DNA from: Fibrobacter sp.
GTDB taxonomy: Bacteria > Fibrobacterota > Fibrobacteria > Fibrobacterales > Fibrobacteraceae
Reading direction: 5' to 3'
Assembly (NCBI GenBank): GCA_017503015.1
Contig: JAFVTX010000046.1
Coordinates: 1-64,000, forward strand
Length of the DNA stretch: 64,000 bases
Positions 1 to 64,000 of the stretch are shown here, piece after piece (positions within the stretch are counted from its first letter, which is position 1; each line of letters starts with the position of its first letter). The position numbers were made by a program, and so were the translations under genes. The notes under the pieces were generated by a model. That model saw only the letters and a list, made by a program, of their open reading frames with translations. It had not been told where the DNA came from and searched no databases.

Positions 1-1
1 A

Positions 2-739
2 GAACAGTCTTCCTCCAGCGAAACGGTTGAGGAGTCTAGCAGCTCTGAAGCAGAGTCCTCCTCCAGCGAAACGGTTGAGGAGTCTAGCAGCTCTGAAGCA
101 GAGTCCTCCTCCAGCGAAACGGTTGAGGAGTCTAGCAGCTCTGAAGCAGAGTCCTCCTCCAGCGAAGTGGTTGAAGAATCCAGCAGTTCCGAGGAAAGTT
201 CAAGCAGCGGGGCAGAATCTAGTAGTTCTGTCGAAGAAAGCCCCTGCATTGCCTTTGTGAACGGTGTCGGGGGCTATGCGGAACACTGCTATAATTCTGG
301 TTTGAACAATATGACTGCGGAAACATGCTACACTATTTCCCCCACACGTCCAGGAAGTTTACAGTGGATGAATACGGATGCTTCAAATAGGGAATGGTGG
401 GTGGAAACCTCCTGCTTAGACTTTGTTCCTCCCAGCTCCAGTTCTGCAACAACCATTGTGTCTAGCAGCTCTAGTGCAAGTAGCCCAGAAGCATTCGTAG
501 CGGAACTGCAGTCGCAATTAAAGGTTTCCTTCGCTCACAACAGCCTTGCGATTTATGCGCCTAGAGAATCTTTAGTTCGCGTACAGGTGTTCGATATGCT
601 GGGCAATCGCGTGAAGACTTTCCAGGAAACCTTTGCTGGTAGTAGGAATGTTTCCCTTCAAGGTCTCCCGCAGGGCAGTTACATGGTCCGCGTTGTGACC
701 GGAAGTTCTGCAAAGACCAGCCGTATCAACATACGGTAA
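2..739 (+). CDS. Secreted Ser-rich protein, C-terminal part only
   Basis: The reading frame is open from the first bases of the window, so the N-terminus lies outside. It begins with a Ser/Glu linker built from 16-residue repeats, then a roughly 65-residue Cys-containing segment, a second Ser-rich linker, and a C-terminal domain of about 75 residues. That last domain (FAHN, VQVFDMLGN, LPQGSYMVRV) is clearly homologous to the C-terminus of the giant repeat protein ending at 27455. It resembles type IX secretion type-A sorting domains, which are exported and removed or anchored at the cell surface. The protein is therefore probably a surface or secreted protein. Its catalytic or binding part cannot be seen. 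Confidence 0.8.
   Translation, partial: EQSSSSETVEESSSSEAESSSSETVEESSSSEAESSSSETVEESSSSEAESSSSEVVEESSSSEESSSSGAESSSSVEESPCIAFVNGVGGYAEHCYNSGLNNMTAETCYTISPTRPGSLQWMNTDASNREWWVETSCLDFVPPSSSSATTIVSSSSSASSPEAFVAELQSQLKVSFAHNSLAIYAPRESLVRVQVFDMLGNRVKTFQETFAGSRNVSLQGLPQGSYMVRVVTGSSAKTSRINIR
5..196 (+). repeat. 48-bp tandem repeat coding for the Ser/Glu linker
   Basis: Three near-perfect 48-bp units start at 5, 53 and 101, and a diverged fourth runs from 149 to 196. Each codes for 16 residues containing two Ser4 blocks separated by Glu/Thr/Val. The near identity of the first three units points to recent slippage or unequal recombination, so copy number may vary between strains. The array probably continues left of the window. 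Confidence 0.9.
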
Positions 740-764
740 GTCTTTTGCCGACGGTGACTGGAGC

Positions 765-860
765 TTACAAGTGTGTAATGTGGAGTGTGTAGTGAGAAAT
801 GAATAATTCCACATTCCCCTAACCCCTAGATCCTAGCCCCTAACCCCTAATCACTATTTA
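765..860. repeat. Intergenic phrase repeats
   Basis: The gap between the Ser-rich gene and azlC holds repeated short words of the kind GTGTAATGTG and CCCCTAACCCCTAG. The same word types recur at about 3310-3395 and 16545-16730. There is no coding potential. The array looks like a heptamer-type low-complexity repeat family used as intergenic filler. Confidence 0.55.
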
Positions 861-861
861 C

Positions 862-867
862 TATCTT
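862..867 (+). promoter_or_regulatory. TATCTT box of azlC (putative -10, leaderless)
   Basis: TATCTT ends 8 bases before the ATG at 876. The same arrangement occurs before several other genes in the window. It favours ATG 876 over the TTG at 867 as the azlC start, because the TTG would overlap the box. Confidence 0.4.
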
Positions 868-875
868 TGGCCCGT

Positions 876-1574
876 ATGTTTTTGAAGGGCGTGAAAGATG
901 GGTTACCCATAGGCATCGGCTATTTTGCGGTGTCCTTCTCTTTCGGCATCGCCGGCTCCAAGTTCATGTCTTGGTTCTTGGTGACCTTCATCTCCATGAC
1001 CAACTTGACTTCGGCGGGGCAGTTTGCGGGCCTTAACATCATGGTGGATGCCGCCGGCACTTTTTTGGAGATGGCTATCGCCACCTTCTTTATCAACCTG
1101 CGCTATTCCCTGATGGCCATTACCCTTTCCCAGAAAGTCTCGTCTGATTTTACGACGCCTTACCGCCTGCTTCTGGCCACGGGAATCACCGACGAAATTT
1201 TCGCCGTGTCCATGGCCCAGCAAAATCGCGTGACTCCCCGCTATTTCTTTGGCCTGATGGTGCTGCCCTATATCGGCTGGTCCCTGGGGACGCTCACGGG
1301 GGCTGTGTCAGGAGAGATTCTACCTTCCTGGATTACCAATGCCCTGGGCGTTGCCTTGTATGGCATGTTTGTGGCCATTGTGGTGCCCCCCTGCAAAAAA
1401 CATCTGTCCACATTGATTGTCGTTGTTGTGGCTATCGCCTTGAGTCTTGCATTCAAGTATGTCCCTGTGCTGCAGGGCGTATCTTATGGTTTTTCCATCA
1501 TCATCTGTGCGGTAGTAGCTTCTCTCTTTGGGGCCATGTTCTTTCCGGTCAAGGAGTCAGACGATGAACCTTAG
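876..1574 (+). CDS. azlC: AzlC-family branched-chain amino acid exporter subunit
   Basis: This is the larger membrane subunit of an AzlCD-type exporter, which moves branched-chain amino acids or analogues out across the inner membrane. The protein of about 232 residues is almost entirely hydrophobic, with several predicted membrane segments and the family opening GLPIGIGYFAVSFSFGI. Length fits AzlC. The 3' end overlaps the next gene by 11 bases in another frame, as expected for a translationally coupled azlC-azlD pair. A TTG at 867 is also in frame, but the ATG fits the upstream TATCTT box better. Confidence 0.85.
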   Translation: MFLKGVKDGLPIGIGYFAVSFSFGIAGSKFMSWFLVTFISMTNLTSAGQFAGLNIMVDAAGTFLEMAIATFFINLRYSLMAITLSQKVSSDFTTPYRLLLATGITDEIFAVSMAQQNRVTPRYFFGLMVLPYIGWSLGTLTGAVSGEILPSWITNALGVALYGMFVAIVVPPCKKHLSTLIVVVVAIALSLAFKYVPVLQGVSYGFSIIICAVVASLFGAMFFPVKESDDEP

Positions 1575-1884
1575 GGAATATTTTGCCTTCTTGATGGTTA
1601 TGGCGGGGGTGACCTTCCTTTTGCGGGCAGTCCCCTTTGTGCTTTTGAAAGGGAAGCTGAGCAATCCCTTTGTCAAGTCTTTCTTGGCCTACATCCCCTG
1701 CACGGTACTTGCCGCCATGACGGTGCCTGCCATCTTCTATTCTACGGATTCCATGCTGTCGGGCGTGCTTGCTCTTGTAACGGCCGTGGTGGCATCCCTG
1801 TTCCGTTTTGGGCTGGTGGGCGTTGCCCTGGTGGCCTGCTGCACGGTGCTTTTTATAGACGGCCTTTGGCCCATGTTCTTTTAA
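1564..1884 (+). CDS. azlD: AzlD-family branched-chain amino acid exporter subunit
   Basis: This is the small partner of AzlC, 106 residues with about four membrane segments and the family signature TFLLRAVPFVLL near the N-terminus. The ATG at 1564 lies inside the azlC stop region, so translation is probably coupled. A longer in-frame opening from 1528 would lie wholly within azlC and gives a non-family extension, so it was not used. Confidence 0.85.
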   Translation: MNLREYFAFLMVMAGVTFLLRAVPFVLLKGKLSNPFVKSFLAYIPCTVLAAMTVPAIFYSTDSMLSGVLALVTAVVASLFRFGLVGVALVACCTVLFIDGLWPMFF

Positions 1885-1905
1885 TAATCTAGATTGGTGT
1901 GGCTT

Positions 1906-3303
1906 ATGGAATTCGGGCGTTTTGAAGCATTGATTGAAAAGTTCCCTCAGGTGCAGATTTTTAGCACCGATGGTGCGGATCTGGACCGGGTCATTTCCCA
2001 TTTCTTGAACCAGCGCAAGAATGTTTCTACTATGTCCGAATCCATGCAACGTAAAATCCAGCAGGCCCTGGCGCCCTTCTGGCAGCAACGTTTTATCAGC
2101 TTGCACGATTCGGAGGCTCCGCTGGTCAAGAACCTGCTTTTGAACAAGAAGTTCTTTTTGCAGACGGACCGCTATATCGACGACGTGCCGTTTCCGGAAA
2201 CGGATCCCGCGAAGCTTGACGAGGCCATGGTCATCGCAGACTTGCCGATGGACATTCTGGAGAGAAAGCTCCTGAGCCTGTCTAACGGGGAACTCCGCCG
2301 GGTGTTGCTGGCCCGCATGTGGATGGAAAAACCGGAGTGGGTTTATTTCAATGACCTGTTCGGCGGTCTGGACCCGGAGTACCGCGTGCACTTGGCTGGC
2401 TGTGTGGCCGGTCTTGCCAAGCGGCAAAACTTGAATGTGGTGGTACGTCTTGCCCGTGAAGACGAACTGATTCCGGAGATTCCCGCTTTTGTATTCGAGA
2501 ACAAGGTGTTCAAGGAATACGCCGGTTCGTTGCCCGATGTGGCGGTCCAGCCGAAATTCCGCAAGGCTGAACTGACGGACTACGAGGTTGTGAACCTGAA
2601 GTGTAGGCTTGGAGATCCCCGCCTGCGCGGGGATGACAATAAAGGGGAAGTCCTTTTCGATCTAAGAAATGTCAACGTCCGTTTTGGCGAAACGACGGTT
2701 ATCAGAAATTTGAACTGGCAGGTCCGCAAGGGCGAACACTGGGTGGTCATGGGGGAGAACGGCGCAGGCAAGAGTACGTTGCTCGGGCTCTTGACGGCGG
2801 ACCACCCCCAGATTTATGGAAACGACATTACACTCCTGGGCGAACGTCCGGGGCATGGTCTGAACATCTGGGACCACAAGGCGAAACTGGGATTCTTCTC
2901 TCCGGAACTGGCGCTCCAGTACCGCGAAGACCTGAGCCTCTTGGAGGTGCTCTGCACGGGATTTACGCCGAACCTCTGCAAGGCGGACAATACCACCTGG
3001 GAAGAACGGGCCAAGGCGAAGGAATGGCTTACCTACCTGGGTTTTGAAGACCCCGAAGAAAATGTCCGCAAGCTTTCACCCATAGACAAGCGGGTGATTC
3101 TTATGGCCCGTGCCGCTATCCGCCCGCCCCAGGTACTTTTGCTGGACGAACCCTCCCAGGGGCTGGAGAAGGGCTATCGGGATAAGTTTTTCCACTTGCT
3201 GGACCTGCTCTCTAAAGAAACGACTATTATTCTGGTGAGCCACTACGAAGAGGAATGGCCGCCTTGTATGACCCACCTTCTTCGAATGCCGCGATATTCA
3301 TAA
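1906..3303 (+). CDS. Double-domain ABC ATPase, ModF/PhrA-like
   Basis: A soluble ABC protein of about 465 residues with two ATPase domains and no membrane segments, as in ModF. The C-terminal domain has a good Walker A (GENGAGKST), a weak signature (LSPIDKR) and Walker B plus D-loop (LLLDEPSQGLE). The N-terminal domain has a signature-like LSNGELRR and a degenerate Walker B (WVYFNDLFGGLD), but no Walker A can be seen before it. That half is probably not catalytic. The linker between the domains contains GDPRLRGDD, the translation of a palindromic repeat inserted in frame at 2611-2639. An in-frame TTG at 1894 is an alternative start. The substrate or role is unknown; ModF itself is linked to molybdate transport genes, which are absent here. 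Confidence 0.75.
   Translation: MEFGRFEALIEKFPQVQIFSTDGADLDRVISHFLNQRKNVSTMSESMQRKIQQALAPFWQQRFISLHDSEAPLVKNLLLNKKFFLQTDRYIDDVPFPETDPAKLDEAMVIADLPMDILERKLLSLSNGELRRVLLARMWMEKPEWVYFNDLFGGLDPEYRVHLAGCVAGLAKRQNLNVVVRLAREDELIPEIPAFVFENKVFKEYAGSLPDVAVQPKFRKAELTDYEVVNLKCRLGDPRLRGDDNKGEVLFDLRNVNVRFGETTVIRNLNWQVRKGEHWVVMGENGAGKSTLLGLLTADHPQIYGNDITLLGERPGHGLNIWDHKAKLGFFSPELALQYREDLSLLEVLCTGFTPNLCKADNTTWEERAKAKEWLTYLGFEDPEENVRKLSPIDKRVILMARAAIRPPQVLLLDEPSQGLEKGYRDKFFHLLDLLSKETTIILVSHYEEEWPPCMTHLLRMPRYS
2611..2639. repeat. Palindromic repeat inserted in a coding sequence
   Basis: The stem ATCCCCGC / GCGGGGAT with flanking GGAG and GACAA matches intergenic elements of this window at 12050-12075, 15580-15665 and 19709-19738. 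Here it lies in frame inside the ABC ATPase gene and is translated as part of the interdomain linker. Confidence 0.8.
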
Positions 3304-3309
3304 ATGAGA

Positions 3310-3395
3310 AAATCAAAATGAAAAAATGTGTAATGTGAAATGACGAATGTGTAATTCCACATCACACACTCCACATTTCACATTTCACATCTCAC
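3310..3395. repeat. Intergenic phrase repeats before mrp
   Basis: About 85 bases of repeated TGTGTAATGTGAAATG-like words, followed by the inverse strand version (CACATTTCACAT). The two halves could fold into a long imperfect hairpin. It belongs to the same word family as the stretches near 770 and 16545. No gene is seen in it. Confidence 0.5.
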
Positions 3396-3402
3396 ATTGC
3401 TT

Positions 3403-4521
3403 ATGCTTCTTTCTGAACAAAACATCTTAAGCGCCCTCCGGGCTGTCCAGGATCCCGATCTGCACAAGAACATCGTGGAGCTGAACTTTGTACAGAATCT
3501 GAAAATCGAAGGGACCAAGGTTACTTTTGACCTGGTGCTCACGACTCCGGCATGCCCCATCCGCGACCGGTTCAAGGACCAGTGCATTTCCATTGTGAAG
3601 GGGCTGGGTGCGTCTGAGGTGGAGGTGACCCTTACCTCCAATGCCGGCCGCGTAGGCGATGCTCCCGAACAGCCCCAGGTTTCTTTCCTTGGCGAAGTTT
3701 CCCACATCGTTGGGGTGGCCTCTGGCAAGGGCGGGGTAGGCAAGTCCACGGTGACGGCGAACCTCGCCATGGCGCTAAGCCTGTCCGGTGCCCGTGTGGG
3801 AATTCTGGACGCAGATATTTACGGCCCCAGTATGGGCCTCATGTTCGGTATCGACAGGGACCCCCAGGTTTTCGAAGACAATACCATCGCCCCGGTAGAA
3901 GCCAAGGGCGGCATTTCCATCGTGTCCATGTGCATGTTTGCCGGTTCCGAGAAGGCCACTATCTGGCGAGGCCCTATGGCAAGCCAGATGATCCAGCATT
4001 TCTTGAACCGGGTGCGCTGGGGCAAGCTCGACTACCTGCTGGTGGATTTTCCTCCTGGAACGGGGGATATCCAGCTGACGCTGACCCAGAACTGCCCCAT
4101 GGCAGGTGCCGTAGTGGTGACCACCCCGCAAGAGGTGGCTCTTGCCGACTGTCGCAAGGGGCTTGCCATGTTTGACTCCGTTGGAGTTCCTGTGGTGGGA
4201 GTCGTGGAGAACATGAGTTATTTCATCTGCGACGGGTGCGGAAAACACCACAACATTTTCCGCCAAGGCGGCGGTGAACGCATAGCCAAAAATTGGGGTG
4301 TGCCGTTAATCGCGAAGATTCCTCTTGAACCTGCGGTCGCCGATTGCGGAGACGAAGGAACACCTGCGGTGCTCCGCTATCCGAATTCAGAATCGGCAAA
4401 GGCCTTTTTGCAGGCGGCAGATGCAGTCGTGAGAACACTTTCGGTATTCAAGTCGGTCGGAGATGGCGTACTCAAGAACTTCAACTATGCCTTTGACGAA
4501 CTTCCGGAGGAGGATGTATGA
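3403..4521 (+). CDS. mrp: Mrp/NBP35-family Fe-S cluster carrier ATPase
   Basis: A cytosolic P-loop ATPase thought to carry and deliver Fe-S clusters. About 372 residues. The N-terminal DUF59/MIP18-type domain covers roughly residues 1-85 and the ATPase follows, with a deviant Walker A GKGGVGKST and the Mrp motif VDFPPGTGD. A C-x2-C pair (CDGCG) near residue 275 is the usual cluster-binding site. ATG 3403 was chosen over the in-frame TTG at 3397. The gene overlaps the following DUF971 gene by ATGA, and the two families are commonly linked or fused, which supports a joint Fe-S role. Confidence 0.9.
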   Translation: MLLSEQNILSALRAVQDPDLHKNIVELNFVQNLKIEGTKVTFDLVLTTPACPIRDRFKDQCISIVKGLGASEVEVTLTSNAGRVGDAPEQPQVSFLGEVSHIVGVASGKGGVGKSTVTANLAMALSLSGARVGILDADIYGPSMGLMFGIDRDPQVFEDNTIAPVEAKGGISIVSMCMFAGSEKATIWRGPMASQMIQHFLNRVRWGKLDYLLVDFPPGTGDIQLTLTQNCPMAGAVVVTTPQEVALADCRKGLAMFDSVGVPVVGVVENMSYFICDGCGKHHNIFRQGGGERIAKNWGVPLIAKIPLEPAVADCGDEGTPAVLRYPNSESAKAFLQAADAVVRTLSVFKSVGDGVLKNFNYAFDELPEEDV

Positions 4522-4814
4522 TCCAGCCCAAGAAAGTTTTCAGGACGAAAGATGGAAAGCTTGGCTTTGAGTGGAACGATGGAACACGAGGAGCATGTTC
4601 AGCCAGGGAACTTCGTCTCGCTTGCCCCTGTGCCCTGTGCGTAGATGAACATACCGGTGAAAAATTGCTTGACAATTCTGCTGTTCCCGACGATATTAAA
4701 CTGGAGAGGGTTCAGTCCATTGGTCGCTACGCTGCGGGTTTATCCTTTAGCGACGGTCACCGTTCGGGAATTTACCCCTACGATAAACTGAAGGAATTGA
4801 CGAAAAACGTGTAA
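4518..4814 (+). CDS. DUF971 family protein
   Basis: A 98-residue protein with the DUF971 (gamma-butyrobetaine hydroxylase N-terminal-like) pattern: a short beta-rich start, CSARELRLACPCALC with three cysteines, and a C-terminal GIYPYDKL. It overlaps mrp by four bases (ATGA), so it is co-translated with it. DUF971 is often next to or fused with Mrp and may bind metal. The exact function is unknown. Confidence 0.8.
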   Translation: MIQPKKVFRTKDGKLGFEWNDGTRGACSARELRLACPCALCVDEHTGEKLLDNSAVPDDIKLERVQSIGRYAAGLSFSDGHRSGIYPYDKLKELTKNV

Positions 4815-4849
4815 AAAACAATATTTACTCCGAATATTTTGGAAAAATC

Positions 4850-5701
4850 ATGAGCGAGTTTAACGAATCACTTTATTTTCGCGATTTGAATCGTTACCCA
4901 ACTCTTTCTCAACAAGAGGAAGAGGCTTTGTTGACGATTATCCGGACCGGCGAAACGGAGGAAATTCGTAAATCGGCCCTCCAACGGCTCATTCGGGGTA
5001 ACCTTCGCTTTGTGGTCTCTGTGGCCCGCAAGTACCAGGGGCGAGGACTGGCTTTGCTGGATTTGATTAACGAAGGCAATATCGGTCTTTACAAGGCAGC
5101 CAAGCGTTTTGACATGAACAAGGATGTCAAGTTCATCTCGTATGCTGTCTGGTGGATCCGCCAGTCTATTCAGAAAGCTCTTTTTGAGCAGGTTGGGTCT
5201 GTGCGTATCCCGCCCAACAAGCTCGCTTTGGTGAATCGTTTTAAACGAGCCTTGATGCTGAACGGTGGCGATTACGCCAAGACCATGGCCATGGAAGAGT
5301 TTGCGCCCAATGAAAAGGACATCATCGAGGTCATGGAAAAGATTGTGGACATCTCCCTGGATGCCCCTATCGGTGATGATGCGGGCAACAGTTCTGGAGC
5401 AGATACCGTCAGTACCTTGATGGATGTTCTTGGCAACGACGGTAAGCAAGAAGAGGAAATGGAGCGAGAAGAGCGTCGCAAGATGATTGACGAAACCTTG
5501 GCCTCGCTCCCTCGTAGGGAAGAAGAAATCCTGAAGATGTTCTATGGCCTGGATACCACGGAAGACACCACTCTCAAGGATATCGGTGAAGATTTGCGTT
5601 TGAGTCGTGAAAGGGTGCGCCAGATTAAGAACAAGACCCTTAGGCGTTTGCAGAAAAGCAAGGAACACAAAGAAAAACTCTCCGACTTCCTGGAGTTGTA
5701 A
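4850..5701 (+). CDS. RNA polymerase sigma-70 family factor, RpoD/SigA-like
   Basis: A 283-residue sigma factor that directs core RNA polymerase to promoters. Region 1.2 (DLNRYPTLSQQEE), region 2 (RLIRGNLRFVVSVARKYQGRGL, then DLINEGNIGLYKAAKRFD and the -10 recognition YAVWWIRQSIQKAL), region 3 and region 4 (EDLRLSRERVRQIKNKTLRRLQ, the -35 helix-turn-helix) are all present. Region 1.1 is absent and the length is at the short end for a primary sigma, so it could be the housekeeping factor or a group 2 factor. The stop codon overlaps the next gene's start (TAATG). Confidence 0.85.
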   Translation: MSEFNESLYFRDLNRYPTLSQQEEEALLTIIRTGETEEIRKSALQRLIRGNLRFVVSVARKYQGRGLALLDLINEGNIGLYKAAKRFDMNKDVKFISYAVWWIRQSIQKALFEQVGSVRIPPNKLALVNRFKRALMLNGGDYAKTMAMEEFAPNEKDIIEVMEKIVDISLDAPIGDDAGNSSGADTVSTLMDVLGNDGKQEEEMEREERRKMIDETLASLPRREEEILKMFYGLDTTEDTTLKDIGEDLRLSRERVRQIKNKTLRRLQKSKEHKEKLSDFLEL

Positions 5702-7413
5702 TGCCTTTAGCGTCCGAGACATCGCGGAAAGCGGCATACTTATTCCTGATACTTTGCTGTCTGGCCGCTTTAGGCTTGGGCGGTTACCAGCTTTATTTGA
5801 ATATGGCGCCTGCGAAGGTGGCGGTACCGGAAGTTCCTTTTGGAATCAAGGCCGGTACTGAATTTATGAAAGGCGATTCTCCCGACATGCGTGAGGAACT
5901 GGCATCACTCCCTATCCAGACTCAAGGTGAAATCCGCCGGGCGACCGAACTGTTCCGTAGTGGGGCTTATGCCCAGGCAAACGAAATTTTCAATGCAGTG
6001 TCGCTGTTGTATCCTGAATCGGTGGTTTCCCTGTGGAATGAAACGAATACTTTGTTTGAAATGGATTCGTTGACTGATTTGGAAAGCAACCGGTTGAATT
6101 TACTGGTTGGAAAGTTGCAGGGCAAGTATCCGGAGTCGGGGCTTTCTAAGTATCTGGAAAGCCGCAAGACCTATAAGTCGGGCAACAAGACGGTGGCCCT
6201 TGAAATGGCAAAGATTGCCGTGGATCAGGCTCCAACCCTAGTGGAGGCTCGCTTGTGGTTTGCTCGCCTGTTGAAGGAGAACAATCGCTTGCCTCAGGCA
6301 ATAGAAGAAGCTCGTACGTCTATAAGCCTTTCGGCAGGGAACGAACCTCGCGGCTATGAAATGCTAGCTCGGCTTTTCCACGATCAGGGGAATCTGGACA
6401 GTTGTTCGTCGCTGCTGGACTATGGTTTGACTCAGTACCCCTTGGATGCGGAACTTATGCTCTTGCGTGGGTACTTGTGGGAGTATCAGGGCCGTTACGA
6501 TGAAGCGGAAAAGATTTACCAGCGGATTCTGGCCTTTAGGCCTGATTTCGAGGGGGCTGCACTTGCCCTTTCTACAGTTGGTGAAAAGACTGCTCCTGGA
6601 ACAGGAGGGGGTAAAATTTCTCCTATGGATCGCTCCCAGCTGGCCTGGGAAATTTTGGAACCCTTGGTGGAAAAATACCCAGAGAATATGCCCCTGCGGG
6701 AAGCTCTCGGGCTTGCTTATTTGAAGGGTCGCGACTACGATCGTGCCCGTATGCAGTTCCGAGAAATTCAGAGCAAAGATCCGGAGTATCCGGATATCCA
6801 ACAGCGCATTCAGGAATGCAACGTGACGCGACCGGCCATGCCTGTGCAGGGGACCGGACTTGCGGCTGACTTGAACCGAGCCGTGGATAGCTTGCGTGAA
6901 ACAATGGCTCCTGCGACGACGCATGATTTTTCCACAATGCTTGGCCATTACCTTGTTCGTTACGGTGCGTCGCCTGCTGAGTTTTTCAAGAAATACGACA
7001 TCAAGAATTTTAGACCGGTGAAGAAAAATGTTTGGCAGGAATCCTTCTACGACGCTCCCTACAAGCACACCTATACGGTGGTGTTCGATTCCTTGAATCG
7101 TTTTCGTGAGGTTCATGTGGTCGTTTACGATTCTTCCAACACGTCTAATCATTTGGGGCTTGCTCCAGAGGTTTTCACCAGGTTTCTCAAACAGAATTCA
7201 AGGATTTCTGGTATCGGAAACAGTACTGGTGAAACGGATTGCGGGGAAGAGCTGGTGATTGATGCTGCGGTCTGGGAAACTCAAGATAATTTTGAAATTC
7301 TTGCTCGATTTGTCGGGACGCCTAAAGAAATCCGCATGGTGCGTTTCGACAAGTCCGTTCTCCCGGCTGGCCTCAAACTCTGTGACTACAGCACGTACCT
7401 GAAAGAGTTCTGA
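5701..7413 (+). CDS. Membrane-anchored TPR protein
   Basis: 570 residues. One hydrophobic segment near the N-terminus (AYLFLILCCLAALGLGGY) anchors the protein in the inner membrane with the rest outside the cytoplasm. The middle part is a run of TPR-type helical pairs (for example QANEIFNAVSLLYPES and QAIEEARTSISLSAGNEP), so it is probably a protein-interaction scaffold. The last 170 residues lack TPR character. The start overlaps the sigma-factor stop (TAATG), so it is translationally coupled. No specific function can be assigned. Confidence 0.7.
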   Translation: MPLASETSRKAAYLFLILCCLAALGLGGYQLYLNMAPAKVAVPEVPFGIKAGTEFMKGDSPDMREELASLPIQTQGEIRRATELFRSGAYAQANEIFNAVSLLYPESVVSLWNETNTLFEMDSLTDLESNRLNLLVGKLQGKYPESGLSKYLESRKTYKSGNKTVALEMAKIAVDQAPTLVEARLWFARLLKENNRLPQAIEEARTSISLSAGNEPRGYEMLARLFHDQGNLDSCSSLLDYGLTQYPLDAELMLLRGYLWEYQGRYDEAEKIYQRILAFRPDFEGAALALSTVGEKTAPGTGGGKISPMDRSQLAWEILEPLVEKYPENMPLREALGLAYLKGRDYDRARMQFREIQSKDPEYPDIQQRIQECNVTRPAMPVQGTGLAADLNRAVDSLRETMAPATTHDFSTMLGHYLVRYGASPAEFFKKYDIKNFRPVKKNVWQESFYDAPYKHTYTVVFDSLNRFREVHVVVYDSSNTSNHLGLAPEVFTRFLKQNSRISGIGNSTGETDCGEELVIDAAVWETQDNFEILARFVGTPKEIRMVRFDKSVLPAGLKLCDYSTYLKEF

Positions 7414-7492
7414 GTTGTGAGTTCTGAGTTGCGGGTAATGAGACATTAGACTGATAACTAGCCTGTTTTCCTCTTCTTCTCGTCTATTTTTG

Positions 7493-7498
7493 TATCTT
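7493..7498 (+). promoter_or_regulatory. TATCTT box (putative -10, leaderless)
   Basis: TATCTT ends 7 bases before the ATG at 7506, and no Shine-Dalgarno-like purine run lies between. Same arrangement as at 13182, 15676, 19361 and 44869. Confidence 0.4.
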
Positions 7499-7505
7499 TA
7501 GTCCT

Positions 7506-9416
7506 ATGCTACGGTTCCGCTACATAGTGCTTGCATTGCTTGCTCTCTTGCTGGAGGGGTGTACTTGCTGTGCTTACTTGAACCATATGTTTAATGCGGA
7601 ACGTTTGTATGATGAGGCGGGTGAACTTAGGGAAGCTCGGCTAGACAGCATTCCCGATGAAACTAATTCCAGCCCCGGAGCTGAAGAACGCCAGAAATAC
7701 GACAAGATTATCGAGAAAGGTTCCAGAGTTTTGGAACGCTTCCCCAACAACAAGAAACGGACGGCCGAGGCGGTTTTCTTGATAGGTGAGTCTTTCCGCC
7801 ACAAGGGAGAATGGGGAAAGGCCATAGTCAAGTACGATGAGTATGAAAGGTATTTTGCCGATTACGACTCTATGCGGGCGGTGGAATACCAGCGGGCTTA
7901 CTGTCTCTATCGGAACCATGAATACAATATCAGCCGTTTTGCTCTGGAACCGGTGATTGCAAGTAAGAACCACCCGTACTATTTTCAGGGCTTGAATCTG
8001 CTTTCGCTTTTAGACGAACAGTCGGAATTCCCGGACCAGGCCATTGCCGCTCTGGAAGCAGTTCTTGCAGATACGGCAGGAACCCCCTTTATGAGGGGCA
8101 AGGCCCATTTCCGTCTGGCCGGTCTTTATTTCAAGAAAGAAGATTGGGCAAAATCCAGGGAACACTATACGGCCAAGGAAATTCAGGAACTGAATGTTCG
8201 GGAACGGCAGACGGCCGGTGAGCAGGCGGCGGAGTGCTTAGTAAACCAGAAAGAATACCTGAAGGCCGCCGACGAATACAAGGCTCTTTTCAAGAATCCG
8301 GATTACGAGCAGAAACAGCCGGAGTACTTAGTGCGTCTTGGGGAGGTAACCCTGATGGCGGAACGTTACCCCGATGCCTTTATCATCTTGCGGAAGGTGA
8401 ATTCAGATTATCCCAAGACTCAGTATGCGGCCCGTAGTTACTACAACATGGGTGATTACGAGCAACAGAAAACCTTGAATTATGAGCAGGCCGTTATTTA
8501 TTACGACAGCAGCTATAGTTCCCTGAATTACTGCGATTGGGCTCAAAAGAGCCGGGCTTTAAGCGAAGCGCTTAAGCGCCTGATTGCCATGCGAAATATG
8601 AACGATTCGTTGAGCAAGGATTCTGTTCCTAATGTGGATAATTTCTTCGGGACAGAATTCCAGATAGCGGAGCTTTTCTTGTTTAAGCTTGACCAGGTGG
8701 ATAGTGCGGTAAATAGGCTGACGGGTATTATCGAGAATTCTACTGATTCTGCGCGGGTGATGCTTGCCACGTATGCTCGGGCATTTATTTACGACGAGTA
8801 CAAAGGTGACGAAGATACCGCCGAAGAACTCTACAAAGAAATCATTGAAAAATATCCGGGTACGGAATATGCCAAGCAAGCTCAGGCGAACCTAGGGATG
8901 CGGGTGACCATCAAGACCCGTGATGACGAAGCCAGGGAACGGTATTTGCAGGCGGAAAGCCTGTGGACGGTGGCGTCGGAAGTGCCGCTGGACCAGATGG
9001 AACAGGTGGATTCGGCATACGCTACGGCCTTTGCCGCTTTTGACAGCTTGTACAGGGATTATCCCGACACCGAATCGGGTGTTCAGGCCCTTTACATGAA
9101 GTTCGTGTATTTTCAGATGGATCCAGAGCGTGGAGACAGTGTCGGAGTTGTTTTGAATGAATTGCGTTCAAAACACAGGGATACCCCTTGGGGAAAATAC
9201 GCCGCCAAAGTTCTGGACCATAGGCTTGCCATTACCGACTCCGAAATAGAACGGCTTCGCAGGCGTGTTCAACAGAGCATAGAACACATTGACCAGATGT
9301 CTGCCCAGTATCACGAGTCAATTAACAAGAAGCCCGAAGAAAAGAAGGCTGAGGTCAAGAGCAAGGAAGATGAAATCCTTGAGAACACCTACAACAGCAT
9401 GTATGACTTCGAGTAA
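7506..9416 (+). CDS. TPR lipoprotein
   Basis: 636 residues with a signal peptide ending in a lipobox (LALLLEGC, Cys about residue 19), so it is lipid-anchored in the envelope. The rest is a long chain of TPR/Sel1-like helical repeats with typical spacing and motifs such as AVFLIGESFRHKGEWGKAI and ADEYKALFKNPDYEQKQPEY. The architecture recalls BamD/YbgF-type outer-membrane assembly factors, but the protein is much longer. It overlaps rlpA by 14 bases. The role is probably envelope assembly or scaffolding; this is an inference. Confidence 0.75.
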   Translation: MLRFRYIVLALLALLLEGCTCCAYLNHMFNAERLYDEAGELREARLDSIPDETNSSPGAEERQKYDKIIEKGSRVLERFPNNKKRTAEAVFLIGESFRHKGEWGKAIVKYDEYERYFADYDSMRAVEYQRAYCLYRNHEYNISRFALEPVIASKNHPYYFQGLNLLSLLDEQSEFPDQAIAALEAVLADTAGTPFMRGKAHFRLAGLYFKKEDWAKSREHYTAKEIQELNVRERQTAGEQAAECLVNQKEYLKAADEYKALFKNPDYEQKQPEYLVRLGEVTLMAERYPDAFIILRKVNSDYPKTQYAARSYYNMGDYEQQKTLNYEQAVIYYDSSYSSLNYCDWAQKSRALSEALKRLIAMRNMNDSLSKDSVPNVDNFFGTEFQIAELFLFKLDQVDSAVNRLTGIIENSTDSARVMLATYARAFIYDEYKGDEDTAEELYKEIIEKYPGTEYAKQAQANLGMRVTIKTRDDEARERYLQAESLWTVASEVPLDQMEQVDSAYATAFAAFDSLYRDYPDTESGVQALYMKFVYFQMDPERGDSVGVVLNELRSKHRDTPWGKYAAKVLDHRLAITDSEIERLRRRVQQSIEHIDQMSAQYHESINKKPEEKKAEVKSKEDEILENTYNSMYDFE

Positions 9417-9867
9417 GTTGGGTGTGCGGTTACGGCTGTCGCTGTGGGCTTTGTGCGTCGGACTTGCATTTGTTTTGTCGGGTTGTGCGGCTGCCAATGC
9501 AAAAATTGCTTCCCGAAAGGGCTATGTTCGTTTTCCCGAAAAGCATTACGCCTCCAAGGAAAAGGCCGAAATAGGCACCAAACTCCAGGGGGAAGCCAGT
9601 TATTACGGCCCGGGATTCCATGGAAAAAAGACCGCCAGCGGCGAAATTTTTAACCAGAACGATTACACTTGTGCCCACAAGTCCCTGCCCTTCGGCACAA
9701 AACTGAAGGTGGTTCGGGACGATACGGGGGCCTCGGTTGTGGTGCGGGTCAATGACCGCGGACCCTACGTAGATGGGCGAATTTTAGACCTGAGTGTGGC
9801 CGCCGGTAAGGATATCGGCCTTGACAAAGTGGGTCACGCCAAGGTCACTGCCACGGTGATTGAATAA
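9403..9867 (+). CDS. rlpA: RlpA-like septal lipoprotein (lytic transglycosylase family)
   Basis: 154 residues: a lipoprotein signal (LAFVLSGC) and one double-psi beta-barrel domain with GEASYYGPGFHGKKTASG, LPFGTKLKVV and VRVNDRGPYVDGRILDLS, the conserved RlpA core with its catalytic Asp and His region. In other bacteria RlpA cuts glycan strands lacking stem peptides. There is no C-terminal SPOR domain, so septal targeting may differ. ATG 9403 was chosen because the signal peptide follows directly; the start lies inside the preceding TPR gene, which suggests coupling. Confidence 0.85.
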   Translation: MTSSKLGVRLRLSLWALCVGLAFVLSGCAAANAKIASRKGYVRFPEKHYASKEKAEIGTKLQGEASYYGPGFHGKKTASGEIFNQNDYTCAHKSLPFGTKLKVVRDDTGASVVVRVNDRGPYVDGRILDLSVAAGKDIGLDKVGHAKVTATVIE

Positions 9868-9921
9868 AAATACGCAAAATGTCACTTTTTGACATGCTGT
9901 AGGTTCTATATTTACCTGCAC

Positions 9922-9953
9922 AGAAAGACACTTTCTTGTTTGTGTGTCTTTCT
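9922..9953. repeat. Perfect 10-bp inverted repeat between rlpA and a small ORF
   Basis: AGAAAGACAC (9922-9931) and GTGTCTTTCT (9944-9953) form a perfect 10-bp stem with a 12-base loop, followed directly by the purine-rich RBS of the small gene at 9969. It lacks a T-run on the plus side. It could be a 5' leader hairpin of the small gene or a protein-binding dyad. Confidence 0.6.
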
Positions 9954-9968
9954 AAAAAAGAGGTTAAT

Positions 9969-10196
9969 ATGAATCGTAAGTATCGTCGTGAAAACAATGC
10001 CCGCTCCGTAGAACTTCCTGAAAAATCCCCCTGGGATTCCGGTTTTTCCATATTCCGGCGCCGTATCAATGAACAGCTCCAGCTAGGCGGGGTAGATAGC
10101 AGTTTTGTAGATGACGATATGCTTTTGCCCTTTTATCGCGCTGGTGAAAGCGAAATATATGTGCTGGGCGCTCTCGGCTGCCCTGTAGGGGTGTGA
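9969..10196 (+). CDS. Small protein of unknown function
   Basis: 75 residues starting at ATG 9969 with a good AAGAGG ribosome site 6 bases upstream. It is basic at the start (MNRKYRRENNARS), then acidic, with a short hydrophobic end (YVLGALGCPVGV). No family is recognised. Its stop lies only a few bases from the stop of the convergent outer-membrane gene. Supported by the RBS and a clean frame; function unknown. Confidence 0.55.
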   Translation: MNRKYRRENNARSVELPEKSPWDSGFSIFRRRINEQLQLGGVDSSFVDDDMLLPFYRAGESEIYVLGALGCPVGV

Positions 10197-10199
10197 TGA

Positions 10200-11039
10200 T
10201 TACTTACGGTTTACGCGGAACAGCAACTGGAACGAATTCATCGCGTGGTTGTGATGGTAGTAGTTTTCATAGTCCTCTTCGCCTTCCATGTCATCTCCGG
10301 AGGCAATGCCGAGGATTTGCCATTTCAGGGCTAGCCCGACGTAGGTCCTTTCCGAAACCTTCCAGTCCTTTCCGATTTCGAGATTCATGGCGAAGGCGAA
10401 CCAGTCCTTGCTTTGGCTATTGCCGTGAATGTCAAAGTAGTAAGGGTCGTCCAGTAAAATGATTCCCATCAGTAAGTCGGCATTGATGAATGTCCCGCCC
10501 ATAAAGGAATTTGGCTTGTTGTGCAGCCAGGGGAAGAACGTGATTCCTGCACCACCCATGAGGGTTGTTGTTTCAAAATCGTTTCCAAAGGCGTCGTTGT
10601 CGTTTCCGCTTCTCTGGTAATATCCGCCGTTGGGTACGGGCTGCTCCCGAATTCCGTTTTCTAAATCGTATTCGCCACTGGCTATGGAAAAGTCGAAAAT
10701 TCCATGGACGGCGATAAGTTCCTTGAAGAGAAAGCCTAGCGAAAGTTCACCAGCGATACCCGCCCCGGTACCGTCATACTGGGTGTGTTCGTCGTAATAG
10801 CGGTGGTCGTAATAGATGTAGGAGTAATCAAATCCCAGGCCGCCGTTCAGGTAGAAACTGCTCCGCCTTTTGGGGCGTTTTTCCTTTGCAGATTGGTCGG
10901 GATTGTCCTGGGCTTGCAGAGCCTCCGCCTGCGCAGGAGTCACCACCTGGATTACATAAACGGTGTCCTGGGCAAAAGCAGTACCACCGGCGAGAAATAT
11001 CGCCATAGCAAAAAGAATTGTATACCAAATCTTTCTCAT
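10200..11039 (-). CDS. Putative outer-membrane beta-barrel protein
   Basis: About 279 residues. A cleavable signal peptide (MRKIWYTILFAMAIFLAGGTAFA) is followed by a short region with VIQVVTPAQAEALQAQ and a basic stretch, then alternating beta-strand-like segments rich in Tyr, Gly and Asp, ending with an aromatic/hydrophobic strand (SFQLLFRVNRK). This pattern fits an OmpA/porin-like barrel of 8-10 strands. The start four codons after the first ATG was chosen because the signal peptide begins there. No specific family is recognised. Confidence 0.65.
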   Translation of the reverse strand: MRKIWYTILFAMAIFLAGGTAFAQDTVYVIQVVTPAQAEALQAQDNPDQSAKEKRPKRRSSFYLNGGLGFDYSYIYYDHRYYDEHTQYDGTGAGIAGELSLGFLFKELIAVHGIFDFSIASGEYDLENGIREQPVPNGGYYQRSGNDNDAFGNDFETTTLMGGAGITFFPWLHNKPNSFMGGTFINADLLMGIILLDDPYYFDIHGNSQSKDWFAFAMNLEIGKDWKVSERTYVGLALKWQILGIASGDDMEGEEDYENYYHHNHAMNSFQLLFRVNRK

Positions 11040-11075
11040 GTACCCCCACACTTCCTGGAAAGATAGAACAAAAAT

Positions 11076-11981
11076 CTATTTGGCCTTGTAGCTTACAAAA
11101 CGAATGTTGTCGCAATAATCCTTGTGGGCGCCAGTAAATTCCAGCCAGGGGTAGTTTGCGGCTTCGTTTTTCAGGATTTCGGCCTGTTCCGACCCGATTT
11201 CCAAGAAGATAGGGGCCCCTGCGTTAAGCCGGCCTTCGGTCTGGGATAGCAGCTTGCGCACCAGGTCAAGGCCGTCGGGTCCGCCGTACAGTGCCAGCGC
11301 CGGGTCGAACTTGTCCACTTCTGGCTGGAGCTTGCCCTTTTCTCCGTCGGGGATGTAGGGAAGGTTCGCTATCAGGCAGTCTATCTTTGTGGAGGCTTCG
11401 CCGAACACATCGCCGGTGGCCTTCTTGATTGCCTCGAGTGTAACGGCGTCCAGCAGGTCGCCCTTGGCAAAGTTGAGCGTGTCGTCTAGTCCGTTGGCCA
11501 GTGCGTTTTCACGGGCCAGGGCCAGGGCGTCATCGGAAATGTCGGTGGCAAGAACCTTCGCTCCTTCGATTTCCTTGGCACAGGCGATGGCGATGGCCCC
11601 TGTGCCAGTCCCGATTTCCACGACAAAAGGATTCTCGATACCTTTTAGGGCGTCCTTCGCCATATCTACCAGGGATTCAGTCTCCGGGCGGGGAATCAGT
11701 GCACGAGGGTCGCACTTGATGACAAACCCGCGGAAGCTGGTATCACCGACAATGTGCTGTAAGGGCTCCCGGTTTCCGCGGCGGGCCACCAGCGGGCGCA
11801 AAGTATCAAGTTCCGCAGGGGTCAGGGGCTTCTCGAAATTCAGGTACAGGTCCATGCGGTTCTTCATCTTGAGACCGTGGCTGATAATGTACTGGGCGTC
11901 CAGCAACGGATCGGGCACGCCCTTCTTTTCGAAGAAGGCCTTGGTGCGGTTCAAGATTTCAAGCACTGTCATCTGCGGCAT
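11076..11981 (-). CDS. prmC: Release factor glutamine methyltransferase
   Basis: 301 residues. PrmC methylates the Gln of the GGQ motif in release factors RF1 and RF2. The N-terminal helical domain is followed by a Rossmann methyltransferase with the SAM motif VEIGTGTGAIAIACA and the active-site tetrapeptide. The latter is NLPY here rather than the usual NPPY, a conservative but notable change. It lies just downstream of prfA on the same strand, separated by a palindromic repeat, the usual pairing of enzyme and substrate. Confidence 0.9.
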   Translation of the reverse strand: MPQMTVLEILNRTKAFFEKKGVPDPLLDAQYIISHGLKMKNRMDLYLNFEKPLTPAELDTLRPLVARRGNREPLQHIVGDTSFRGFVIKCDPRALIPRPETESLVDMAKDALKGIENPFVVEIGTGTGAIAIACAKEIEGAKVLATDISDDALALARENALANGLDDTLNFAKGDLLDAVTLEAIKKATGDVFGEASTKIDCLIANLPYIPDGEKGKLQPEVDKFDPALALYGGPDGLDLVRKLLSQTEGRLNAGAPIFLEIGSEQAEILKNEAANYPWLEFTGAHKDYCDNIRFVSYKAK

Positions 11982-12000
11982 AAGATTCTCTTTTCCTCAA

Positions 12001-12075
12001 TCGTCATTCCGGGCTTGACCCGGAATCCAGTTTCCCGTTCTGCAAAAAAGGAGATCCCCGCCTACTGCGGGGATG
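12001..12075. repeat. Palindromic intergenic repeat pair
   Basis: Two adjacent palindromes: CATTCCGGGCTTGACCCGGAATC and, from about 12050, GAGATCCCCGCC.ACTGCGGGGATGAT (dot marks no base). The second matches the element inside the ABC gene at 2611. It lies between prfA and prmC and would form hairpins in the transcript. Confidence 0.7.
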
Positions 12076-12079
12076 ATAT

Positions 12080-13147
12080 TTACGCGTTAAACTTTCCCAG
12101 TTTCTCTTGGGCGTTGGCCATCTGGAGCCCGTTGATGATTTCGTCCAGGTCGCCGGTGATGACCTTGTCCAGGTTATAGAGCGTAAGGCCTATGCGGTGG
12201 TCGGTGACGCGGTTCTGCGGGAAGTTGTAGGTGCGGATTTTGGCACTGCGGTCACCGGTACCCACCAGGGCCTTGCGGCTGGCCGCTTCTTCTTGTTCCT
12301 TCTTCGCAATCACGGCGTCCAGAATCTTGGAACGGAGCATTTCCATGGCGTGCAAACGGTTCTGCAGCTGGCTGCGTTCCGTCTGGCAGCTCACCACCAC
12401 GCCGGTGGGAATGTGGGTCAGGCGAACGGCGGAGTCCGTCTTGTTGATGTACTGACCGCCAGCACCCGAAGAGCGGTAGGTATCCATGTGGATGTCCGCT
12501 TCGCGAATTTCCACGTCCACTTCTTCGGCTTCGGGGAGAATGGCTACCGTCGCAGCCGATGTGTGAACGCGGCCCTGGGCTTCGGTTTCGGGCACGCGCT
12601 GTACGCGGTGCACGCCGCTTTCGAATTTCAAAGTTCCATAGACGCTGTCGCCTTCGATGAACACCCGGATTTCCTTGTAGCCACCCACGGTACCTTCGCT
12701 GGCGTCCTGGATGGTCATTTTCCAACCCATGCGGCTGCAGTAGCCCTGGTACATGCGGAACAGGTCGCCTGCAAAGAGGGCCGACTCGTCACCGCCGGTA
12801 CCGCCACGGATTTCGAGAGTGGCATTGCGGTAATCCCAGGGGTCCTTGGGGACCATCAAAATCTGCAGTTCGTTGGTGACGCCGGGCAGTTTCTTTTCGA
12901 TGTCCGAAAGTTCGGACTTGGCCATGGCCACCATCTCGGGGTCGGAATCGCCAAGAGCCGCTTTCCATTCTTCTTGGTCGTTCAACATCTGCAGGTATTC
13001 CTTGGCCTTTGCTACGGCCTTTTCGATACCCTTGTACTGCTTGTGGATCTTGTTGTAACGGGCCTGGTCGGCTAGAACCTCCGGGTTCCCCAGTTCCGAT
13101 TCCAGTTCCTCGTACTTTTCAATTAGTTTTTTTGCCTTGTCTTTCAT
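12080..13147 (-). CDS. prfA: Peptide chain release factor 1
   Basis: 355 residues. RF1 reads UAA and UAG stop codons on the ribosome. It has the PCRF N-terminal domain, the stop-recognition region and the catalytic GGQ loop (SSGAGGQYINKTDSAVRLTHIP). Length is normal. ATG 13147 was chosen over the TTG at 13156; a TACATT box lies 8 bases upstream. It is divergent from trmO, with only 47 bases between, so the two promoters must overlap. Confidence 0.95.
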   Translation of the reverse strand: MKDKAKKLIEKYEELESELGNPEVLADQARYNKIHKQYKGIEKAVAKAKEYLQMLNDQEEWKAALGDSDPEMVAMAKSELSDIEKKLPGVTNELQILMVPKDPWDYRNATLEIRGGTGGDESALFAGDLFRMYQGYCSRMGWKMTIQDASEGTVGGYKEIRVFIEGDSVYGTLKFESGVHRVQRVPETEAQGRVHTSAATVAILPEAEEVDVEIREADIHMDTYRSSGAGGQYINKTDSAVRLTHIPTGVVVSCQTERSQLQNRLHAMEMLRSKILDAVIAKKEQEEAASRKALVGTGDRSAKIRTYNFPQNRVTDHRIGLTLYNLDKVITGDLDEIINGLQMANAQEKLGKFNA

Positions 13148-13181
13148 CGGGCACAAATGTAGAAAAAAGGACGGTAAATTC

Positions 13182-13187
13182 TATATT
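13182..13187 (+). promoter_or_regulatory. TATATT box (putative -10, leaderless)
   Basis: TATATT ends 7 bases before the trmO ATG at 13195. The intergenic space to prfA is only 47 bases, leaving little room for an untranslated leader, which supports a leaderless mRNA. Confidence 0.45.
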
Positions 13188-13194
13188 GTCCTCT

Positions 13195-14022
13195 ATGCAG
13201 GTGACCCCAATCGGCACATTCTACGGTGATGCAGTTTATAAGTACGACGCTCCTCGGCAGGGGAGGCTCTTTGCGGGGCATCCGGGCCGTATCGAACTGA
13301 AGCCGGGGCAGAACTTTGAGATGGCGCTCCGTGACCTGGACGGCTTTGAACGCATCTGGGTCATATTCCAGTTCCACGAAAATGAAGGCTGGCGCCCGAC
13401 GACGCGCCCGCCGGTGCCGCCCAAAGGCAAGGACCGCGTAGGTACTTTCGCCAGCCGCAGCCCCTACCGTCCGAACCCCATCGGGCTTTCTTGCGTGCGA
13501 CTCCTGAAAATTGATGGCCTTACTTTGTATATAGACGAGGCAGATCTGCTGAATGAAACTCCGGTACTGGACATCAAACCCTACATCCCCATGGCGGATG
13601 CCTTCCCCGATGCCAAGGCGGGCTGGGTGGAGGAACAGGAGGGGGAACCGTGGACAGTAGAATCGTCTGAAGCCTTTGCCGCACAGGCCCGCTGGATTGC
13701 GGAACGCTGCGGTTTTGATTTGGAAAGTTTTGCCCGGGTGCAACTATCTCGCGGGAATTTCTCCAAAGATTTTTTTGACAGCTCGCGCCGTCGCCTGACC
13801 ATCAATGAAATTGAAAAAAACGGTGTGCTTGCCTACCGCACGTTCCGTATTCATTTCAACTATGACGATGTCGCCAACAAAGTTTTTTTACAACAAATTA
13901 GTAGTGGCTATACGGACGAAGAATTGAAAATTGGGGCCGAAGACAAGTATGGGGATAAGCAGGTTCATCGAGAATTTCTATCTGCTAAGATCCAGTCTTT
14001 GTGTAAACAAAAAATTACCTGA
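13195..14022 (+). CDS. trmO: TrmO/TsaA-family tRNA t6A37 methyltransferase
   Basis: 275 residues. The TrmO (YaeB) family methylates N6-threonylcarbamoyladenosine at position 37 of some tRNAs using SAM. The N-terminal beta-barrel domain shows GTFYGDAVYKYDAPRQG, GFERIWVIFQFHE and the signature RSPYRPNPIGLS. The C-terminal domain carries a typical late part (RRLTINEIEKNG). Size is slightly above the usual 235 residues. The start follows the TATATT box. An upstream in-frame extension from 13009 lies within prfA antisense and is rejected. Confidence 0.85.
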   Translation: MQVTPIGTFYGDAVYKYDAPRQGRLFAGHPGRIELKPGQNFEMALRDLDGFERIWVIFQFHENEGWRPTTRPPVPPKGKDRVGTFASRSPYRPNPIGLSCVRLLKIDGLTLYIDEADLLNETPVLDIKPYIPMADAFPDAKAGWVEEQEGEPWTVESSEAFAAQARWIAERCGFDLESFARVQLSRGNFSKDFFDSSRRRLTINEIEKNGVLAYRTFRIHFNYDDVANKVFLQQISSGYTDEELKIGAEDKYGDKQVHREFLSAKIQSLCKQKIT

Positions 14023-14163
14023 GCTAAAATTCCTTGAAAAGCGTTCTCTAAACGTTCCCTAATTGCATTTGTTTCTTTTGTTAGAAAAAAATATATTGTA
14101 TCTTGGTTTGTTTTGCGCATTTTTTATTATTTTTAAGGCAACTAAAAACCAAAGGAGTTCTCT

Positions 14164-15525
14164 ATGAATTTGAAATCCGCTTTCGCCCTGCTCGCCGCCG
14201 GAACATTCCTGGTCGCTTGCGGTGCTGACGAAGTCGTCAACGTCAATGACGAAGCCAAGGACAAGGCTACCATCACCCTCAAGGTGATGGACAACCACGA
14301 TGGTTCTGCTGTCGAAGAAGCAGAAGTGTACTCCATTGTGGACGACAAGACTGTCAAGACTGACGAGTTCGGTCTCTCTACCTGGAAAAAGCAGGTTCTC
14401 GGAAATCATGCCTTCCAAATTTCCAAGGAAGGTTATGCCACGATCCTCACTCAGGTGACTCTAGACGAGCAAGGCCAGGGTAACGTGGCCCGCGTGGGCG
14501 ATGTCATTGCTCCCATCTATATGTACAAGACCGGTGTGACTGCTAGTGGCACGGTTCTTTATACCAATGACAAGGGAAATAGGGAAGCCGCTGCGGAAGT
14601 CACTGTATACGCAACTCTCCCCAAGATGTTTGTTCCTTCCGAACTTTCTACCAAGACTGACAAGAATGGCGAGTACAAGTTCGAAAACCTCCCTGAAGGT
14701 GTTGAAGTTGATATCACCGTGGGCCAGGCAACCTTTGACAAGAAGAATTACGCTATTGTGGGCGAAACCACCATTGGCGGTTCTACTTACAGGGCCGGCG
14801 ATGCCATCAAGGTTCCTCTGATTAGCATGAGCAAGGTGGCCGGTCAATTGGTGTTGGTTTCCAGCAACCTGGACAAGATTGACTCCAACTCTTCCATCAC
14901 TTTGACATTCTCTGCGGAACTGGCTGCTGACTCCGTGAAGGCTAGCAAGTGGACCGTTGAAGATGGAAACGGTCGCGACCAGATGGTGGCCGTGTCCCTG
15001 GGTTCCGACAAGAAATCCATTACCATTAAACTGATTGATGGCTTCTGGAGCAAGACCTCGACCTACTACATTGAAGGCAATGCCTATTCTACCGAAGGTG
15101 CTTATGTTGAAGTGGATAAGAACTTCAAGGTTGGAGCTTCCGGTTCTGCTGCAGTTCCTGAAAATGTTACATTGAAGGCTACAGCCGATGAAGATTATCC
15201 CGAGACTCGGGTTGTCCTGACATGGACTGCTCCTAAAGGTGCTGTGAGCGGTTATACCTTGTGGTACAAGAATGTCACTCAGAAAATGAGTGCTTATGAG
15301 GTTGTCAATTCTAGTTATTATACCTTGAGCACTCTTGATTCGAAGGTGACTGTTCGCTTGACTTATCTTGGAGAGGAAGGAGACAAACTTTCCTTTAAGC
15401 TGATTCCTTATAACACAAACGGCACCGCAGACGTGACTAAGGCCAAGGCTGTGGAATACACCTATCCGACGGAAGAACCGGTGGTTGTTCCCGTGACTCC
15501 CGCTGTTGATGAGGAAGAACCCTAA
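14164..15525 (+). CDS. Surface lipoprotein with carboxypeptidase-regulatory-like and Ig/Fn3-like domains
   Basis: 453 residues. The lipobox FLVAC gives a lipid-anchored Cys near residue 20. Two carboxypeptidase regulatory-like beta-sandwich domains follow (KVMDNHDGSAVEEAEVYS and AAAEVTVYATLPK, with TKTDKNGEYKFENLPEG), then a bacterial Ig-like domain (SSITLTFSAELAADSVKAS) and an Fn3-like domain (VVLTWTAPKGAVSGYTLWYK), ending in an acidic Pro-rich tail. It has a strong AAAGGAG ribosome site and a rho-independent terminator follows. It is probably an envelope or surface structural protein; function unknown. Confidence 0.75.
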   Translation: MNLKSAFALLAAGTFLVACGADEVVNVNDEAKDKATITLKVMDNHDGSAVEEAEVYSIVDDKTVKTDEFGLSTWKKQVLGNHAFQISKEGYATILTQVTLDEQGQGNVARVGDVIAPIYMYKTGVTASGTVLYTNDKGNREAAAEVTVYATLPKMFVPSELSTKTDKNGEYKFENLPEGVEVDITVGQATFDKKNYAIVGETTIGGSTYRAGDAIKVPLISMSKVAGQLVLVSSNLDKIDSNSSITLTFSAELAADSVKASKWTVEDGNGRDQMVAVSLGSDKKSITIKLIDGFWSKTSTYYIEGNAYSTEGAYVEVDKNFKVGASGSAAVPENVTLKATADEDYPETRVVLTWTAPKGAVSGYTLWYKNVTQKMSAYEVVNSSYYTLSTLDSKVTVRLTYLGEEGDKLSFKLIPYNTNGTADVTKAKAVEYTYPTEEPVVVPVTPAVDEEEP

Positions 15526-15549
15526 TTAGGTGCTTTTGCTTTCAGATTT

Positions 15550-15577
15550 GGCCTGGGCTTGTGCCCGGGCCTTTTTG
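15550..15577 (+). terminator. Rho-independent terminator of the lipoprotein gene
   Basis: GGCCTGGGC (15550-15558) pairs with GCCCGGGCC (15563-15571) with one wobble pair and a 4-base loop, followed by TTTTT. It lies 25 bases after the stop. Confidence 0.85.
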
Positions 15578-15579
15578 TT

Positions 15580-15665
15580 ATCCCCGCCCATTCGACCCCT
15601 CGGCAAGCTCAGCGTACCATTCAGTGCAGGCTAAGTCCGGGGTAAACTCCGGCGGGGATCTCCTA
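15580..15665. repeat. Composite palindromic intergenic repeat
   Basis: Opens with ATCCCCGCC and closes with GGCGGGGATCTCC, so the outer arms are inverted copies of the palindromic element seen at 2611 and 12050. About 65 bases of other sequence lie between, including CCTCGGCAAGCTCAGC. It looks like a longer composite version of the same repeat family. Confidence 0.65.
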
Positions 15666-15675
15666 GAAAAAAAAG

Positions 15676-15681
15676 TATATT
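15676..15681 (+). promoter_or_regulatory. TATATT box (putative -10, leaderless)
   Basis: TATATT ends 6 bases before ATG 15688, and no Shine-Dalgarno lies in the gap. Matches the other boxes of this type. Confidence 0.4.
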
Positions 15682-15687
15682 TAGTTC

Positions 15688-16542
15688 ATGACTCCCAAAT
15701 CGAATAATTGGCTTGCCGTTTTGCTGATGGCCTGCTTGCCTGTGCTTTTGCTTGCCTGTGCGGGCTCCGGTGGCGGCGAGGGCGGCTCTGCGGGTGATTC
15801 CGGCATGGGCGATGCCCCTTGTACGGAGTGCGGGGAACGGGGCGAAATCAAGCTGAAAATTTCCAAGGAAAAGTTCTACCGGGAGTGGAATGAGGCGGCC
15901 TATGGCCGTCTGGATTCCACAGCTGTGGTTGGCGTGTTGCCCACCTTGAAGGTGACGGCAGGCCGTCCGGAAACTTGCCGTATGTGTCACAGCTATAGTG
16001 CAGACGCCCTGGATTTTGACCTGGCCCGTATCGAAGATTCCTTGTTCGTGAAGGCATTCCCGAAGATGCGTCGGGAGCTGTTGCTGCCCGGCATGCGCCT
16101 GCCAGAATCGGACACCCTGTATATGGACAGCCTTTCGGCTTTGCTTTTGCAGACGGAATTTACCGATGGCAAGAAGCTGGAAGACTTTGCGCCCTGGCAG
16201 GAGCGGGACAATATAGAACAGAAGCTGGTCCGCGAGCCGCCCCAAGCCCTGCGGAACTTGCTGAACGAACTGGCCAGTCGGTACGAACTGCGTTATGTTT
16301 CTATGCCGGTGCGGCTGGATGTGTATATGGACCCAGATCTGGGAAGCAGTGGCGGTTACACTTGGAAGATTCTCTGGAGTCTTTGGGACGCCCGCTATGG
16401 AGAGTTGGTGTTCTTGGTGTATTCTGAATTTACCGCCGAGACGACCAGCCGTGTAGCTCCCGAAAAGGAGTGGGCTGTACCGTTTGCCCCCCGCCTCTGG
16501 AAGATGTTTTCTACGAATTTGAAAAGTATAGAGAATCATTAA
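15688..16542 (+). CDS. Lipoprotein of unknown function
   Basis: 284 residues. Signal peptide with lipobox LLLAC, then a Gly-rich spacer (AGSGGGEGGSAG). Two Cys pairs (CTEC and CRMC) lie in the first 100 residues and could form disulfides or bind metal. The C-terminal half (YELRYVSMPVRLDVYMDPDL, then WKILWSLWDARYGELVFLVYSEFT) looks like a beta-rich domain with a paired helix, of the kind seen in small envelope lipoproteins. No family is recognised. Confidence 0.6.
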   Translation: MTPKSNNWLAVLLMACLPVLLLACAGSGGGEGGSAGDSGMGDAPCTECGERGEIKLKISKEKFYREWNEAAYGRLDSTAVVGVLPTLKVTAGRPETCRMCHSYSADALDFDLARIEDSLFVKAFPKMRRELLLPGMRLPESDTLYMDSLSALLLQTEFTDGKKLEDFAPWQERDNIEQKLVREPPQALRNLLNELASRYELRYVSMPVRLDVYMDPDLGSSGGYTWKILWSLWDARYGELVFLVYSEFTAETTSRVAPEKEWAVPFAPRLWKMFSTNLKSIENH

Positions 16543-16544
16543 AT

Positions 16545-16730
16545 AGTGTGTAGTGTGGAATGTGAAATGTGTAATGATTTATTCCTCATACCCCAAAGGC
16601 GCAAAGCGCCTAAACGATACTTGGCAACTAGAATTGCGTTGCAATTCGTTGCCCTAGTAGAGTTATGCCCTTTGGGTAGACCTCAAACCCCTAGCCCCTA
16701 GATTCTAAATCCTAGCCCCTATCCCCTAAA
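16545..16730. repeat. Phrase repeats and nested palindrome upstream of psd
   Basis: It starts with TGTGTAGTGTGGAATGTG words. A large inverted repeat then runs from 16592 to 16677: outer arms ACCCCAAAGGC / GCCCTTTGGGT, with an inner stem around AATTGCGTTGCAATT. It ends with CCCCTAGCCCCTAG words up to the psd start. No gene is seen. The palindrome looks like an independent repeat element. Confidence 0.6.
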
Positions 16731-17582
16731 ATGAACACTCCCTTCTACATTTTCATGAAACTCTTGCCGAAGAATGCCGCTAGCCGTGCCTTCGGTGCTT
16801 TGACCCGCCTCCGTCTGCCTGTGATTTCGAAGGTGGCCCGCAATGCCTTTGCCGCCTATTACAAGCTGAACATGGAAGAGGCCGAATATCCGCTGGAGCA
16901 TTACGCCAACATCGGAGAACTGTTTATCCGGCACTTGAAACCCGGTGCCCGCCCGATTGCGGAATCTGAAATTGTTTCTCCGGTAGATGGTGTGCTTTCC
17001 CAGACGGCCACATTCGACGAAAGGCAGGAGATGATTCAGGCGAAAGGCAAGACATACACGTTGAAGGACCTGCTCCGCGATGACGAAATGGCCAAGCGGT
17101 TTGAGGGCGGTGCTTTTGCGACGATTTACCTGGCGCCTTTCAACTACCACCGCATTCACAGTCCTGTTGCAGGAACGGTGGTGGGTGCCAGTTACTGTCC
17201 GGGAACTCTCTGGCCGGTAAATGTGGGCAGTGTTGAGCGAGTAGAAGGGCTGTTCTGCATTAACGAACGCCTTACCAGCCATATCCGCCTGGACGACGGA
17301 TCGGAGATGCTTGTCGTTAAAGTCGGGGCTACCAATGTGGGCCGTATCGGTGTGGCCTACACCGACGAACTTCTGGTGAATGCGGGCAAGCTCCCTAGGG
17401 ACTGCAAGCGTTACGACTGGAAACCCTCCAAAGAAATCCGTGTGGAAAAAGGCGGAGAGCTGGGACGCTTCGAGATGGGCAGCACCGTCATTCTCGTAGT
17501 GGACAAGAAGATCCGGGAACGCCATCCGGACCTGTTCAAGTCCAGGCTCGGTTCTGCAGTCAAGATGGGCGAGGCGCTTTAA
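16731..17582 (+). CDS. psd: Phosphatidylserine decarboxylase proenzyme
   Basis: 283 residues. This pyruvoyl enzyme makes phosphatidylethanolamine at the inner membrane. The protein shows FIRHLKPGARPI, VSPVDG, FNYHRIHSPVAG and the self-cleavage site FEMGSTVILVV; the Ser of GST becomes the pyruvoyl group. Here the site is MGST where most bacterial enzymes have LGST. The length matches the bacterial family. No clear Shine-Dalgarno precedes the ATG. Confidence 0.93.
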   Translation: MNTPFYIFMKLLPKNAASRAFGALTRLRLPVISKVARNAFAAYYKLNMEEAEYPLEHYANIGELFIRHLKPGARPIAESEIVSPVDGVLSQTATFDERQEMIQAKGKTYTLKDLLRDDEMAKRFEGGAFATIYLAPFNYHRIHSPVAGTVVGASYCPGTLWPVNVGSVERVEGLFCINERLTSHIRLDDGSEMLVVKVGATNVGRIGVAYTDELLVNAGKLPRDCKRYDWKPSKEIRVEKGGELGRFEMGSTVILVVDKKIRERHPDLFKSRLGSAVKMGEAL

Positions 17583-17607
17583 GGCCCGAATCGTTGGTGA
17601 CGCCCCT

Positions 17608-18441
17608 ATGGCCTCTGCAAAGCGATTTCTGCAAGACGAACCTGTCCTTGGCAGGGCGCTTCGCCTGTTTGTAGAACGCTTTGCCAATCTGGATGATCCG
17701 GTTTTGCAGGTGTCGGCTCATGCAAAAACAGACGACGAAAAAATCGCCTGGACTCTGCTTGGAACGGCCCTGTATCAAGACCTGCGCATGGACGAAATTG
17801 GCGCATTGCTTACGGCGCTTTGTCGCAAGTTCCCCGGAGACAAGCTCTGGACTTTGCCCGTGCCCAAGGGTGGCGATATCGAGGCAGTTGTGGAGTCCGC
17901 CCTTGGAAACCGGGACTGGTCCTTGTTCAAGAACGTGGCGGGAATCTTTTGGAGCGTGGGCTTTTTTGTCCGCCGGCATGGAGACTTGAAAAACTGGATT
18001 GCAAGTTCCACTCCCGAAGAGATGTGGCGAGACTTGGGAGAGATTTATTTTATGGGAAAGCGTGGCGCGCGGCCTAAGGCCTGTGCCGCCATTTACCGCC
18101 TGTGCGGAAAGTCTCCCGCTGGTCTTGGCTATGGGGTAGGGCGCGGGCTCAAGCGTTTCCGTTGGCCAGACCTGCCCTTGACCATGGGAGCAAGACGATT
18201 CCTCTCTATCATGGGGCCTGCCCGGGAAGGCGGTTTTGCAGACCTTTCGCCTGAGCAGAAGCAGAAGATGATGAACGACTTTTGCGTGGCTCTGTATTCC
18301 GAGAATCCCTATGCCGTGGCCCATTCGTTGCAGTTCTATTTGGAAGAAGGGGAAAATTCCTTTATGTGCCGTGAGTGTCAGGCGGGTTGTGCCAACTGCC
18401 CGATTTTCGAGTTCTGTGATTACGGGGTGAAAGAATCATGA
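17608..18441 (+). CDS. Endonuclease III-like Fe-S protein (divergent HhH-GPD)
   Basis: 277 residues, mostly helical. The C-terminus has Cys at about 254, 261, 264 and 270, which is exactly the C-x6-C-x2-C-x5-C spacing of the [4Fe-4S] loop of endonuclease III and MutY, plus one extra Cys at 257. The helical body (MDEIGALLTALCRKFPGDKLW, then GKRGARPKACAAIYRLCG) is compatible with the HhH-GPD fold. The usual catalytic LPGVG..TA hairpin with its Lys and Asp is not visible, so it may not be a working glycosylase. It overlaps the next gene by ATGA. Confidence 0.55.
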   Translation: MASAKRFLQDEPVLGRALRLFVERFANLDDPVLQVSAHAKTDDEKIAWTLLGTALYQDLRMDEIGALLTALCRKFPGDKLWTLPVPKGGDIEAVVESALGNRDWSLFKNVAGIFWSVGFFVRRHGDLKNWIASSTPEEMWRDLGEIYFMGKRGARPKACAAIYRLCGKSPAGLGYGVGRGLKRFRWPDLPLTMGARRFLSIMGPAREGGFADLSPEQKQKMMNDFCVALYSENPYAVAHSLQFYLEEGENSFMCRECQAGCANCPIFEFCDYGVKES

Positions 18442-19250
18442 TCCGTCTTTTTCTCGCAATAGCCTTGTTTGCATTATGGGGTTGCTCCGAAGAGCATGTC
18501 AAGGTGGACTATTCCAAGCTCCGGTTCGAGGGCCGTAAACCTATGCGTGTTTCGGTGGATTCCTCCAAGGTGCAGGGTAACGGTTTTGTGCGTGAGGTAG
18601 ATTTGCGCTATGCAACCCAGTGGGGCGATACGCTGAATGTTTCTGTGTTGGAGTTTAAGGGCGACGTCTATGCGTTGGACTATTACACCAACAGCGGGCG
18701 GTTCCAGGGGGCCCATTCCATTTTGCGAGGAAAATATCTGGAGCAGAGCATTCGCGCCGATTACCGTATTTTCGTATTCCGGCATGACAGTTTCAGGCGT
18801 TACGAACGGCGCACCCTGGAAAATTTCGTTCGTTCGGTGCCGGGGGTGCGCATCGGCTTCCCTCAGGAGTTCCTAAGCTTGCCCTTTGAACATCGGGAGA
18901 CGGGCAGGACAACCATTCAGACCAAAAATTTCTTGGGTGTCAAGTCCTTTTTCCCGGTGCTGGAGCAGAGCTATTCTGACGACAATCTGGCCTGGAACGT
19001 GGCCCGCAGTTGGGACCTGGTAGAGGAATCCCGCTACCTGGAGTGGATAAAGCAGTTGAAGCGGGCGATTCCCCGGAATATCGAACCGGATGAAGATGTC
19101 TGCTATTTCACGGCAGGAGATGGCGCCCGCGGGATGGCGACCCAGCTGTCCGGTGGACGCGTGGTGGTGGTTTGGGGTTACATGGACTGGCCTGACCTGA
19201 ACCAAAAGTTCCTGGTGGCAGGCGACCGGATTTTTGAAGCACGATATTAG
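18438..19250 (+). CDS. Lipoprotein of unknown function
   Basis: 270 residues with a lipoprotein signal (LFALWGC). It starts by ATGA overlap with the Fe-S protein gene, so the two are co-translated. The body is mixed alpha/beta with basic segments (FRHDSFRRYERRTLENFVRS). It has no recognisable domain. The layout suggests it follows a cytoplasmic DNA-repair-like gene by operon convenience rather than shared function. Confidence 0.6.
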   Translation: MIRLFLAIALFALWGCSEEHVKVDYSKLRFEGRKPMRVSVDSSKVQGNGFVREVDLRYATQWGDTLNVSVLEFKGDVYALDYYTNSGRFQGAHSILRGKYLEQSIRADYRIFVFRHDSFRRYERRTLENFVRSVPGVRIGFPQEFLSLPFEHRETGRTTIQTKNFLGVKSFFPVLEQSYSDDNLAWNVARSWDLVEESRYLEWIKQLKRAIPRNIEPDEDVCYFTAGDGARGMATQLSGGRVVVVWGYMDWPDLNQKFLVAGDRIFEARY

Positions 19251-19261
19251 CGGCTTCGCCG

Positions 19262-19342
19262 CAGTTCTGAGTTCTAAGTTATTAGTTACTAGTGAAAAAT
19301 AGGACGTTTTTTCTAGTAACTAGTAACTAGTAACTAGTAACT
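19262..19342. repeat. ACTAGTA-type tandem word repeat
   Basis: The gap before gerW contains four or more copies of AGTAACT (as in ACTAGTAACTAGTAACTAG) after a GTTCTGAGTTCTAAGTT stretch. A related GAGTTCTGAGTTG stretch lies at 7410-7435. The array is a 7-bp tandem-like repeat and is non-coding. Confidence 0.7.
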
Positions 19343-19360
19343 GTTTGCTTGTTATTTTAT

Positions 19361-19366
19361 TATATT
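19361..19366 (+). promoter_or_regulatory. TATATT box (putative -10, leaderless)
   Basis: TATATT ends 6 bases before ATG 19373. It supports this start over the in-frame upstream TTG-type start at 19349. Confidence 0.4.
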
Positions 19367-19372
19367 CAAGAC

Positions 19373-19705
19373 ATGGCTATTGAAAAACTTGCAGAAACTC
19401 TTTTGGAAAAGCTCCGCTTTATTACCCAGGCGGAAACAGTCATCGGTCAGCCTATCCAGGCGGGCGAATCTACGGTGGTTCCCGTGAGCCGCGTATCCGT
19501 GGGTTTCGGCTTTGGCGGTCATGCCGGCAAGGGCGATACCTCTGCCTCTGGCGGTGGGGCTTCTGTTGAACCGGTAGCGTTCTTGGTCATCAAGGGCGAC
19601 GACGTACGCATTATGCCCATTACCAAAGACAGTTCGTTAGTCTCCAAGGTCATGGACATTGTTCCCGACGTAGTGAACAAGTTCAAGAAGAGCGAAGACG
19701 CTTAA
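19373..19705 (+). CDS. GerW/YtfJ family protein
   Basis: 110 residues. The family motif VIGQPIQAGESTVVPVSRVSVGFGFGG is followed by a Gly/Ser loop and EPVAFLVIKGDDVRIMPI. In spore formers the homologue (GerW/YtfJ) is needed for germination, but the family is also common in non-sporulating bacteria, where its role is not known. Nothing in the window suggests sporulation. Confidence 0.85.
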   Translation: MAIEKLAETLLEKLRFITQAETVIGQPIQAGESTVVPVSRVSVGFGFGGHAGKGDTSASGGGASVEPVAFLVIKGDDVRIMPITKDSSLVSKVMDIVPDVVNKFKKSEDA

Positions 19706-19708
19706 TTT

Positions 19709-19738
19709 GTCATCCCCGGCTTGACCGGGGATCTCCTT
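19709..19738. repeat. Palindromic intergenic repeat
   Basis: CATCCCCGG CTTGA CCGGGGATCTCC: a perfect stem with the same ATCCCCG / CGGGGAT core and trailing CTCC as the other family members in this window. It sits directly after the gerW stop. Confidence 0.75.
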
Positions 19739-19750
19739 TTAAAACAGAAA

Positions 19751-19774
19751 AGGTCTCCGCATTCGCGGAGACCT
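19751..19774. terminator. Bidirectional terminator between gerW and serC
   Basis: AGGTCTCCGC and GCGGAGACCT form a perfect 10-bp stem with loop ATTC. An A-rich run lies on the left and a T-rich run on the right, so it can stop both convergent transcripts. Confidence 0.8.
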
Positions 19775-19820
19775 CTCTAATTTATTGTTGGCTTGAGGCG
19801 ATAACCCTTCGAACGTTGGG

Positions 19821-20927
19821 CTAGCCCAAAACTTTCTTCTCGAAGTCGCCGAGGCAGTCCACGAGGGCTTGCACGCCTTCCACCGGCATCGCGTTGTAGA
19901 TGGATGCGCGGAAGCCGCCCACGGAGCGGTGACCCTTGAGCTGCTGGAGGCCGCGAGCCTTCGCGAATTCCAGGAATTCCTTGGCCAGGTCATCGGCCTT
20001 GTCGGCGGCCACAACGTCCTTGTTGAACACGAAGGGCACGTTCATGATGGAGCGGTCTTCCTTGGCTGCGGTACCCACGAACACCTTGGAGTTGTCGAGA
20101 GCGCTGTAAAGGAGAGCGGCCTTGGAACGGTTCACCTTTTCGATGGCTTCCACGCCGCCGAATTCCTTGAGCCACTTGAGGGTGCGGTTCATCACGTACA
20201 CGGCAAATACCGGCGGCGTGTTGAACATGTTCTTCGCGTCGATGTGGGTCTGGAAGTTCAGCATGGTGGGGATTGCGCGGTTCACCTTGCCCAGCAGGTC
20301 CTTGCGGATGATGGTCACGGTCACGCCAGCGCAGCTGATGTTCTTCTGGGCGCCGCCGTACACAACGCCGAAGTCAGACACGTTGATCTTGCGGGCGAGG
20401 AAGTCGGAGCTCACGTCGGCCATGAGGAATCCAGACTTCGGCTTCGGGATGTTGTGCCATTCCGTACCGTAGATAGTGTTGTTGGCGGTGATGTGCAGGT
20501 AGGTGGCGTTGTCGCTCATCTTCAGGTTCTTGTCAATGCGGCTGTAAGTTTCGGACTTGGTGTCGCAGGCCACGTTCACGTTACCGAACAGCTTGGCCTC
20601 TTTGCAGGCCTTGTTGGCCCACACGCCGGTCAGCGCGTAGTCAGCGGTGGCGTTCTGGTCCAAGAAGTTCATGGGGAGCATGCAGAACAGCAGGGAGCAT
20701 CCGCCGCCCAGGAACACGATGTCGTAGTTCTCGGGAATGCCCATGAGGTCGCGGAGGAACTGTTCGGTTTCTTCGAACATGCTTTCGATGGGCTTTGAAC
20801 GGTGACTCATGGAAAGGATACTGATGCCGCTGTTGGCGTAATCGATGCAGGCAGCCGAGGCTTCCTTGAGTGCTTGTTCGGGCAGGACAGAAGGCCCTGC
20901 GCTAAAGTTATAGACTTTGTTTGCCAT
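19821..20927 (-). CDS. serC: Phosphoserine aminotransferase
   Basis: 368 residues. This PLP enzyme converts 3-phosphohydroxypyruvate to phosphoserine in serine synthesis and also acts in pyridoxal phosphate synthesis. Typical blocks are YNFSAGPSVLPEQAL, ISILSMSHRSKPIE, FLGGGCSLLFCMLPMNF and YGGAQKNISCAGVTVTIIRKD with the PLP-binding Lys. The end GFRASIYNAMPVEGVQALV matches the family. Full length. An AAGGA ribosome site precedes the ATG. Divergent from the giant repeat protein gene. Confidence 0.95.
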   Translation of the reverse strand: MANKVYNFSAGPSVLPEQALKEASAACIDYANSGISILSMSHRSKPIESMFEETEQFLRDLMGIPENYDIVFLGGGCSLLFCMLPMNFLDQNATADYALTGVWANKACKEAKLFGNVNVACDTKSETYSRIDKNLKMSDNATYLHITANNTIYGTEWHNIPKPKSGFLMADVSSDFLARKINVSDFGVVYGGAQKNISCAGVTVTIIRKDLLGKVNRAIPTMLNFQTHIDAKNMFNTPPVFAVYVMNRTLKWLKEFGGVEAIEKVNRSKAALLYSALDNSKVFVGTAAKEDRSIMNVPFVFNKDVVAADKADDLAKEFLEFAKARGLQQLKGHRSVGGFRASIYNAMPVEGVQALVDCLGDFEKKVLG

Positions 20928-21014
20928 GATTCGTTCCTTTTTTGAGGGTGGTCCCTATAGTTTTTGCGTTGCCAAATGTAGAAAAATGAGTTCACGGGAG
21001 TTTTTCACTAGAGT

Positions 21015-21032
21015 GATTATTCCAATTTGGAA
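21015..21032. promoter_or_regulatory. Palindromic motif shared with the cellulase promoter
   Basis: GATTATTCCAATTTGGA (21015-21031) is found again, base for base, at 61223-61239. The core TTCCAA-T-TTGGAA is a perfect palindrome here. In both places it lies about 150-170 bases upstream of a gene for a secreted protein whose start region (GCGAGGT.., then TATG) is also conserved. It is a candidate operator. Confidence 0.6.
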
Positions 21033-21182
21033 CGTCCTTGCCCCAAAAATGGAGAAATGCGGTATACCGAACTTTCTTGTAAATAAAAATTTACAAACAG
21101 AGAGAGGTAAAGAGTTTGTTTGAAATTATATTAAATATACCAATTTGTTACAAAGTAAAACTACGCCATTATGCGAGGTGTT

Positions 21183-24100
21183 ATGTCACAATTCCGTCTT
21201 TCCAAACTCCTTGCCTTGGGTTCGCTCGCCCTGGGCCTTTTTTCTGTCGTCAATGCCAGTGGTGGCCAGGAATACCTTATTGCGGACTTCGATGGGAACG
21301 GAATAGCGACCGGTGTGGCCGTGTACGCCTATGGCGAAGGAACTGTTGCTTACGAAGGCAGTTACTTGGAAAGCAGAATCGTTGTTGAGGGGGCAGGCAT
21401 GTCGGATACCAAGGGTGCCGTGATGCAGAACGCTACCAACGTTTGCGACGATTGTGGCGATGGTGCCGAAATACAGGTGTCCGTTGGTGGGTTGGAAGGC
21501 TGCAAATACATCTCTTACGATTACAAGGGAATTTCCCATTACCTGGCCTTGCAAATGGCGGGGGATGAAGAAGGCAAATTAACGAATTGGGCCCAGCACC
21601 GGTATTATGAGAAACAGAGTAAGGATTGGAGGCATGTCCTTATAGATGTAAGTAAAATGAAGCAGCCATTTTGGGGCGGGACTTATGTTGATTTGGAAAT
21701 GCCCCTGGTTAGAATGCTGAAGTTCAAGGCGGATTATGACGGCTCCCTTTATATTGACAATGTGGAATGTGTAGATCCCCCGACCCATATCATTAGCTTC
21801 TACAAAGGGGAAGACCTTCTTTACAGCGGAGAATTTCTCGAGGGAGAATATCCCGAATATCCTTATAAATGGGAGTTTGAAACCAATGAGTATGAATATG
21901 AAATTTTGGGGTGGGAACCGAGGCTAGCCGTGGTGACGGCCGATGCCGATTACGTTGCCGTTTTGGACAGTAGCCTTCGCACCTATAGTATCGACTTTGA
22001 AGACCCCTATGGTTATGGAGGACAATCGCAATCCTTGCCATATGGGGCCATGCCTGAATATACGGGCAGCACACCGGTTAGGGGTGCAACCGAGGGCTAT
22101 ACCTATACCTTCAAGGGGTGGGGCAAAAAGAATTGTGAAGAAACTCTTGTTACTGAGTGTTGGTACTATGACTATGAAAATGGCGAATGCCTTAAGTGGA
22201 GCGAATCTTATGATTACGTTTGCACATACGAACTGACCGGAATTCAGCCTGTAACAGGACATACGACTTACTATCCGGTGTTTGACTCCACCCTCAGGCA
22301 ATACACGGTCACGTTTGCGGACTATGACGGTACAATTCTCAGTGAGAACGACTATGACTATGGCACGAATTCCAGTAGCATTACTATTCCAGACAATCCT
22401 TCAAGGGCCGGCGGATACGTTTTTGATGGCTGGAAACCGTATGTGGAACGTGTGACGGGCAACATGACCTACATTGCAAGCTATACGGCACCTAGCGGAA
22501 AATATACCGTTACCTTTATGAATGGCTCTGAAGTCTTGCAGACTGGAGAATACGAATCTGGTGACGTTCCTGAATTCAAAGGTGATAAGCCTACACGGGA
22601 ATCTACGGTAAGTAACGTGTACACGTTCGCGTTCTGGGGCGATGTGGATTATAATGACGAATGGACTTATGATGCGGATTATATTGACGATAAATACAAT
22701 GATGGTATTGATGAAGTATACAAGAATACAATCTACAAGCCGGTCTGGGCAGAAACTTGCAAAAAGTACATGGTTGTGTACAAGGATGACGACGGCACCG
22801 AGTTGGATTCTGCGGAAACTTGTTATGGGAATAGCCGGCCATATCTTGATGTGGCGACCAAGGCCACCATGTCGGATGACTACGAATTGGCGGGCTGGAT
22901 TCTTGAAGGGGATCCCGTTCCAGAATTTGACTGGAAGTTTGAAGATTGGAAACCCATAATCGAAAGGACCGTTTTTGTAGCGGTGTATAAGTACAAAGTC
23001 AAATTTGTAAATGATGACCTTTCTGACCTGTATTATGACTATTTCATGCCTGGCGCTGTCCCCGGCCTCCCCTCGTATGTTACTCCTTATAAGGAGCCTT
23101 CGGTTGATTATTCTTATGAGTTTGTGGGCTGGGACAAGGATTTTGCACCTGCAACGGAACCTACGACATACATGGCGATGTATGTGCCTGTTCCCGTGCC
23201 CTCTAGCCCCGTTTTGGAAATTGCAGAAGGGGAAGGCTTTGTAATCGACGACTTTGAAGATGGTGATGTGGCTAGCAATTTGGGTACCAGTTGGCATGTC
23301 TATAGCGATAATGGCGTCTGTCTTTATGATTACAAGGGGTATTGTGAACGGTATGGCGAGTCTACGATTTCCCAGCAGGTGGTGGAAGACGTGGAGCACG
23401 GCAATGTCTTGCACGTTGGATATGTCATTGATGATTGGGCTGGTATAGGCCTGCCGCTTGCTGCCACCGGAGCGCTGGACCTTTCGCAGTGCAGTGCCAT
23501 CCAGTACGATTACAGGGGAGGTGCGCACAAATTTAGGATAGAGAGCCCTTACGGGGTAGATGACCAGCACTTCCATAGATGGGTGGAGGCCAGCGATGAA
23601 TGGACTACCGCCACGCTCTATTGGAGTGAATTTGAAAACTATTACATGGATTTGTCCATTGATGTGGTACGCAGCCGTGCTACCCAGTTTATTTGGGACC
23701 TGCATCATGACGGCGAAACCATTGAAATTGATAATGTGAAGTGTCTGAATAGGCCCAGTTATGTGGTGCGGTTCTACGACGAAGACGGCACGACGCTGCT
23801 GGATAGCGCCGAGTTCGTGGAAGGGGAAACTCCCATATACCGCGGCTCCAAGGACATAGACAATATTGCCTGGGAAATGAGCAATGAACGAATGCTGTAC
23901 AGTGCCAACTGGACTCCGGAGCTGGCACCTGTATCGGCAAATGTAGATTACACGCTGGTGTATGCGTCCAGCACAAGGAAATACCTCGTTTATTTCTCTG
24001 CCGGGAAAGATTCGTATCAACATGAATATGAGTATGGCGAAACTCCTGAATATAATGGACCTACACCTTCACGTGATCCGGAGGACGATTGCAGAGAGTG

Positions 24101-27100
24101 GGCATTTACAGATTGGTCCTATTGGTCCTGTGATGAATATGGTATGTGTGGACAATCCTATGGTATAACATCGGTAACGGGTGATAGGGAGTATAGCGCT
24201 AATTTTGAGTGCGTAGATAAGGTCACCTATACTATTACCTTCCTGGATGACGAGGGTAACGTGCTGCCGAAATCTGGCGAGTATGAGGCCGGCTCATGGT
24301 TAGGCTCATATTGGCCGGAGAAGGCCCCTACGGATGAATATGAGTATGAATTCATAGGGTGGAAACCAGAATTGGAGATGGTCTTTGGACCTGCAACCTA
24401 TACGGCAATGTTTGAATCCCGTGTTCGCAGCTATCCTGTGAGGTTTGTGGACAACGATGGATCAACAATCTACGTAGATGGTGAGTATGAAATATATTAT
24501 GAATATGGAACTCCGTTCAGTAACATAGAAAAGCCCGAAGACCCATCTAGAGACCCAGATGGTGAAGTGGAATACACCTTTGCGGGCTGGTCGCCGTCTA
24601 TTGATGATGGTGTCGTGACTGGTGCGCTCACGTTTGTCGCCACCTATACTTCTACCGCAGGGACCTATACTGTTACCTTTATCGATGGAAACGATAGAAT
24701 CCTGTATTCGGCGGAATATGCAGAAAATGAAGTTCCTGTGTATGAAGGCGAAACACCCACGAAGTGGCCAACGGAACAGTTCACCTACACGTGGGATGAA
24801 GCGGATGGCTGGGATAAGCCCCTTGCTGCTGTGACAGGCCCCGTTGTCTATACGGCCAAGTTCACGGCACAACCTAGAAGTTATGAGGTGGTGTTTATCA
24901 ATGACGATGGCACCGAACTCTACCGCAATACATACGAATACGGGTCCACCATAACTGATGCCCCGACAGAAACCCAGGTGACTGCTGGAAAGACTGGCGA
25001 ATTTAGGTATGACCCGGATTGGTGCGGTACATACGAAGATTGTGAAGAATATGATGACGAATATGAATGTGTGAAAAAGACGTATGAACGTGCTTGGTGT
25101 GGCGGCTTGGATGCCGTGACTAGAGACAGGGTCTATATGGCCAATATTAAATACAAGGTGAATCTCAATAATTATGACGATGTTACTGTCCTAAGTGAAT
25201 GGTTTGCATATGGAACCGACATTGCTGACGAATTCTATTGGGATATAAAGGATAACTATGCCCGATTTGTGAAAGCCCCTACTGTCCAGTGGGATTATCG
25301 TTGGAACGAACAATGGAATGTAGAAATGGTTCCGGTTACCGGATCTGTCACCTATAAGGCGAAACTAGACAGTTCCCTGAGAAAGTATGCCGTGAAATTT
25401 GTTGACGAAGACGGCACTGTTCTGAAGGAAGCCGTTGAGTATGAATATGGAACTCTTGCTTCGGCAATAGAACTTCCGGACGAGACTCCTACTAAGGAAC
25501 CCACTGTTGCCGAAACGTTTGCCTTTGCGGGCTGGGATGTTTCCGATGTGACTGGGAGTATAACTTACGTGGCGTCGTTTACTCCTTCGCCTAGAATGTA
25601 CACGGTATCCTTTGTGGATGAGGATGATTCGCCTATTGCATCTGCGGAATACGCATACGGAACGGCGGCATCTGCGATTGTGCTGCCGGATGCGCCACTC
25701 AAGGCGAATCGCAGGTTTGTAGGCTGGAATCCCGAGGTGTCTGACGTGGATGGAACTGCAGAATATGTGGCACAGTATGTGGATGACAACAAGTTTGTGA
25801 TTACCTGGCGTAATGACGATGGCACGCTTCTTTACGAGGGAACCTATTCAAGTGGGGAAACGCCTGTTTATGGAGGTGAAACCCCTGTCAAGGAATCTAC
25901 GGATGAGTACAGTTACGAATTTGCAGGCTGGACCCTGTCCGCAGAATCGGAGGCGGGAGATAGGGAGTACGTGGCGACTTATACAGGTACAAAGCGCAAG
26001 TACCTTGTTCGGTTCGTAAACTACAACGAGACCTTGCTATTTGAGAACGTGTACGAATATGGCACGCCCGTTGCGGATATCGAAGTCCCGGAAAACCCGA
26101 CAAAACCCTCTACGGAGACCAATGTCTATACCTTTGTGGGTTGGAGTCCTGAATTGTCCGATGTAACTGGAGAAGTTACCTACACGGCTCGGTTCGCTGG
26201 TAGGCCCATTACCAGTTCCTCTAGCAGTGCTGTGGTAAGCAGCAGTTCTGCGGAAGAATCCAGCAGTTCCGAAGCGTCTAGCAGCAGCGAAGAAGAATCC
26301 AGTTCTAGCGAAGAAACTGCCGAATCTAGCAGTTCCGAGACTGTGGTCTCCAGTTCTAGCGAAGAGCCCGAGATATCTAGCAGCAGTGCGGAAGAGTCCA
26401 GCAGCAGCGTGCAGATGTTTACGGTGACGTATGAGTGCCACTTGGCACCTCTTATAAATTGTTGGCTTCGCAATATCCCGTATCAAATAACTGTGGCAGA
26501 AGGAACCCCGATATCGTCAGTGATTCCGGCGGAAAATCCAAAGATTAGCTTCGATGAAACGGAACAGTATACCTATGAATTTGTCGAGTGGAGTTTCACT
26601 GGGGAAACTGTGAATGAGAATATCCAATTGATTGCGGAATTTATTCGGGTTGTTCGTCAGTACACCATCACCTTCGTAGATTGGGACGGCTCGGAGATTG
26701 CTTCTGACGACTACGAATATGGTACGTCGGCAACAGACATAACGCCTAGCGCCCCCACCAGGGAAAGCGACGAGCAATACTCCTACACCTTTGCGGGTTG
26801 GAGCCCTTCTGTTGCAATCGTGACGGGGGAGGCCACCTACACGGCCACCTATACGCCAACGCCGTTGCCCTCCAGCAGCAGTGGCGAAGAAGAGTCCAGC
26901 AGTAGCGAAACGCCGGTGGTTTCTAGCTCTAGCGAAGAACCGATTGAATCCAGTTCTAGTGAAACGCCGGTTGTTTCCAGCTCCAGCGAAACGCCTGTAG
27001 CCAGCAGTAGTTCTGAGAAACCGGCCTCTAGTAGCAGTACAGAGATTGCCGCGAACTCTTCGAGTTCAACTTCGGCACCGCTCAGTTCAAGTCGCGATGA

Positions 27101-27455
27101 CGACGCTAGCTCCAGTTCTAGCTCTGCCGACAAGCCGAAATCTAGCGCAAGTGAGGACGATAGCTCCAGTAGTTCCGATGCTAAGTCTAGTTCTAGCGCC
27201 AAGCCCGACGGACTCTACCCGACGGTGGGCAGTGTGAACATGGTTTTTGCCCACAACGAGCTGACGGTCACCGTGCCTAAGGCGTCGGAAGTCAAGGTCC
27301 AGGTGTTCGACATGCAGGGTAACTTGCAGGAACGCTATCAGGGTTACTCTGCCGGAGACCACGTGGTATCGCTCAGGCACCTGAACAAGGGCGTGTACAT
27401 TGTCCGGGTGGCAAGCGGGAGTGCCGTCAAGAACATGCGTGTAATGGTGCGTTAG
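21183..27455 (+). CDS. Giant secreted protein with about 19 InlB-type repeats and two CBM11-like modules
   Basis: About 2,090 residues. A signal peptide (LALGSLALGLFSVVNA) precedes a CBM11-like domain (about 25-200). Six repeats of 60-100 residues follow, of the Listeria-Bacteroides/InlB B type (YTVTF.DDGT..., then YTFAGW, then VTG..TY.A.Y). A second CBM11-like domain lies near 690-860 (VIDDFEDGDVAS, then KFRIESPYG). Eleven more repeats, a Ser-rich linker, two more repeats, a longer Ser linker and a C-terminal sorting-type domain (VFAHNELTV, VQVFDMQGN, LNKGVYIVRV) complete it. It is probably a cell-surface adhesin binding plant polysaccharide. The ATG at 21183 has a GAGGTG ribosome site; the same leader precedes the cellulase gene, so it was preferred to ATG 21171. 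Confidence 0.8.
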   Translation: MSQFRLSKLLALGSLALGLFSVVNASGGQEYLIADFDGNGIATGVAVYAYGEGTVAYEGSYLESRIVVEGAGMSDTKGAVMQNATNVCDDCGDGAEIQVSVGGLEGCKYISYDYKGISHYLALQMAGDEEGKLTNWAQHRYYEKQSKDWRHVLIDVSKMKQPFWGGTYVDLEMPLVRMLKFKADYDGSLYIDNVECVDPPTHIISFYKGEDLLYSGEFLEGEYPEYPYKWEFETNEYEYEILGWEPRLAVVTADADYVAVLDSSLRTYSIDFEDPYGYGGQSQSLPYGAMPEYTGSTPVRGATEGYTYTFKGWGKKNCEETLVTECWYYDYENGECLKWSESYDYVCTYELTGIQPVTGHTTYYPVFDSTLRQYTVTFADYDGTILSENDYDYGTNSSSITIPDNPSRAGGYVFDGWKPYVERVTGNMTYIASYTAPSGKYTVTFMNGSEVLQTGEYESGDVPEFKGDKPTRESTVSNVYTFAFWGDVDYNDEWTYDADYIDDKYNDGIDEVYKNTIYKPVWAETCKKYMVVYKDDDGTELDSAETCYGNSRPYLDVATKATMSDDYELAGWILEGDPVPEFDWKFEDWKPIIERTVFVAVYKYKVKFVNDDLSDLYYDYFMPGAVPGLPSYVTPYKEPSVDYSYEFVGWDKDFAPATEPTTYMAMYVPVPVPSSPVLEIAEGEGFVIDDFEDGDVASNLGTSWHVYSDNGVCLYDYKGYCERYGESTISQQVVEDVEHGNVLHVGYVIDDWAGIGLPLAATGALDLSQCSAIQYDYRGGAHKFRIESPYGVDDQHFHRWVEASDEWTTATLYWSEFENYYMDLSIDVVRSRATQFIWDLHHDGETIEIDNVKCLNRPSYVVRFYDEDGTTLLDSAEFVEGETPIYRGSKDIDNIAWEMSNERMLYSANWTPELAPVSANVDYTLVYASSTRKYLVYFSAGKDSYQHEYEYGETPEYNGPTPSRDPEDDCREWAFTDWSYWSCDEYGMCGQSYGITSVTGDREYSANFECVDKVTYTITFLDDEGNVLPKSGEYEAGSWLGSYWPEKAPTDEYEYEFIGWKPELEMVFGPATYTAMFESRVRSYPVRFVDNDGSTIYVDGEYEIYYEYGTPFSNIEKPEDPSRDPDGEVEYTFAGWSPSIDDGVVTGALTFVATYTSTAGTYTVTFIDGNDRILYSAEYAENEVPVYEGETPTKWPTEQFTYTWDEADGWDKPLAAVTGPVVYTAKFTAQPRSYEVVFINDDGTELYRNTYEYGSTITDAPTETQVTAGKTGEFRYDPDWCGTYEDCEEYDDEYECVKKTYERAWCGGLDAVTRDRVYMANIKYKVNLNNYDDVTVLSEWFAYGTDIADEFYWDIKDNYARFVKAPTVQWDYRWNEQWNVEMVPVTGSVTYKAKLDSSLRKYAVKFVDEDGTVLKEAVEYEYGTLASAIELPDETPTKEPTVAETFAFAGWDVSDVTGSITYVASFTPSPRMYTVSFVDEDDSPIASAEYAYGTAASAIVLPDAPLKANRRFVGWNPEVSDVDGTAEYVAQYVDDNKFVITWRNDDGTLLYEGTYSSGETPVYGGETPVKESTDEYSYEFAGWTLSAESEAGDREYVATYTGTKRKYLVRFVNYNETLLFENVYEYGTPVADIEVPENPTKPSTETNVYTFVGWSPELSDVTGEVTYTARFAGRPITSSSSSAVVSSSSAEESSSSEASSSSEEESSSSEETAESSSSETVVSSSSEEPEISSSSAEESSSSVQMFTVTYECHLAPLINCWLRNIPYQITVAEGTPISSVIPAENPKISFDETEQYTYEFVEWSFTGETVNENIQLIAEFIRVVRQYTITFVDWDGSEIASDDYEYGTSATDITPSAPTRESDEQYSYTFAGWSPSVAIVTGEATYTATYTPTPLPSSSSGEEESSSSETPVVSSSSEEPIESSSSETPVVSSSSETPVASSSSEKPASSSSTEIAANSSSSTSAPLSSSRDDDASSSSSSADKPKSSASEDDSSSSSDAKSSSSAKPDGLYPTVGSVNMVFAHNELTVTVPKASEVKVQVFDMQGNLQERYQGYSAGDHVVSLRHLNKGVYIVRVASGSAVKNMRVMVR

Positions 27456-27506
27456 CAGTAGACTGTCATCCTGGAAGCCCCAAGGGGGCTGATAGGATCC
27501 ACAAAA

Positions 27507-27530
27507 AAATCCCGGTTCATCCGGGATTTT
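27507..27530. terminator. Terminator of the giant repeat protein gene
   Basis: AAAATCCCGG and CCGGGATTTT form a 10-bp stem with a TTCAT loop, flanked by A-run and T-run. It follows the stop by about 50 bases and can work in both directions. Confidence 0.85.
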
Positions 27531-27747
27531 TCATTTCTCTCGTCATTCTGACCCTGGAGCACGAAGTGCGATAGGGGAAGAATCCAGTCCTAAATCTTGT
27601 AACCTGCTTCGGATGGTATGGCGTTGGGGCCTGGATCCTTCGGCCCCTTACAGGGCACTCAGGATGACGCAGAGTGCGCGCCACTCAGGATGACAAAAAA
27701 AACGTCTTTTTTTTTGTATAAACTTGTCTGCTATGCCAAAGCGGAAG

Positions 27748-27818
27748 TAATGAGAAAAGAAATAAATCAGTGAATGTGGCTGGAGCCCTTGATTTTATTG
27801 GGTTTTCTTTTCTCATTT
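27748..27818. repeat. 14-bp perfect inverted repeat
   Basis: AATGAGAAAAGAAA (27748-27761) is matched by TTTCTTTTCTCATT (27805-27818) with 43 bases between. It lies just outside the proposed left end of the prophage. It could be an extended hairpin in an RNA or the ends of a tiny insertion. Nothing else is recognised. Confidence 0.6.
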
Positions 27819-27852
27819 AACCCGAAAAATGTGTGTTTTTTGATTTTGCTGC

Positions 27853-28032
27853 TTTTTCGCAATTTTCGCGGTTTCTTCATTTTGCGGAAAAAGATGTTTC
27901 ACTTTTCGTGAGACATTTTTTTTATGAATTGGCGTTTTTAGTCCGTTAAAGGCATTTTGAATTTTTCTTGAAAATTGCGGTGCGGACATTTGGTGCGGAC
28001 ATGTTTTTGAGTTTTTCGCAATTCGTGAGACA
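27853..28032 (+). repeat. Left-end transposase-binding-type repeats
   Basis: Three related sites of about 20-23 bases: 27853-27875 (TTTTTCGCAATTTTCGCGG), 27897-27915 (TTTCACTTTTCGTGAGACA) and 28012-28032 (TTTTTCGCAATT then CGTGAGACA). The last matches the right-end site 61152-61172 in inverted orientation at 18 of 21 positions. This is the layout expected of MuA end-binding sites. Confidence 0.65.
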
Positions 28033-28061
28033 AAAAAAGAGGCAGGATTTTGCATCCTGCC
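28032..28061 (-). terminator. Terminator of the early operon
   Basis: On the minus strand GGCAGGAT and ATCCTGCC form an 8-bp stem with a 5-base loop, followed by TCTTTTTTT. It lies 25 bases past the stop of the last early gene and next to an end repeat. Confidence 0.85.
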
Positions 28062-28086
28062 GTTAAATTTTTCGCGGTGTAGAAAA

Positions 28087-28878
28087 TCAGCCTTCGGTTT
28101 TTTCACCTTTTTTCTTCTGGAGTATGGCGGCGAACTCTTCGATGGTGGGCACCTGGAGTGTTCCCTTGCCGTAGGGGTTCGGGGAGCGCATCTGCGGGCA
28201 TCCTGTGCCGAGTTTCTTGCTAGTGGCGTATTTCTTGACCATTTCGCGGACTTCGAAGGCGTTGAATGGGTATTCCAGGCGGTCGAAGCCGTAGAACTGG
28301 AGCACGGTGCCGATGAACGGATCGTGGAATACGAGCTTTTCTTTCTGCTTGGCAAGCGAAGCCGTTTTCTTGAGCAGCATGGGAAGCAAGAGCTCCAGCT
28401 GGCTGTCGGTTTCAGCCTGTTCGGGGGTCTTTTGTGAGCCCTGGAAGTCCTTCCAGTTCCTGAGCGCGGCATGCCAGTCGGAGAGCGGGAGCCCGGATTT
28501 CATCTTCCAGCCGGTCATGGCGTAGTAGTTGTAGAAGCGGCGGGCGCAGTCGGCGGACTTGCCGAGCTTCGCGGCGTACTCTACGGCTTCGTCTTCGCTT
28601 GCAGGGCGGTTTCCAACGTTTGTGCGGGTGTTCTTCCCGGAGCGCTTGACGGACACGACGCAGTAATCATCCTTGATGCCTACGGCGTCCTCTGCGTGCA
28701 TGATAAATGTGATGCGCACGGTAAGGCTACGGCCTGTTTCATTACCGCCTTCGGTTTCGAAGAGCACCAGACGGTCGCCAACGCAGTAGAGCCTGTCAAC
28801 CTTGTGGATGACGAAGGTCAAGTCGCCGTTCATGAGCGATTCAAAGTTCCTTTTTCTGATTTTCAAGACGTATTCCAT
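28087..28878 (-). CDS. DUF3850/ASCH-like domain fused to a helical phage replication-type domain
   Basis: 263 residues. Residues 1-80 (YVLKIRKRNFESLMNGDLTF, then YCVGDRLVLFETEGG) match the DUF3850 branch of the ASCH/PUA-like superfamily, predicted RNA-binding or base-modifying proteins. The middle has ARRFYNYYAMTGWKMKSG and LPLSDWHAALRNWKDF, a pattern common in phage replication organiser proteins. The last part is Lys-rich. ATG 28878 was preferred; the 23 extra codons from 28947 lie inside the preceding gene. It is the last gene of the early operon and follows another ASCH-type gene. Confidence 0.6.
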   Translation of the reverse strand: MEYVLKIRKRNFESLMNGDLTFVIHKVDRLYCVGDRLVLFETEGGNETGRSLTVRITFIMHAEDAVGIKDDYCVVSVKRSGKNTRTNVGNRPASEDEAVEYAAKLGKSADCARRFYNYYAMTGWKMKSGLPLSDWHAALRNWKDFQGSQKTPEQAETDSQLELLLPMLLKKTASLAKQKEKLVFHDPFIGTVLQFYGFDRLEYPFNAFEVREMVKKYATSKKLGTGCPQMRSPNPYGKGTLQVPTIEEFAAILQKKKGEKTEG

Positions 28879-28883
28879 AGCGT

Positions 28884-29261
28884 TTACCTCACGAATTGCC
28901 AGCTTTGCGGGGCCCTTTTGATGTGCAGATCTTCGGGATAGAGCCAATCGGGACCGTATTCATCGACGCCGCAAATCTCCCAACCGTAGAGCTTACCCCT
29001 GCCTTTTGCCTTGTATTTCTCGATTTCATCGAGAGAAACGCACGAATTTTCGACAATCTTGGGCGTTATTTTGGTGATTTCGTGGCAAAAATTCACGTAT
29101 ATGACGCCTGTGATACTTTTAAGGTCGGTGTCGTAGAGGTAAACCTTCAAACCGTCACCGTCCAATGCTTTCGGGGCGGTCTTGCGAAGTTCCAGCGTCT
29201 TTTCGCCACTGTAAATCAGTTCTGCCCACTTGTGGTGGATGCTCATCAGGACTTCTTTCAT
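28884..29261 (-). CDS. ASCH domain protein
   Basis: 125 residues with the ASCH opening SIHHKWAELIYSGEKTLELRKTAP and a following beta-barrel (LKVYLYDTDLKSITGVIYV). ASCH proteins bind RNA or hydrolyse modified nucleosides; the phage role is unknown. RBS GGAG is 8 bases upstream. It lies 11 bases from the amidase gene and 5 bases before the fused DUF3850 gene, so two proteins of the same superfamily are made from one transcript. Confidence 0.75.
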   Translation of the reverse strand: MKEVLMSIHHKWAELIYSGEKTLELRKTAPKALDGDGLKVYLYDTDLKSITGVIYVNFCHEITKITPKIVENSCVSLDEIEKYKAKGRGKLYGWEICGVDEYGPDWLYPEDLHIKRAPQSWQFVR

Positions 29262-29272
29262 CTTTTACTCCT

Positions 29273-29806
29273 TTACAGCAGGGCGTTCACCTTGGCGGCG
29301 ATTTCGAACATGCGTTCTTCCAGATACTGCCCCGGGCAAGCCTTGTTCTTGAACCACTTGTGCAGCGTCATGTTCTGGATGAGTTTGCCGTCGCCGTCTT
29401 CGTGGCCTACCAGGGCCTTTTCGTTGTGCCAGCGGAGCTTGGTGATGCCGTTACGTTTGCAGATGTCGGCGACCAGGTAGATGAGGCTGGAAAATGCAGC
29501 GTCGGTTACACGGTAGGGTGCTTTTTCGTCGCTCGATACCTCGATGGTGACTGCACGGTGGTCATTGACGGCGTTGCTGCTGCACCAGCTGCGGTCGGAT
29601 TCCTCGACATAGAGCGCGATGTGGCCCTGATCATCGATGCCGTAGTTGGCAGACGCCTTGCGGGCCTTGGCTGCGAACAGCTTGCCGAGTGCCCGCACAC
29701 TGATGTGGTCTGCGGTGCAGTGGATGGTGATGGTGTCAATCTTGTGGTTCCGGGGCGTAGTCCTGTTCGGGCTTATCTCGGTGTGGGATACTAGCGGACT
29801 GTTCAT
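29273..29806 (-). CDS. N-acetylmuramoyl-L-alanine amidase (endolysin)
   Basis: 177 residues of the Amidase_2/T7-lysozyme type. The zinc ligands are His29 in TITIHCTAD, and His and Cys in LHKWFKNKACPG. NYGIDDQGHIALYVEE is also typical. It cuts the amide between the sugar and stem peptide of the cell wall. No signal peptide, so a holin is needed; the small membrane protein just upstream (29815-29931) is a candidate. Placing lysis genes in the early operon is unlike Mu, where lysis is a late function. Confidence 0.88.
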   Translation of the reverse strand: MNSPLVSHTEISPNRTTPRNHKIDTITIHCTADHISVRALGKLFAAKARKASANYGIDDQGHIALYVEESDRSWCSSNAVNDHRAVTIEVSSDEKAPYRVTDAAFSSLIYLVADICKRNGITKLRWHNEKALVGHEDGDGKLIQNMTLHKWFKNKACPGQYLEERMFEIAAKVNALL

Positions 29807-29814
29807 TTTGACTC

Positions 29815-29931
29815 CTATAGTGATGAGGCTACCATGTAGAGTACGGTTATTGCGAGTGCGACAAAGGCGACGCAGTAGGCCGCCTTTGCCGTGGTCTGTA
29901 CGACCTTGAGTATGCCTTTTCGGGTAATCAT
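29815..29931 (-). CDS. Small single-span membrane protein (holin candidate)
   Basis: 38 residues: a basic N-terminus (MITRKGILKVVQTTAK) and one membrane segment (AAYCVAFVALAITVLYMVA). It starts by ATGA overlap with the preceding gene and sits 8 bases before the amidase. A holin or pinholin role is inferred from size and context only. Confidence 0.55.
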   Translation of the reverse strand: MITRKGILKVVQTTAKAAYCVAFVALAITVLYMVASSL

Positions 29932-30443
29932 CTGAATGCGTTTGCGGTGATTGCCCTGCCGTTGAAGCGTTTGAGCGTGAAGCCCTTGCTGTCGAGCCAC
30001 TGCATCTTCACGAGGGTCTTGTTGTGGTTGTAGATGTCGCCCTGGTCTTCGTCGAGCGTGTTGTAGTGGGAACCGGCAAAGAACTTGACCGCGTAATAGA
30101 CGGCGTTACGCTTGACGGTGCCCATACCTGCGTGTTCCAGCATTTCGCGCAGGAGCAGGTCGGCATATTTCTTGCTCAAAAATCCGTGGTAGTTGACATC
30201 GTGGATGAGCCAAGCGAGTGCAAGAAGGATGTCGCCGATTTTAGGAATGAACGGGTTCACGACGGAAGGCCCGCTCCTGAAGTCGGTCATGTAGCCCGCC
30301 ATGATTTCATACACCAGAGTTCCCGGAATGCAGTCGCACTGGATTTCGATGCGGAGCTTGTTCACGATTTCGTAGAGTTCCTGATGCTTCAGGCTCCTTT
30401 TCCAGGTGGGGACTTGCGGCCTATACGCGATGTTCACGGTCAA
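29928..30443 (-). CDS. DUF1353 family phage protein
   Basis: 171 residues. The DUF1353 core is clear: MTDFRSGPSVVNPFIPK, then LALAWLIHDVNYHGFLSKKYADLLLREML, with conserved Asp, His and Asp residues typical of a small metal- or hydrolase-like fold. The family is frequent in phages next to lysis genes, and its function is not established. It overlaps the next small membrane gene and the zinc-ribbon gene upstream. Confidence 0.75.
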   Translation of the reverse strand: MTVNIAYRPQVPTWKRSLKHQELYEIVNKLRIEIQCDCIPGTLVYEIMAGYMTDFRSGPSVVNPFIPKIGDILLALAWLIHDVNYHGFLSKKYADLLLREMLEHAGMGTVKRNAVYYAVKFFAGSHYNTLDEDQGDIYNHNKTLVKMQWLDSKGFTLKRFNGRAITANAFR

Positions 30444-30567
30444 CTCCTGCGGGGTGGTTGGTATCGCAGGCCTTGCAGACCCACTTGTGGTCTTCGAGCT
30501 TGCAGTATTTCTTGTGACCGCACCAGCTGCAGGTCACGTATTCGTTGTATATTCGGGTGTCTTTCAT
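30421..30567 (-). CDS. Small zinc-ribbon protein
   Basis: 48 residues with CSWC and CKAC pairs 17 residues apart, a classic four-Cys zinc ribbon. The start at 30567 has an AGAGG ribosome site; an upstream in-frame ATG at 30615 lies in a hairpin region and was not used. It overlaps the next gene by 23 bases. Probably a small nucleic-acid- or protein-binding adaptor. Confidence 0.65.
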   Translation of the reverse strand: MKDTRIYNEYVTCSWCGHKKYCKLEDHKWVCKACDTNHPAGVDREHRV

Positions 30568-30758
30568 TTGGCCTCTGTTGTAAAAGGGTTGCCTGCGGAT
30601 GCTTCGCGGCTGCACCCGCAGGCGTCGTTTGCTGCTTATTGGTCAGCTTTGCCGAGTTTAGGGACAGTGCAGGGGCTCGAACCCCGCCGCCGAAGGCTTC
30701 ACAACTCCTCCGACGTGGCCAACCGCAACCGCCCGGGGACTACCGCCACGACAATGGC
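30568..30758 (-). other. Structured non-coding leader with a tRNA T-arm-like segment
   Basis: No convincing gene. On the minus strand, 30671-30687 reads CGGGGTTCGAGCCCCTG, which folds as a perfect 5-bp tRNA-type T-arm with loop TTCGAGC. No matching acceptor 5' half could be found. Nearer the zinc-ribbon gene, GCCTGCGG and CCGCAGGC form an 8-bp hairpin, followed by a GGCAACCCTTTTA word that also precedes muB. It could be a degraded tRNA or a regulatory leader. Confidence 0.45.
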
Positions 30759-30902
30759 TTAAAACGTGACGGTAATCGAGAGTACCGCAGCGGACACCCA
30801 GTAGATGACCTTGCGGATATCTCCATCGACGACACCGTAGGCGACTGCCGCGGCAAGGTCGAGGAGAATAAGGATGAACGGGAAGATTTGAGCCTTCGTC
30901 AC
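30759..30902 (-). CDS. Small two-span membrane protein
   Basis: 47 residues from a GTG start that overlaps the preceding stop (TAGTG). Two hydrophobic segments (IFPFILILLDLAAAVAYGVV and VIYWVSAAVLSITVTF) flank a short DGDIRK loop. The size and topology would suit a holin or a membrane accessory protein. No family is recognised. Confidence 0.55.
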   Translation of the reverse strand: MTKAQIFPFILILLDLAAAVAYGVVDGDIRKVIYWVSAAVLSITVTF

Positions 30903-31087
30903 TAGCCCTTCTCCCACTTTTCGGCAAGGTCTTCCATCGCCTTGTGCGGGGTGGAGCCCACGCCACGGAGAAGCGGCTTGCCGTGGTTCTGCCTGAGCAC
31001 GACCGCGTAGCCGAACTGGAAGTCGGCTTCGAGTTCGAGCTGGTCGCGGAAAAGGTCGAGTGTCCTGTAGGTTTCGCTATTCGGCAT
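30902..31087 (-). CDS. Small hypothetical phage protein
   Basis: 61 residues with mixed alpha/beta character (FQFGYAVVLRQNHGKPLLRGVGSTPHKAMEDLAEKW). The pattern, a strand pair then a helix, resembles small phage DUF proteins with a double-stranded-RNA-binding-like fold, but no family is certain. Overlaps the DUF3164 gene end by 11 bases. Confidence 0.55.
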   Translation of the reverse strand: MPNSETYRTLDLFRDQLELEADFQFGYAVVLRQNHGKPLLRGVGSTPHKAMEDLAEKWEKG

Positions 31088-31730
31088 CTTTCTTTTCCTT
31101 CTTGGCTGTTGCCACGATATCGTTGAAGTTGAGCACGACGGTTTCCCACACTTCGCCGGAGTCCTTCTTCACCTTGCGCTTGAAGTTGATGGACTGCTTG
31201 GAGGACTTGACGATGATCGACTCTTTCAGCATGCGCATGGCCTTCTTCCATTCGGAATCCTCGATTTCGAGGTGCAAAAGCTTCATGAGCATGGCGGTGT
31301 TCACGCGGCCCTGCTTATCGACATTGAACGCCTGCGTGATGACCTTTCCCAGGTTCTCGTCGATACCGTCAAGACGGTCGTTGAGCCACTTGTCCACGAT
31401 GGTCTTCACCATCTGGAGCCTTTCGTCGAAGCCGATGTGGTCGTCTATGCGGCGCTCGATGACAAGCGACTTGTCAAAATTCTGGAGAAGGATGTTGCCC
31501 TTCCAGTTCTCGCGGACACGGTTTTCCTTTGCGATTTCGTCGAGATACTTGTCGATACTCCCGACGATTTCGACCTTGGTTTCCGCAATCTTTTCGGCAA
31601 GCTTCACGACCTTCTTGAAGGTCGCTTCCACCAGCTTGTCGCGCTTCTTGTCGATAGCGGGAATGTACTGTTCGGGCACGGGGCGGCCACGGTCGTCGAG
31701 CCAGTTCCCGTCTTTGTCTTTCTTTGCCAT
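31077..31730 (-). CDS. DUF3164 family Mu-like phage protein
   Basis: 217 residues. The opening DKDGNWLDDRGRPVPEQYIP and the long helical middle (DKLVEATFKKVVKLAEKIAE) are typical of DUF3164 proteins, which occur in the early region of Mu-like phages near MuB and GemA. The C-terminus (VVLNFNDIVATAKKEKK) is also conserved in type. The function is unknown. Four bases separate it from gemA. Confidence 0.75.
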   Translation of the reverse strand: MAKKDKDGNWLDDRGRPVPEQYIPAIDKKRDKLVEATFKKVVKLAEKIAETKVEIVGSIDKYLDEIAKENRVRENWKGNILLQNFDKSLVIERRIDDHIGFDERLQMVKTIVDKWLNDRLDGIDENLGKVITQAFNVDKQGRVNTAMLMKLLHLEIEDSEWKKAMRMLKESIIVKSSKQSINFKRKVKKDSGEVWETVVLNFNDIVATAKKEKKDAE

Positions 31731-31734
31731 AGGG

Positions 31735-32202
31735 TTACCTCTGGTTAGTGTTCTTGTTTCGGTTAAATTCTTCGGGGCTCTGCGCCCCCATGGCGTGTAT
31801 CGCCTTGATGAGTACCTTCGCGTCGTCCTTGCAGATCCAGGTGACCACTTCCACGCCGGTCAGCCGCTTGCAGAAGGCGTTCAGGGCCTTGCGGCGGTCT
31901 TCGGAAGTCTCTGCGCGGCTGACCTGCGCCCACATCGCCTCGATTGCCCGGAGCTGTGCGGGGCTTGCCTTGTGCTTTGCCCTGCCGGAGAACTCGTTGA
32001 ACTTCTGGACCTTTCCGTGGACCTGTTCGCGGAGGCTCTTGATGAGCGAGCCGCGCTGCTGTGTCGAGAGCTGCTTGGAGCTTTCGACCTGGTAGCGGTC
32101 GCGCAGCATGTCGCGGTAGGCTTCGTCGGTCATCCCGAGCAGGCGCACAAGGCCGTGGATTTGCCTGTACTGTTCGGCTCTCTTGTCGGCGGGAGTAGTC
32201 AT
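31735..32202 (-). CDS. gemA: GemA-like protein (Mu gp16, DUF1018)
   Basis: 155 residues. The DUF1018 pattern is visible: QIHGLVRLLGMTDEAYRDML, then SSKQLSTQQRGSLIKSL and WICKDDAKVLIKAIHAMG. In Mu, Gem proteins modulate host gene expression and supercoiling. The gene starts on the muB stop (TAATG). Its place right after muB agrees with other Mu-like phages. Confidence 0.8.
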   Translation of the reverse strand: MTTPADKRAEQYRQIHGLVRLLGMTDEAYRDMLRDRYQVESSKQLSTQQRGSLIKSLREQVHGKVQKFNEFSGRAKHKASPAQLRAIEAMWAQVSRAETSEDRRKALNAFCKRLTGVEVVTWICKDDAKVLIKAIHAMGAQSPEEFNRNKNTNQR

Positions 32203-33098
32203 TAGCGTGCCACCACGAGCATCTGCGATGCGGATTCAAGGATTTCGTTGTCGAGCGTGTCGCGGTCGTTGTTGCGCATGAGTTCCTTGCTCCACATTAC
32301 AAGGTGTGAGAGTAGGCGGAAGTTGCGACGGCAGATCTGGGCGGCGCGTTCGATGCAGTTGCCTTCGTACTTGGGGAAACGGCTCTCGATGAACGCCTTT
32401 ACATCGGCGTTATCCAGGAGCTTTGCACGGCACGGTGCGCTGATGCGGCTGTTCAGCTGGGCGTAGTGGTTCTTGTCGCCCTGGACGTTCTTTTCGAGGC
32501 GCGGCATGCCGCAGAGAGCGATGCCGACGCCCGCCTTGTCGTGGACGCGGCGGATGAGTTCAAGCGCCTTGTAGGGCAGGTGCTCGGCTTCGTCGATGAC
32601 GATGAGACGGCCCGAGTCCTTGAGCTTGTCAACGACACGCACCAGCTTCTGGTGCAGGTTCCCGCGTTCGTCGAGACCGAGTTCCGCGCAGAGCTCGTCG
32701 AAGAGAGCCTTGGCGGTGTAGCCGTGGTCCGCCTCGATGAAGATGATGGAAGGGTGAGCCTTGGCGAATGCCTTGAGCGCGGTGGTCTTGCCGCAGCCCG
32801 CGTCGCCCGTGAGCATCCCGCAGATCTGGTGGCTGAGCACGAGAGAGCAGAACTTGTGGATGGTCTTGAAGCACTTGGTCTGCACGATTCCTTCGTTCTG
32901 CTTGATAGTCTCGCGCTGGGCTTCTACTTCGAGGAAGTCCTTCACCTTCTCGCAGATGGCGTCGATGTCGCCGGTATAGGTGCCCTTGATGAAGTAGCTG
33001 AGCGTGGCGGGGCTTATGCCCATGGCGTTCGCCACCTTGGTCTGCGAGGCCCCGGTGCGGGACATGTAGTCCTTGAGTTGCTTGATTGTTGCGTCCAT
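32202..33098 (-). CDS. muB: MuB-like transposition ATPase / target selector
   Basis: 298 residues. An N-terminal Xre-type helix-turn-helix (TKVANAMGISPATLSYFIKG) precedes an AAA+ ATPase with Walker A GDAGCGKTT and Walker B RLIVIDEAEH. The C-terminal helical domain is present. MuB polymerises on target DNA, delivers it to the MuA transpososome and gives target immunity. Full length and intact, unlike muA. Confidence 0.88.
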   Translation of the reverse strand: MDATIKQLKDYMSRTGASQTKVANAMGISPATLSYFIKGTYTGDIDAICEKVKDFLEVEAQRETIKQNEGIVQTKCFKTIHKFCSLVLSHQICGMLTGDAGCGKTTALKAFAKAHPSIIFIEADHGYTAKALFDELCAELGLDERGNLHQKLVRVVDKLKDSGRLIVIDEAEHLPYKALELIRRVHDKAGVGIALCGMPRLEKNVQGDKNHYAQLNSRISAPCRAKLLDNADVKAFIESRFPKYEGNCIERAAQICRRNFRLLSHLVMWSKELMRNNDRDTLDNEILESASQMLVVAR

Positions 33099-33205
33099 AT
33101 TCTATCCTTTATGGTTGCTGGGTTAAAAGGGTTGCCTCCGGGGGCGGTTTCAGGGAGATTTGTGTTGTGTTGCGGCAAAGTGTGCCTGCCCCCATTGGCG
33201 ATGTC
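33099..33205 (-). other. Non-coding leader of muB
   Basis: A 107-base gap in an otherwise tightly packed operon. It holds the word TAAAAGGGTTGCCT.CCGG (minus-strand reading CCGGAGGCAACCC) that is shared with the leader at about 30584, and a GGGGGC / GCCCCC inverted repeat. It may be an attenuator or RNA-binding site. Confidence 0.45.
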
Positions 33206-33388
33206 TTAGAGAATACCATGGTTTTTAAGGGCTTCTTTTACTCTGAACCAGGTTCGAATTTCGCTCTTGAGCAAGCCTTCCGGGAATTTGCCTCCGTTCT
33301 TGATTAATTCAAGAGCGATTTTCACGTGCTTTTTGGCAACAGGACCAACGACCGCACGGTAGATTTCCAACATTCTTTCATTAATCAT
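33206..33388 (-). CDS. Small hypothetical protein between muA and muB
   Basis: 60 residues, helical and basic (VAKKHVKIALELIKNGGKFP, then EIRTWFRVKEALKNHG). It begins on the muA stop codon (TAATG). The position is where Mu has no gene, but several Mu-like phages carry a small ORF here. No family is recognised. Confidence 0.55.
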   Translation of the reverse strand: MINERMLEIYRAVVGPVAKKHVKIALELIKNGGKFPEGLLKSEIRTWFRVKEALKNHGIL

Positions 33389-35337
33389 TACATTGCCTCG
33401 CTTGTGGTGAGTTCGTCCCAGAGGTCGGTGCTGGGCTTTTCTTCCACGTCGCCGTCGAAGATGTTGTAGATGTCGGCATTACCGACCTTCTTGTCTGCCT
33501 TGAGTTCCTGTGCGTCCTTGTCGTGGCGCGTGAGGTGCGTGGGGCCTTGCGGCACGAAGATGTCCTGCGGGCCCACGGCGCTGCGCATGGCGCTGATGTA
33601 GTCCGCCGCCTGCTCCTTCGTCATGTCGGGGCATATTTCCTTCAGGAGCTTTTCTTCGTGGCGCTTGCGGGCGACACCTTCTGCAATCTGCGCCTTGCCC
33701 ACGGCATCGTCGTCCTTGACCATGGCACCAACGGCGCTCTGCAATGTGCATTCGCCGATAAGCTTCTTGTTAAGGTCGTAGCACCAGGCGGTGCGCATGT
33801 CGTCGGGGTCGTAGCGGAAGATGACCTCGCGGCCCTTCCATACCGGCATCCATTCCGCCCAGTACCAGGTGTCGAGCTGTGCCAGGTGGAAGCCCATGTG
33901 CATGATGCGGCCCGACACGGTGCGGCTCACCAGCATGGAGAGCGTTTCCTTCGAGACGCGGCGCATGGGTTCGCGCTTGACGATTTCTTCGTTCCAGAGC
34001 TGAGAACGCGTTTTGCCGTTGTGGTGCTTTCCCTGGCAAGGGAGTCCGGGGAACACGTTCTGCATGTAGTCCTGCGCCATGTCGTAGAACTCTTCCCAGG
34101 TAAGGAAGTTCCCGCTCTTGAGCACGCCCTTCAGGGGCTCCGGCTTCTCGACCACGGTGCCGCCCTTGAAGCTGTTGAACATACGGTCAAAGCCGTTTTT
34201 AATGATGAGGAAGTTGCGTTCAATGATCTTCGCGCGGGCGTTACGCACGATGGCGAAGTGCATCTTGATACCGAGACGGCTTGCCATGGATTCAGCATAC
34301 TGCTCGTCTTCCACGATCTGGTGGCCACGGCTTTGGCCGGAGAAGTCGCGGTTACGGTATTCGCGACCGTTGTCCACGTAGATTTCTTCCGGAAGACCGT
34401 AACGCTCGATGCCGTGACGCATGGCGCGGAGCGTGTTCTCGGTACCCGGGGCGTCGTGGTGCAGGCACCAGCCCATGGGCATGTAGGTCTTGAAGTCCAT
34501 GAAGAGCGTGATGTAGCAGGTGGCGGGCTTTTCCTGCCCCTGCACCTTCACGAACACGTCTCACGTGCGGGTATCGCCCACCCATACCTGCCCCGCCTTG
34601 AGGTCGGAGTAGTCGCGGTCCAGGTGGAAACCCTTGTTGTCGTAGAACTTCTTCTTGCCTTCGCGGGCAAAGTAGATGACATCGGGTGCGAACTCGCTCT
34701 TGAGCCTACGATTGAAAGCTGACTTGCTCGGGAACTCGCTCTGGTCCTTCACGTCGCCGCGTTCCATGGCCTTGCCGAGCGCAATCATCCAGCTGGAGAA
34801 TACGCTTATCTTGTTCGCGGTCAAGTAGGCGTTCTTGAAATCCTCGAACCAGGCGTCGCGCACGGTGGAGTGCATCACCTCGCGGTGGTTGATGAGCGCA
34901 ATCTTCCCGCACTCGCCGACCTGCGAACGCTGACGGTAGATGCTCTTGATGCTCGTCTTCATTTCGGGGTGTGCGCGGTTCCAGTCGTCCACGAAACGCC
35001 CGAGTTCCTTGGTGCCCGTGATGCCTTCGCACTTCAAGAGGATGAGCGTCCACTTGTCGAAGTTCTTCTTCGCGCGGTCGGTGGCGCGGTCGTAACTCCT
35101 GATGACCGTTTCCACGTCCTCGGACTGGACCTGGACTTCCGTGCTTTCGGGGAGTGTCGCCATGACATAGCGGTCGGAGGCTTCCTTGGGGAGACTCCGC
35201 ACGTTAATCTTGAGCACCTTCCTGCCGCCTTCGTCGTCCCAGCGGTATTCCCACATGGAGGCGTTGCGGCGCACCTGCCTCTCGGAAATTCCCAGGAGCT
35301 CGGAAGCCTGCGTTGAACTAATCCAGATCGGTTGCAT
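33388..35337 (-). pseudogene. muA: MuA transposase, split by an in-frame TGA
   Basis: One frame of 649 codons (Mu MuA is 663) is broken by a TGA at 34561-34563. The N-terminal helix-turn-helix (SSTQASELLGISERQVRRN) is followed by DNA-binding domains. The first catalytic Asp (GDTRT, residue 255) lies just before the stop. After it come DVFVKVQ, the second Asp region (YVDNGREYRNRDF) and the Glu region (KIIERNFLIIKNGFD), so all three DDE residues exist but on opposite sides of the TGA. A one-base change from TGG (Trp) explains it. A GTG at 34555-34557 could restart a fragment that would lack the first Asp. Unless read through, the transposase is dead. Confidence 0.85.
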
Positions 35338-35510
35338 TAGCGGCTGGCCTTACCGAGGAGAAACGCGCGGACACGGCGGGACTTCATGCAGTCGCCGCAG
35401 AAATGGTCACGGTTGATGGTGATGCGGGCTTCTGCACCGCAGATGTCGCAGTGGCGGACTGGGGCGACGAAAGCGGGACGGGCGGGGATAGTTGCGGTTG
35501 CGGTAATCAT
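35337..35510 (-). CDS. Small four-Cys zinc-binding protein
   Basis: 57 residues. A hydrophobic/Pro start (MITATATIPARPAFVAP) is followed by CDIC and CGDC pairs, a zinc-finger of the C4 type, and a basic end (KSRRVRAFLLGKASR). Its stop overlaps the muA start (TAATG), so it is co-translated with the transposase. It may bind DNA or the transposase. Confidence 0.6.
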   Translation of the reverse strand: MITATATIPARPAFVAPVRHCDICGAEARITINRDHFCGDCMKSRRVRAFLLGKASR

Positions 35511-35543
35511 GGAAAACTCCTTGGTGGTGTGTGGCGGTGTTGT

Positions 35544-36359
35544 TTAGTTCATCAGGCTGTCGATGCCCTTCTTGACAAGGAACTTCAGGAAATCCTTGTT
35601 GGAAGGGAAGGTCGTGCCGTGTTCGAAAAGGTTCTGCTTCGCGGCGTTGATTTTCTCGGTCAGGGGCTTCGGGAAGGTCATCGACGGCATCATGTTGGGG
35701 AACAGTTCGCATTGGACGGACTCTTCGGCAGGGGCGACCGTCGTGGCGTCGGTGGCCGCCGCGTAGTCGATTTTGCGCTTGACGGTGTACTTGCCCGTCT
35801 TGCGGATGGTCGGGAGCACGTCTTCCACCACCCAGCGCTCGAACCTGACCGCGTCGGGCATGCGGCTGCGCATGATGAGGCGGTAGAGGTCGGGCTCGTT
35901 GATGGCGATCATCGCCTGCTTGCCGCCCTTGGTGTCCACCGTAATCTTCTTGGCTAGCTCGTTTGTGCCGTCAAGGTCCTTGCTGTCATAGACCTTGTTG
36001 CAGTGTTTCTTGATGACTGCCGCCGTGTCCTTTGTATAGCCGAGAATCTTGCAGATGTCGTCGGCCACGAACCACGCGTTCTTCTGATCGTCGAGAACCA
36101 TTCGGATTGCGGTGTCGTTGAAGATGCGATAACGGAGTCGCAGGGCCCCGGACATGGTCGGGTCAAGGTCGTCTTCCTTGACGCCGGTTTCCCTGGCGAT
36201 GCAGTGGGCGGAACTGCCGGAGTATTCGGCGGGAACGATGTCGCCGGACTGGGAGTCCGTGTCAATAGTCGGGGTTTCCACTTCGTCCAAAGGGGCAACC
36301 GTTTCGGTTGACCCTTCGAGGGTGGTTTCGGGTTCTTCGTCGAAAATTTTCTTGATCAT
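35544..36359 (-). CDS. Bro-N family antirepressor
   Basis: 271 residues. The BRO-N domain covers about 55-165: NDTAIRMVLDDQKNAWFVADDICKILGY, then VDTKGGKQAMIAINEPDLYRLIMRSR and ERWVVEDVLPTIRKTGKY. The last 100 residues are a different helical domain (PLTEKINAAKQNLFEHGTTFP). Such proteins counter a phage repressor and promote lytic growth. It is the second early gene, downstream of the divergent repressor, in the right place for that role. Starts on the preceding stop (TAATG). Confidence 0.85.
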   Translation of the reverse strand: MIKKIFDEEPETTLEGSTETVAPLDEVETPTIDTDSQSGDIVPAEYSGSSAHCIARETGVKEDDLDPTMSGALRLRYRIFNDTAIRMVLDDQKNAWFVADDICKILGYTKDTAAVIKKHCNKVYDSKDLDGTNELAKKITVDTKGGKQAMIAINEPDLYRLIMRSRMPDAVRFERWVVEDVLPTIRKTGKYTVKRKIDYAAATDATTVAPAEESVQCELFPNMMPSMTFPKPLTEKINAAKQNLFEHGTTFPSNKDFLKFLVKKGIDSLMN

Positions 36360-36541
36360 TATGCTACTCCTTTGGTGGTGAGTCCCAGGTCCTTGAGGAT
36401 GGGGGTAAGCTGGTTGTTGGTGCGGTAGCCAGTGGCTACTTCCCTTATGTATTGGGCGCTATAGGGCTTTCCGGCGATTTCGGAAACCCTTTCGGCGGCC
36501 TTGCGCCATGAGAATTTCGTCACTGTAAGATTTTTATCCAT
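36359..36541 (-). CDS. Small DNA-binding regulator (Ner/Cro-like candidate)
   Basis: 60 residues, first gene of the early operon. The segment SAQYIREVATGYRTNNQLTPIL has the pattern of a lambda-type helix-turn-helix. Its divergent neighbour is the repressor gene, and the operator dyad lies between. A Ner-like role (negative regulation of both promoters) is an inference from place and size. Confidence 0.5.
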   Translation of the reverse strand: MDKNLTVTKFSWRKAAERVSEIAGKPYSAQYIREVATGYRTNNQLTPILKDLGLTTKGVA

Positions 36542-36572
36542 TTGGAAAAGTTCCTCGTCTTTTTTAACTTTT

Positions 36573-36627
36573 TGTAGTGGTGGTTAATCACTACTACATT
36601 CCAAAATTAATCAAAGATTAATCAAAT
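36573..36627. promoter_or_regulatory. Early/repressor operator region
   Basis: TGTAGTGGTG (36573-36582) and CACTACTACA (36589-36598) are 10-bp arms with one mismatch around GTTAAT. TTAATCA occurs in the dyad (36584) and again at 36607 and 36618. The region is 84 bases long and divides the leftward early operon from the rightward repressor gene, so it must hold both promoters. Confidence 0.6.
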
Positions 36628-37141
36628 GTCAAGAGAAAATTCAAAAAAGATTAATTTTTCTTCAGAAAATGTTCGAAATTTTGCCTCCGAGCGGTTTGGA
36701 ACCCTGAAAAAACTTGCTGAAGCTATAGGCGTAAGTCAGCCAAACCTAACGCAAAGCCTATCTGGTAAGCGTCCTTTTGGCGCATCTTGGCGCGAAAGAC
36801 TTGAAGATGTCGGCTTTTTTGAATGGCTTTCGCAAAAAAACGGCGATTTAATCAAAGATGAATTAATCAAAGATTCCTCAAATGTCAAGGGGGAATCTGA
36901 AAATAGTGGAATTTTAGACATTTCAGGCGCTCTTGAGCTTTCGAACACGCCCGCAAGCCGCCTCGCCCAGCTCGTGGGGGTAAGCCCCGCCACGCTCGAC
37001 TCCTGGCGGCAGGGCACCGCCACGCCCACTGTCGAGGAGCTCTCCCGCCTCTTCAACCAGGTCGTCGCCCTCGCCCTGAGCTCCCGCCACGCCGCCACCA
37101 CGCCCGAAGCAGAGAACCCACCCGCCCAAGCTACCGCGTAA
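36626..37141 (+). CDS. Chimeric double helix-turn-helix repressor
   Basis: 171 residues in two parts. Residues 12-75 are an AT-rich-coded HTH domain (FGTLKKLAEAIGVSQPNLTQSLSG). Residues 100-150 are coded by markedly GC-rich DNA and form a second Xre-like HTH (TPASRLAQLVGVSPATLDSWRQGTATPTVEEL), ending in an Ala/Pro tail. The junction carries a copy of the gene's own upstream region (36861-36891 resembles 36605-36635 at about 27 of 31 positions). It is divergent from the early operon, so it is the likely lysogeny repressor. The mosaic structure suggests domain exchange. Confidence 0.7.
   Translation: MSRENSKKINFSSENVRNFASERFGTLKKLAEAIGVSQPNLTQSLSGKRPFGASWRERLEDVGFFEWLSQKNGDLIKDELIKDSSNVKGESENSGILDISGALELSNTPASRLAQLVGVSPATLDSWRQGTATPTVEELSRLFNQVVALALSSRHAATTPEAENPPAQATA
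36848..36891 (+). repeat. Operator-like repeats inside the repressor gene
   Basis: TTAATCAAAG occurs at 36848-36857 and 36863-36872, then TCAAATGTCAAG. This copies the operator and start region of the same gene (36607-36635). It lies at the border between the AT-rich and GC-rich halves. Confidence 0.75.
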
Positions 37142-37158
37142 GAGGGAATATTATCGAG

Positions 37159-37189
37159 TTGGTTCCGCACTTTTGAAGAATGATATAAT
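37159..37189 (+). promoter_or_regulatory. Candidate promoter for the unknown gene at 37264
   Basis: TTGGTT (37159-37164) and a perfect TATAAT (37184-37189) with 19 bases between. The spacing is slightly long. It is the only consensus -10 in the repressor-to-37264 gap and could serve expression in the lysogen. Confidence 0.4.
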
Positions 37190-37263
37190 TTAGTGGTAGG
37201 CGGGCAGGAAATCCCGCTGCTGCATGCGGAATGAACCGTGTGTAGCAACTTATGGAGGAATCC

Positions 37264-37587
37264 ATGAATAGGATAGTGCGTTTTTCGTATGAAGTGTTTT
37301 ACTTTGTCAAGGCAACCAGCAATGCTCCGGTTTGCCCAGCTCCCAATGGTCTCGCTACGATTTATCATCAAAGCGAGAAGGCTGTTCAAGTCTCTGAAAA
37401 GGATCGCGAAGAACTTGATCGCCGTCCTTTTGCAAATGCCGAAACGGCGTTTGAGGTCTTGGTCAATAGACTGAGAATGCTTTATATGGGTGCTGAGCCG
37501 AACATTTCCGACATTCCCGAACCGTCGGAAGAGATGAAACGCCTTGACGCGTTGAAAGCAATCTGCGAACCGATAGAGAATCAATAG
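37264..37587 (+). CDS. Hypothetical protein, lysogen-expression candidate
   Basis: 107 residues. A GGAGG ribosome site at 37254-37258 fixes the ATG at 37264. Beta-rich N-terminus (IVRFSYEVFYFVKATSNAPVCP) and helical, acidic C-terminus (ETAFEVLVNRLRMLYMG). No family is recognised. It sits between the repressor and a membrane protein on the repressor strand, where accessory (moron) genes are often found. Confidence 0.55.
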   Translation: MNRIVRFSYEVFYFVKATSNAPVCPAPNGLATIYHQSEKAVQVSEKDREELDRRPFANAETAFEVLVNRLRMLYMGAEPNISDIPEPSEEMKRLDALKAICEPIENQ

Positions 37588-37598
37588 ACCGAGAGTGT

Positions 37599-37632
37599 TC
37601 GCCCCGCACCTGCGAGGCGACACCTTCTTTTT
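37599..37632 (+). terminator. Weak terminator-like hairpin
   Basis: TTCGCC and GGCGA with a 12-base loop, followed by TTCTTTTT. The short stem makes it a weak candidate. It could also be a leader hairpin for the gene at 37645. Confidence 0.3.
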
Positions 37633-37644
37633 CAAGGAATTATT

Positions 37645-38403
37645 ATGCCCACCACAACCGTCATCGACACCATCCACCACGTCATCCATGACACCGTGCA
37701 TACATCCGTATTTGATACTGTTCATACAGTCTCCTTCGATACGGTCAAGGTTGCGCTTGACTCGAATTACTCGGTTCAGATTCTTCATGAAGCCCAGCAG
37801 TTCTACTCGACGTCGTTTAACTGGCTGCTTGCCATCTTTGGCGCTTTTCTCACGATTATCGCCATCATATTTGGTTTTAAGCTTTATCACGATCTGAAAT
37901 CCATTGACGAAAAAATTGCAGATGTCGCCAAAAGAACAGCTGACGGAATGAACAAAAAATTTGAACAGCAATTTGATGCTCAAAATAGACAATCTCTTGA
38001 ACTTTCCGCATTGGTTAAGGATATGCAAGAGAAAATCATTCTTAATTGGATAACGCAGGGAAGACTTGCAGAAACTCAGAAACAGTTTTACCATGAATTT
38101 ATGTGCTATGATTTTGCACTGAAAGAAATTGTTGATCACTTTGACAAGACCTTTGCTCAATATGGTAAACTCGCTATAGAAAAACTTGTTGAAAAGGCTG
38201 CTGCTTTGAAAGACTCTTCAAGAAAGAATAAGGTGTTTGAATCCGTTTTGTCTAAAATAAAGTCATTTGAACAATGTCTGCTAAATGCTCCGCTAGACAA
38301 AGATTCATCTAAAGCCGAAGACGAAAGGATTTACATATTAAGCATTATGTCCCTATGCACTTCTGCGAAATCTACCTTCGAACAAATGATAGAAGAACGA
38401 TGA
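37645..38403 (+). CDS. Membrane protein with His/Asp/Thr repeats and a coiled coil, unknown
   Basis: 252 residues. The N-terminus has imperfect repeats ending in DTVHT, DTVHT and DTVKV (residues 8-37). One membrane segment follows near 58-80 (FNWLLAIFGAFLTIIAIIFGF), then a long helical region (SIDEKIADVAKRTADGMNKKF) likely to form a coiled coil, and a helical end. AT-rich compared with the structural genes. No family is recognised. Context suggests an accessory function in the lysogen such as superinfection exclusion; this is an inference. Confidence 0.6.
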   Translation: MPTTTVIDTIHHVIHDTVHTSVFDTVHTVSFDTVKVALDSNYSVQILHEAQQFYSTSFNWLLAIFGAFLTIIAIIFGFKLYHDLKSIDEKIADVAKRTADGMNKKFEQQFDAQNRQSLELSALVKDMQEKIILNWITQGRLAETQKQFYHEFMCYDFALKEIVDHFDKTFAQYGKLAIEKLVEKAAALKDSSRKNKVFESVLSKIKSFEQCLLNAPLDKDSSKAEDERIYILSIMSLCTSAKSTFEQMIEER

Positions 38404-38515
38404 CGAAACAGGTTATTGCGCCCAATGCAGGTGGCGCGACTTGATACATAAACTCGGCAAAGACTGATTTTGACATCTCTTTTTCTTTCTTCATTTTTCA
38501 TTTCCTTTTTTTACA

Positions 38516-38547
38516 TTGTTGTTTTTTTCGCTCATTTTGATTATATT
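38516..38547 (+). promoter_or_regulatory. Candidate promoter of the mor-like gene
   Basis: TTGTTG (38516-38521) and TATATT (38542-38547, continuing TATATTTG) with 20 bases between. The second box ends 11 bases before the ATG at 38559, and no Shine-Dalgarno is visible. The pair resembles Bacteroidetes-type promoter elements as well as the TATATT boxes of this window. Confidence 0.4.
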
Positions 38548-38558
38548 TGCAATACAGA

Positions 38559-38855
38559 ATGAGCTTCTGGGATTCCCTGACAATCGACGACCTTCCGAAT
38601 GACGACCTGAAGTGGGTGGCAAGCACCCTCGGGCTCGACATTGCCAAGCGTATCTGGAAGAAGTTCGCGGGCAACCATGTAGCCTGCCCAGCCAGGATGA
38701 ACCCAACAGCAGTGCGCCGCTATATGCGCGACAACTTCGACAAGCCAGTTCACCAGCTTGCGTTTGAAACCGGAGTCAGCGAGCGCACGATCTACAGGTA
38801 CATGAACGTGGTTGAAAAGAAGCCTGAAAACAAAGGGCAACTGAGCCTGTTCTAG
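38559..38855 (+). CDS. Mor/C-family middle or late transcription activator
   Basis: 98 residues. The Mor family pattern is visible: LKWVASTLGLDIAKRIWKKFAGN, then a linker and RYMRDNFDKPVHQLAFETGVSERTIYRYM, the C-terminal helix-turn-helix. In Mu, Mor turns on the middle promoter and C the late ones as dimers on dyad sites. Here a single gene of this type is seen; the dyad at 44832 is its likely target. ATG 38559 was preferred to the upstream TTG. Confidence 0.78.
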   Translation: MSFWDSLTIDDLPNDDLKWVASTLGLDIAKRIWKKFAGNHVACPARMNPTAVRRYMRDNFDKPVHQLAFETGVSERTIYRYMNVVEKKPENKGQLSLF

Positions 38856-38863
38856 CATACACT

Positions 38864-39118
38864 TTATTCCTTCATCCATTCGCCGGTTCTTGCGTGGTGC
38901 AGATAGTTTTCGGCCTTGCGGATGTCGTCTTTCCTGTCGTTGTCGGGCTTGAGTCCTGCGCGGCATTGATACTTGACGGCTGTGCCGATGTCGTAGGCGG
39001 CTTCACGCGGGAGTTCTTCGCGCTTCACGATGGCGTGGATAATCTTGATTGTTTCCACGGGCATTTCGTTGTAGTAGGCGCGTTTGGGCTTGTTTGTTTT
39101 GGGTGCGGGTTTTGTCAT
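38864..39118 (-). CDS. DUF3310-like protein
   Basis: 84 residues. A basic start is followed by PVETIKIIHAIV, AAYDIGTAVKYQCRAGLKPD and DIRKAENYLHHA, the pattern of DUF3310 (phage proteins, sometimes called nucleotide-kinase-like). It is the last gene of the leftward late operon and overlaps gpG by ATGA. Function unknown. Confidence 0.65.
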   Translation of the reverse strand: MTKPAPKTNKPKRAYYNEMPVETIKIIHAIVKREELPREAAYDIGTAVKYQCRAGLKPDNDRKDDIRKAENYLHHARTGEWMKE

Positions 39119-39633
39119 TTTGTACCTTGGGTTAAGTGTTCCATAAGTGTTTCTTTGAATCCTTCAAGGTCTTCGGGCTGAACGACCATGAAGGGGCGTG
39201 CGGGAATTTCGCGGGTTTTGGTTGTCACTCTTGCGTATATACGCCGCATTCCATTCCATATGAACGAGAGTGCTTTCTTTTCTCTGGGGATAATGGTGCG
39301 CCCTGCTATTGTTCCGCCGAAATTATGGATTTTTGCGTAGGCAATATTTGTTCCGACTTGCGCTGAATTTTTGTCACTTTCGCTTGTGATGGAGTCGCGA
39401 AGGTTGCCAGTTCTTATCAAGGAACCGCCGTGCTGGCTTTTGGTCCATTTCTTGGGTCCGCCTATCAGGGAACCCGCCTTGCTGTATCGACCACCTACCT
39501 CGAAGTTTTCCCGGACGGACTCCTCCAGCTCGACGGCGATGGTTCTCATCGCTCTGGACATGTTTTTTCCGTTGTTTTCGATGCCTTTTAGCAGAATTTT
39601 GCAATTTTTGTCATCAATTTTAGCCTTGATCAT
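39115..39633 (-). CDS. Virion morphogenesis protein (Mu gpG family)
   Basis: 172 residues. MSRAMRTIAVELEESVRENFEVGG, then LIRTGNLRDSITSES, VGTNIAYAKIHNFGG and PARPFMVVQPEDLEGF match the phage virion morphogenesis (Mu gpG) family, which acts in tail completion or head-tail joining. GGAG ribosome site upstream. The gap of 144 bases to gpF is unusual for this operon. Confidence 0.8.
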   Translation of the reverse strand: MIKAKIDDKNCKILLKGIENNGKNMSRAMRTIAVELEESVRENFEVGGRYSKAGSLIGGPKKWTKSQHGGSLIRTGNLRDSITSESDKNSAQVGTNIAYAKIHNFGGTIAGRTIIPREKKALSFIWNGMRRIYARVTTKTREIPARPFMVVQPEDLEGFKETLMEHLTQGTK

Positions 39634-39661
39634 TGCTTTTCTCCGAAAAAAGAGGTATATT

Positions 39662-39883
39662 ATGAATAAAGAACGCGCTGAGTTAGTGGAACGAGGTTCA
39701 CCACTTCGGGAGCTAAACTTTCAAAAAAGTCACAGTACCGTATGCAAGAGTTCGCCGCCTTGCCAGTCGTTCTTTTTTCACAATAGATGTTTCTTTGAAA
39801 ACGCAGTCGCATCAACAACCATTCCTGTTTTAAAGACTAATCGCTTACTGGATTCGTTCTCTAGCCCGAAAACGGCTTTATAG
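39662..39883 (+). CDS. Possible small protein antisense to the gpF end
   Basis: 73 codons from ATG 39662 with a good GAGG ribosome site. It starts in the gap between gpG and gpF on the opposite strand and runs 106 bases into the gpF gene antisense. The first 30 residues (NKERAELVERGSPLRELNFQ) look protein-like; the rest may be antisense chance. No family is recognised. Confidence 0.25.
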   Translation: MNKERAELVERGSPLRELNFQKSHSTVCKSSPPCQSFFFHNRCFFENAVASTTIPVLKTNRLLDSFSSPKTAL

Positions 39884-41130
39884 CGTTTTTTTGTATTTCC
39901 TTTTAATGGTTCTGAGTAGAATACCAAGCCATCAACAGGTGTGTACGTGCAAGACCATTCTTTGATAAGTTCAGGTAACCTAGATAACACTTCTTTGGGT
40001 ATTGCAGGATGGTCTGTACGAAGTGCGTGAATTATCCTTTTGTCATCTATCGTTAAAAGACGAGACTCAATGTTGAGGTCGTTCCCCTTTCGATTCTTCT
40101 TACTTTGCAATTTGTTAAAGACACTTTCAGGCAACATTCCCGCCACAAATGTTTCTCCCTTTGGGGCATTCAATACAGACTCCACATCGACAATATTCTT
40201 GAAACTGTTTACTACTTGGCTTGATAGTTGGTCGAACATTGTTTCCTGTTCTTTTAAGGGAAGTTCCTTAATCTTCCTTTCGAGCATCCTGTCATAATCA
40301 AACGAATACGAACCCGGTGCATAGTCCCAGCCTTGACTTGGGTAAACAACGGTATTGCCCACCTTGTAGCCAGTAGTCGTCACTTTGACCTTTTGAGTTT
40401 CTACCGTTCCGTCAAGTCTTATATGTTCTCTCTCGATTTCTTCTGTCTTGCTCACGAAATCTTCGGGCTTGCTTTCTCGCACAACCTCATTTGCGGGCTT
40501 GCCGAACTTCTTTTCCAGAGTCCGTTTCGTCATCCTGGACACGGTGCAATGGCAGCCCCAGCCATTAGGGGCATAATGCGTTTGCCAGAACGGGTCGTCA
40601 TAACGGAAAACAAGGTTGTGCAACGCGGCGTGTTCCACCCTCGGGTTCTTGTTTCCTGCACCCTTAGGAACAGCGACATATCGCCAATACGGTGCTACAT
40701 CGGCATCTTCCATCATGCGCTCGTATCGACCTGCTGCGTATGCCGTCTTTACGTTCGTGTTAAAGATGTTTCGCAGTCTTCTGTGGTCTACCTTTATCGG
40801 CTTGACCAATTTCTGGTCTTTGTTTACGGCATCGATATTGCCCCACCAGCCTTTTTCCTTGAGCGTCGGGATGATGTCGTTCGCAAAGTCTTGGTAAGGT
40901 TTCCCTTCCTTAATGGCCTTTAGAAGGCTTGCGTGGATGTCCTTGACCAAGTCGATGCTTGTCGCCTTGGCTACGACAAAAACCCTGTCGTGAGCATGGC
41001 GCATCGTGTCCGTCCAGTCCCAATGTTTCTTTGGGCCTAGAGCGACTTTCTTTTCAAAGTATTCAATCGCCTTTTTATGAGGGAGATTGAACAGCATCGA
41101 AAGCTCTTTCTGTAACTTTTCATCAGGCAT
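39778..41130 (-). CDS. Head morphogenesis protein (Mu gpF) with C-terminal PBECR-like nuclease domain
   Basis: 450 residues. The Mu gpF/SPP1 gp7 domain covers about 1-230 (RLRNIFNTNVKTAYAAGRYERM, APYWRYVAVPKG, then HYAPNGWGCHCTVSRMT). The last 100 residues (LLTIDDKRIIHALRTDH, PELIKEWS, DGLVFYSEPL, KRYKAVFGLEN, TGMVVDATAF) match the PBECR nuclease-like domains (barnase/EndoU/colicin/RelE-like) often fused to gpF in prophages. It could act as a toxin or RNase carried in the capsid. ATG 41130 was preferred to the GTG at 41136. Confidence 0.75.
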   Translation of the reverse strand: MPDEKLQKELSMLFNLPHKKAIEYFEKKVALGPKKHWDWTDTMRHAHDRVFVVAKATSIDLVKDIHASLLKAIKEGKPYQDFANDIIPTLKEKGWWGNIDAVNKDQKLVKPIKVDHRRLRNIFNTNVKTAYAAGRYERMMEDADVAPYWRYVAVPKGAGNKNPRVEHAALHNLVFRYDDPFWQTHYAPNGWGCHCTVSRMTKRTLEKKFGKPANEVVRESKPEDFVSKTEEIEREHIRLDGTVETQKVKVTTTGYKVGNTVVYPSQGWDYAPGSYSFDYDRMLERKIKELPLKEQETMFDQLSSQVVNSFKNIVDVESVLNAPKGETFVAGMLPESVFNKLQSKKNRKGNDLNIESRLLTIDDKRIIHALRTDHPAIPKEVLSRLPELIKEWSCTYTPVDGLVFYSEPLKGNTKKRYKAVFGLENESSKRLVFKTGMVVDATAFSKKHLL

Positions 41131-42604
41131 CGGCACGGCCCTGCATTTCGGAAAGTACGAGGCACTTGGTCACGGCCTCGTCCATTTTCTTGCTGCTGAG
41201 GTTCGGGAGAATCTTGTAGAGCTCTTCTTCGAACTGTTCGTAGTTGCCGCAATGTTCCGCAAGGTCGATAATCGGCTTTGCAAGTTCTTCAATCTGTTCC
41301 TGCAAATCCTCTGCGGAGAGATCCTGAATCATCTTCTCGATTTTGTTCTTGACGCTTCCTTCTGCGAAACAATGACAATCATCATCATGTTCGGCGAACA
41401 TGCCGCCTTGCTGAACTTCGGTCATCTCGAAATACTTCTCGTCGATACCGTAGATGTCGCTGATGTACTGGGCGTTGAACTTGACTCCCAGCTGCGAGAG
41501 CTTTGCGTCGCGTTCGAGGCGTGCCTGCTGCATGTCTTCCGGGAGAATGATGTTCATCCACGGTATGACCTTTTCACCAGGCCAGTTGATTTCGTAAATC
41601 CACCTGATAAGCTGATTGAAGCTGGATTCAATCATGGCGGCATCGTCAAGGGCCAAGTCCAGGCGCACGTCGTTGTGCACGGTGGCCATGGCCTGGGTGC
41701 CGCCCGAACTAGTCTGCTCGGTGGTGAGGGTCTCGCCAAGCCACGCCTTGCTGATTTCGGAATCCGCCCAGGCCACGATTTCGCTGTGGGGGTTGGTGCC
41801 GCTCATCTTGGTTTCCAGGAGTTCCACGGAACCTGTCTGCGGGATGACTGCCACGGCGTCGCGCACAAGCCCAGAAAGCATCCTGAGGAAGGTGCTCTGT
41901 TCCTTGTCGGTCGCTCCCGGAGGAATCTTCCCGACGGCCTTGGGCATGCCGTACTTCTCGACGAATATCATCCAGAACTTGAGACCGCCCTTCTTGAAGG
42001 CCATGGGCCAGAAGCAGCGGGCATAGACGGGCTCGCCGTAGGGGTTTACGGCCGTGGGGCGGTTGCGGGTCACGATGAACTTGCGGTCGGGTACGGGAAC
42101 CTTCGCGTTGAACTTGTTCTGGAATAGCAGCCTGCCTTCGTCATCGAAGCGGAACCATTCCTGCGGGCGGTCCTTGATGGCGACAGGCAGAATGAGCGTT
42201 CCGTAGGCCGTGGGGACGGAATCCCACACGATTTCGTGGACGGCGAAACCGAAGCCGATGGCCTGGAGCATCTGCGAAATGGTGTTGCGCAGTTCCAGGT
42301 TCCAGAAGTATTCTTCAAGCATCTTCGCTTTCTTGGGGTCGCCCTTGCTACCGTCGATGGTCCAGGTGCGGCTGGTGATGGATGCGAAGCGCTTGCTCTT
42401 GACGGCATCGAGGTGCCCGTCCACGAAGTTGCGGTAAACCTTGATGTTCCCACCCTGCGCCTTGAGGATAGGGTCGGGGTTGGGCAGGTAATCTTCGCCC
42501 GTGATGAAAGTTGCAGCCGCCCGGGTGGCCACTTCGGTCGCCAGGCGGAGTTTTTCACCGCCGTTCTGGGTGTTTTCGGTCTGTTTTTTCCTTTTTTTGC
42601 TCAT
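41123..42604 (-). CDS. Portal protein (Mu gp29, DUF935)
   Basis: 493 residues. The portal forms the ring through which DNA enters the capsid. Family features include YRNFVDGHLDAVKSKRFAS, WTIDGSKGDPKKAK, QEWFRFDDEGRLLFQN, RPTAVNPYGEPVYARCFWPM and the C-terminal QYISDIYGI. The N-terminus is very basic (MSKKRKKQTEN). Full length for DUF935. It overlaps gpF by a few bases. Confidence 0.88.
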   Translation of the reverse strand: MSKKRKKQTENTQNGGEKLRLATEVATRAAATFITGEDYLPNPDPILKAQGGNIKVYRNFVDGHLDAVKSKRFASITSRTWTIDGSKGDPKKAKMLEEYFWNLELRNTISQMLQAIGFGFAVHEIVWDSVPTAYGTLILPVAIKDRPQEWFRFDDEGRLLFQNKFNAKVPVPDRKFIVTRNRPTAVNPYGEPVYARCFWPMAFKKGGLKFWMIFVEKYGMPKAVGKIPPGATDKEQSTFLRMLSGLVRDAVAVIPQTGSVELLETKMSGTNPHSEIVAWADSEISKAWLGETLTTEQTSSGGTQAMATVHNDVRLDLALDDAAMIESSFNQLIRWIYEINWPGEKVIPWMNIILPEDMQQARLERDAKLSQLGVKFNAQYISDIYGIDEKYFEMTEVQQGGMFAEHDDDCHCFAEGSVKNKIEKMIQDLSAEDLQEQIEELAKPIIDLAEHCGNYEQFEEELYKILPNLSSKKMDEAVTKCLVLSEMQGRADA

Positions 42605-42735
42605 GCAGTCCTCGGTGTATTTCTAATCTCGTTGAATGGCCGTTCAAATTCGTTGAATTTTGATTTTCTAAAATCGGATGACCGTTTACTAGTCCAAAAC
42701 AAAAACGGGCTAAAAAGGGCCTTTCTGTGCGATTG

Positions 42736-44148
42736 TCAGAAACCGTTAAAATTCATGCTTTCCCCTTTGAACGGATTTGCGGTCTGGATGAATACCGGAC
42801 CCGCGTCACTTGCGTTTTTCGCATGGTATGCAAGTGCGGCTCCCCAGAAGAAGTCGCCGTGACCCTGCTCGGTGCTTGCGGCATCGTAGCGCACGTTCCC
42901 GGCACTCGTGACAATCTTTCGGACGGCGTGGATGCTTTCGGCCTGTTCGTCCTCGATTTTGGTATCGATGCCCGGGAACTTCGGGCATTTCTCGATGATA
43001 ATCTTCTGGTCTTCAAACGCCTGCAAAAGGTTGATGGCAAGGTCGGCCTTTACCGTGTTGGAGAAAAGTACGCCCTCGACCTTGACAGTGCCGAACTTGT
43101 CCTGGGCCCGTTCGGTGAACTGGTCGCCACATCCGGTGCGGTCGATACAGCCGCGGACAAGGTTCGGGAGTTTCAGGAACTTGTAGAGCTTCTGTTCCAG
43201 GTAACTCCACTTCTTGTTCTGATAGGCTTCTACTGCACGGCAAATTAGGCGGTCGCCGATGTCTTCGAACACGTAGATGACATAAAGGTGACGGTGGCGG
43301 GCCACGTCGCACCCCAGGTAGAGCGGGCCTTTAGCCTTTTCAAGCCCGAGCACTCCCTGACGCTCGCAGCTGTGAATCAGGTCGTAGCTGATTATGGCCT
43401 TGGATTCGTCCTGCGGGTTGCAGCAGTATTCCTCTTGCCATATTGCTTCGGTAAGGCAGCCTTTGTGTTCGTTTTCCAGCCACGCTTCGCGTTCTTTCCT
43501 GGAGAGCTTTCGCCCGCAGATACGGTCGGCGAGGCCTTCTTCTACTGCGAGCTGGATAGGAACGGTGTGCACGCTGTAATCGAGTTCGCCTTTTTTGCAC
43601 TTGTCGATGATCAGGTAGAAAAGCGAGTTGACGCCGTTGTGCGTAGAGAGTATGCGGATTGAGTAACCCCACATGGCGGCGGGCTTCGCGGCGGCCCACA
43701 TCTTGCGGTCGTCCTTGTGGTGTGCCGCTTCGTCCCAGACAATCTTACCGCCTTTGGAGCGGAACGCCTTTGGGTTGCTGGATAGCGCGTAAATCTTTGA
43801 ACCGTTGTTGAACTCGATTACTTTGGACTTTACGCCTTTGTCTTCGTCGGCAAACTCACATTCGGAAATGTCCTCGCAGTTGATTTCCGCCAGCGCCTTT
43901 GCAATCGTGTTCAGCTTCGCAACCCAACCGGCTATGTAATCCATGTATTCTGCGGCGGCGGTCATGTCTGCCGAGCTGAAGAATATCTTCAGTCCGGGCT
44001 GTTCGATGCAGTCCTGCACGTCTTCGAAACTCTGCACGTAAGTTCCACCGATACGGCGGGACTTTTCGAGGATTTTAACCTTGCTCTTGTCGAGCAAGTA
44101 CCTCTTTTGGTACGGAAAAAAGTAGTCAATTAGGCTTTGGTCGGGCAT
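42736..44148 (-). CDS. Terminase large subunit (Mu gp28)
   Basis: 470 residues. It packages DNA into the prohead with ATP and cuts it. A Walker-A-like EKSRRIGGTY, a Walker B GGKIVWDEAAHH, and a nuclease domain starting LYLGCDVARHRHLYVIYVFED with catalytic Asp residues (CIDRTGCGDQF) are visible. Length is normal. The gene overlaps gp27 upstream by 19 bases. Confidence 0.88.
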   Translation of the reverse strand: MPDQSLIDYFFPYQKRYLLDKSKVKILEKSRRIGGTYVQSFEDVQDCIEQPGLKIFFSSADMTAAAEYMDYIAGWVAKLNTIAKALAEINCEDISECEFADEDKGVKSKVIEFNNGSKIYALSSNPKAFRSKGGKIVWDEAAHHKDDRKMWAAAKPAAMWGYSIRILSTHNGVNSLFYLIIDKCKKGELDYSVHTVPIQLAVEEGLADRICGRKLSRKEREAWLENEHKGCLTEAIWQEEYCCNPQDESKAIISYDLIHSCERQGVLGLEKAKGPLYLGCDVARHRHLYVIYVFEDIGDRLICRAVEAYQNKKWSYLEQKLYKFLKLPNLVRGCIDRTGCGDQFTERAQDKFGTVKVEGVLFSNTVKADLAINLLQAFEDQKIIIEKCPKFPGIDTKIEDEQAESIHAVRKIVTSAGNVRYDAASTEQGHGDFFWGAALAYHAKNASDAGPVFIQTANPFKGESMNFNGF

Positions 44149-44552
44149 AGTCCAAGAGCTTCCTTCATTTTGGCGAGAGCGGCTTTCTGTTTTTCTTCCG
44201 GGGAAAGTTCGGACTTGTTGGCCTTGGGTGCCACGGCCTCGTACTTGCGGGCGTGTTCGGCTGTATCGATGATGCGCTGGAGTGCGGTGTAGCGTTCGGC
44301 TGCAACCTTTACGCCGTCGAGTTCATCCTGCTTGATCTTGCGGGCCATTACTTCGCCCAGCTCGAACAGCTGCGCGTGGAAGTTCTTTTCGCTGCCGCTG
44401 ATTTCGGCACGTGCTTCGTCCCAGTGTTCTTCAGATTTCCAGTTCTGAAGGGTGCGCGTGGAGATGTTGAGCCGGCGGCTAATGTCAGCTAGGCTCATCT
44501 GGTGAATGGTGTAAAATTCTTTCGCCTTGGGCTTGAGTTCGGACTTGCTCAT
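44130..44552 (-). CDS. Terminase small subunit-like protein (Mu gp27, DUF1804)
   Basis: 140 residues. An N-terminal helix-turn-helix (MSLADISRRLNISTRTLQNWKS) is followed by a helical domain with AARYTA-like helices (VAAERYTALQRIIDTAEHARK). The small terminase binds the packaging site. ATG 44552 overlaps the preceding stop (ATGA) and was preferred to the 34-codon extension. Just before the large terminase in the usual order. Confidence 0.8.
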   Translation of the reverse strand: MSKSELKPKAKEFYTIHQMSLADISRRLNISTRTLQNWKSEEHWDEARAEISGSEKNFHAQLFELGEVMARKIKQDELDGVKVAAERYTALQRIIDTAEHARKYEAVAPKANKSELSPEEKQKAALAKMKEALGLCPTKA

Positions 44553-44785
44553 GGCATTCTCCCGGGCGTAGCGTGGTTTTCGGCACAGCAGGCGCGTATC
44601 GTTTCGAGGGCCCTTTTCTGGTCGTCGCTGTACTGTTTCAGAACCGCTTCCCATCGCACCTGGTCATTGGCGGCGTTCTTTTCCCACTTTGCGTTTTCGT
44701 TTGTGTAGAAGATGGCTAGCATGACGGCGAAGACAATGCCCACGCCGAACTGTTTCAATGCTTCTTGCCAGAAAGTTTTATCCAT
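44549..44785 (-). CDS. Small membrane protein with coiled coil, first gene of the head operon
   Basis: 78 residues. One membrane segment (FGVGIVFAVMLAIFYTN) and a helical tail (WEAVLKQYSDDQKRALETIRAC). The AGGAGG ribosome site is very strong. It resembles small spanin- or holin-like proteins of Mu-type phages (Mu gp25 region), but it is not a recognised family. Confidence 0.55.
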   Translation of the reverse strand: MDKTFWQEALKQFGVGIVFAVMLAIFYTNENAKWEKNAANDQVRWEAVLKQYSDDQKRALETIRACCAENHATPGRMP

Positions 44786-44831
44786 GGTATATACCTCCTC
44801 GCAAAGTTACCCAATAGGCTCTGACATAGGG

Positions 44832-44846
44832 CATGACAATGTCATG
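44832..44846. promoter_or_regulatory. Dyad between the divergent late operons
   Basis: CATGACAATGTCATG is a perfect palindrome with one central base. It lies just upstream of the expected -35 position of the rightward late promoter (-10 box at 44869) and between the two divergent late operons. This is where a Mor/C-type activator dimer should bind. Confidence 0.55.
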
Positions 44847-44868
44847 TCCTCGTTCGCTTTTATTCGGG

Positions 44869-44874
44869 TATCTT
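44869..44874 (+). promoter_or_regulatory. TATCTT box of the rightward late operon (putative -10, leaderless)
   Basis: TATCTT ends 7 bases before ATG 44882, as in the host genes. It places the transcription start near the ATG and the dyad at about -36 to -50. Confidence 0.45.
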
Positions 44875-44881
44875 TGAGGCC

Positions 44882-46171
44882 ATGAAAGACAAAATTCTGA
44901 AATCGGAAGATTTGAAGGAACCGTGGGTCGAAGCCTTCAAGGTCGGCAAGGTGACCGACATGGCAGGCAAGGAACACGAGTTCAGCGAATCGGACTTGAA
45001 CGACCTCAACGAAGGTATCCACAACCAGCTTGACGCCGGTTACCAGCCGCCGATGGTCAAGGGCCACCCGCAACTTGACGATCCGCGTGTCGCATCCATT
45101 GTCGATTCCAAGGTGGAAGACAACGTGCTGAAGGTAAAGCTCGACGACGTGAACCCGGACTTTGCCGAAGAGGTGAAGAAGGGCGGCTTCAAGTATCTTT
45201 CCGCAGCCATTTACAGCAACTTGAAAAAGGGTCTGCGTCACCTGGGCGCTCTCGGTGCGCACGCTCCGGCTATGAAAGGGATGGCTCCGCTCTGTTTCGG
45301 CGAAGGTATGTTTGCCGACCAGGACAAGGATGCCACCGAGCAGGACGTGAGCGTCTTTGCGGAGCCGTTTGCCTGGGACCGCCTGGTGCCGCGCAGTGTT
45401 TTTGAATCGCTGGTGTACAAGATTAGCGGCATTGGCCGCATGTTCCGCAGCCAGCGCGAACAGCTTATCGAAAAAGACGGCATTGAAGCCGCCGACAAGG
45501 TTTTCCCGGAATATGCCATCAAGGATATTGAAGAAGTCGAAAGCGTCTTGAAGGACGCGAAGGACTTCCCGGAACAGCCGAAGCCTGTTGTGGAGAAGCC
45601 TGCGGAATCTACCGCTTCTTTCGGTGAACCGAATGAACCTGGTCCTGATTCGCCGGAGAACGGGAAGCAGGATCCTCAGCCTACAACGCCCCCTCACGAC
45701 GAGCCAACCGCATCTATCCCGGAAGGCAATTCTAGCGAAGCGGCGCGACTGAGCGAAGAGAATGCCGCTCTCAAGGCCGAAAATGAGGCACTCAAGGCCG
45801 ACAAGCTTGCGGCGCAGCGCCAAAAGGCTGAGGCGGCATTCTCGGAGACTTTGGACAACGCCATTGCAGAGGGCCGCTGCACCCAGATCATGAAAGACAA
45901 CCTCATGAAGGTCTTTGGCGCTATGCAGGCCCTGCCCGTCGATGGCGAAGGCTGCTTTGGCGAAGGTGACGAGAGAATCAATCCGATGCAAATCCTGGAT
46001 GAAGCGGTCAAGGCGATGCCGAAAATCGTTTCGTTTGGCGAATTTGCGCCAGCATCTGTTCCGGGAAAGGAATCTGCGGCGGTACGCATCGGCAAGTATC
46101 ACGATGAACAGCTGGCAAAGGGGCGCAAGCTCAGTTTCGCCGAAGCTGCTGAAGAATGTTACAATCAATAA
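44882..46171 (+). CDS. Prohead protease with scaffold tail (Mu gpI/gp32)
   Basis: 429 residues. The N-terminal 165 residues match the Mu I protease: GHPQLDDPRVASIVDSKVED, PDFAEEVKKGGFKYLSAAIY, then LRHLGALGAHAPAMKGM. A Pro/Glu-rich linker and a coiled-coil scaffold (AARLSEENAALKAENEALKAD) follow, with a C-terminal helical part. In Mu the protease cuts scaffold during head maturation. This begins the rightward late operon. Confidence 0.85.
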   Translation: MKDKILKSEDLKEPWVEAFKVGKVTDMAGKEHEFSESDLNDLNEGIHNQLDAGYQPPMVKGHPQLDDPRVASIVDSKVEDNVLKVKLDDVNPDFAEEVKKGGFKYLSAAIYSNLKKGLRHLGALGAHAPAMKGMAPLCFGEGMFADQDKDATEQDVSVFAEPFAWDRLVPRSVFESLVYKISGIGRMFRSQREQLIEKDGIEAADKVFPEYAIKDIEEVESVLKDAKDFPEQPKPVVEKPAESTASFGEPNEPGPDSPENGKQDPQPTTPPHDEPTASIPEGNSSEAARLSEENAALKAENEALKADKLAAQRQKAEAAFSETLDNAIAEGRCTQIMKDNLMKVFGAMQALPVDGEGCFGEGDERINPMQILDEAVKAMPKIVSFGEFAPASVPGKESAAVRIGKYHDEQLAKGRKLSFAEAAEECYNQ

Positions 46172-46181
46172 GGAGTACCTG

Positions 46182-46778
46182 ATGAAGGGCAATATCCTCA
46201 ACTTTACGGCGGAAACCGCCGTCCCCGCTTTCCGCTTCGTCAAGGCTGGCGAAGCCCAAGGCAATGTTAAACTTGCAGGTTCCGGCGATGCCGTGCTTGG
46301 CGTGTCCATGGATGTGGATGTCAAGGAAGGCAACCGCGTCGATGTGCAGCACGACGGTATCGGCCATGTGGAACTGGGTGCCGACGTGACCTACGGCCAG
46401 GCACTCTCTTCCGATGCCGAAGGTCGCGGTGTTCCTGCCGAAGGTGTGTCCGGCATCGTGGCCCTTGATTCGGGCTCCGAAGGCGATGTGGTCCGCATCA
46501 AGGTGGACTGCGCCGGTTCTTCTGCGACGGCATCCACTGGCGACGAAACGCCTAGCGAACCCACTGAACCTACTGAACCCGAAGGTGGCGAAACGCCTTC
46601 CACTGGTGATGACACACCCGCAGGTGGCAACGACACCCCGACAAACACCGAAAGTGGCGATACAACCACTGGCGACGAAACGCCCACCGAACCCACTGAA
46701 CCTGAAACCAGTGGAACTGAAGGTGGCGAAACGCCCACCGAACCCACTGAACCTGAAAATTCCAACGAAGGAGCATAA
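46182..46778 (+). CDS. Capsid decoration protein with repetitive Thr/Glu/Pro tail
   Basis: 198 residues. The first 110 (AVPAFRFVKAGEAQGNVKLAG, GDAVLGVSMDVDVKEGNRVDV, GHVELGADVTYGQALSSDAEG, GIVALDSGSEGDVVRIKVDC) match the DUF2190 capsid cement family. The remaining 85 are a repetitive unstructured tail of GDETP and TEPTEP units. The DNA repeats are visible at about 46539, 46671 and 46726. The tail would be displayed on the capsid surface. Follows the protease gene. Confidence 0.8.
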   Translation: MKGNILNFTAETAVPAFRFVKAGEAQGNVKLAGSGDAVLGVSMDVDVKEGNRVDVQHDGIGHVELGADVTYGQALSSDAEGRGVPAEGVSGIVALDSGSEGDVVRIKVDCAGSSATASTGDETPSEPTEPTEPEGGETPSTGDDTPAGGNDTPTNTESGDTTTGDETPTEPTEPETSGTEGGETPTEPTEPENSNEGA

Positions 46779-46781
46779 CCC

Positions 46782-47861
46782 ATGAAGAAAATGACCAAGA
46801 TCGCTCTTTTCCTCATCACCTTTGCGCTTACCGTCTGCGCCTTTGCAGGTGGCGACGCGCTTACCGCCTGCGGCGTTCCGCAGTTCATCGTCGATTCTCT
46901 GGGCTTTGGTAGCGCAGGCGCAAGCTTTGCAACCATCCTGCCCATTGGCGAACAGCAGACCGGCCTTGTGACCGCATTCAAGAACGGTCGCCTGATTGCC
47001 GACGAGGTGATGCCAATCAAGCAGCTTGACGGTAACGAACTCGCATTCAAGTATTTCCGCAGGAACATGGGCGACGCCTTCGGTGCCCAGGATACCCAGG
47101 TGGGCCGAATGTCCGCTCCGAATGTCGTGTATTTTGGCGGTGAAGAGATTGCAGGGCTTGCCAAGGCTTACGGCTTGCAGACTCCCGTTCCCTACGAAGA
47201 CCTTGACCAGGTGAAGAACAAGGACCGCTTCGTCAACAAGACCATCGAAAACCTGATTGACCGTATTCTCCTGGACAGGGAAATCCGCATCGCGAAAATC
47301 GTTCAGGATGCAGCCAACTATGAATCCTCGCAGGTCAAGACCCTTGCCGCCGATGAAAAGATCGGTGCCGAAGGTTCCAACATCTTCGAGCTGATTATGG
47401 ATATGATGGAATCCGCCCTTGTGCGTCCGAACGTGCTTGGCATGAGTTCCAAGGTGTTCTACAAGCTGCGTACCGACAAGTCCGTGATTAACGCCATCTG
47501 GCCCACCAACAACGGCTCCGGCGTCGCCACCCGCGAACAGATTGCCGATCTCTTCGAGGTTGACCGCATCATCGTCGGTCAGGCCCGCGTGAACACCCGC
47601 AAGAACCCGAAGAAGCCCGATCTCACCTCTTGCTGGGGCGAAAACATCTTCGCCCACTACCAGGAAGAACTTTCCGACTTGAAGGAAGGTCTTGCCTGGG
47701 GTATGACCGCCCAGGTCGGCGAACGCTACGTGGAAGTCATCGAAGACAAGAATATTGGTCTCAAGGGCGGCGAAATCGTGAAGGCTGGTTTCTACCAGGC
47801 TGAACTGGTGACCGCTCCTGGTGCCGGCATTCTCCTCAAGGACGTCCTCAAGGACGCCTAA
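46782..47861 (+). CDS. Major capsid protein with signal-peptide-like N-terminus
   Basis: 359 residues. The body (LPIGEQQTGLVTAFKNGRLIAD, PVPYEDLDQVKNK, then LLDREIRIAKIVQDAANY) fits a HK97-fold Mu-type capsid protein of the major head family. The first 23 residues (KKMTKIALFLITFALTVCAFA) form a clear signal-peptide-like sequence ending AFAG, which is unexpected for a cytoplasmic capsid. A later start is not obvious; the next in-frame ATG lies well inside the protein. GGAG ribosome site upstream. Confidence 0.8.
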   Translation: MKKMTKIALFLITFALTVCAFAGGDALTACGVPQFIVDSLGFGSAGASFATILPIGEQQTGLVTAFKNGRLIADEVMPIKQLDGNELAFKYFRRNMGDAFGAQDTQVGRMSAPNVVYFGGEEIAGLAKAYGLQTPVPYEDLDQVKNKDRFVNKTIENLIDRILLDREIRIAKIVQDAANYESSQVKTLAADEKIGAEGSNIFELIMDMMESALVRPNVLGMSSKVFYKLRTDKSVINAIWPTNNGSGVATREQIADLFEVDRIIVGQARVNTRKNPKKPDLTSCWGENIFAHYQEELSDLKEGLAWGMTAQVGERYVEVIEDKNIGLKGGEIVKAGFYQAELVTAPGAGILLKDVLKDA

Positions 47862-47870
47862 GGAAAGCTG

Positions 47871-48317
47871 ATGAACTACTGCACTCTCGACGATATACGG
47901 GGGCACGTGCCTGACGCGCGTTTGGTGGAGGTCACCGATGACCTCACGCCAAATGCCGACGGTGAAATCAAGGAGAACATCGTGGTCAAGGCCATCGAGG
48001 AAAGTTCTACCCTGATTGACGCCTATATAGGCAAGCGTTTTAGGCTACCGCTCCCGCGTATTCCGAGAGTGCTTCGCATGATTTGCGTTGACCTGACGAT
48101 TTACAACCTTTACGAGCGCCTGACGGAGATGAACATCACCGAAGGGATGAAGCTCCGCTACAATAACGCCATAGCCCTCCTGAAGAGCATTGCAGAAGGC
48201 AAGGCGGATATCGGCCTGGACGAAATTGGTCCTGTCGATGAATCCGGATTCAAGGTCTCTTCAAAGCTGGATGGCGGGCCTGCCATTTTCTCGCTTGAAT
48301 CCATGAGGTCCCTATGA
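47871..48317 (+). CDS. Head-tail connector protein (Mu gp36, DUF1320)
   Basis: 148 residues. The DUF1320 pattern: YCTLDDIRGHVPDARLVEVTDD, then VVKAIEESSTLIDAYIGKRF and LRMICVDLTIYNLYERL. It is thought to form the head completion ring. It overlaps the next gene by ATGA. Confidence 0.82.
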   Translation: MNYCTLDDIRGHVPDARLVEVTDDLTPNADGEIKENIVVKAIEESSTLIDAYIGKRFRLPLPRIPRVLRMICVDLTIYNLYERLTEMNITEGMKLRYNNAIALLKSIAEGKADIGLDEIGPVDESGFKVSSKLDGGPAIFSLESMRSL

Positions 48318-48877
48318 CCGATTTCGATATCGAGGATAAGATAAATAAACTCTTTTGCGGAGAGAATGGTAAGACCCCGGCAAAAGAAAGAGATGCCTTT
48401 TGGTTTAAGGCTGTTGAAATTGGCTCCGTCGTAACGGTCCTTTCGCGCCCGGGTTTTTCTGCCGCCGTCGTATCGGGCAGCTATGAAAAGGAAGACTCTA
48501 CCGACAAGCTGAAAGTGACTTCCAAAATTATCGTTTACCTGGTGTTCAAGAATGTTGCGAACGAAGTTGAACGCCGCAAGCTTTTGCACCCTGCAGTCAA
48601 GTATGTGGTAGGCAAGCTGCAAGGTAACAACCTTGGTCTTGACATCGAACCCCTGAATGCCAAGAACTGGAAAGAAACGACTACTCCAGAACATCTTATC
48701 GACAAGATCCTGGAAGCTGAAATCGAATTTGAAACGGCGTACACGCTGACGCCTGAAACAGAAGAAGCAAGTTACCGCAACCTGCTTTCTATCTGGAGTT
48801 CCTTCAAGAGCGAAGAGGAACCGCACGAGGAACTCGCTACATCCAAAGTGAACTTTGATAACGGAGAAACACCATGA
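48314..48877 (+). CDS. Tail terminator-type protein (Mu gp37, DUF1834 position)
   Basis: 187 residues. The helical start (DFDIEDKINKLFCG) and beta-rich middle (KLKVTSKIIVYLVFKNVANEVERRK) with a late LDIEPLNAKNWKE fit the Mu gp37 family. The place between gp36 and the sheath gene agrees. It overlaps the sheath start by ATGA. Confidence 0.65.
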   Translation: MTDFDIEDKINKLFCGENGKTPAKERDAFWFKAVEIGSVVTVLSRPGFSAAVVSGSYEKEDSTDKLKVTSKIIVYLVFKNVANEVERRKLLHPAVKYVVGKLQGNNLGLDIEPLNAKNWKETTTPEHLIDKILEAEIEFETAYTLTPETEEASYRNLLSIWSSFKSEEEPHEELATSKVNFDNGETP

Positions 48878-50307
48878 CACTGACCAACAACATCCCGGAA
48901 ACCATGATTCCGGGCTCCTACTCGGAATACAACTACTTTGCCGGCCCGAACGGACTCCCGGCGAACATCCAGAAGGTGCTTCTGGTCGGCGACATTGCCG
49001 AAGGCGGCACCCTTGCAGTGGCGAAGCCCACGGCGGTCTATAACGAAAGCGAGGTTCTCGCTCTCGTCGGGGCCGGTTCGGTACTCCACCAGATGTACAG
49101 GGCTGCAAAGAACGCCTGGAAGTACGCCCAGATTACCCTGGTGCGCCACAAGGCTACTGCGGGAACCCCCGCCACCTGGACCATCACGCTTTCCAATCCG
49201 ACCGACGAGGATGCCGCGACGGTTGGCGGACTTGTCCGAATCGTCTATAACGGCAAGAAGGTCAATGTGGGCGTGAAAATCGGCGATACTGCCGAGGATG
49301 TCGCCAACGGCATCGCCACCGCCTTGAATGCCGAAGTTGCCGCACCGTTTACCGCCGAAGCCGCATCGGGTGTTGTAACCCTTACCGCAAAGGCAAACGG
49401 TGCCTACATTTCTGCCGCCAAGGGTGGCGTGAACGTCTCGGTCGAGGTCGTTTCCACCGATATCACGGCAGCAGACCCGATTCTTACTGCGGGAACTGGC
49501 GAAATTGACGTGGAAAGCGCACTTGCTGCGGCCTTCCCGGAACGTTTCCACCTGATTGTACTCCCTGCGGCTGACGAGGACAATTTGACCCTCTTGAAGA
49601 CGCACTTGATGCAGGCCGCTGAACCGCTTGAACAGCGTGGCCAGCGTGGCATTGTGGCTACAATCGTTGCCGGGGCTAGCGACGCCATTTCCCTTGCAAC
49701 CGACTTCAACTGCGAACGCCTGCACATTGCCGCAGTCAAGAACGCCATTCCCGCCACTACCTGGGAAATTGCCGCAGGCCTTGCCGCCATCTTTGCCAGC
49801 AATTCCCAGCCCAACAAGCCCATGAACGGGCTCCCGATCCCTGGCATTGGTCTCCCGGATATTGCCGACAAGTGGAGCGGCGAAGAGCAGGACGCCCTGC
49901 TTTATGGCGGCGTGATTCCCCTGGTGGAAGCAGATAGCGAACTTTGCATTGTCCGTGCAGTGACTACTCGCAGCACCAAGGACGGCGTCCGCTTCACCAA
50001 GCTCATTGACACGGGTGTTATCGCCTCGCTCGACTATTTCCGCGATTCCATTCTCGCCATGCACAAGGTGAAGTACAAGAACAAGGTCATCCACGAGCTG
50101 TTGCCCGATGCCCTGAACGAAGACAACATCGCCGTGGCAAAGAGCCTCGAAGGGGTGCAGATTCTGCGTTTCATTGACCAGTACGCAGACCAGTTCATCA
50201 CCGAGGAATCGAAGGATGAACCGGGCCGTATGCTCTGCCAGATTCCGGCTCCTGTCGTGCCTGGCCTGAATCAGATCTATTCCACCATCGACCTTTACCT
50301 CAACTAA
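48874..50307 (+). CDS. Contractile tail sheath protein (Mu gpL)
   Basis: 477 residues. MIPGSYSEYNYFAGPNGLPAN, KVLLVGDIAEGGT and the C-terminal CIVRAVTTRSTKDG, VIASLDYFRDSILAMHKVKY and IYSTIDLYLN are typical of phage tail sheaths. It means the phage has a contractile myovirus tail. The length is normal for Mu-type sheaths. Confidence 0.9.
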   Translation: MTLTNNIPETMIPGSYSEYNYFAGPNGLPANIQKVLLVGDIAEGGTLAVAKPTAVYNESEVLALVGAGSVLHQMYRAAKNAWKYAQITLVRHKATAGTPATWTITLSNPTDEDAATVGGLVRIVYNGKKVNVGVKIGDTAEDVANGIATALNAEVAAPFTAEAASGVVTLTAKANGAYISAAKGGVNVSVEVVSTDITAADPILTAGTGEIDVESALAAAFPERFHLIVLPAADEDNLTLLKTHLMQAAEPLEQRGQRGIVATIVAGASDAISLATDFNCERLHIAAVKNAIPATTWEIAAGLAAIFASNSQPNKPMNGLPIPGIGLPDIADKWSGEEQDALLYGGVIPLVEADSELCIVRAVTTRSTKDGVRFTKLIDTGVIASLDYFRDSILAMHKVKYKNKVIHELLPDALNEDNIAVAKSLEGVQILRFIDQYADQFITEESKDEPGRMLCQIPAPVVPGLNQIYSTIDLYLN

Positions 50308-50317
50308 GGAGTGAACC

Positions 50318-50668
50318 ATGAAGATTTCCCAAGTTACAGTCGTTCTTGACGGCGACAAGATTACGGGCTTCAAGCAGTTCAAGGAGAACGAAATCGAAGA
50401 AGCCCAGACCGTGGAACTCGCCGATGGCGAAGACGTGGTGGAAGTTCCGCCGAAATACGGTTTTTCGCTTACCGTCGTGCCCGACAGTGGTGCCGATCGG
50501 GATTGGACCGGAACCAGCGATGCCACTGTTGTCGTGCAGTACAAGGGCGGCAAGAAGGTGGTGTTCACCGGTTGCCGTCTCCTAAAACAGACTCCGGGTG
50601 ACATTGACGGTAAGACCGCCAAGGAAACCCAGCTCGACTTCTACGCCCGCGCTCGCAAGGTAAGCTAA
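50318..50668 (+). CDS. Tail tube protein (Mu gpM)
   Basis: 116 residues. The small beta-rich protein (SQVTVVLDGDKITGFKQFKENE, then DATVVVQYKGGKKVVFTGCRL and ETQLDFYARA) fits the Mu-type tail tube. It has an AAGGAG ribosome site and directly follows the sheath. The stop overlaps the next gene start (TAATG). Confidence 0.8.
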   Translation: MKISQVTVVLDGDKITGFKQFKENEIEEAQTVELADGEDVVEVPPKYGFSLTVVPDSGADRDWTGTSDATVVVQYKGGKKVVFTGCRLLKQTPGDIDGKTAKETQLDFYARARKVS

Positions 50669-51201
50669 TGACGGAACTTGAAAAAGCTATCCGCGAAGAT
50701 AAACCCGACGAACTCATCGAACGCATCAAGGCCTCCCACGATGTCAAGCGTGTCGTGAGTTGGCCGGGCAGGCCGGACATCAAGATTGAAATTCGATTGC
50801 TGACGCTTTCCGAAACCCGCAAGGCTAAAGTCGATAACCAGCTGGAGTTCAAACACGACGGCATTGAAGTCACATGGTACAATCAGGCAGATTACCGCGA
50901 ACAGGAAGCGGCGCACGGCATGTGGCGGGCCTTCTACAATGTCGATACGGGAGAACGTATTTTCCGCTCTGCGGAACACCTGCGCTCGTTCTGTACGCCC
51001 GATGAGCTGAAGAAGCTCTGCGACGAATTCAATGCTTTTGTGGAAGAATGTGACCCTAGCCTTGATGAAGTTTCGGACGAAAGTATCGAAACTCTCATTG
51101 AAACGCTAAAAAAAACGCCGGACCTGGTTCAATTGAAAGTCGTAAGCTTGAATACGGCCTGGAAGCTAGTGCGTACTTTGGTTGCCCGGTTGCAAGCATA
51201 A
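50668..51201 (+). CDS. Tail assembly chaperone, short form (Mu gp41)
   Basis: 177 residues. Lies between tail tube and tape measure, the standard place of the tail assembly chaperone. The N-terminal half (DVKRVVSWPGRPDIKIEIRLLTLSE) and the acidic helical end are typical. The gene has the slippery run at 51108-51115. The zero-frame product stops at 51201; a -1 shift gives a longer product to 51290. Confidence 0.75.
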   Translation: MTELEKAIREDKPDELIERIKASHDVKRVVSWPGRPDIKIEIRLLTLSETRKAKVDNQLEFKHDGIEVTWYNQADYREQEAAHGMWRAFYNVDTGERIFRSAEHLRSFCTPDELKKLCDEFNAFVEECDPSLDEVSDESIETLIETLKKTPDLVQLKVVSLNTAWKLVRTLVARLQA

Positions 51202-51290
51202 CTGACGCCCAGTGGCTCCTTGTCTTTGCGATGAAGGGGCTTTTGGAACCCAACGAAGAAGATAAAGGATGGCAGACAATTGGCGAATAA
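51108..51290 (+). CDS. -1 frameshift extension of the tail assembly chaperone (Mu gp42-like)
   Basis: Eight A residues (51108-51115) form an A-AAA-AAA slippery site read as CTA-AAA-AAA. A -1 shift there opens a 58-codon extension ending at TAA 51288-51290, with sensible residues (GSIESRKLEYGLEASAYFG, then DAQWLLVFAMKGLLEP). The extension overlaps the tape-measure start by 11 bases. This matches the programmed frameshift known in tail assembly chaperones of long-tailed phages. Confidence 0.7.
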   Translation, partial: KKNAGPGSIESRKLEYGLEASAYFGCPVASITDAQWLLVFAMKGLLEPNEEDKGWQTIGE

Positions 51291-53271
51291 CGAAGTCACA
51301 TTGCGAATCGGGGCTGACGCTACAGGTCTCCAGAATGGCCTGCGCCAGTCATCGACTGCCGTCTCTTCTTTCGGGACGAAGGCACGGGCGACCATTGCAC
51401 GTGTCGGCGGGTCCATGCGTGGCCTTGCCGACCGTATGGTGACTCCGTTCAATTCGTTGGTTCTAGGCGGAGGCCTTGGTATGGCCGTCAAGAACGTGGG
51501 CGACCTTTCCGAATCGCTCATGTATTACGGTTTTGCGGCAAAGAAAAGCGACGCGGACACGAAGGTGTTCCGCGAATCGCTGCATAAGACGGCCATCGAA
51601 ACAGGAGTTGCCGCCAATGAAATCCTGAACGGCGTTTCAAAGATCGGTGAAATTACGGGCCAGTTCGATTTTGCCGAAGAAATGGGCCCGAGACTAGCAA
51701 AAGCCGCTAAGGCTTCAGGGGCTTCCATGGAAGACTTGGCTAATGTAGCCTCGTCTTTAAAAGTGACCATGGGCTTGACCGCCGATGAAGTCTCGAAATT
51801 CTTCAATTCGCTGATTATCCAGGGCGACCAGGGTTCCTACACCCTGCAAAAGTTCGCAGCTGAAGGCAAGGCTCTGCTTGCTACTACATCGACTCACGGC
51901 ATCAAGACTGCGGAACAGTTCGCTAGTTTCGGCGGCTATTTGCAGGTGATGAACTCGCAGATTAAGAGCGAAGCGGAACTCACCACATCCGTATCTGCTC
52001 TTTTTAGCGAACTTGCGTCAAAGGCAAAAGACCTTAATAAAATCGGTGTCCATGTTGTTGATAAAAACAGGGAATTTAATGATTTTGACGCAATTATGCG
52101 TCAACTGATGGATAAAACAAAAGGCGATATCCTGAAATTGGGCAAATTTTTTGGCGCATCATCTATGAAAGCTTTAATGCCCATCATCACCGAATACAAG
52201 AATGGATGGGAAACCTTAGATACCATTACGAAAAGCGGCCAAGAGGGTATGACCAATACGAAAGTGTTGGATGAACGCTTCCAAAAAACCGCTAATGATT
52301 TCAACAGCAATGTAGACAAGATGAAGGCAGTCGCCCTTCAATTCGCCGATACGAACCTTACGGGCCCCGTGGAGCAGCTCACGACCGCTCTGGGCTTTCT
52401 ATCCCGCCACCAGGGAATAGTTACGGCGGGCTTCAAGATGATGGCCGTTGCGGCTGCTGCCTTGGGAATGGTCAAAATTGGCGGTCTCGTGAAGGATGTG
52501 GCCGGACTTGCCAGGGATATCAAGGGCATCTGGAGCAAGAAGGGTGGTGCCGGGGCATCTGCCGCAGGGACGGGCGCTTCCGCGTTGGATGCATCTGTCC
52601 AAAAGGTATTCGTAGTCAATATGCGCAGCGGTTTTGGCGGTGGTTCTGACTACATGGACGATGATGTGCCTATGTATCAGCCTGCTACCCAGAAGGCGGC
52701 CCAGGCTATGGAATCGACCACAAAAGAGGTCGGCAGATTCCGCCAGGGCCTTTCCACCGCACGTGCGGGGCTGAACAAGTTCGGGAGCAGTGTCATTGGC
52801 GGCACATTGATGACGGCTGCCACAGGCTGGGCCATGAATCAAATCTACAACTTTGGCCAGGCTTTCATGGAATGGCGAAATGTCGTTGCCGATGTCGAGG
52901 CCAACAGCCGGGCCATGGTGGACCGTAACCAGGCAGAATTTGAAAAACGGTATGGGCCTGAAGCAGCAAGGTGGAGCAAGAAGCATGGGGACACCCTTCT
53001 CGAAATCCAAAAGGAAGAAAACAGCTTCTTGCCGTCACAAAAGAAACTTGACAAGCTTTATGGCGATTTACGGCTATACAATCAGCTGACAAAGAATGCT
53101 GTCGCGGCTCAAAAGGGCGATAAAATGATGTCGCCCCAGGAATACATGCAGGCTTTGAACCAAAACATCATTATCAATGTGGATTCCAACGGCAAGGCTG
53201 TCGTCGAAACCGACAAGGGCAAGCCGCCCAAAGTCAGCGGACGAAAAACGACACCGGGATGGGGGGCATAA
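51280..53271 (+). CDS. Tail tape measure protein
   Basis: 663 residues from a TTG start with AAAGGATGG upstream. It starts with EVTLRIGADATGLQNGLRQSS, has long helical parts (ETGVAANEILNGVSKIGEITG, AALGMVKIGGLVKDVAGLARD), hydrophobic patches and a helical C-terminus. Tape measures set tail length and reach the host membrane. The length suggests a tail of about 100 nm by the common 1.5 angstrom per residue rule. Its stop overlaps the gpN start. Confidence 0.85.
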   Translation: MANNEVTLRIGADATGLQNGLRQSSTAVSSFGTKARATIARVGGSMRGLADRMVTPFNSLVLGGGLGMAVKNVGDLSESLMYYGFAAKKSDADTKVFRESLHKTAIETGVAANEILNGVSKIGEITGQFDFAEEMGPRLAKAAKASGASMEDLANVASSLKVTMGLTADEVSKFFNSLIIQGDQGSYTLQKFAAEGKALLATTSTHGIKTAEQFASFGGYLQVMNSQIKSEAELTTSVSALFSELASKAKDLNKIGVHVVDKNREFNDFDAIMRQLMDKTKGDILKLGKFFGASSMKALMPIITEYKNGWETLDTITKSGQEGMTNTKVLDERFQKTANDFNSNVDKMKAVALQFADTNLTGPVEQLTTALGFLSRHQGIVTAGFKMMAVAAAALGMVKIGGLVKDVAGLARDIKGIWSKKGGAGASAAGTGASALDASVQKVFVVNMRSGFGGGSDYMDDDVPMYQPATQKAAQAMESTTKEVGRFRQGLSTARAGLNKFGSSVIGGTLMTAATGWAMNQIYNFGQAFMEWRNVVADVEANSRAMVDRNQAEFEKRYGPEAARWSKKHGDTLLEIQKEENSFLPSQKKLDKLYGDLRLYNQLTKNAVAAQKGDKMMSPQEYMQALNQNIIINVDSNGKAVVETDKGKPPKVSGRKTTPGWGA

Positions 53272-54548
53272 TGGCTGAAGAAAAAATTCCAATGCTTGGC
53301 CCGTGGAAGCTTCGGCTGGAGTCGATTGGCGACGAAATCTCTCACGCTATAGCCGAAACTAAATACCCTTACAAGAACGGGGCCGATCTCGAAGACATGG
53401 GCGTTGAACCTGAAACGCTCAAGTTCTCTGGTGTTTTGATCAATGACGAGTATGACAGAAACTATACCGAGCTGAGAAATTGGTTCCTATCGATTTTCAA
53501 AGCGCCAGTCTTGCTGGTACATCCCAAGCATGGCGCGGTTACAGGCTACCCCAAGAACGTATCATTCAGTAATGACCGTCGCAAGAGATATGCCGCATTT
53601 ACATTTGATTTTGTGGTAGCGCATGTTCAGGACGATATCCAGAGCTATACGGACCCGTATGACGCCAATTTCGAAGAAACACAGGCTCTCAATTTGGAAG
53701 TCCAGGAGAGTGTCGCCGTATCGATGCAACAGACCGGCGTTCCCGATATTCCCGGTTCTTCGGACTGGTCGCTTATCGATGTTTGGGGCTCATTAGGCGA
53801 TGCTGCCCGCAGCTTTGGCGAAGCGACAAACAAGGCCATGGGGCAACTCCTGGGAACAATTGAATCCATAAAGGCCCCTGTCGATGCAATCAATACGACC
53901 ATCGATTATATGGACTCGCTGTCAGGAACCTTGACAAAGGCTATCCAAGAATGCTGCGATTCTTTCGTGACACTTGCCAGAAAGGCCGGTTCCAACAAGG
54001 GCAAATCCAGGGCATCTACCGCCACCTTGGTCACCAACGCTTCATCGATGTTGGCGTCCCTTTATGGTGCCCCCGCAAGCGTTCGGGCTGCATTTGCGAC
54101 CCTTGCTGCCGCTACTGTCGCTACGGAGACCGCCAAGCAGATTTCTGATGACGAGAAAAAGATGGGCGAATCTATTGCGGCTGAACGAGTCGCCATTGAC
54201 GATGCCGAAGGCCGCGAACTAGCTTCGGAAAGTGAACCGTATCTGCTTTCCCCCGATGAACTTGAGGATACGTTAGCCTTGGCAAGGGAGTTCATCCAAC
54301 AGGTTCTTCCGCAGGCTGTAAGCCCCTACAGGCTCAAGAAAATGGCGGCGACGCTGTCGGATGCGGTGCTTCGTATCAAGCTGGAATACATGACCACAAA
54401 GACGGTCAATGTGACCCACGAAACACCACTCCACAAGATTGCCCTGGACAACAAGCTGAATTACAAGGCGGCTGAACGCCTTTGCGCATTGAATAACGCC
54501 AAGAATCCCACGTTTATGAAAGGCGAGGTGCTTGTCTATGCAGAATGA
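53271..54548 (+). CDS. DNA circularisation / baseplate protein (Mu gpN)
   Basis: 425 residues. The N-terminus (GPWKLRLESIGDEISHAIAETKYPYKNGADLEDMG) matches the DNA_circ_N family. The middle is helical and Ala-rich. The C-terminal 45 residues (LHKIALDNKLNYKAAERLCALNN) resemble a LysM-like module. In Mu, gpN belongs to the baseplate hub. The start at 53271 overlaps the tape-measure stop (TAATG). Confidence 0.8.
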   Translation: MAEEKIPMLGPWKLRLESIGDEISHAIAETKYPYKNGADLEDMGVEPETLKFSGVLINDEYDRNYTELRNWFLSIFKAPVLLVHPKHGAVTGYPKNVSFSNDRRKRYAAFTFDFVVAHVQDDIQSYTDPYDANFEETQALNLEVQESVAVSMQQTGVPDIPGSSDWSLIDVWGSLGDAARSFGEATNKAMGQLLGTIESIKAPVDAINTTIDYMDSLSGTLTKAIQECCDSFVTLARKAGSNKGKSRASTATLVTNASSMLASLYGAPASVRAAFATLAAATVATETAKQISDDEKKMGESIAAERVAIDDAEGRELASESEPYLLSPDELEDTLALAREFIQQVLPQAVSPYRLKKMAATLSDAVLRIKLEYMTTKTVNVTHETPLHKIALDNKLNYKAAERLCALNNAKNPTFMKGEVLVYAE

Positions 54549-55533
54549 TGAAGTCCTCTTGCTTGTGGAAAAAGCGCATGCTGACAGGTTCGTGAGCTAC
54601 ACGATCGATACCGACCTGTATTCACCGGAAGGCTCGTTCCAGTTCGAAAGTGATTCTAAGTATGAAGTGAACAAGGGCGATTCCTGCGAAATTTTTGTTA
54701 ATCGCAAACGCGTGATGAAGGGTCTTGTCGATTCCGTGCGTCGTTCTCTGTCTCGAAGCGGGCCAAAGCTGGAAATCGAGGGCCGTTCCGTCGCGTCCGT
54801 CCTGGCAGACTCCAGCGTGACAAACTTCGGAACTTTGCCGACTACCTTGCCCGCACTAGCTGAAAAGCTGGTGCGCGACCTTCCGTTTATCTCCAGGAAG
54901 GATTTTGTTTTCAAATCGGGCTCCGATAAAGTCAAGGTCAAAAGAAAGTTTGTGGAACTTTCTCCGGGCGACAGCGTTTTCGATGTCCTCAAGAAGGCGG
55001 CAAATTCGCAAGGCTTCCTGTTCTGGGCGTCTCCCGAAGGCGAACTGGTCTTTGACAAGCCTGTTGAACGAGGCAAGGCTGATTTCAAGATCCATGCCTT
55101 TGAAAATGGCGAGGAAATGGACTATATCGAGGGGTCTGTCACCGAAACAATGAACGGTCAGCACTCGCTTATCAAGGTTATCGGCGAAAGCCAGGACGAT
55201 AGCGATATCAAGTATGTTGCCGCCTCGGTCAAAAATGACGATTTCCCGTTCTATCGCCCTCTTGTGGTAAACTGGAACGAGAACGAGGGCCCTGCCAAGA
55301 AAACCGCAGAACTTCAGCTGGCAACGGAAAAGGCTTCCGCAATCCAGCTCGAATACACGATGCCCGGGCACTCGCAAAACGGTATTCCCTGGACAATCAA
55401 CGCTTTTTGCGACGTGGAGGACCATTACAACGGCGCTGTTGACTCGTATCTGATTAAACGCCGCACGTTCACGCTCTCCAGGAGTGAGGGCAAGAGAACC
55501 CGCCTTGAATTACAGCCTGGAGGCTCCCTATGA
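54538..55533 (+). CDS. Baseplate hub protein (Mu gpP/gp44)
   Basis: 331 residues. Beta-rich N-terminal part (FVSYTIDTDLYSPEGSFQFE, GLVDSVRRSLSRSG), a middle LysM/late-control-like domain (RKFVELSPGDSVFDVLKKAANSQGFLFW) and the C-terminal region VEDHYNGAVDSYLIKRRTFTLSR match the gp44 hub. The stop overlaps the next start by ATGA. ATG 54538 is inside the gpN end. Confidence 0.82.
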   Translation: MQNDEVLLLVEKAHADRFVSYTIDTDLYSPEGSFQFESDSKYEVNKGDSCEIFVNRKRVMKGLVDSVRRSLSRSGPKLEIEGRSVASVLADSSVTNFGTLPTTLPALAEKLVRDLPFISRKDFVFKSGSDKVKVKRKFVELSPGDSVFDVLKKAANSQGFLFWASPEGELVFDKPVERGKADFKIHAFENGEEMDYIEGSVTETMNGQHSLIKVIGESQDDSDIKYVAASVKNDDFPFYRPLVVNWNENEGPAKKTAELQLATEKASAIQLEYTMPGHSQNGIPWTINAFCDVEDHYNGAVDSYLIKRRTFTLSRSEGKRTRLELQPGGSL

Positions 55534-55994
55534 TGAAATTTTTCACAAGCTTGGTAACCAGCTGCAAGGATGTGGCAGGCAAGCTCCGCAGTATCAGCGG
55601 CAAGGCTAACGGTATCGAATTTGAAGGCCGTCAGATGATGCAGCATTTTGGCTTTATCAGCATTCCCAAGGCCGGTGAGCGTTGCCTTTTCCTGCAATTC
55701 GGCAATGTCGTCATCGCGGTTGCAAGCGACGGCAAGAACCATCCCGCCGTAAAGGAAGGCGAAACGGCCATTTACCGCGAAAAGGCACACTATATCATCC
55801 TCAAGGATGACGGCACCATAGCCATCAAGGCGGATGGCGGCGTCGATGTCGATGGCGACCTGCGCGTGAACGGCGAAGTGAGCGACAAGGTGGGTAAGCT
55901 CTCTAAGCTGCGCGATAATTACAACCTGCACACCCATGTGGGCAACCTCGGTGCTCCTACTTCACCGACGGACAAACAGGATACGGGGGCGTAA
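55530..55994 (+). CDS. Baseplate spike protein (Mu gp45/gpV family)
   Basis: 154 residues. The OB-like part (FGFISIPKAGERCLFLQFGNVVIAVASDGKN) and a short beta-helix (DGTIAIKADGGVDVDGDLRVNG) with the end NLHTHVGNLGAPTSP, a histidine motif thought to bind iron at the spike tip, match gp45. It pierces the outer membrane. Confidence 0.85.
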   Translation: MMKFFTSLVTSCKDVAGKLRSISGKANGIEFEGRQMMQHFGFISIPKAGERCLFLQFGNVVIAVASDGKNHPAVKEGETAIYREKAHYIILKDDGTIAIKADGGVDVDGDLRVNGEVSDKVGKLSKLRDNYNLHTHVGNLGAPTSPTDKQDTGA

Positions 55995-56504
55995 ATGCTT
56001 GACCTGGACACTCTCGATTCCGAATTTTCCCGGATTGTCAAGTCTGCCGACGGCAAGACAAGCGTGGCTCCCCAGCTTGCCAAAGCATACGACGATTATG
56101 CCAAGGGCGGCGTCATCCTCGGTGCCGACCTTTCTGCTGGCGGCGATAAGTCGCTGCTTGAAAGCGCCTTTACGGTACTTGACCCGTCTAGCAGCACACC
56201 CGCCAACATGGCCGCCAAGCTCTGTGCTTATTGGCAGGGGCTCCCGAAGCCTGGAAATGCAGAACATGGCGGTGTTGACGTTGTGTCCGTCGAGCCGACC
56301 TTTTCGGCTGTTCAATCGGTGGTTTTGGATGTTATCACGAATTTGGTGAACGAACAAGCGGTTTCTAAACAGGAGGTTCAAAAGCCATACAAAAAGCTTT
56401 TTGGTGCCATTGAAGATGTATTGAAAACCGCTGTCTGCACAATCACTGAAGCCATGTCCACGACACCGCCAAGTACGTCGTCTTTCCCGGAGAATTTACA
56501 ATGA
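55995..56504 (+). CDS. Hypothetical phage baseplate-region protein
   Basis: 169 residues, no family recognised. The N-terminal part (FSRIVKSADGKTSVAPQLAKAYDDYAKGGVILGADLSAGG) and the Pro/Thr/Ser end (EAMSTTPPSTSSFPEN) suggest a small structural protein. It lies between gp45 and gp46, where Mu has no such gene. Confidence 0.6.
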   Translation: MLDLDTLDSEFSRIVKSADGKTSVAPQLAKAYDDYAKGGVILGADLSAGGDKSLLESAFTVLDPSSSTPANMAAKLCAYWQGLPKPGNAEHGGVDVVSVEPTFSAVQSVVLDVITNLVNEQAVSKQEVQKPYKKLFGAIEDVLKTAVCTITEAMSTTPPSTSSFPENLQ

Positions 56505-56824
56505 CAACAGACCAGATTAAAGAAGAGGTTCAGCTTTCGCTTACCGTAGCAAAAGGTTCATTTTACAAGAAACCTGAATTTGGCCACCGTTTCAAAGAAC
56601 TTGCCCGTGAAGTGGCATCCGAAAACACCAGGAGCAAAGCCGAAACTTATGCCACCGAGGCACTAAAGTGGATGCTGGACTACAAGCACCTTAGAAGCGT
56701 AGAATCGACGGCAACCTATGCCGATTCCGACAAGCTTCTGGTGCATGTGGTATGTGTTGCATACAATGGCGATGTGATTGAATTTAAGCGTTTTGTGGAG
56801 GTCGGCGATGTCCGTAACAGTTGA
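56501..56824 (+). CDS. Baseplate wedge protein (Mu gp46 family)
   Basis: 107 residues. The place between gp45 and gp47 and the late AYNGDVIEFKRFVEVGDV fit gp46. ATEALKWMLDYKHLRSVE and the following beta segment (KLLVHVVCVAYNGDV) also agree with the family. It overlaps gp47 by 17 bases. Confidence 0.7.
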   Translation: MTTDQIKEEVQLSLTVAKGSFYKKPEFGHRFKELAREVASENTRSKAETYATEALKWMLDYKHLRSVESTATYADSDKLLVHVVCVAYNGDVIEFKRFVEVGDVRNS

Positions 56825-58015
56825 TCAAATCTTGCAGCGCATGATTGTCGATGCGAAAAACTACAACCCGACTATCAAAATTAGTCAGGGAACGGAATTT
56901 ATATCCGTTTTGCAGCCTCTGCATCTGCCATCTGGGGCGTCTACAAGCAGCTGGACTGGACCCTTGACCAGATTTTCCCGACTACAATGAACCAGGAGAG
57001 CCTGGAACAGTGGGCAAACAACCGTGGGCTTGACTACAGCAATCTGACCGCAAGCGAGCTCCTGACGCTCATTTTGTCGTATCTTCGTAACCCGAAGAGC
57101 GGTGGCAAGCCTAGTGATTACGAACGCTGGGCACTTGAAGCCTCTTCTACTGGCAAGGCTATCGGGCTCGAATCCTCGATGATTACGGGCACTATGCCCA
57201 ATTTGAGTGCCGCCAATGCCGTCAAACCGCACGATCGTGAGAGCGTTGCATTTACCTGTGGCTCAAACGATACGGGCAAAGGCGTCATTATCAATTTAGG
57301 TGGTTCTAAGGCCATTATCGGCATTGGTCTCGGTTTCATTACCAACCGACCGGCTTCCTTTGGCGTATTTACTTCCGATGACGGCCAGGCATGGACTCGT
57401 CAGGGTAAACTTGATATGGCCTACTGGTGGGCAATGACCGATTTCAGCGAAGTATCTGCCAGGTATGTCAAGGTAGAACTAGAAGAAATTGAGGCGCTCG
57501 AAAGTTGGCAAACGGAATCCCTGAACGAAGTCAAGTGCTTCGGCATCGAAATTTATGTGCCTAGTGACTCAAATGAGGCCCCGACATCATCCCGATGCCT
57601 TAAGAACTACTATGGCGTGGGAACTGTTCTCATGCTGATGGGTCCGAGTTCACTTTCGATGCGCTGTTGTGAAGCTGTCCGGGCAAAGTGCGAATACGAA
57701 GGCCCCGTCGCACCTCGTGAAATCTGGACAAATGTCCCGACCGAACCAGTTCTTTCCCTGCGTGTCACGGTACAAGGATTGCAGAACATGGACGAAGAAG
57801 CGTTCCGGGAAGACGTTGCCAAGTATTTCGCCGATCTTGAACCTGGAGACCTGTTTATTCCTGCCCAGATTGTGGTCTATGTCCTTAAAAATGGTGGAAC
57901 CAACGCCACGATCGCGGTTTCGCAGAATGGCGGAGCCTACCAGGAACAGACAGACGCTATTCCGTCTGGAAAAACAGAACAATTTACTCTCGGTGACCTG
58001 GAGGTACGACAGTAA
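56808..58015 (+). pseudogene. Baseplate J protein (Mu gp47), frameshifted, with discoidin-like insert
   Basis: About 402 codons in two frames. The first frame runs from ATG 56808; after GTEF at 56898-56900 the family sequence goes on in the -1 frame (YIRFAASASAIWGVYKQLDWT, then QIFPTTMNQESLEQWANNRG), so a T seems lost from a short T-run. The Mu family has QDYERWAL-like here, and GKPSDYERWALE is present. About residues 110-250 is an insert with F5/8-type C (discoidin) character (FGVFTSDDGQAWTRQGKL, then SARYVKVELEEIE), and the C-terminal baseplate part follows. A downstream restart at 56987 would lack the N-terminus. Confidence 0.75.
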
Positions 58016-58590
58016 TGGTTGAGAATCCCTTCGAAAGTCCGCACTACAGGGCCCTTACGCAGCTCTATCCGCTCCAGATGGATGCGGAAGAATATGCCGT
58101 AGCCAAGGAGCTTGATAGAGCCCTGGAAAGCGCCGATGCCGTTTACCGTGAAATCTTTCCTGGTTCAGCAATAACGACTCTAGATCGTTGGGAAAACCTT
58201 TACGAATTAGGCCATTCCGGCTCCTTGGACGTTCGCCGCCAAGCCCTTTTAGAGGTTATCAACAGGGATTCAGGCATTGCAGAACGTCATTACAAGGCTT
58301 TGGCGGCTGCAATCGGTTTTGACATTGATATTGTAAAACCGCCCAGGATGTTCCGGGCAGGTCTTAGCAGGGCTGGATTTGCTATTTACGACCCCGAGGA
58401 ACAATATACCTGGACAGTAAAATGCAGCAGGTATAGATACCATTGTTTGGACTTGATTCAAACGCTTGAATCGCAGAAAATCCCATTTACCAAAATCCGG
58501 TGGGAATTTCAGCCTCTTAAGAAAATTTTCCTAGAAACTGGCGAAACACTTTTAACCGAATCGAACAAACCGATTCTTTTGGAGGAATAA
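58015..58590 (+). CDS. Baseplate protein gp48 (DUF2313)
   Basis: 191 residues. The DUF2313 pattern: FESPHYRALTQLYPLQMDAEEYAV, FPGSAITTLDRWENLYEL, then RRQALLEVINRDSGIAERHYKALAAAIGFDI. It connects baseplate wedge and fibre. Starts by overlap with the gp47 stop (TAATG). Confidence 0.85.
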   Translation: MVENPFESPHYRALTQLYPLQMDAEEYAVAKELDRALESADAVYREIFPGSAITTLDRWENLYELGHSGSLDVRRQALLEVINRDSGIAERHYKALAAAIGFDIDIVKPPRMFRAGLSRAGFAIYDPEEQYTWTVKCSRYRYHCLDLIQTLESQKIPFTKIRWEFQPLKKIFLETGETLLTESNKPILLEE

Positions 58591-59291
58591 TGGCAGAACA
58601 GAATGAAGATTTGGGTTCGACCATCCTTGAACTGGATGAGAAGTCCCTGGCCGAGCTCCGTGAAAACGGCTTCTTGCTAGTTGCGTTCCCTGGTGGAAAC
58701 GCAAAGTTGGCACTAGCCCAACTTGATAAAGTTTTCATTGCTGAGTATGGAGAAACTGATGTCGATTTGATTGAAGAGCAAATCAATTTAGGAAAAATAT
58801 GCTTCTGCAAACACAACTCATTTAATCGGTATTTTCCTTTAGGTCATTATAATGCGAAAAGTACGCATACCCCAAGAATTATCGTTTTTAACGGATACGG
58901 GAATGGTTCGATAGATGATATACGAATAATGGATAGTTCTTGGAGTTACAACCAAGGCCAAAGACTTGAAGATAAGGGTGAACTGGTTGATCAGACGGTC
59001 ACTGTCTCTGAGGGCAAGATTTCCGTCAATAACAATGCTAGGGCCTCCGTAACTCTTTCTGATCTAAACGCATTAGAAATAAATGTTCAAGTTGCATCTA
59101 TGGCTCATGCTGCCAATACTTGCATTGAAATTGATAACAGAAGCAACAATAATCCGGTCACATTAACTGTTAAAAGAGGTGGTGCCGTCCTTCGACATTC
59201 AGCGTCTGCTGGTGTTTCTATTGCAGCAGGCAAGTTTGTCCAGGTGACGGTCGTCGGCGATTGTTGGACCATGGCAGAATTTGAGGCTTGA
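58590..59291 (+). CDS. Tail fibre-region protein, unknown
   Basis: 233 residues. A short helical start (LGSTILELDEKSLAELRENGF) and a beta-rich body with Asn/Ser-rich turns (DNRSNNNPVTLTVKRGG) suggest a fibre or fibre tip. AT-rich compared with the tail genes upstream, as is common for host-range genes. It follows gp48, the usual place for the fibre. Confidence 0.6.
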   Translation: MAEQNEDLGSTILELDEKSLAELRENGFLLVAFPGGNAKLALAQLDKVFIAEYGETDVDLIEEQINLGKICFCKHNSFNRYFPLGHYNAKSTHTPRIIVFNGYGNGSIDDIRIMDSSWSYNQGQRLEDKGELVDQTVTVSEGKISVNNNARASVTLSDLNALEINVQVASMAHAANTCIEIDNRSNNNPVTLTVKRGGAVLRHSASAGVSIAAGKFVQVTVVGDCWTMAEFEA

Positions 59292-59292
59292 T

Positions 59293-59898
59293 ATGATATT
59301 GACGCATCACGGCATAAATTCCCTTGGTCGGGGTGAGGAATATCCAGATGAAGCCTATGATTTCGATATGGCCGATATCAAACGAATTTTCCCTGCGGCC
59401 GATGAGAATTCGGGTATTACCCTTGGGGCTGTGATTACGCCTACTCGCAATATAGTCGTTGATAGTTATGCCTGGTTTGCGTACCAGCAAGAACGCAATA
59501 ACTGGAACCCTGCAGTAGGCATCTACGAAACCGACATGAGCATAACGGAGCATTATGCCCAAAATTTGACAAAATTGTGGGGAAGTACTAGCAATGACAG
59601 AATTTCCGTCACAAACAACGTCTTTGAGTTGAATGGCAAGCAGTGGGACAAGATTTTGGTAACTCTTCCCCAGGCGGTAACCCTCGAAGCGGGCAAAACT
59701 TACACGATTTTCACGCGAAAAAACCGCTATGCACGGGCAGAAGGGGCAGCAGAAGATGTTTACGTGGTCCCGGGCAAGACCCAGTCGGCCTTCATTTACT
59801 ACGGCTGGAGTATCCCGGACCAGAACTACATCATGGATGGGCCAGGTACAATGCCTGCCGTGTATCTCGAAATTAACAATCAACCATACAATCAATAA
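59293..59898 (+). CDS. Tail fibre-region protein, unknown
   Basis: 201 residues. Starts one base after the preceding stop region; ATG 59293 was preferred. Mixed beta character with many aromatics (AYQQERNNWNPAVGIYETD, then KTYTIFTRKNRYARA, FIYYGWSIPDQNYIMDG). No family is recognised. Possibly a fibre domain or chaperone. Confidence 0.6.
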   Translation: MILTHHGINSLGRGEEYPDEAYDFDMADIKRIFPAADENSGITLGAVITPTRNIVVDSYAWFAYQQERNNWNPAVGIYETDMSITEHYAQNLTKLWGSTSNDRISVTNNVFELNGKQWDKILVTLPQAVTLEAGKTYTIFTRKNRYARAEGAAEDVYVVPGKTQSAFIYYGWSIPDQNYIMDGPGTMPAVYLEINNQPYNQ

Positions 59899-59918
59899 CC
59901 ATTCAAAAGAGGTTAAAA

Positions 59919-61148
59919 ATGGAAAAAAAGGTCTTTAAAACAGGTGAAATTATCACCCCAGAGTTCATGAACCAACTCCAGGACGCTATAAAAGAGACCG
60001 AGTCTGAAGTTGGCGAACATTATGGTAAATTTGAAGAACTTGTTACAGCTCTTATGCGCGTATTCACCTCCAATTTTGACACCTATTCAGTGTCAAAGGG
60101 TGGAGTAACTCTTACTGAAAGTGGCGATGGCATTACATTGACACGTTCTACAGAGGGTGGAACCTATGAATTGTCTATTTCTGAAGAAGGTATATTAATT
60201 TCTGCTTCTTACAGGGGCATATCCCGCAATGTCAAATTGTCTTATGACATGTTTAGTCAAATATTATCCACCGCGGGAGGCGTTGAAATTCATGATGCAA
60301 TAATTGATTTTGTTGCACCTGGCGGAAATACGGTGTTGGCAAGCATTCGTTATTCAGAAGGAAAAATTTCCTTCAGTAAGCCAATATCGATAACAGGAGA
60401 TATTGAATCATCCGGCTGGGTTAAAGCTTATTATGGAATAGATTTTGGTACTTGGAAAATTGTAAACGGTGGTTATGGCACTCTCGTTATCTCTAAAGTT
60501 ATTGATGGAAATGCCGTCAACGTCATTACTGTTGGCTATGATGATGCGGGTACTGTGGATGTCAACAGAAAAATAATCGCAAAAAAAGGTATTTCAGGAG
60601 TTTTGGTTTCCGGGAAAAGGGTGTTGGAAACAGACAGTAACTTCATTGTAAAAAAAGATGGTGCAAATAGTGATGGAAATGTTACTGCGGAAGGTGGCGT
60701 GACCGCTGGACAGGGTAGAATTACCATGAAAGACAACGACGCCGAAAATAGGCCTGCTGGCGTTTGGATGAGCAATGGTCAATCAGGGACTAATAATAAA
60801 CAGGCTAGTATGGCCCTGGGAACAGACGGTAAATTGCATATTAGTGGAACCAATGGCATTGCCGCCGGGCCAATGTCTGTTGCTGGGAACCTAGATATTT
60901 CTGGACATGTACTCCTTGATTACGGTTTTGCCGAAGATTACAAGAGTGTAATTTTGACAACAGGCGATCTAGATATAAGCTCTACCACTTTCAAGAACCG
61001 TTATGAAGCGGGTTCAACACTTAAGATTGTTAACGCATCAGATTCATCAATTAGAGTAACCTTAGGTTCTGGGCATACAAGAGATATCGAAGCTTACTCT
61101 TTCGCAGATTTCTTTAAATACGGCAATCTTTGGTATAAACAAGACTAA
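59919..61148 (+). CDS. Tail fibre / adhesin-like protein
   Basis: 409 residues. A coiled-coil N-terminal part (EFMNQLQDAIKETESEVGEHY) is followed by repeating beta segments (GDGITLTRSTEGGTYELSIS, KISFSKPISITGDIES, KDGANSDGNVTAEGGVTAGQGRITM) of a trimeric beta-helix kind. It ends with a small domain. AT-rich, with host-range type composition. The gene ends just before the right end repeats. Confidence 0.7.
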   Translation: MEKKVFKTGEIITPEFMNQLQDAIKETESEVGEHYGKFEELVTALMRVFTSNFDTYSVSKGGVTLTESGDGITLTRSTEGGTYELSISEEGILISASYRGISRNVKLSYDMFSQILSTAGGVEIHDAIIDFVAPGGNTVLASIRYSEGKISFSKPISITGDIESSGWVKAYYGIDFGTWKIVNGGYGTLVISKVIDGNAVNVITVGYDDAGTVDVNRKIIAKKGISGVLVSGKRVLETDSNFIVKKDGANSDGNVTAEGGVTAGQGRITMKDNDAENRPAGVWMSNGQSGTNNKQASMALGTDGKLHISGTNGIAAGPMSVAGNLDISGHVLLDYGFAEDYKSVILTTGDLDISSTTFKNRYEAGSTLKIVNASDSSIRVTLGSGHTRDIEAYSFADFFKYGNLWYKQD

Positions 61149-61151
61149 TTT

Positions 61152-61194
61152 TGTCTCACAAAATGTGAAAAATTGTCTCATTCAAAGCGCGCCG
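61152..61194 (-). repeat. Right-end transposase-binding-type repeats
   Basis: 61152-61172 (top strand TGTCTCACAAAATGTGAAAAA minus one base) is the inverse of the left site 28012-28032. A second half-site TGTCTCA lies at 61174-61180, and a degenerate tandem unit ends near 61194. The terminal CA at 61204-61205 lies about 10 bases beyond. Confidence 0.6.
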
Positions 61195-61222
61195 TTATAT
61201 CTGCATTTTTTTTCATTTGTAC

Positions 61223-61239
61223 GATTATTCCAATTTGGA
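61223..61239. promoter_or_regulatory. Palindromic motif upstream of the cellulase gene
   Basis: GATTATTCCAATTTGGA, identical to 21015-21031. Core TCCAA-T-TTGGA. It lies 18 bases inside the host DNA from the proposed prophage end and 168 bases before the cellulase ATG. Confidence 0.6.
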
Positions 61240-61407
61240 TTACAAGAAACTGCTATAAAAGTCTGAAAAGCGACTTTCGCCAATTGTAAACTTAAATTTA
61301 CTATAGGGAAGGGTATGCGGTCCTGCCGCGGTGAGTTTATATTTGTTCTTATAAAATTCTCACAACGAGAACGGTTTTTGCTGTAACACAGATAATCGCG
61401 AGGTTCT

Positions 61408-64000
61408 ATGCTAAAACTCCGCTTCCCCAAACTGGTAGCCCTGGGCACATTTGCCCTGGGCCTTTTCTCCACCGCCTACGCCGAAATCGCTCCCTTGCGT
61501 GTTGGCCCCGTGAGCCAGTACGGCATGTTAATGACGGGCATAAACTCGCAAAACGAAGGTCGTGTGTATGGCAGTTGTAATGCTTATTCTAACGCCAGCG
61601 GCAACGAGGTTCAGGTAAAGGGCATGAGCCTGTTCTGGAGCAATGAAAAAAGCCAGAACCGCTTTTGGAGAAATGATGTCATTACGGGAATGGTAAGCCA
61701 GCAGGGCATCCAGGTAATCCGTGCCGCCATGGCGGTAGACGACCAGGGCTGGGGAAATGGACATTACTTTATTAATGGCAAGACTGAATATTATCAGGAC
61801 TTGCTGGACGAGACGGTCCAGGCGGCTATTGAGCAAGATATTTACGTGATTATCGACTATCACTCCCACACGGCGGTGGACAATGTAGGTCGTGCCAAGG
61901 AATTCTTCAAGATTCAGGCGAAAAAATGGGGCTCTTATCCCAATGTGATTTTTGAAATTTACAATGAACCCATATGCAAGGCGGGTCAGGGCCATGGCAA
62001 CAGTTCCAATTGCACGATGATTACTTGGCCAGAAATCAAGGCGTACGCCAACGAGGTGATTCCCATTATCCGCCGCTATTCCAACAACCTGATTGTGGTG
62101 GGAACTCCCAGTTGGTCTGGAAATCCTGGTGCGGTCGTTGGAAATGCGATTACCGGTTATGATAACATTGCCTATACGTTCCATTACTATGCGGGCAAGG
62201 ACGATGGCTCTGACGCCCATGATTTTATTTCGATGTCGGCCGACGTGAACAGCGCGCTTGGGGCCGGACTTTCCGTGTTTGTGACAGAATGGGGAACTGT
62301 AGGTTATGGCGGCGATGGCGCTCCCAGCATGGCGAACAATCCCCAGTGGCAAACCTGGATGAACTTGAAGAAACTTTCATCGGCTAACTGGAACGCAGGC
62401 AGGAATATGACCAAGGATGGGGCCGAAAATAGCGAGTACTTTGCCGACTTCGACGTAGATAACACATCTCCTGCTAACTGGACCTATTCTGCCAGTGGTG
62501 AGTGGGTAAATGCCAATGTCTTTAACGGACTTTCTGCTATGACATATTCCCGGTGCGCAAGCTATGTGGACCTGCCCGCTGTTCCGGCTGACGATCCTGA
62601 TTTTGACGATTCTGGTGATGACTTTGGTGACAATATCTATGAAGACGAGGTTATCAGTCATGATTACGTGATTGTTGATTTTGACATGAATAACTTGGGA
62701 GGCGGCAACTATTCCTATGTGTACTCAAGTTTAGATGATCCCAATGGCGATTGGACTTGGTATATTGGCAACGATGGTGAAAAGACCTTCTTTGTAGATG
62801 GCTCTAATGCCGGGGGCTTGGTGAAAGTGTTTGCCAATGATGGTGCCGGTTGGGCTGGTTTTGGCATCTACTTGAAAGAAATGAAGGGCTGCGAAGTTTT
62901 GTCGTTCAAGTACAAAGGCCTGGCGAATGATTTCTCGTTCAATGCTGGCAGTTCTGTGCTTATACAGGAAAGTCTTATTGGCACAGAATCGTGGATGACT
63001 CAGTCAATTTCCTTGGACGGTATTGACCCCGTTGTCCTTGAATCTCCACTGGAGCTCAAATGGCAAGTTTCAGGTTCTCCTAGTGGCGGAGATCTCTACA
63101 TAGATGACGTGGTGTGCGGAGAACCCTCCAGCAGCTCAAGCGGCGATGAACCTGCAAGTTCCGGTAGCTTCGAAGAATATGCGCTCTCGCCGAACTACGA
63201 TTATGCCTACGCTGGTAACGGCTGGACTATTGAAAACCCGCAAAATGAAGGGAATATAGCGGCGATCGTTTATGACGACGAAATGGGCGGTGATTTCTGG
63301 GGCCTAAAAAATGTGAATACAGAAGAGGAAGGAGGTTATGCCGGTGTAGGTATGAACATTTCTAATTTGAACGGATGCCAGGTCCTATCTTACCAGTATA
63401 TAGGCGTTGGCCATAACCTGACTTTTGCCAATACTCCCGATGGAGAAGATGTGTTGGCAGAATGGGAAATTCCCAGTAGCAACACTTGGACAACCCATAC
63501 ATTCAATATGTCTTCACTATCCGGAATCAATTTGGAAAGAGAGCTTGATATCAAGTGGCAGGTTCCTGGTGGTGAAAACGGAAACCTCTACGTCAAAGAA
63601 ATCCAGTGTGTATTGGATGGAGGTTCCAGCAGTTCCAGCGTCGGTGAGGAAAGTAGTTCCAGCGTTGAATTGCCCATAGTGGCAGAACCCACCACCAACA
63701 CGGAACTGTTCGACGATTTCGAGGACGGCGATTATTACCCGCTTTGGGATGGTATAGGGCAATGGTGGGCCGAGACGGATGTTGTTGGTGGCGGCGGATC
63801 TTCGAATGCGGAGCTTTCCTTTGTGAAGGGAAGTGCTTCGGCCAAGGCTCTGCAAATGTCATACTCCCTGGATGTGGGGGATTATCCATGGGGTCCTCCC
63901 TATGCAACTATTTCCACCAACGATTTTAACGAGATGAATTTGTCACAGTGCTCGGAAGTCCGCTACGACTACAAGGGCTCAGCCCACAAGTTCCGCTTGA
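61408..64000 (+). CDS. Secreted GH5 cellulase with CBM11-like modules, 3' end outside the window
   Basis: At least 864 residues. A signal peptide (LVALGTFALGLFSTAYA) resembles that of the giant repeat protein. GH5 catalytic domain at about 28-360: GMSLFWSNEKSQ, VIIDYHSH, the acid/base Glu in FEIYNEP and the nucleophile Glu in VFVTEWGT. Two or three CBM11-like beta-sandwich modules follow (VIVDFDMNNLGGG, then YAGVGMNISNLNGCQ, then FDDFEDGDYYPLWDG), joined by short Ser-rich linkers (SSSSSGDEPASSGS). It should cut beta-1,4-glucan outside the cell. GCGAGGTT ribosome site before the ATG. The gene runs off the window still open. Confidence 0.9.
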   Translation, partial: MLKLRFPKLVALGTFALGLFSTAYAEIAPLRVGPVSQYGMLMTGINSQNEGRVYGSCNAYSNASGNEVQVKGMSLFWSNEKSQNRFWRNDVITGMVSQQGIQVIRAAMAVDDQGWGNGHYFINGKTEYYQDLLDETVQAAIEQDIYVIIDYHSHTAVDNVGRAKEFFKIQAKKWGSYPNVIFEIYNEPICKAGQGHGNSSNCTMITWPEIKAYANEVIPIIRRYSNNLIVVGTPSWSGNPGAVVGNAITGYDNIAYTFHYYAGKDDGSDAHDFISMSADVNSALGAGLSVFVTEWGTVGYGGDGAPSMANNPQWQTWMNLKKLSSANWNAGRNMTKDGAENSEYFADFDVDNTSPANWTYSASGEWVNANVFNGLSAMTYSRCASYVDLPAVPADDPDFDDSGDDFGDNIYEDEVISHDYVIVDFDMNNLGGGNYSYVYSSLDDPNGDWTWYIGNDGEKTFFVDGSNAGGLVKVFANDGAGWAGFGIYLKEMKGCEVLSFKYKGLANDFSFNAGSSVLIQESLIGTESWMTQSISLDGIDPVVLESPLELKWQVSGSPSGGDLYIDDVVCGEPSSSSSGDEPASSGSFEEYALSPNYDYAYAGNGWTIENPQNEGNIAAIVYDDEMGGDFWGLKNVNTEEEGGYAGVGMNISNLNGCQVLSYQYIGVGHNLTFANTPDGEDVLAEWEIPSSNTWTTHTFNMSSLSGINLERELDIKWQVPGGENGNLYVKEIQCVLDGGSSSSSVGEESSSSVELPIVAEPTTNTELFDDFEDGDYYPLWDGIGQWWAETDVVGGGGSSNAELSFVKGSASAKALQMSYSLDVGDYPWGPPYATISTNDFNEMNLSQCSEVRYDYKGSAHKFRL

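Follow-up and report, generated by a model that had tools for sequence, protein, structure and literature searches.

The lac operator O3 is located at the distal end of lacI; the operators of the phage Mu repressor c lie outside coding sequence and double as a transposition enhancer; and in lambdoid immunity regions the repressor specificity and the operators swap together. LacI was reported to roadblock its own gene at its own operator O3, producing truncated transcripts (PMC3711431), and DNA loops strengthen roadblocks (PMC5477534). The repressor gp33 of mycobacteriophage BPs has an operator between the -10 and -35 elements of the early promoter, along with a second operator tied to repressor expression; the account of L5-type phages given in the same source describes stoperators as repressor sites in transcribed DNA that block elongation (PMC4557955). 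Our literature search found nothing directly relevant on Fibrobacter Mu-like repressors or on intragenic phage operators.

The window, i.e., the whole 64-kb stretch of Fibrobacter DNA that was analysed, includes a Mu-like Fibrobacter prophage with the following genes at its immunity locus:

36626–37141, plus strand: repressor gene (open reading frame), 171 aa, two helix-turn-helix (HTH) domains and a disordered linker.
36662–36808, plus strand: coding region for HTH1, the variable specificity domain (from Pfam, comparison and AF2).
36920–37096, plus strand: HTH2 domain, constant across most operator classes (from Pfam, comparison and AF2).
36359–36541, minus strand: small Ner-like early protein, first gene of the leftward operon (from position and conservation).

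To the left of the repressor gene, on the other strand, are the Ner-like gene (no Pfam match to its protein), a BRO/Ant-type antirepressor gene, and a Mu-type transposase gene (Mu-transpos_C and PHROG 310; a DDE enzyme with the Mu C-terminal domain), so that the early operon is divergent from the repressor. The locus thus resembles that of Mu repressor c (O1–O3, Ner) in having a repressor divergent from a Ner-like gene and transposase operon, with operators over the early promoter; it differs in the putative second operator inside the gene and in a protein with two HTH domains. The transposase gene of the window has an in-frame TGA (34561–34563, minus strand; codon 259, just after the GDTRT motif) at a position occupied by a tryptophan codon in every relative examined. 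Unless this is a sequence error, the prophage in the window is probably unable to transpose.

Pfam placed HTH_3 at repressor residues 108–142 and, below cut-off, a YdaS-like HTH at 21–53; both HTH_3 and HTH_26 scored above cut-off, giving the repressor an HTH domain of the Cro/C1 kind, and the PHROG match was to transcriptional regulators. The AF2 model, whose mean pLDDT was only 61, served for domain limits only: helices at 13–61 (HTH1) and 99–157 (HTH2), with residues 74–96 at pLDDT below 50. A structure search returned generic HTH neighbours (HigA, C.Kpn2I), none at E ≤ 0.001, and the INPHARED annotated phage records contained no relative. Nearly all of the repressors end in a tail of small residues (PPAQATA, SKNVAG, KQVG or AAAG; 37121–37138 in the window), which by analogy with the Mu repressor might be a degradation tag.

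The sites considered below are:

36574–36597, no strand: palindrome GTAGTGGT..ACTACTAC (of the GTAGTGGT..ACCACTAC type), kept across classes; left border of the exchanged cassette.
36604–36632, minus strand: early promoter Pe, leftward; -35 TTGACA at 36632–36627, 17-nt spacer, -10-like TAATTT at 36609–36604.
36607–36621, plus strand: operator O1, TTAATCAAAGATTAA, in the Pe spacer (pattern scan; same position in every class).
36640–36654, plus strand: operator O2, weaker (3 mismatches), upstream of the Pe -35 box over repressor codons 5–10.
36848–36862, plus strand: putative intragenic operator O3a, TTAATCAAAGATGAA (pattern scan, covariation, synonymous constraint).
36863–36877, plus strand: putative intragenic operator O3b, TTAATCAAAGATTCC (pattern scan, synonymous constraint).
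36860–36888, minus strand: promoter-like copy; TTGACA at 36888–36883, 17-nt spacer, TAATTC at 36865–36860; clear only in classes A and D.

A first-pass annotation had described 36605–36635 as copied at 36861–36891 with about four differences, at the point where AT-rich HTH1 coding DNA gives way to GC-rich HTH2 coding DNA. The repeat search agreed, with 3 differences over those 31 nt and a real extent somewhat greater, 43 nt (36605–36647 versus 36861–36903; offset 256; 35 positions identical, or 81%), and windowed GC rose from 0.37 (36850–36949) to 0.76 (36950–37049) as predicted. The repeat score was reached in 1 of 1000 shuffles preserving protein and codon usage, and the match between operator and linker in 0 of 200 dinucleotide shuffles of the linker. 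The operator core TTAATCAAAGAT occurs exactly three times in the window, at 36607, 36848 and 36863 (36607–36621 pairing with both 36848–36862 and 36863–36877), and no further occurrence was found in the 64 kb even allowing one mismatch; the internal site therefore consists of two sites 15 bp apart. Many dispersed copies, as described for the L5 genome in the source cited above, were not found in the window, where the core is confined to the repressor locus, and a stoperator network was accordingly rejected as a candidate.

The start codon region had also been described as copied along with the operator. In the copy, however, the ATG (36882) does not share the repressor's reading frame, and the TGTCAA at the repressor start codon is TTGACA on the opposite strand, where it forms the -35 box for leftward early transcription; the copied unit is thus operator plus promoter box, not start codon as such. 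Given this TTGACA, 17 nt and an A/T-rich -10-like hexamer, O1 fills the spacer of the early promoter. Pe scored below the threshold of a generic promoter scan; from class to class, its TGTCAA keeps a near-constant distance of 28–30 nt to the end of the palindrome before it, except in L067, which has a different upstream region, and a class-specific half-site is present at +14 to +33 from the -35 box (the O2 position) in nearly all genes. An operator between -10 and -35 together with a second one recalls BPs, whereas in BPs the second operator, ORep, is intergenic and the element inside the repressor gene is attP, not an operator (PMC4557955). The palindrome, which separates the early promoter from the Ner-like gene, is likely a site for a constant protein, perhaps the Ner-like protein or HTH2.

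Relatives were sought in the genus, IMG/VR and GTDB genomes, and the constant C-domain was present at 26 distinct loci, of which 25 were intact. A less biased sample, searched by the Ner-like neighbour and by class B HTH1 alone, added repressors with other C-termini, and the total was 34 distinct intact repressor genes in about eight operator classes with several unrelated C-termini. In these 34 distinct intact genes of the phage group, the stretch just after HTH1 contains the gene's own promoter operator. The promoter words are TTAATCAAAGATTAA in class A, AAACAATGTTT in A2/A3, AACATTTGTTGAT in B, ATAACAT in C1, TAACAC in C2 and TTTAAACAATAGTTTT in D, and in each class the own-class word recurs in the linker just before the C-domain (e.g., CTAACACAAATTGTGTTAG in L012 and ATCAACAAATGTTGAT in L009); the promoter operator of L011 was entered by hand. 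The same rule was obeyed with entirely different C-termini: four class E genes (L099, L115, L118, L120) encode single-HTH repressors that lack HTH2, and downstream of HTH1 they have CAAGTAGTTATA, exact or with one mismatch, in agreement with their promoter TATAACTACTTGGTTATA; L086 and L087, with a class B HTH1 and a short different tail, kept the operator; and L111 and L112 obeyed the rule too. Class A2 gained one more gene, L055.

L135, a related repressor found in a different genus of the family, had no clear linker copy, and the own-operator rule may not reach as far as that genus. L135 (1435–1827) encodes a single-HTH repressor beside a divergent Ner-like gene, with an inverted repeat in the promoter. 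Two candidates were dropped from the set, L029 as a HipB-like protein and L136 as an HTH protein without a Ner-like neighbour. The class A repressor of L067 is on a contig labelled as an Erysipelotrichaceae MAG, with an upstream region that has neither Ner nor palindrome; mis-binning or a rearranged prophage is the probable cause.

The pairing of promoter operators with linkers was assessed by permutation. The operators were defined by eye from the promoter regions before permutation, so that the class definitions are not independent of inspection. With one gene per class in a 7-class set, the true pairing was the unique best of 5040. For 11 representative genes, 0 of 200,000 random operator-linker pairings reached the true total, a p-value that treats partly shared history as independent, the classes being related to differing degrees; one assignment scored half a point above the true pairing and, by the matrix, it swaps the C2-type L012 and L111. 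The linker match exceeded those to the HTH core and to the C-domain in 11 of 11 representatives. Matches for the class C2 linkers were weak by ungapped score (p 0.03–0.065); both linkers hold the class half-site palindrome.

Class A permitted a look at synonymous variation, counted per codon in nine genes that share ancestry. Such variation was seen in 35 of the 50 scorable HTH1 codons (13–66) versus 1 of 12 linker operator codons (residues 75–83 and 86–88; Fisher p 1.3e-4), and the sole varying linker codon coincides with the L004/L067 insertion. Codons 4–12, which lie over O2, were likewise invariant. The linker operator codons of class A are almost frozen at synonymous sites.

The covariation by class and the frozen synonymous sites in class A argue strongly for what the first-pass annotation had suggested, that the internal sites serve as an extra operator of the same repressor. 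The site travels with the DNA-reading domain and very probably serves self-control, and we regard O3 as very likely a used operator. The likeness to LacI and lac O3, an own operator inside the transcribed repressor gene, is drawn here by sequence and covariation only. The lac O3 system has one specificity, whereas the site described here comes after the DNA-binding domain and changes along with it over about eight classes.

Comparison of phages sharing one backbone defined one further feature:

36600–36925, no strand: immunity cassette of O1, O2, HTH1 and O3 (identity profiles of phage pairs on one backbone; borders approximate).

Between the window (class A) and L045 (class D), the Ner proteins are identical and the Ant proteins nearly so; at the DNA level the two phages hardly differ as far as the palindrome, are unlike over O1–HTH1–O3, and come close to identity again in the C-domain. 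The same pattern was found for L007/L059, L011/L059, L051/L053, L061/L064 and L061/L008, and on the left side only for L005/L046. Near-identical flanks around an unlike O1–HTH1–O3 mean that the operators at both ends and HTH1 move together, and because O3 is inside the exchanged block, a swap of HTH1 brings matching operators at both ends, making the block a self-contained immunity cassette. As in the lambdoid phages, specificity and operators are exchanged jointly; the difference is that the exchange border here cuts through the repressor gene and leaves the C-terminal domain constant. A 37-residue HTH2-type tail downstream of the class E repressor in G008 and G034 would fit a swap with its right border inside the HTH2 coding region. 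A remnant of an HTH2-type C-terminus is present downstream of the class E single-HTH repressor in L013 (1501–1605) and L014 (1501–1614), where it resembles a swap border that fell within the former gene.

The best overall explanation, which we consider probable, is that the repeat works as an operator within the gene of a Mu-like phage repressor. The sequences themselves show its presence and covariation, the synonymous constraint, the exchange of cassettes and the deletion between the repeats; binding, roadblock and looping are predicted on that footing. HTH1 would read a class-specific DNA word at O1, between the Pe -35 and -10, and at O2 just beyond; the same word appears again as O3 directly after the HTH1 coding sequence, where the flexible protein linker accepts almost any encoded peptide. 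Judging from the operator position in the promoter spacer, repressor on O1/O2 would shut the leftward lytic promoter, and repressor on O3 would stop RNA polymerase inside the repressor's own gene, a negative feedback. Repressor bound at O3 may also loop to O1/O2, 216–295 bp away. We give about an even chance that roadblock-type autoregulation is the main role of O3, and place it first because a roadblock needs no fixed distance while the O1–O3 distance varies.

The alternative that O3 serves mainly for DNA looping to O1/O2, tightening repression of the early promoter with no roadblock role, is possible, though clearly the less favoured of the two. Two site clusters about 240 bp apart resemble those of looping repressors such as lambda CI (PMC8053113). 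The distance, however, differs by about 50 bp between members of a single class, B (243 versus 295), and by eye the helical phasing had no clear pattern over 216–295 bp, which argues against a strict loop.

It was also considered, as a doubtful addition, that the paired operators are recombination sites as well, with loss of HTH1 in one step and the copies kept alike by gene conversion. In the viral contigs L058 (2940–3020) and L060 (2157–2240), the promoter side of O1 is joined to the linker side of O3, HTH1 is missing exactly between the repeats, and the C-domain is out of frame with the usual ATG; repressor function has probably been lost in both. The two share 570 bp at 96% in contigs that are otherwise different, so that a single event, later spread by recombination, may account for both; a collapse during assembly is another possible source of the form. 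In class A genes with the longer copy, the promoter and linker copies agree in a dinucleotide near the -35 box (TC or GT), although in the linker it belongs to no intact half-site. Such agreement, seen in few lineages, would be expected if gene conversion acts between the copies.

Rather improbable is the explanation that the copy is a second repressor-controlled leftward promoter, from which RNA antisense to the repressor would be made. Most class A linkers and those of class D retain TTGACA-17-TAATTC, and the GTC and AAG codons are invariant in 8 of 8 class A genes; yet the -10 is without its terminal T, and classes B, C2 and E, which keep the operator, show no evident promoter boxes. An antisense promoter in classes A and D only is possible.

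The first-pass annotation had taken the repeat for the relic of a recombination event in which two repressor genes were joined at their operators and their DNA-binding domains became fused. Such a reading accords with a repeat that brackets HTH1 at the GC change, and with L058 and L060, where recombination between the repeats did take place, as deletion of HTH1 and not as gene fusion. It is now largely refuted, and we consider it quite unlikely. The operator follows HTH1 in the one-domain relatives without HTH2 (L086, L087, L099, L115, L118, L120), so the repeat is no scar of a fusion; the linker version is specific to each operator class, which one ancestral scar would not explain; and the synonymous sites of class A are frozen, whereas a scar would decay. 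Separate one-domain class A HTH1 precursor genes did not turn up in 80 genomes of the genus, which gave only two-domain genes. Two-domain homologues without the repeat, which that annotation had named as counting against its reading, were not found either: the copy was present in 25 of 25 distinct intact homologues of the first collection.

A Mu-like transposition enhancer (IAS) read by the transposase would suit a Mu-like phage but is considered very improbable, since the N-terminus of the transposase does not change with operator class and Pfam found no HTH1-like domain in the transposase. Chance, or constraint on the linker peptide, is scarcely credible: AT-rich DNA eases short matches and LIKDELIKD is conserved in class A, but from one class to another the linker encodes unrelated peptides, and its DNA still agrees with the promoter operator of the class concerned.

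The usual description of a phage immunity group is a repressor with operators that lie outside its gene. Read as an intragenic operator, the repeat means that here the operator is written twice, in the promoter and in the coding sequence beside the DNA-binding domain, and that the pair changes with specificity. The collection would amount to a natural catalogue in which repressor domains and operators come in matched pairs, useful for tests of recognition rules, and comparison across it would give a clean case for asking why a repressor binds inside the gene that encodes it. If the paired operators are also recombination sites, the operator would combine two roles, as a regulatory site and as the border of a specificity domain that can be excised, and loss of HTH1 would yield an immunity-blind, possibly virulent form of the phage; L058 and L060 suggest that such one-step loss of immunity control occurs in nature.
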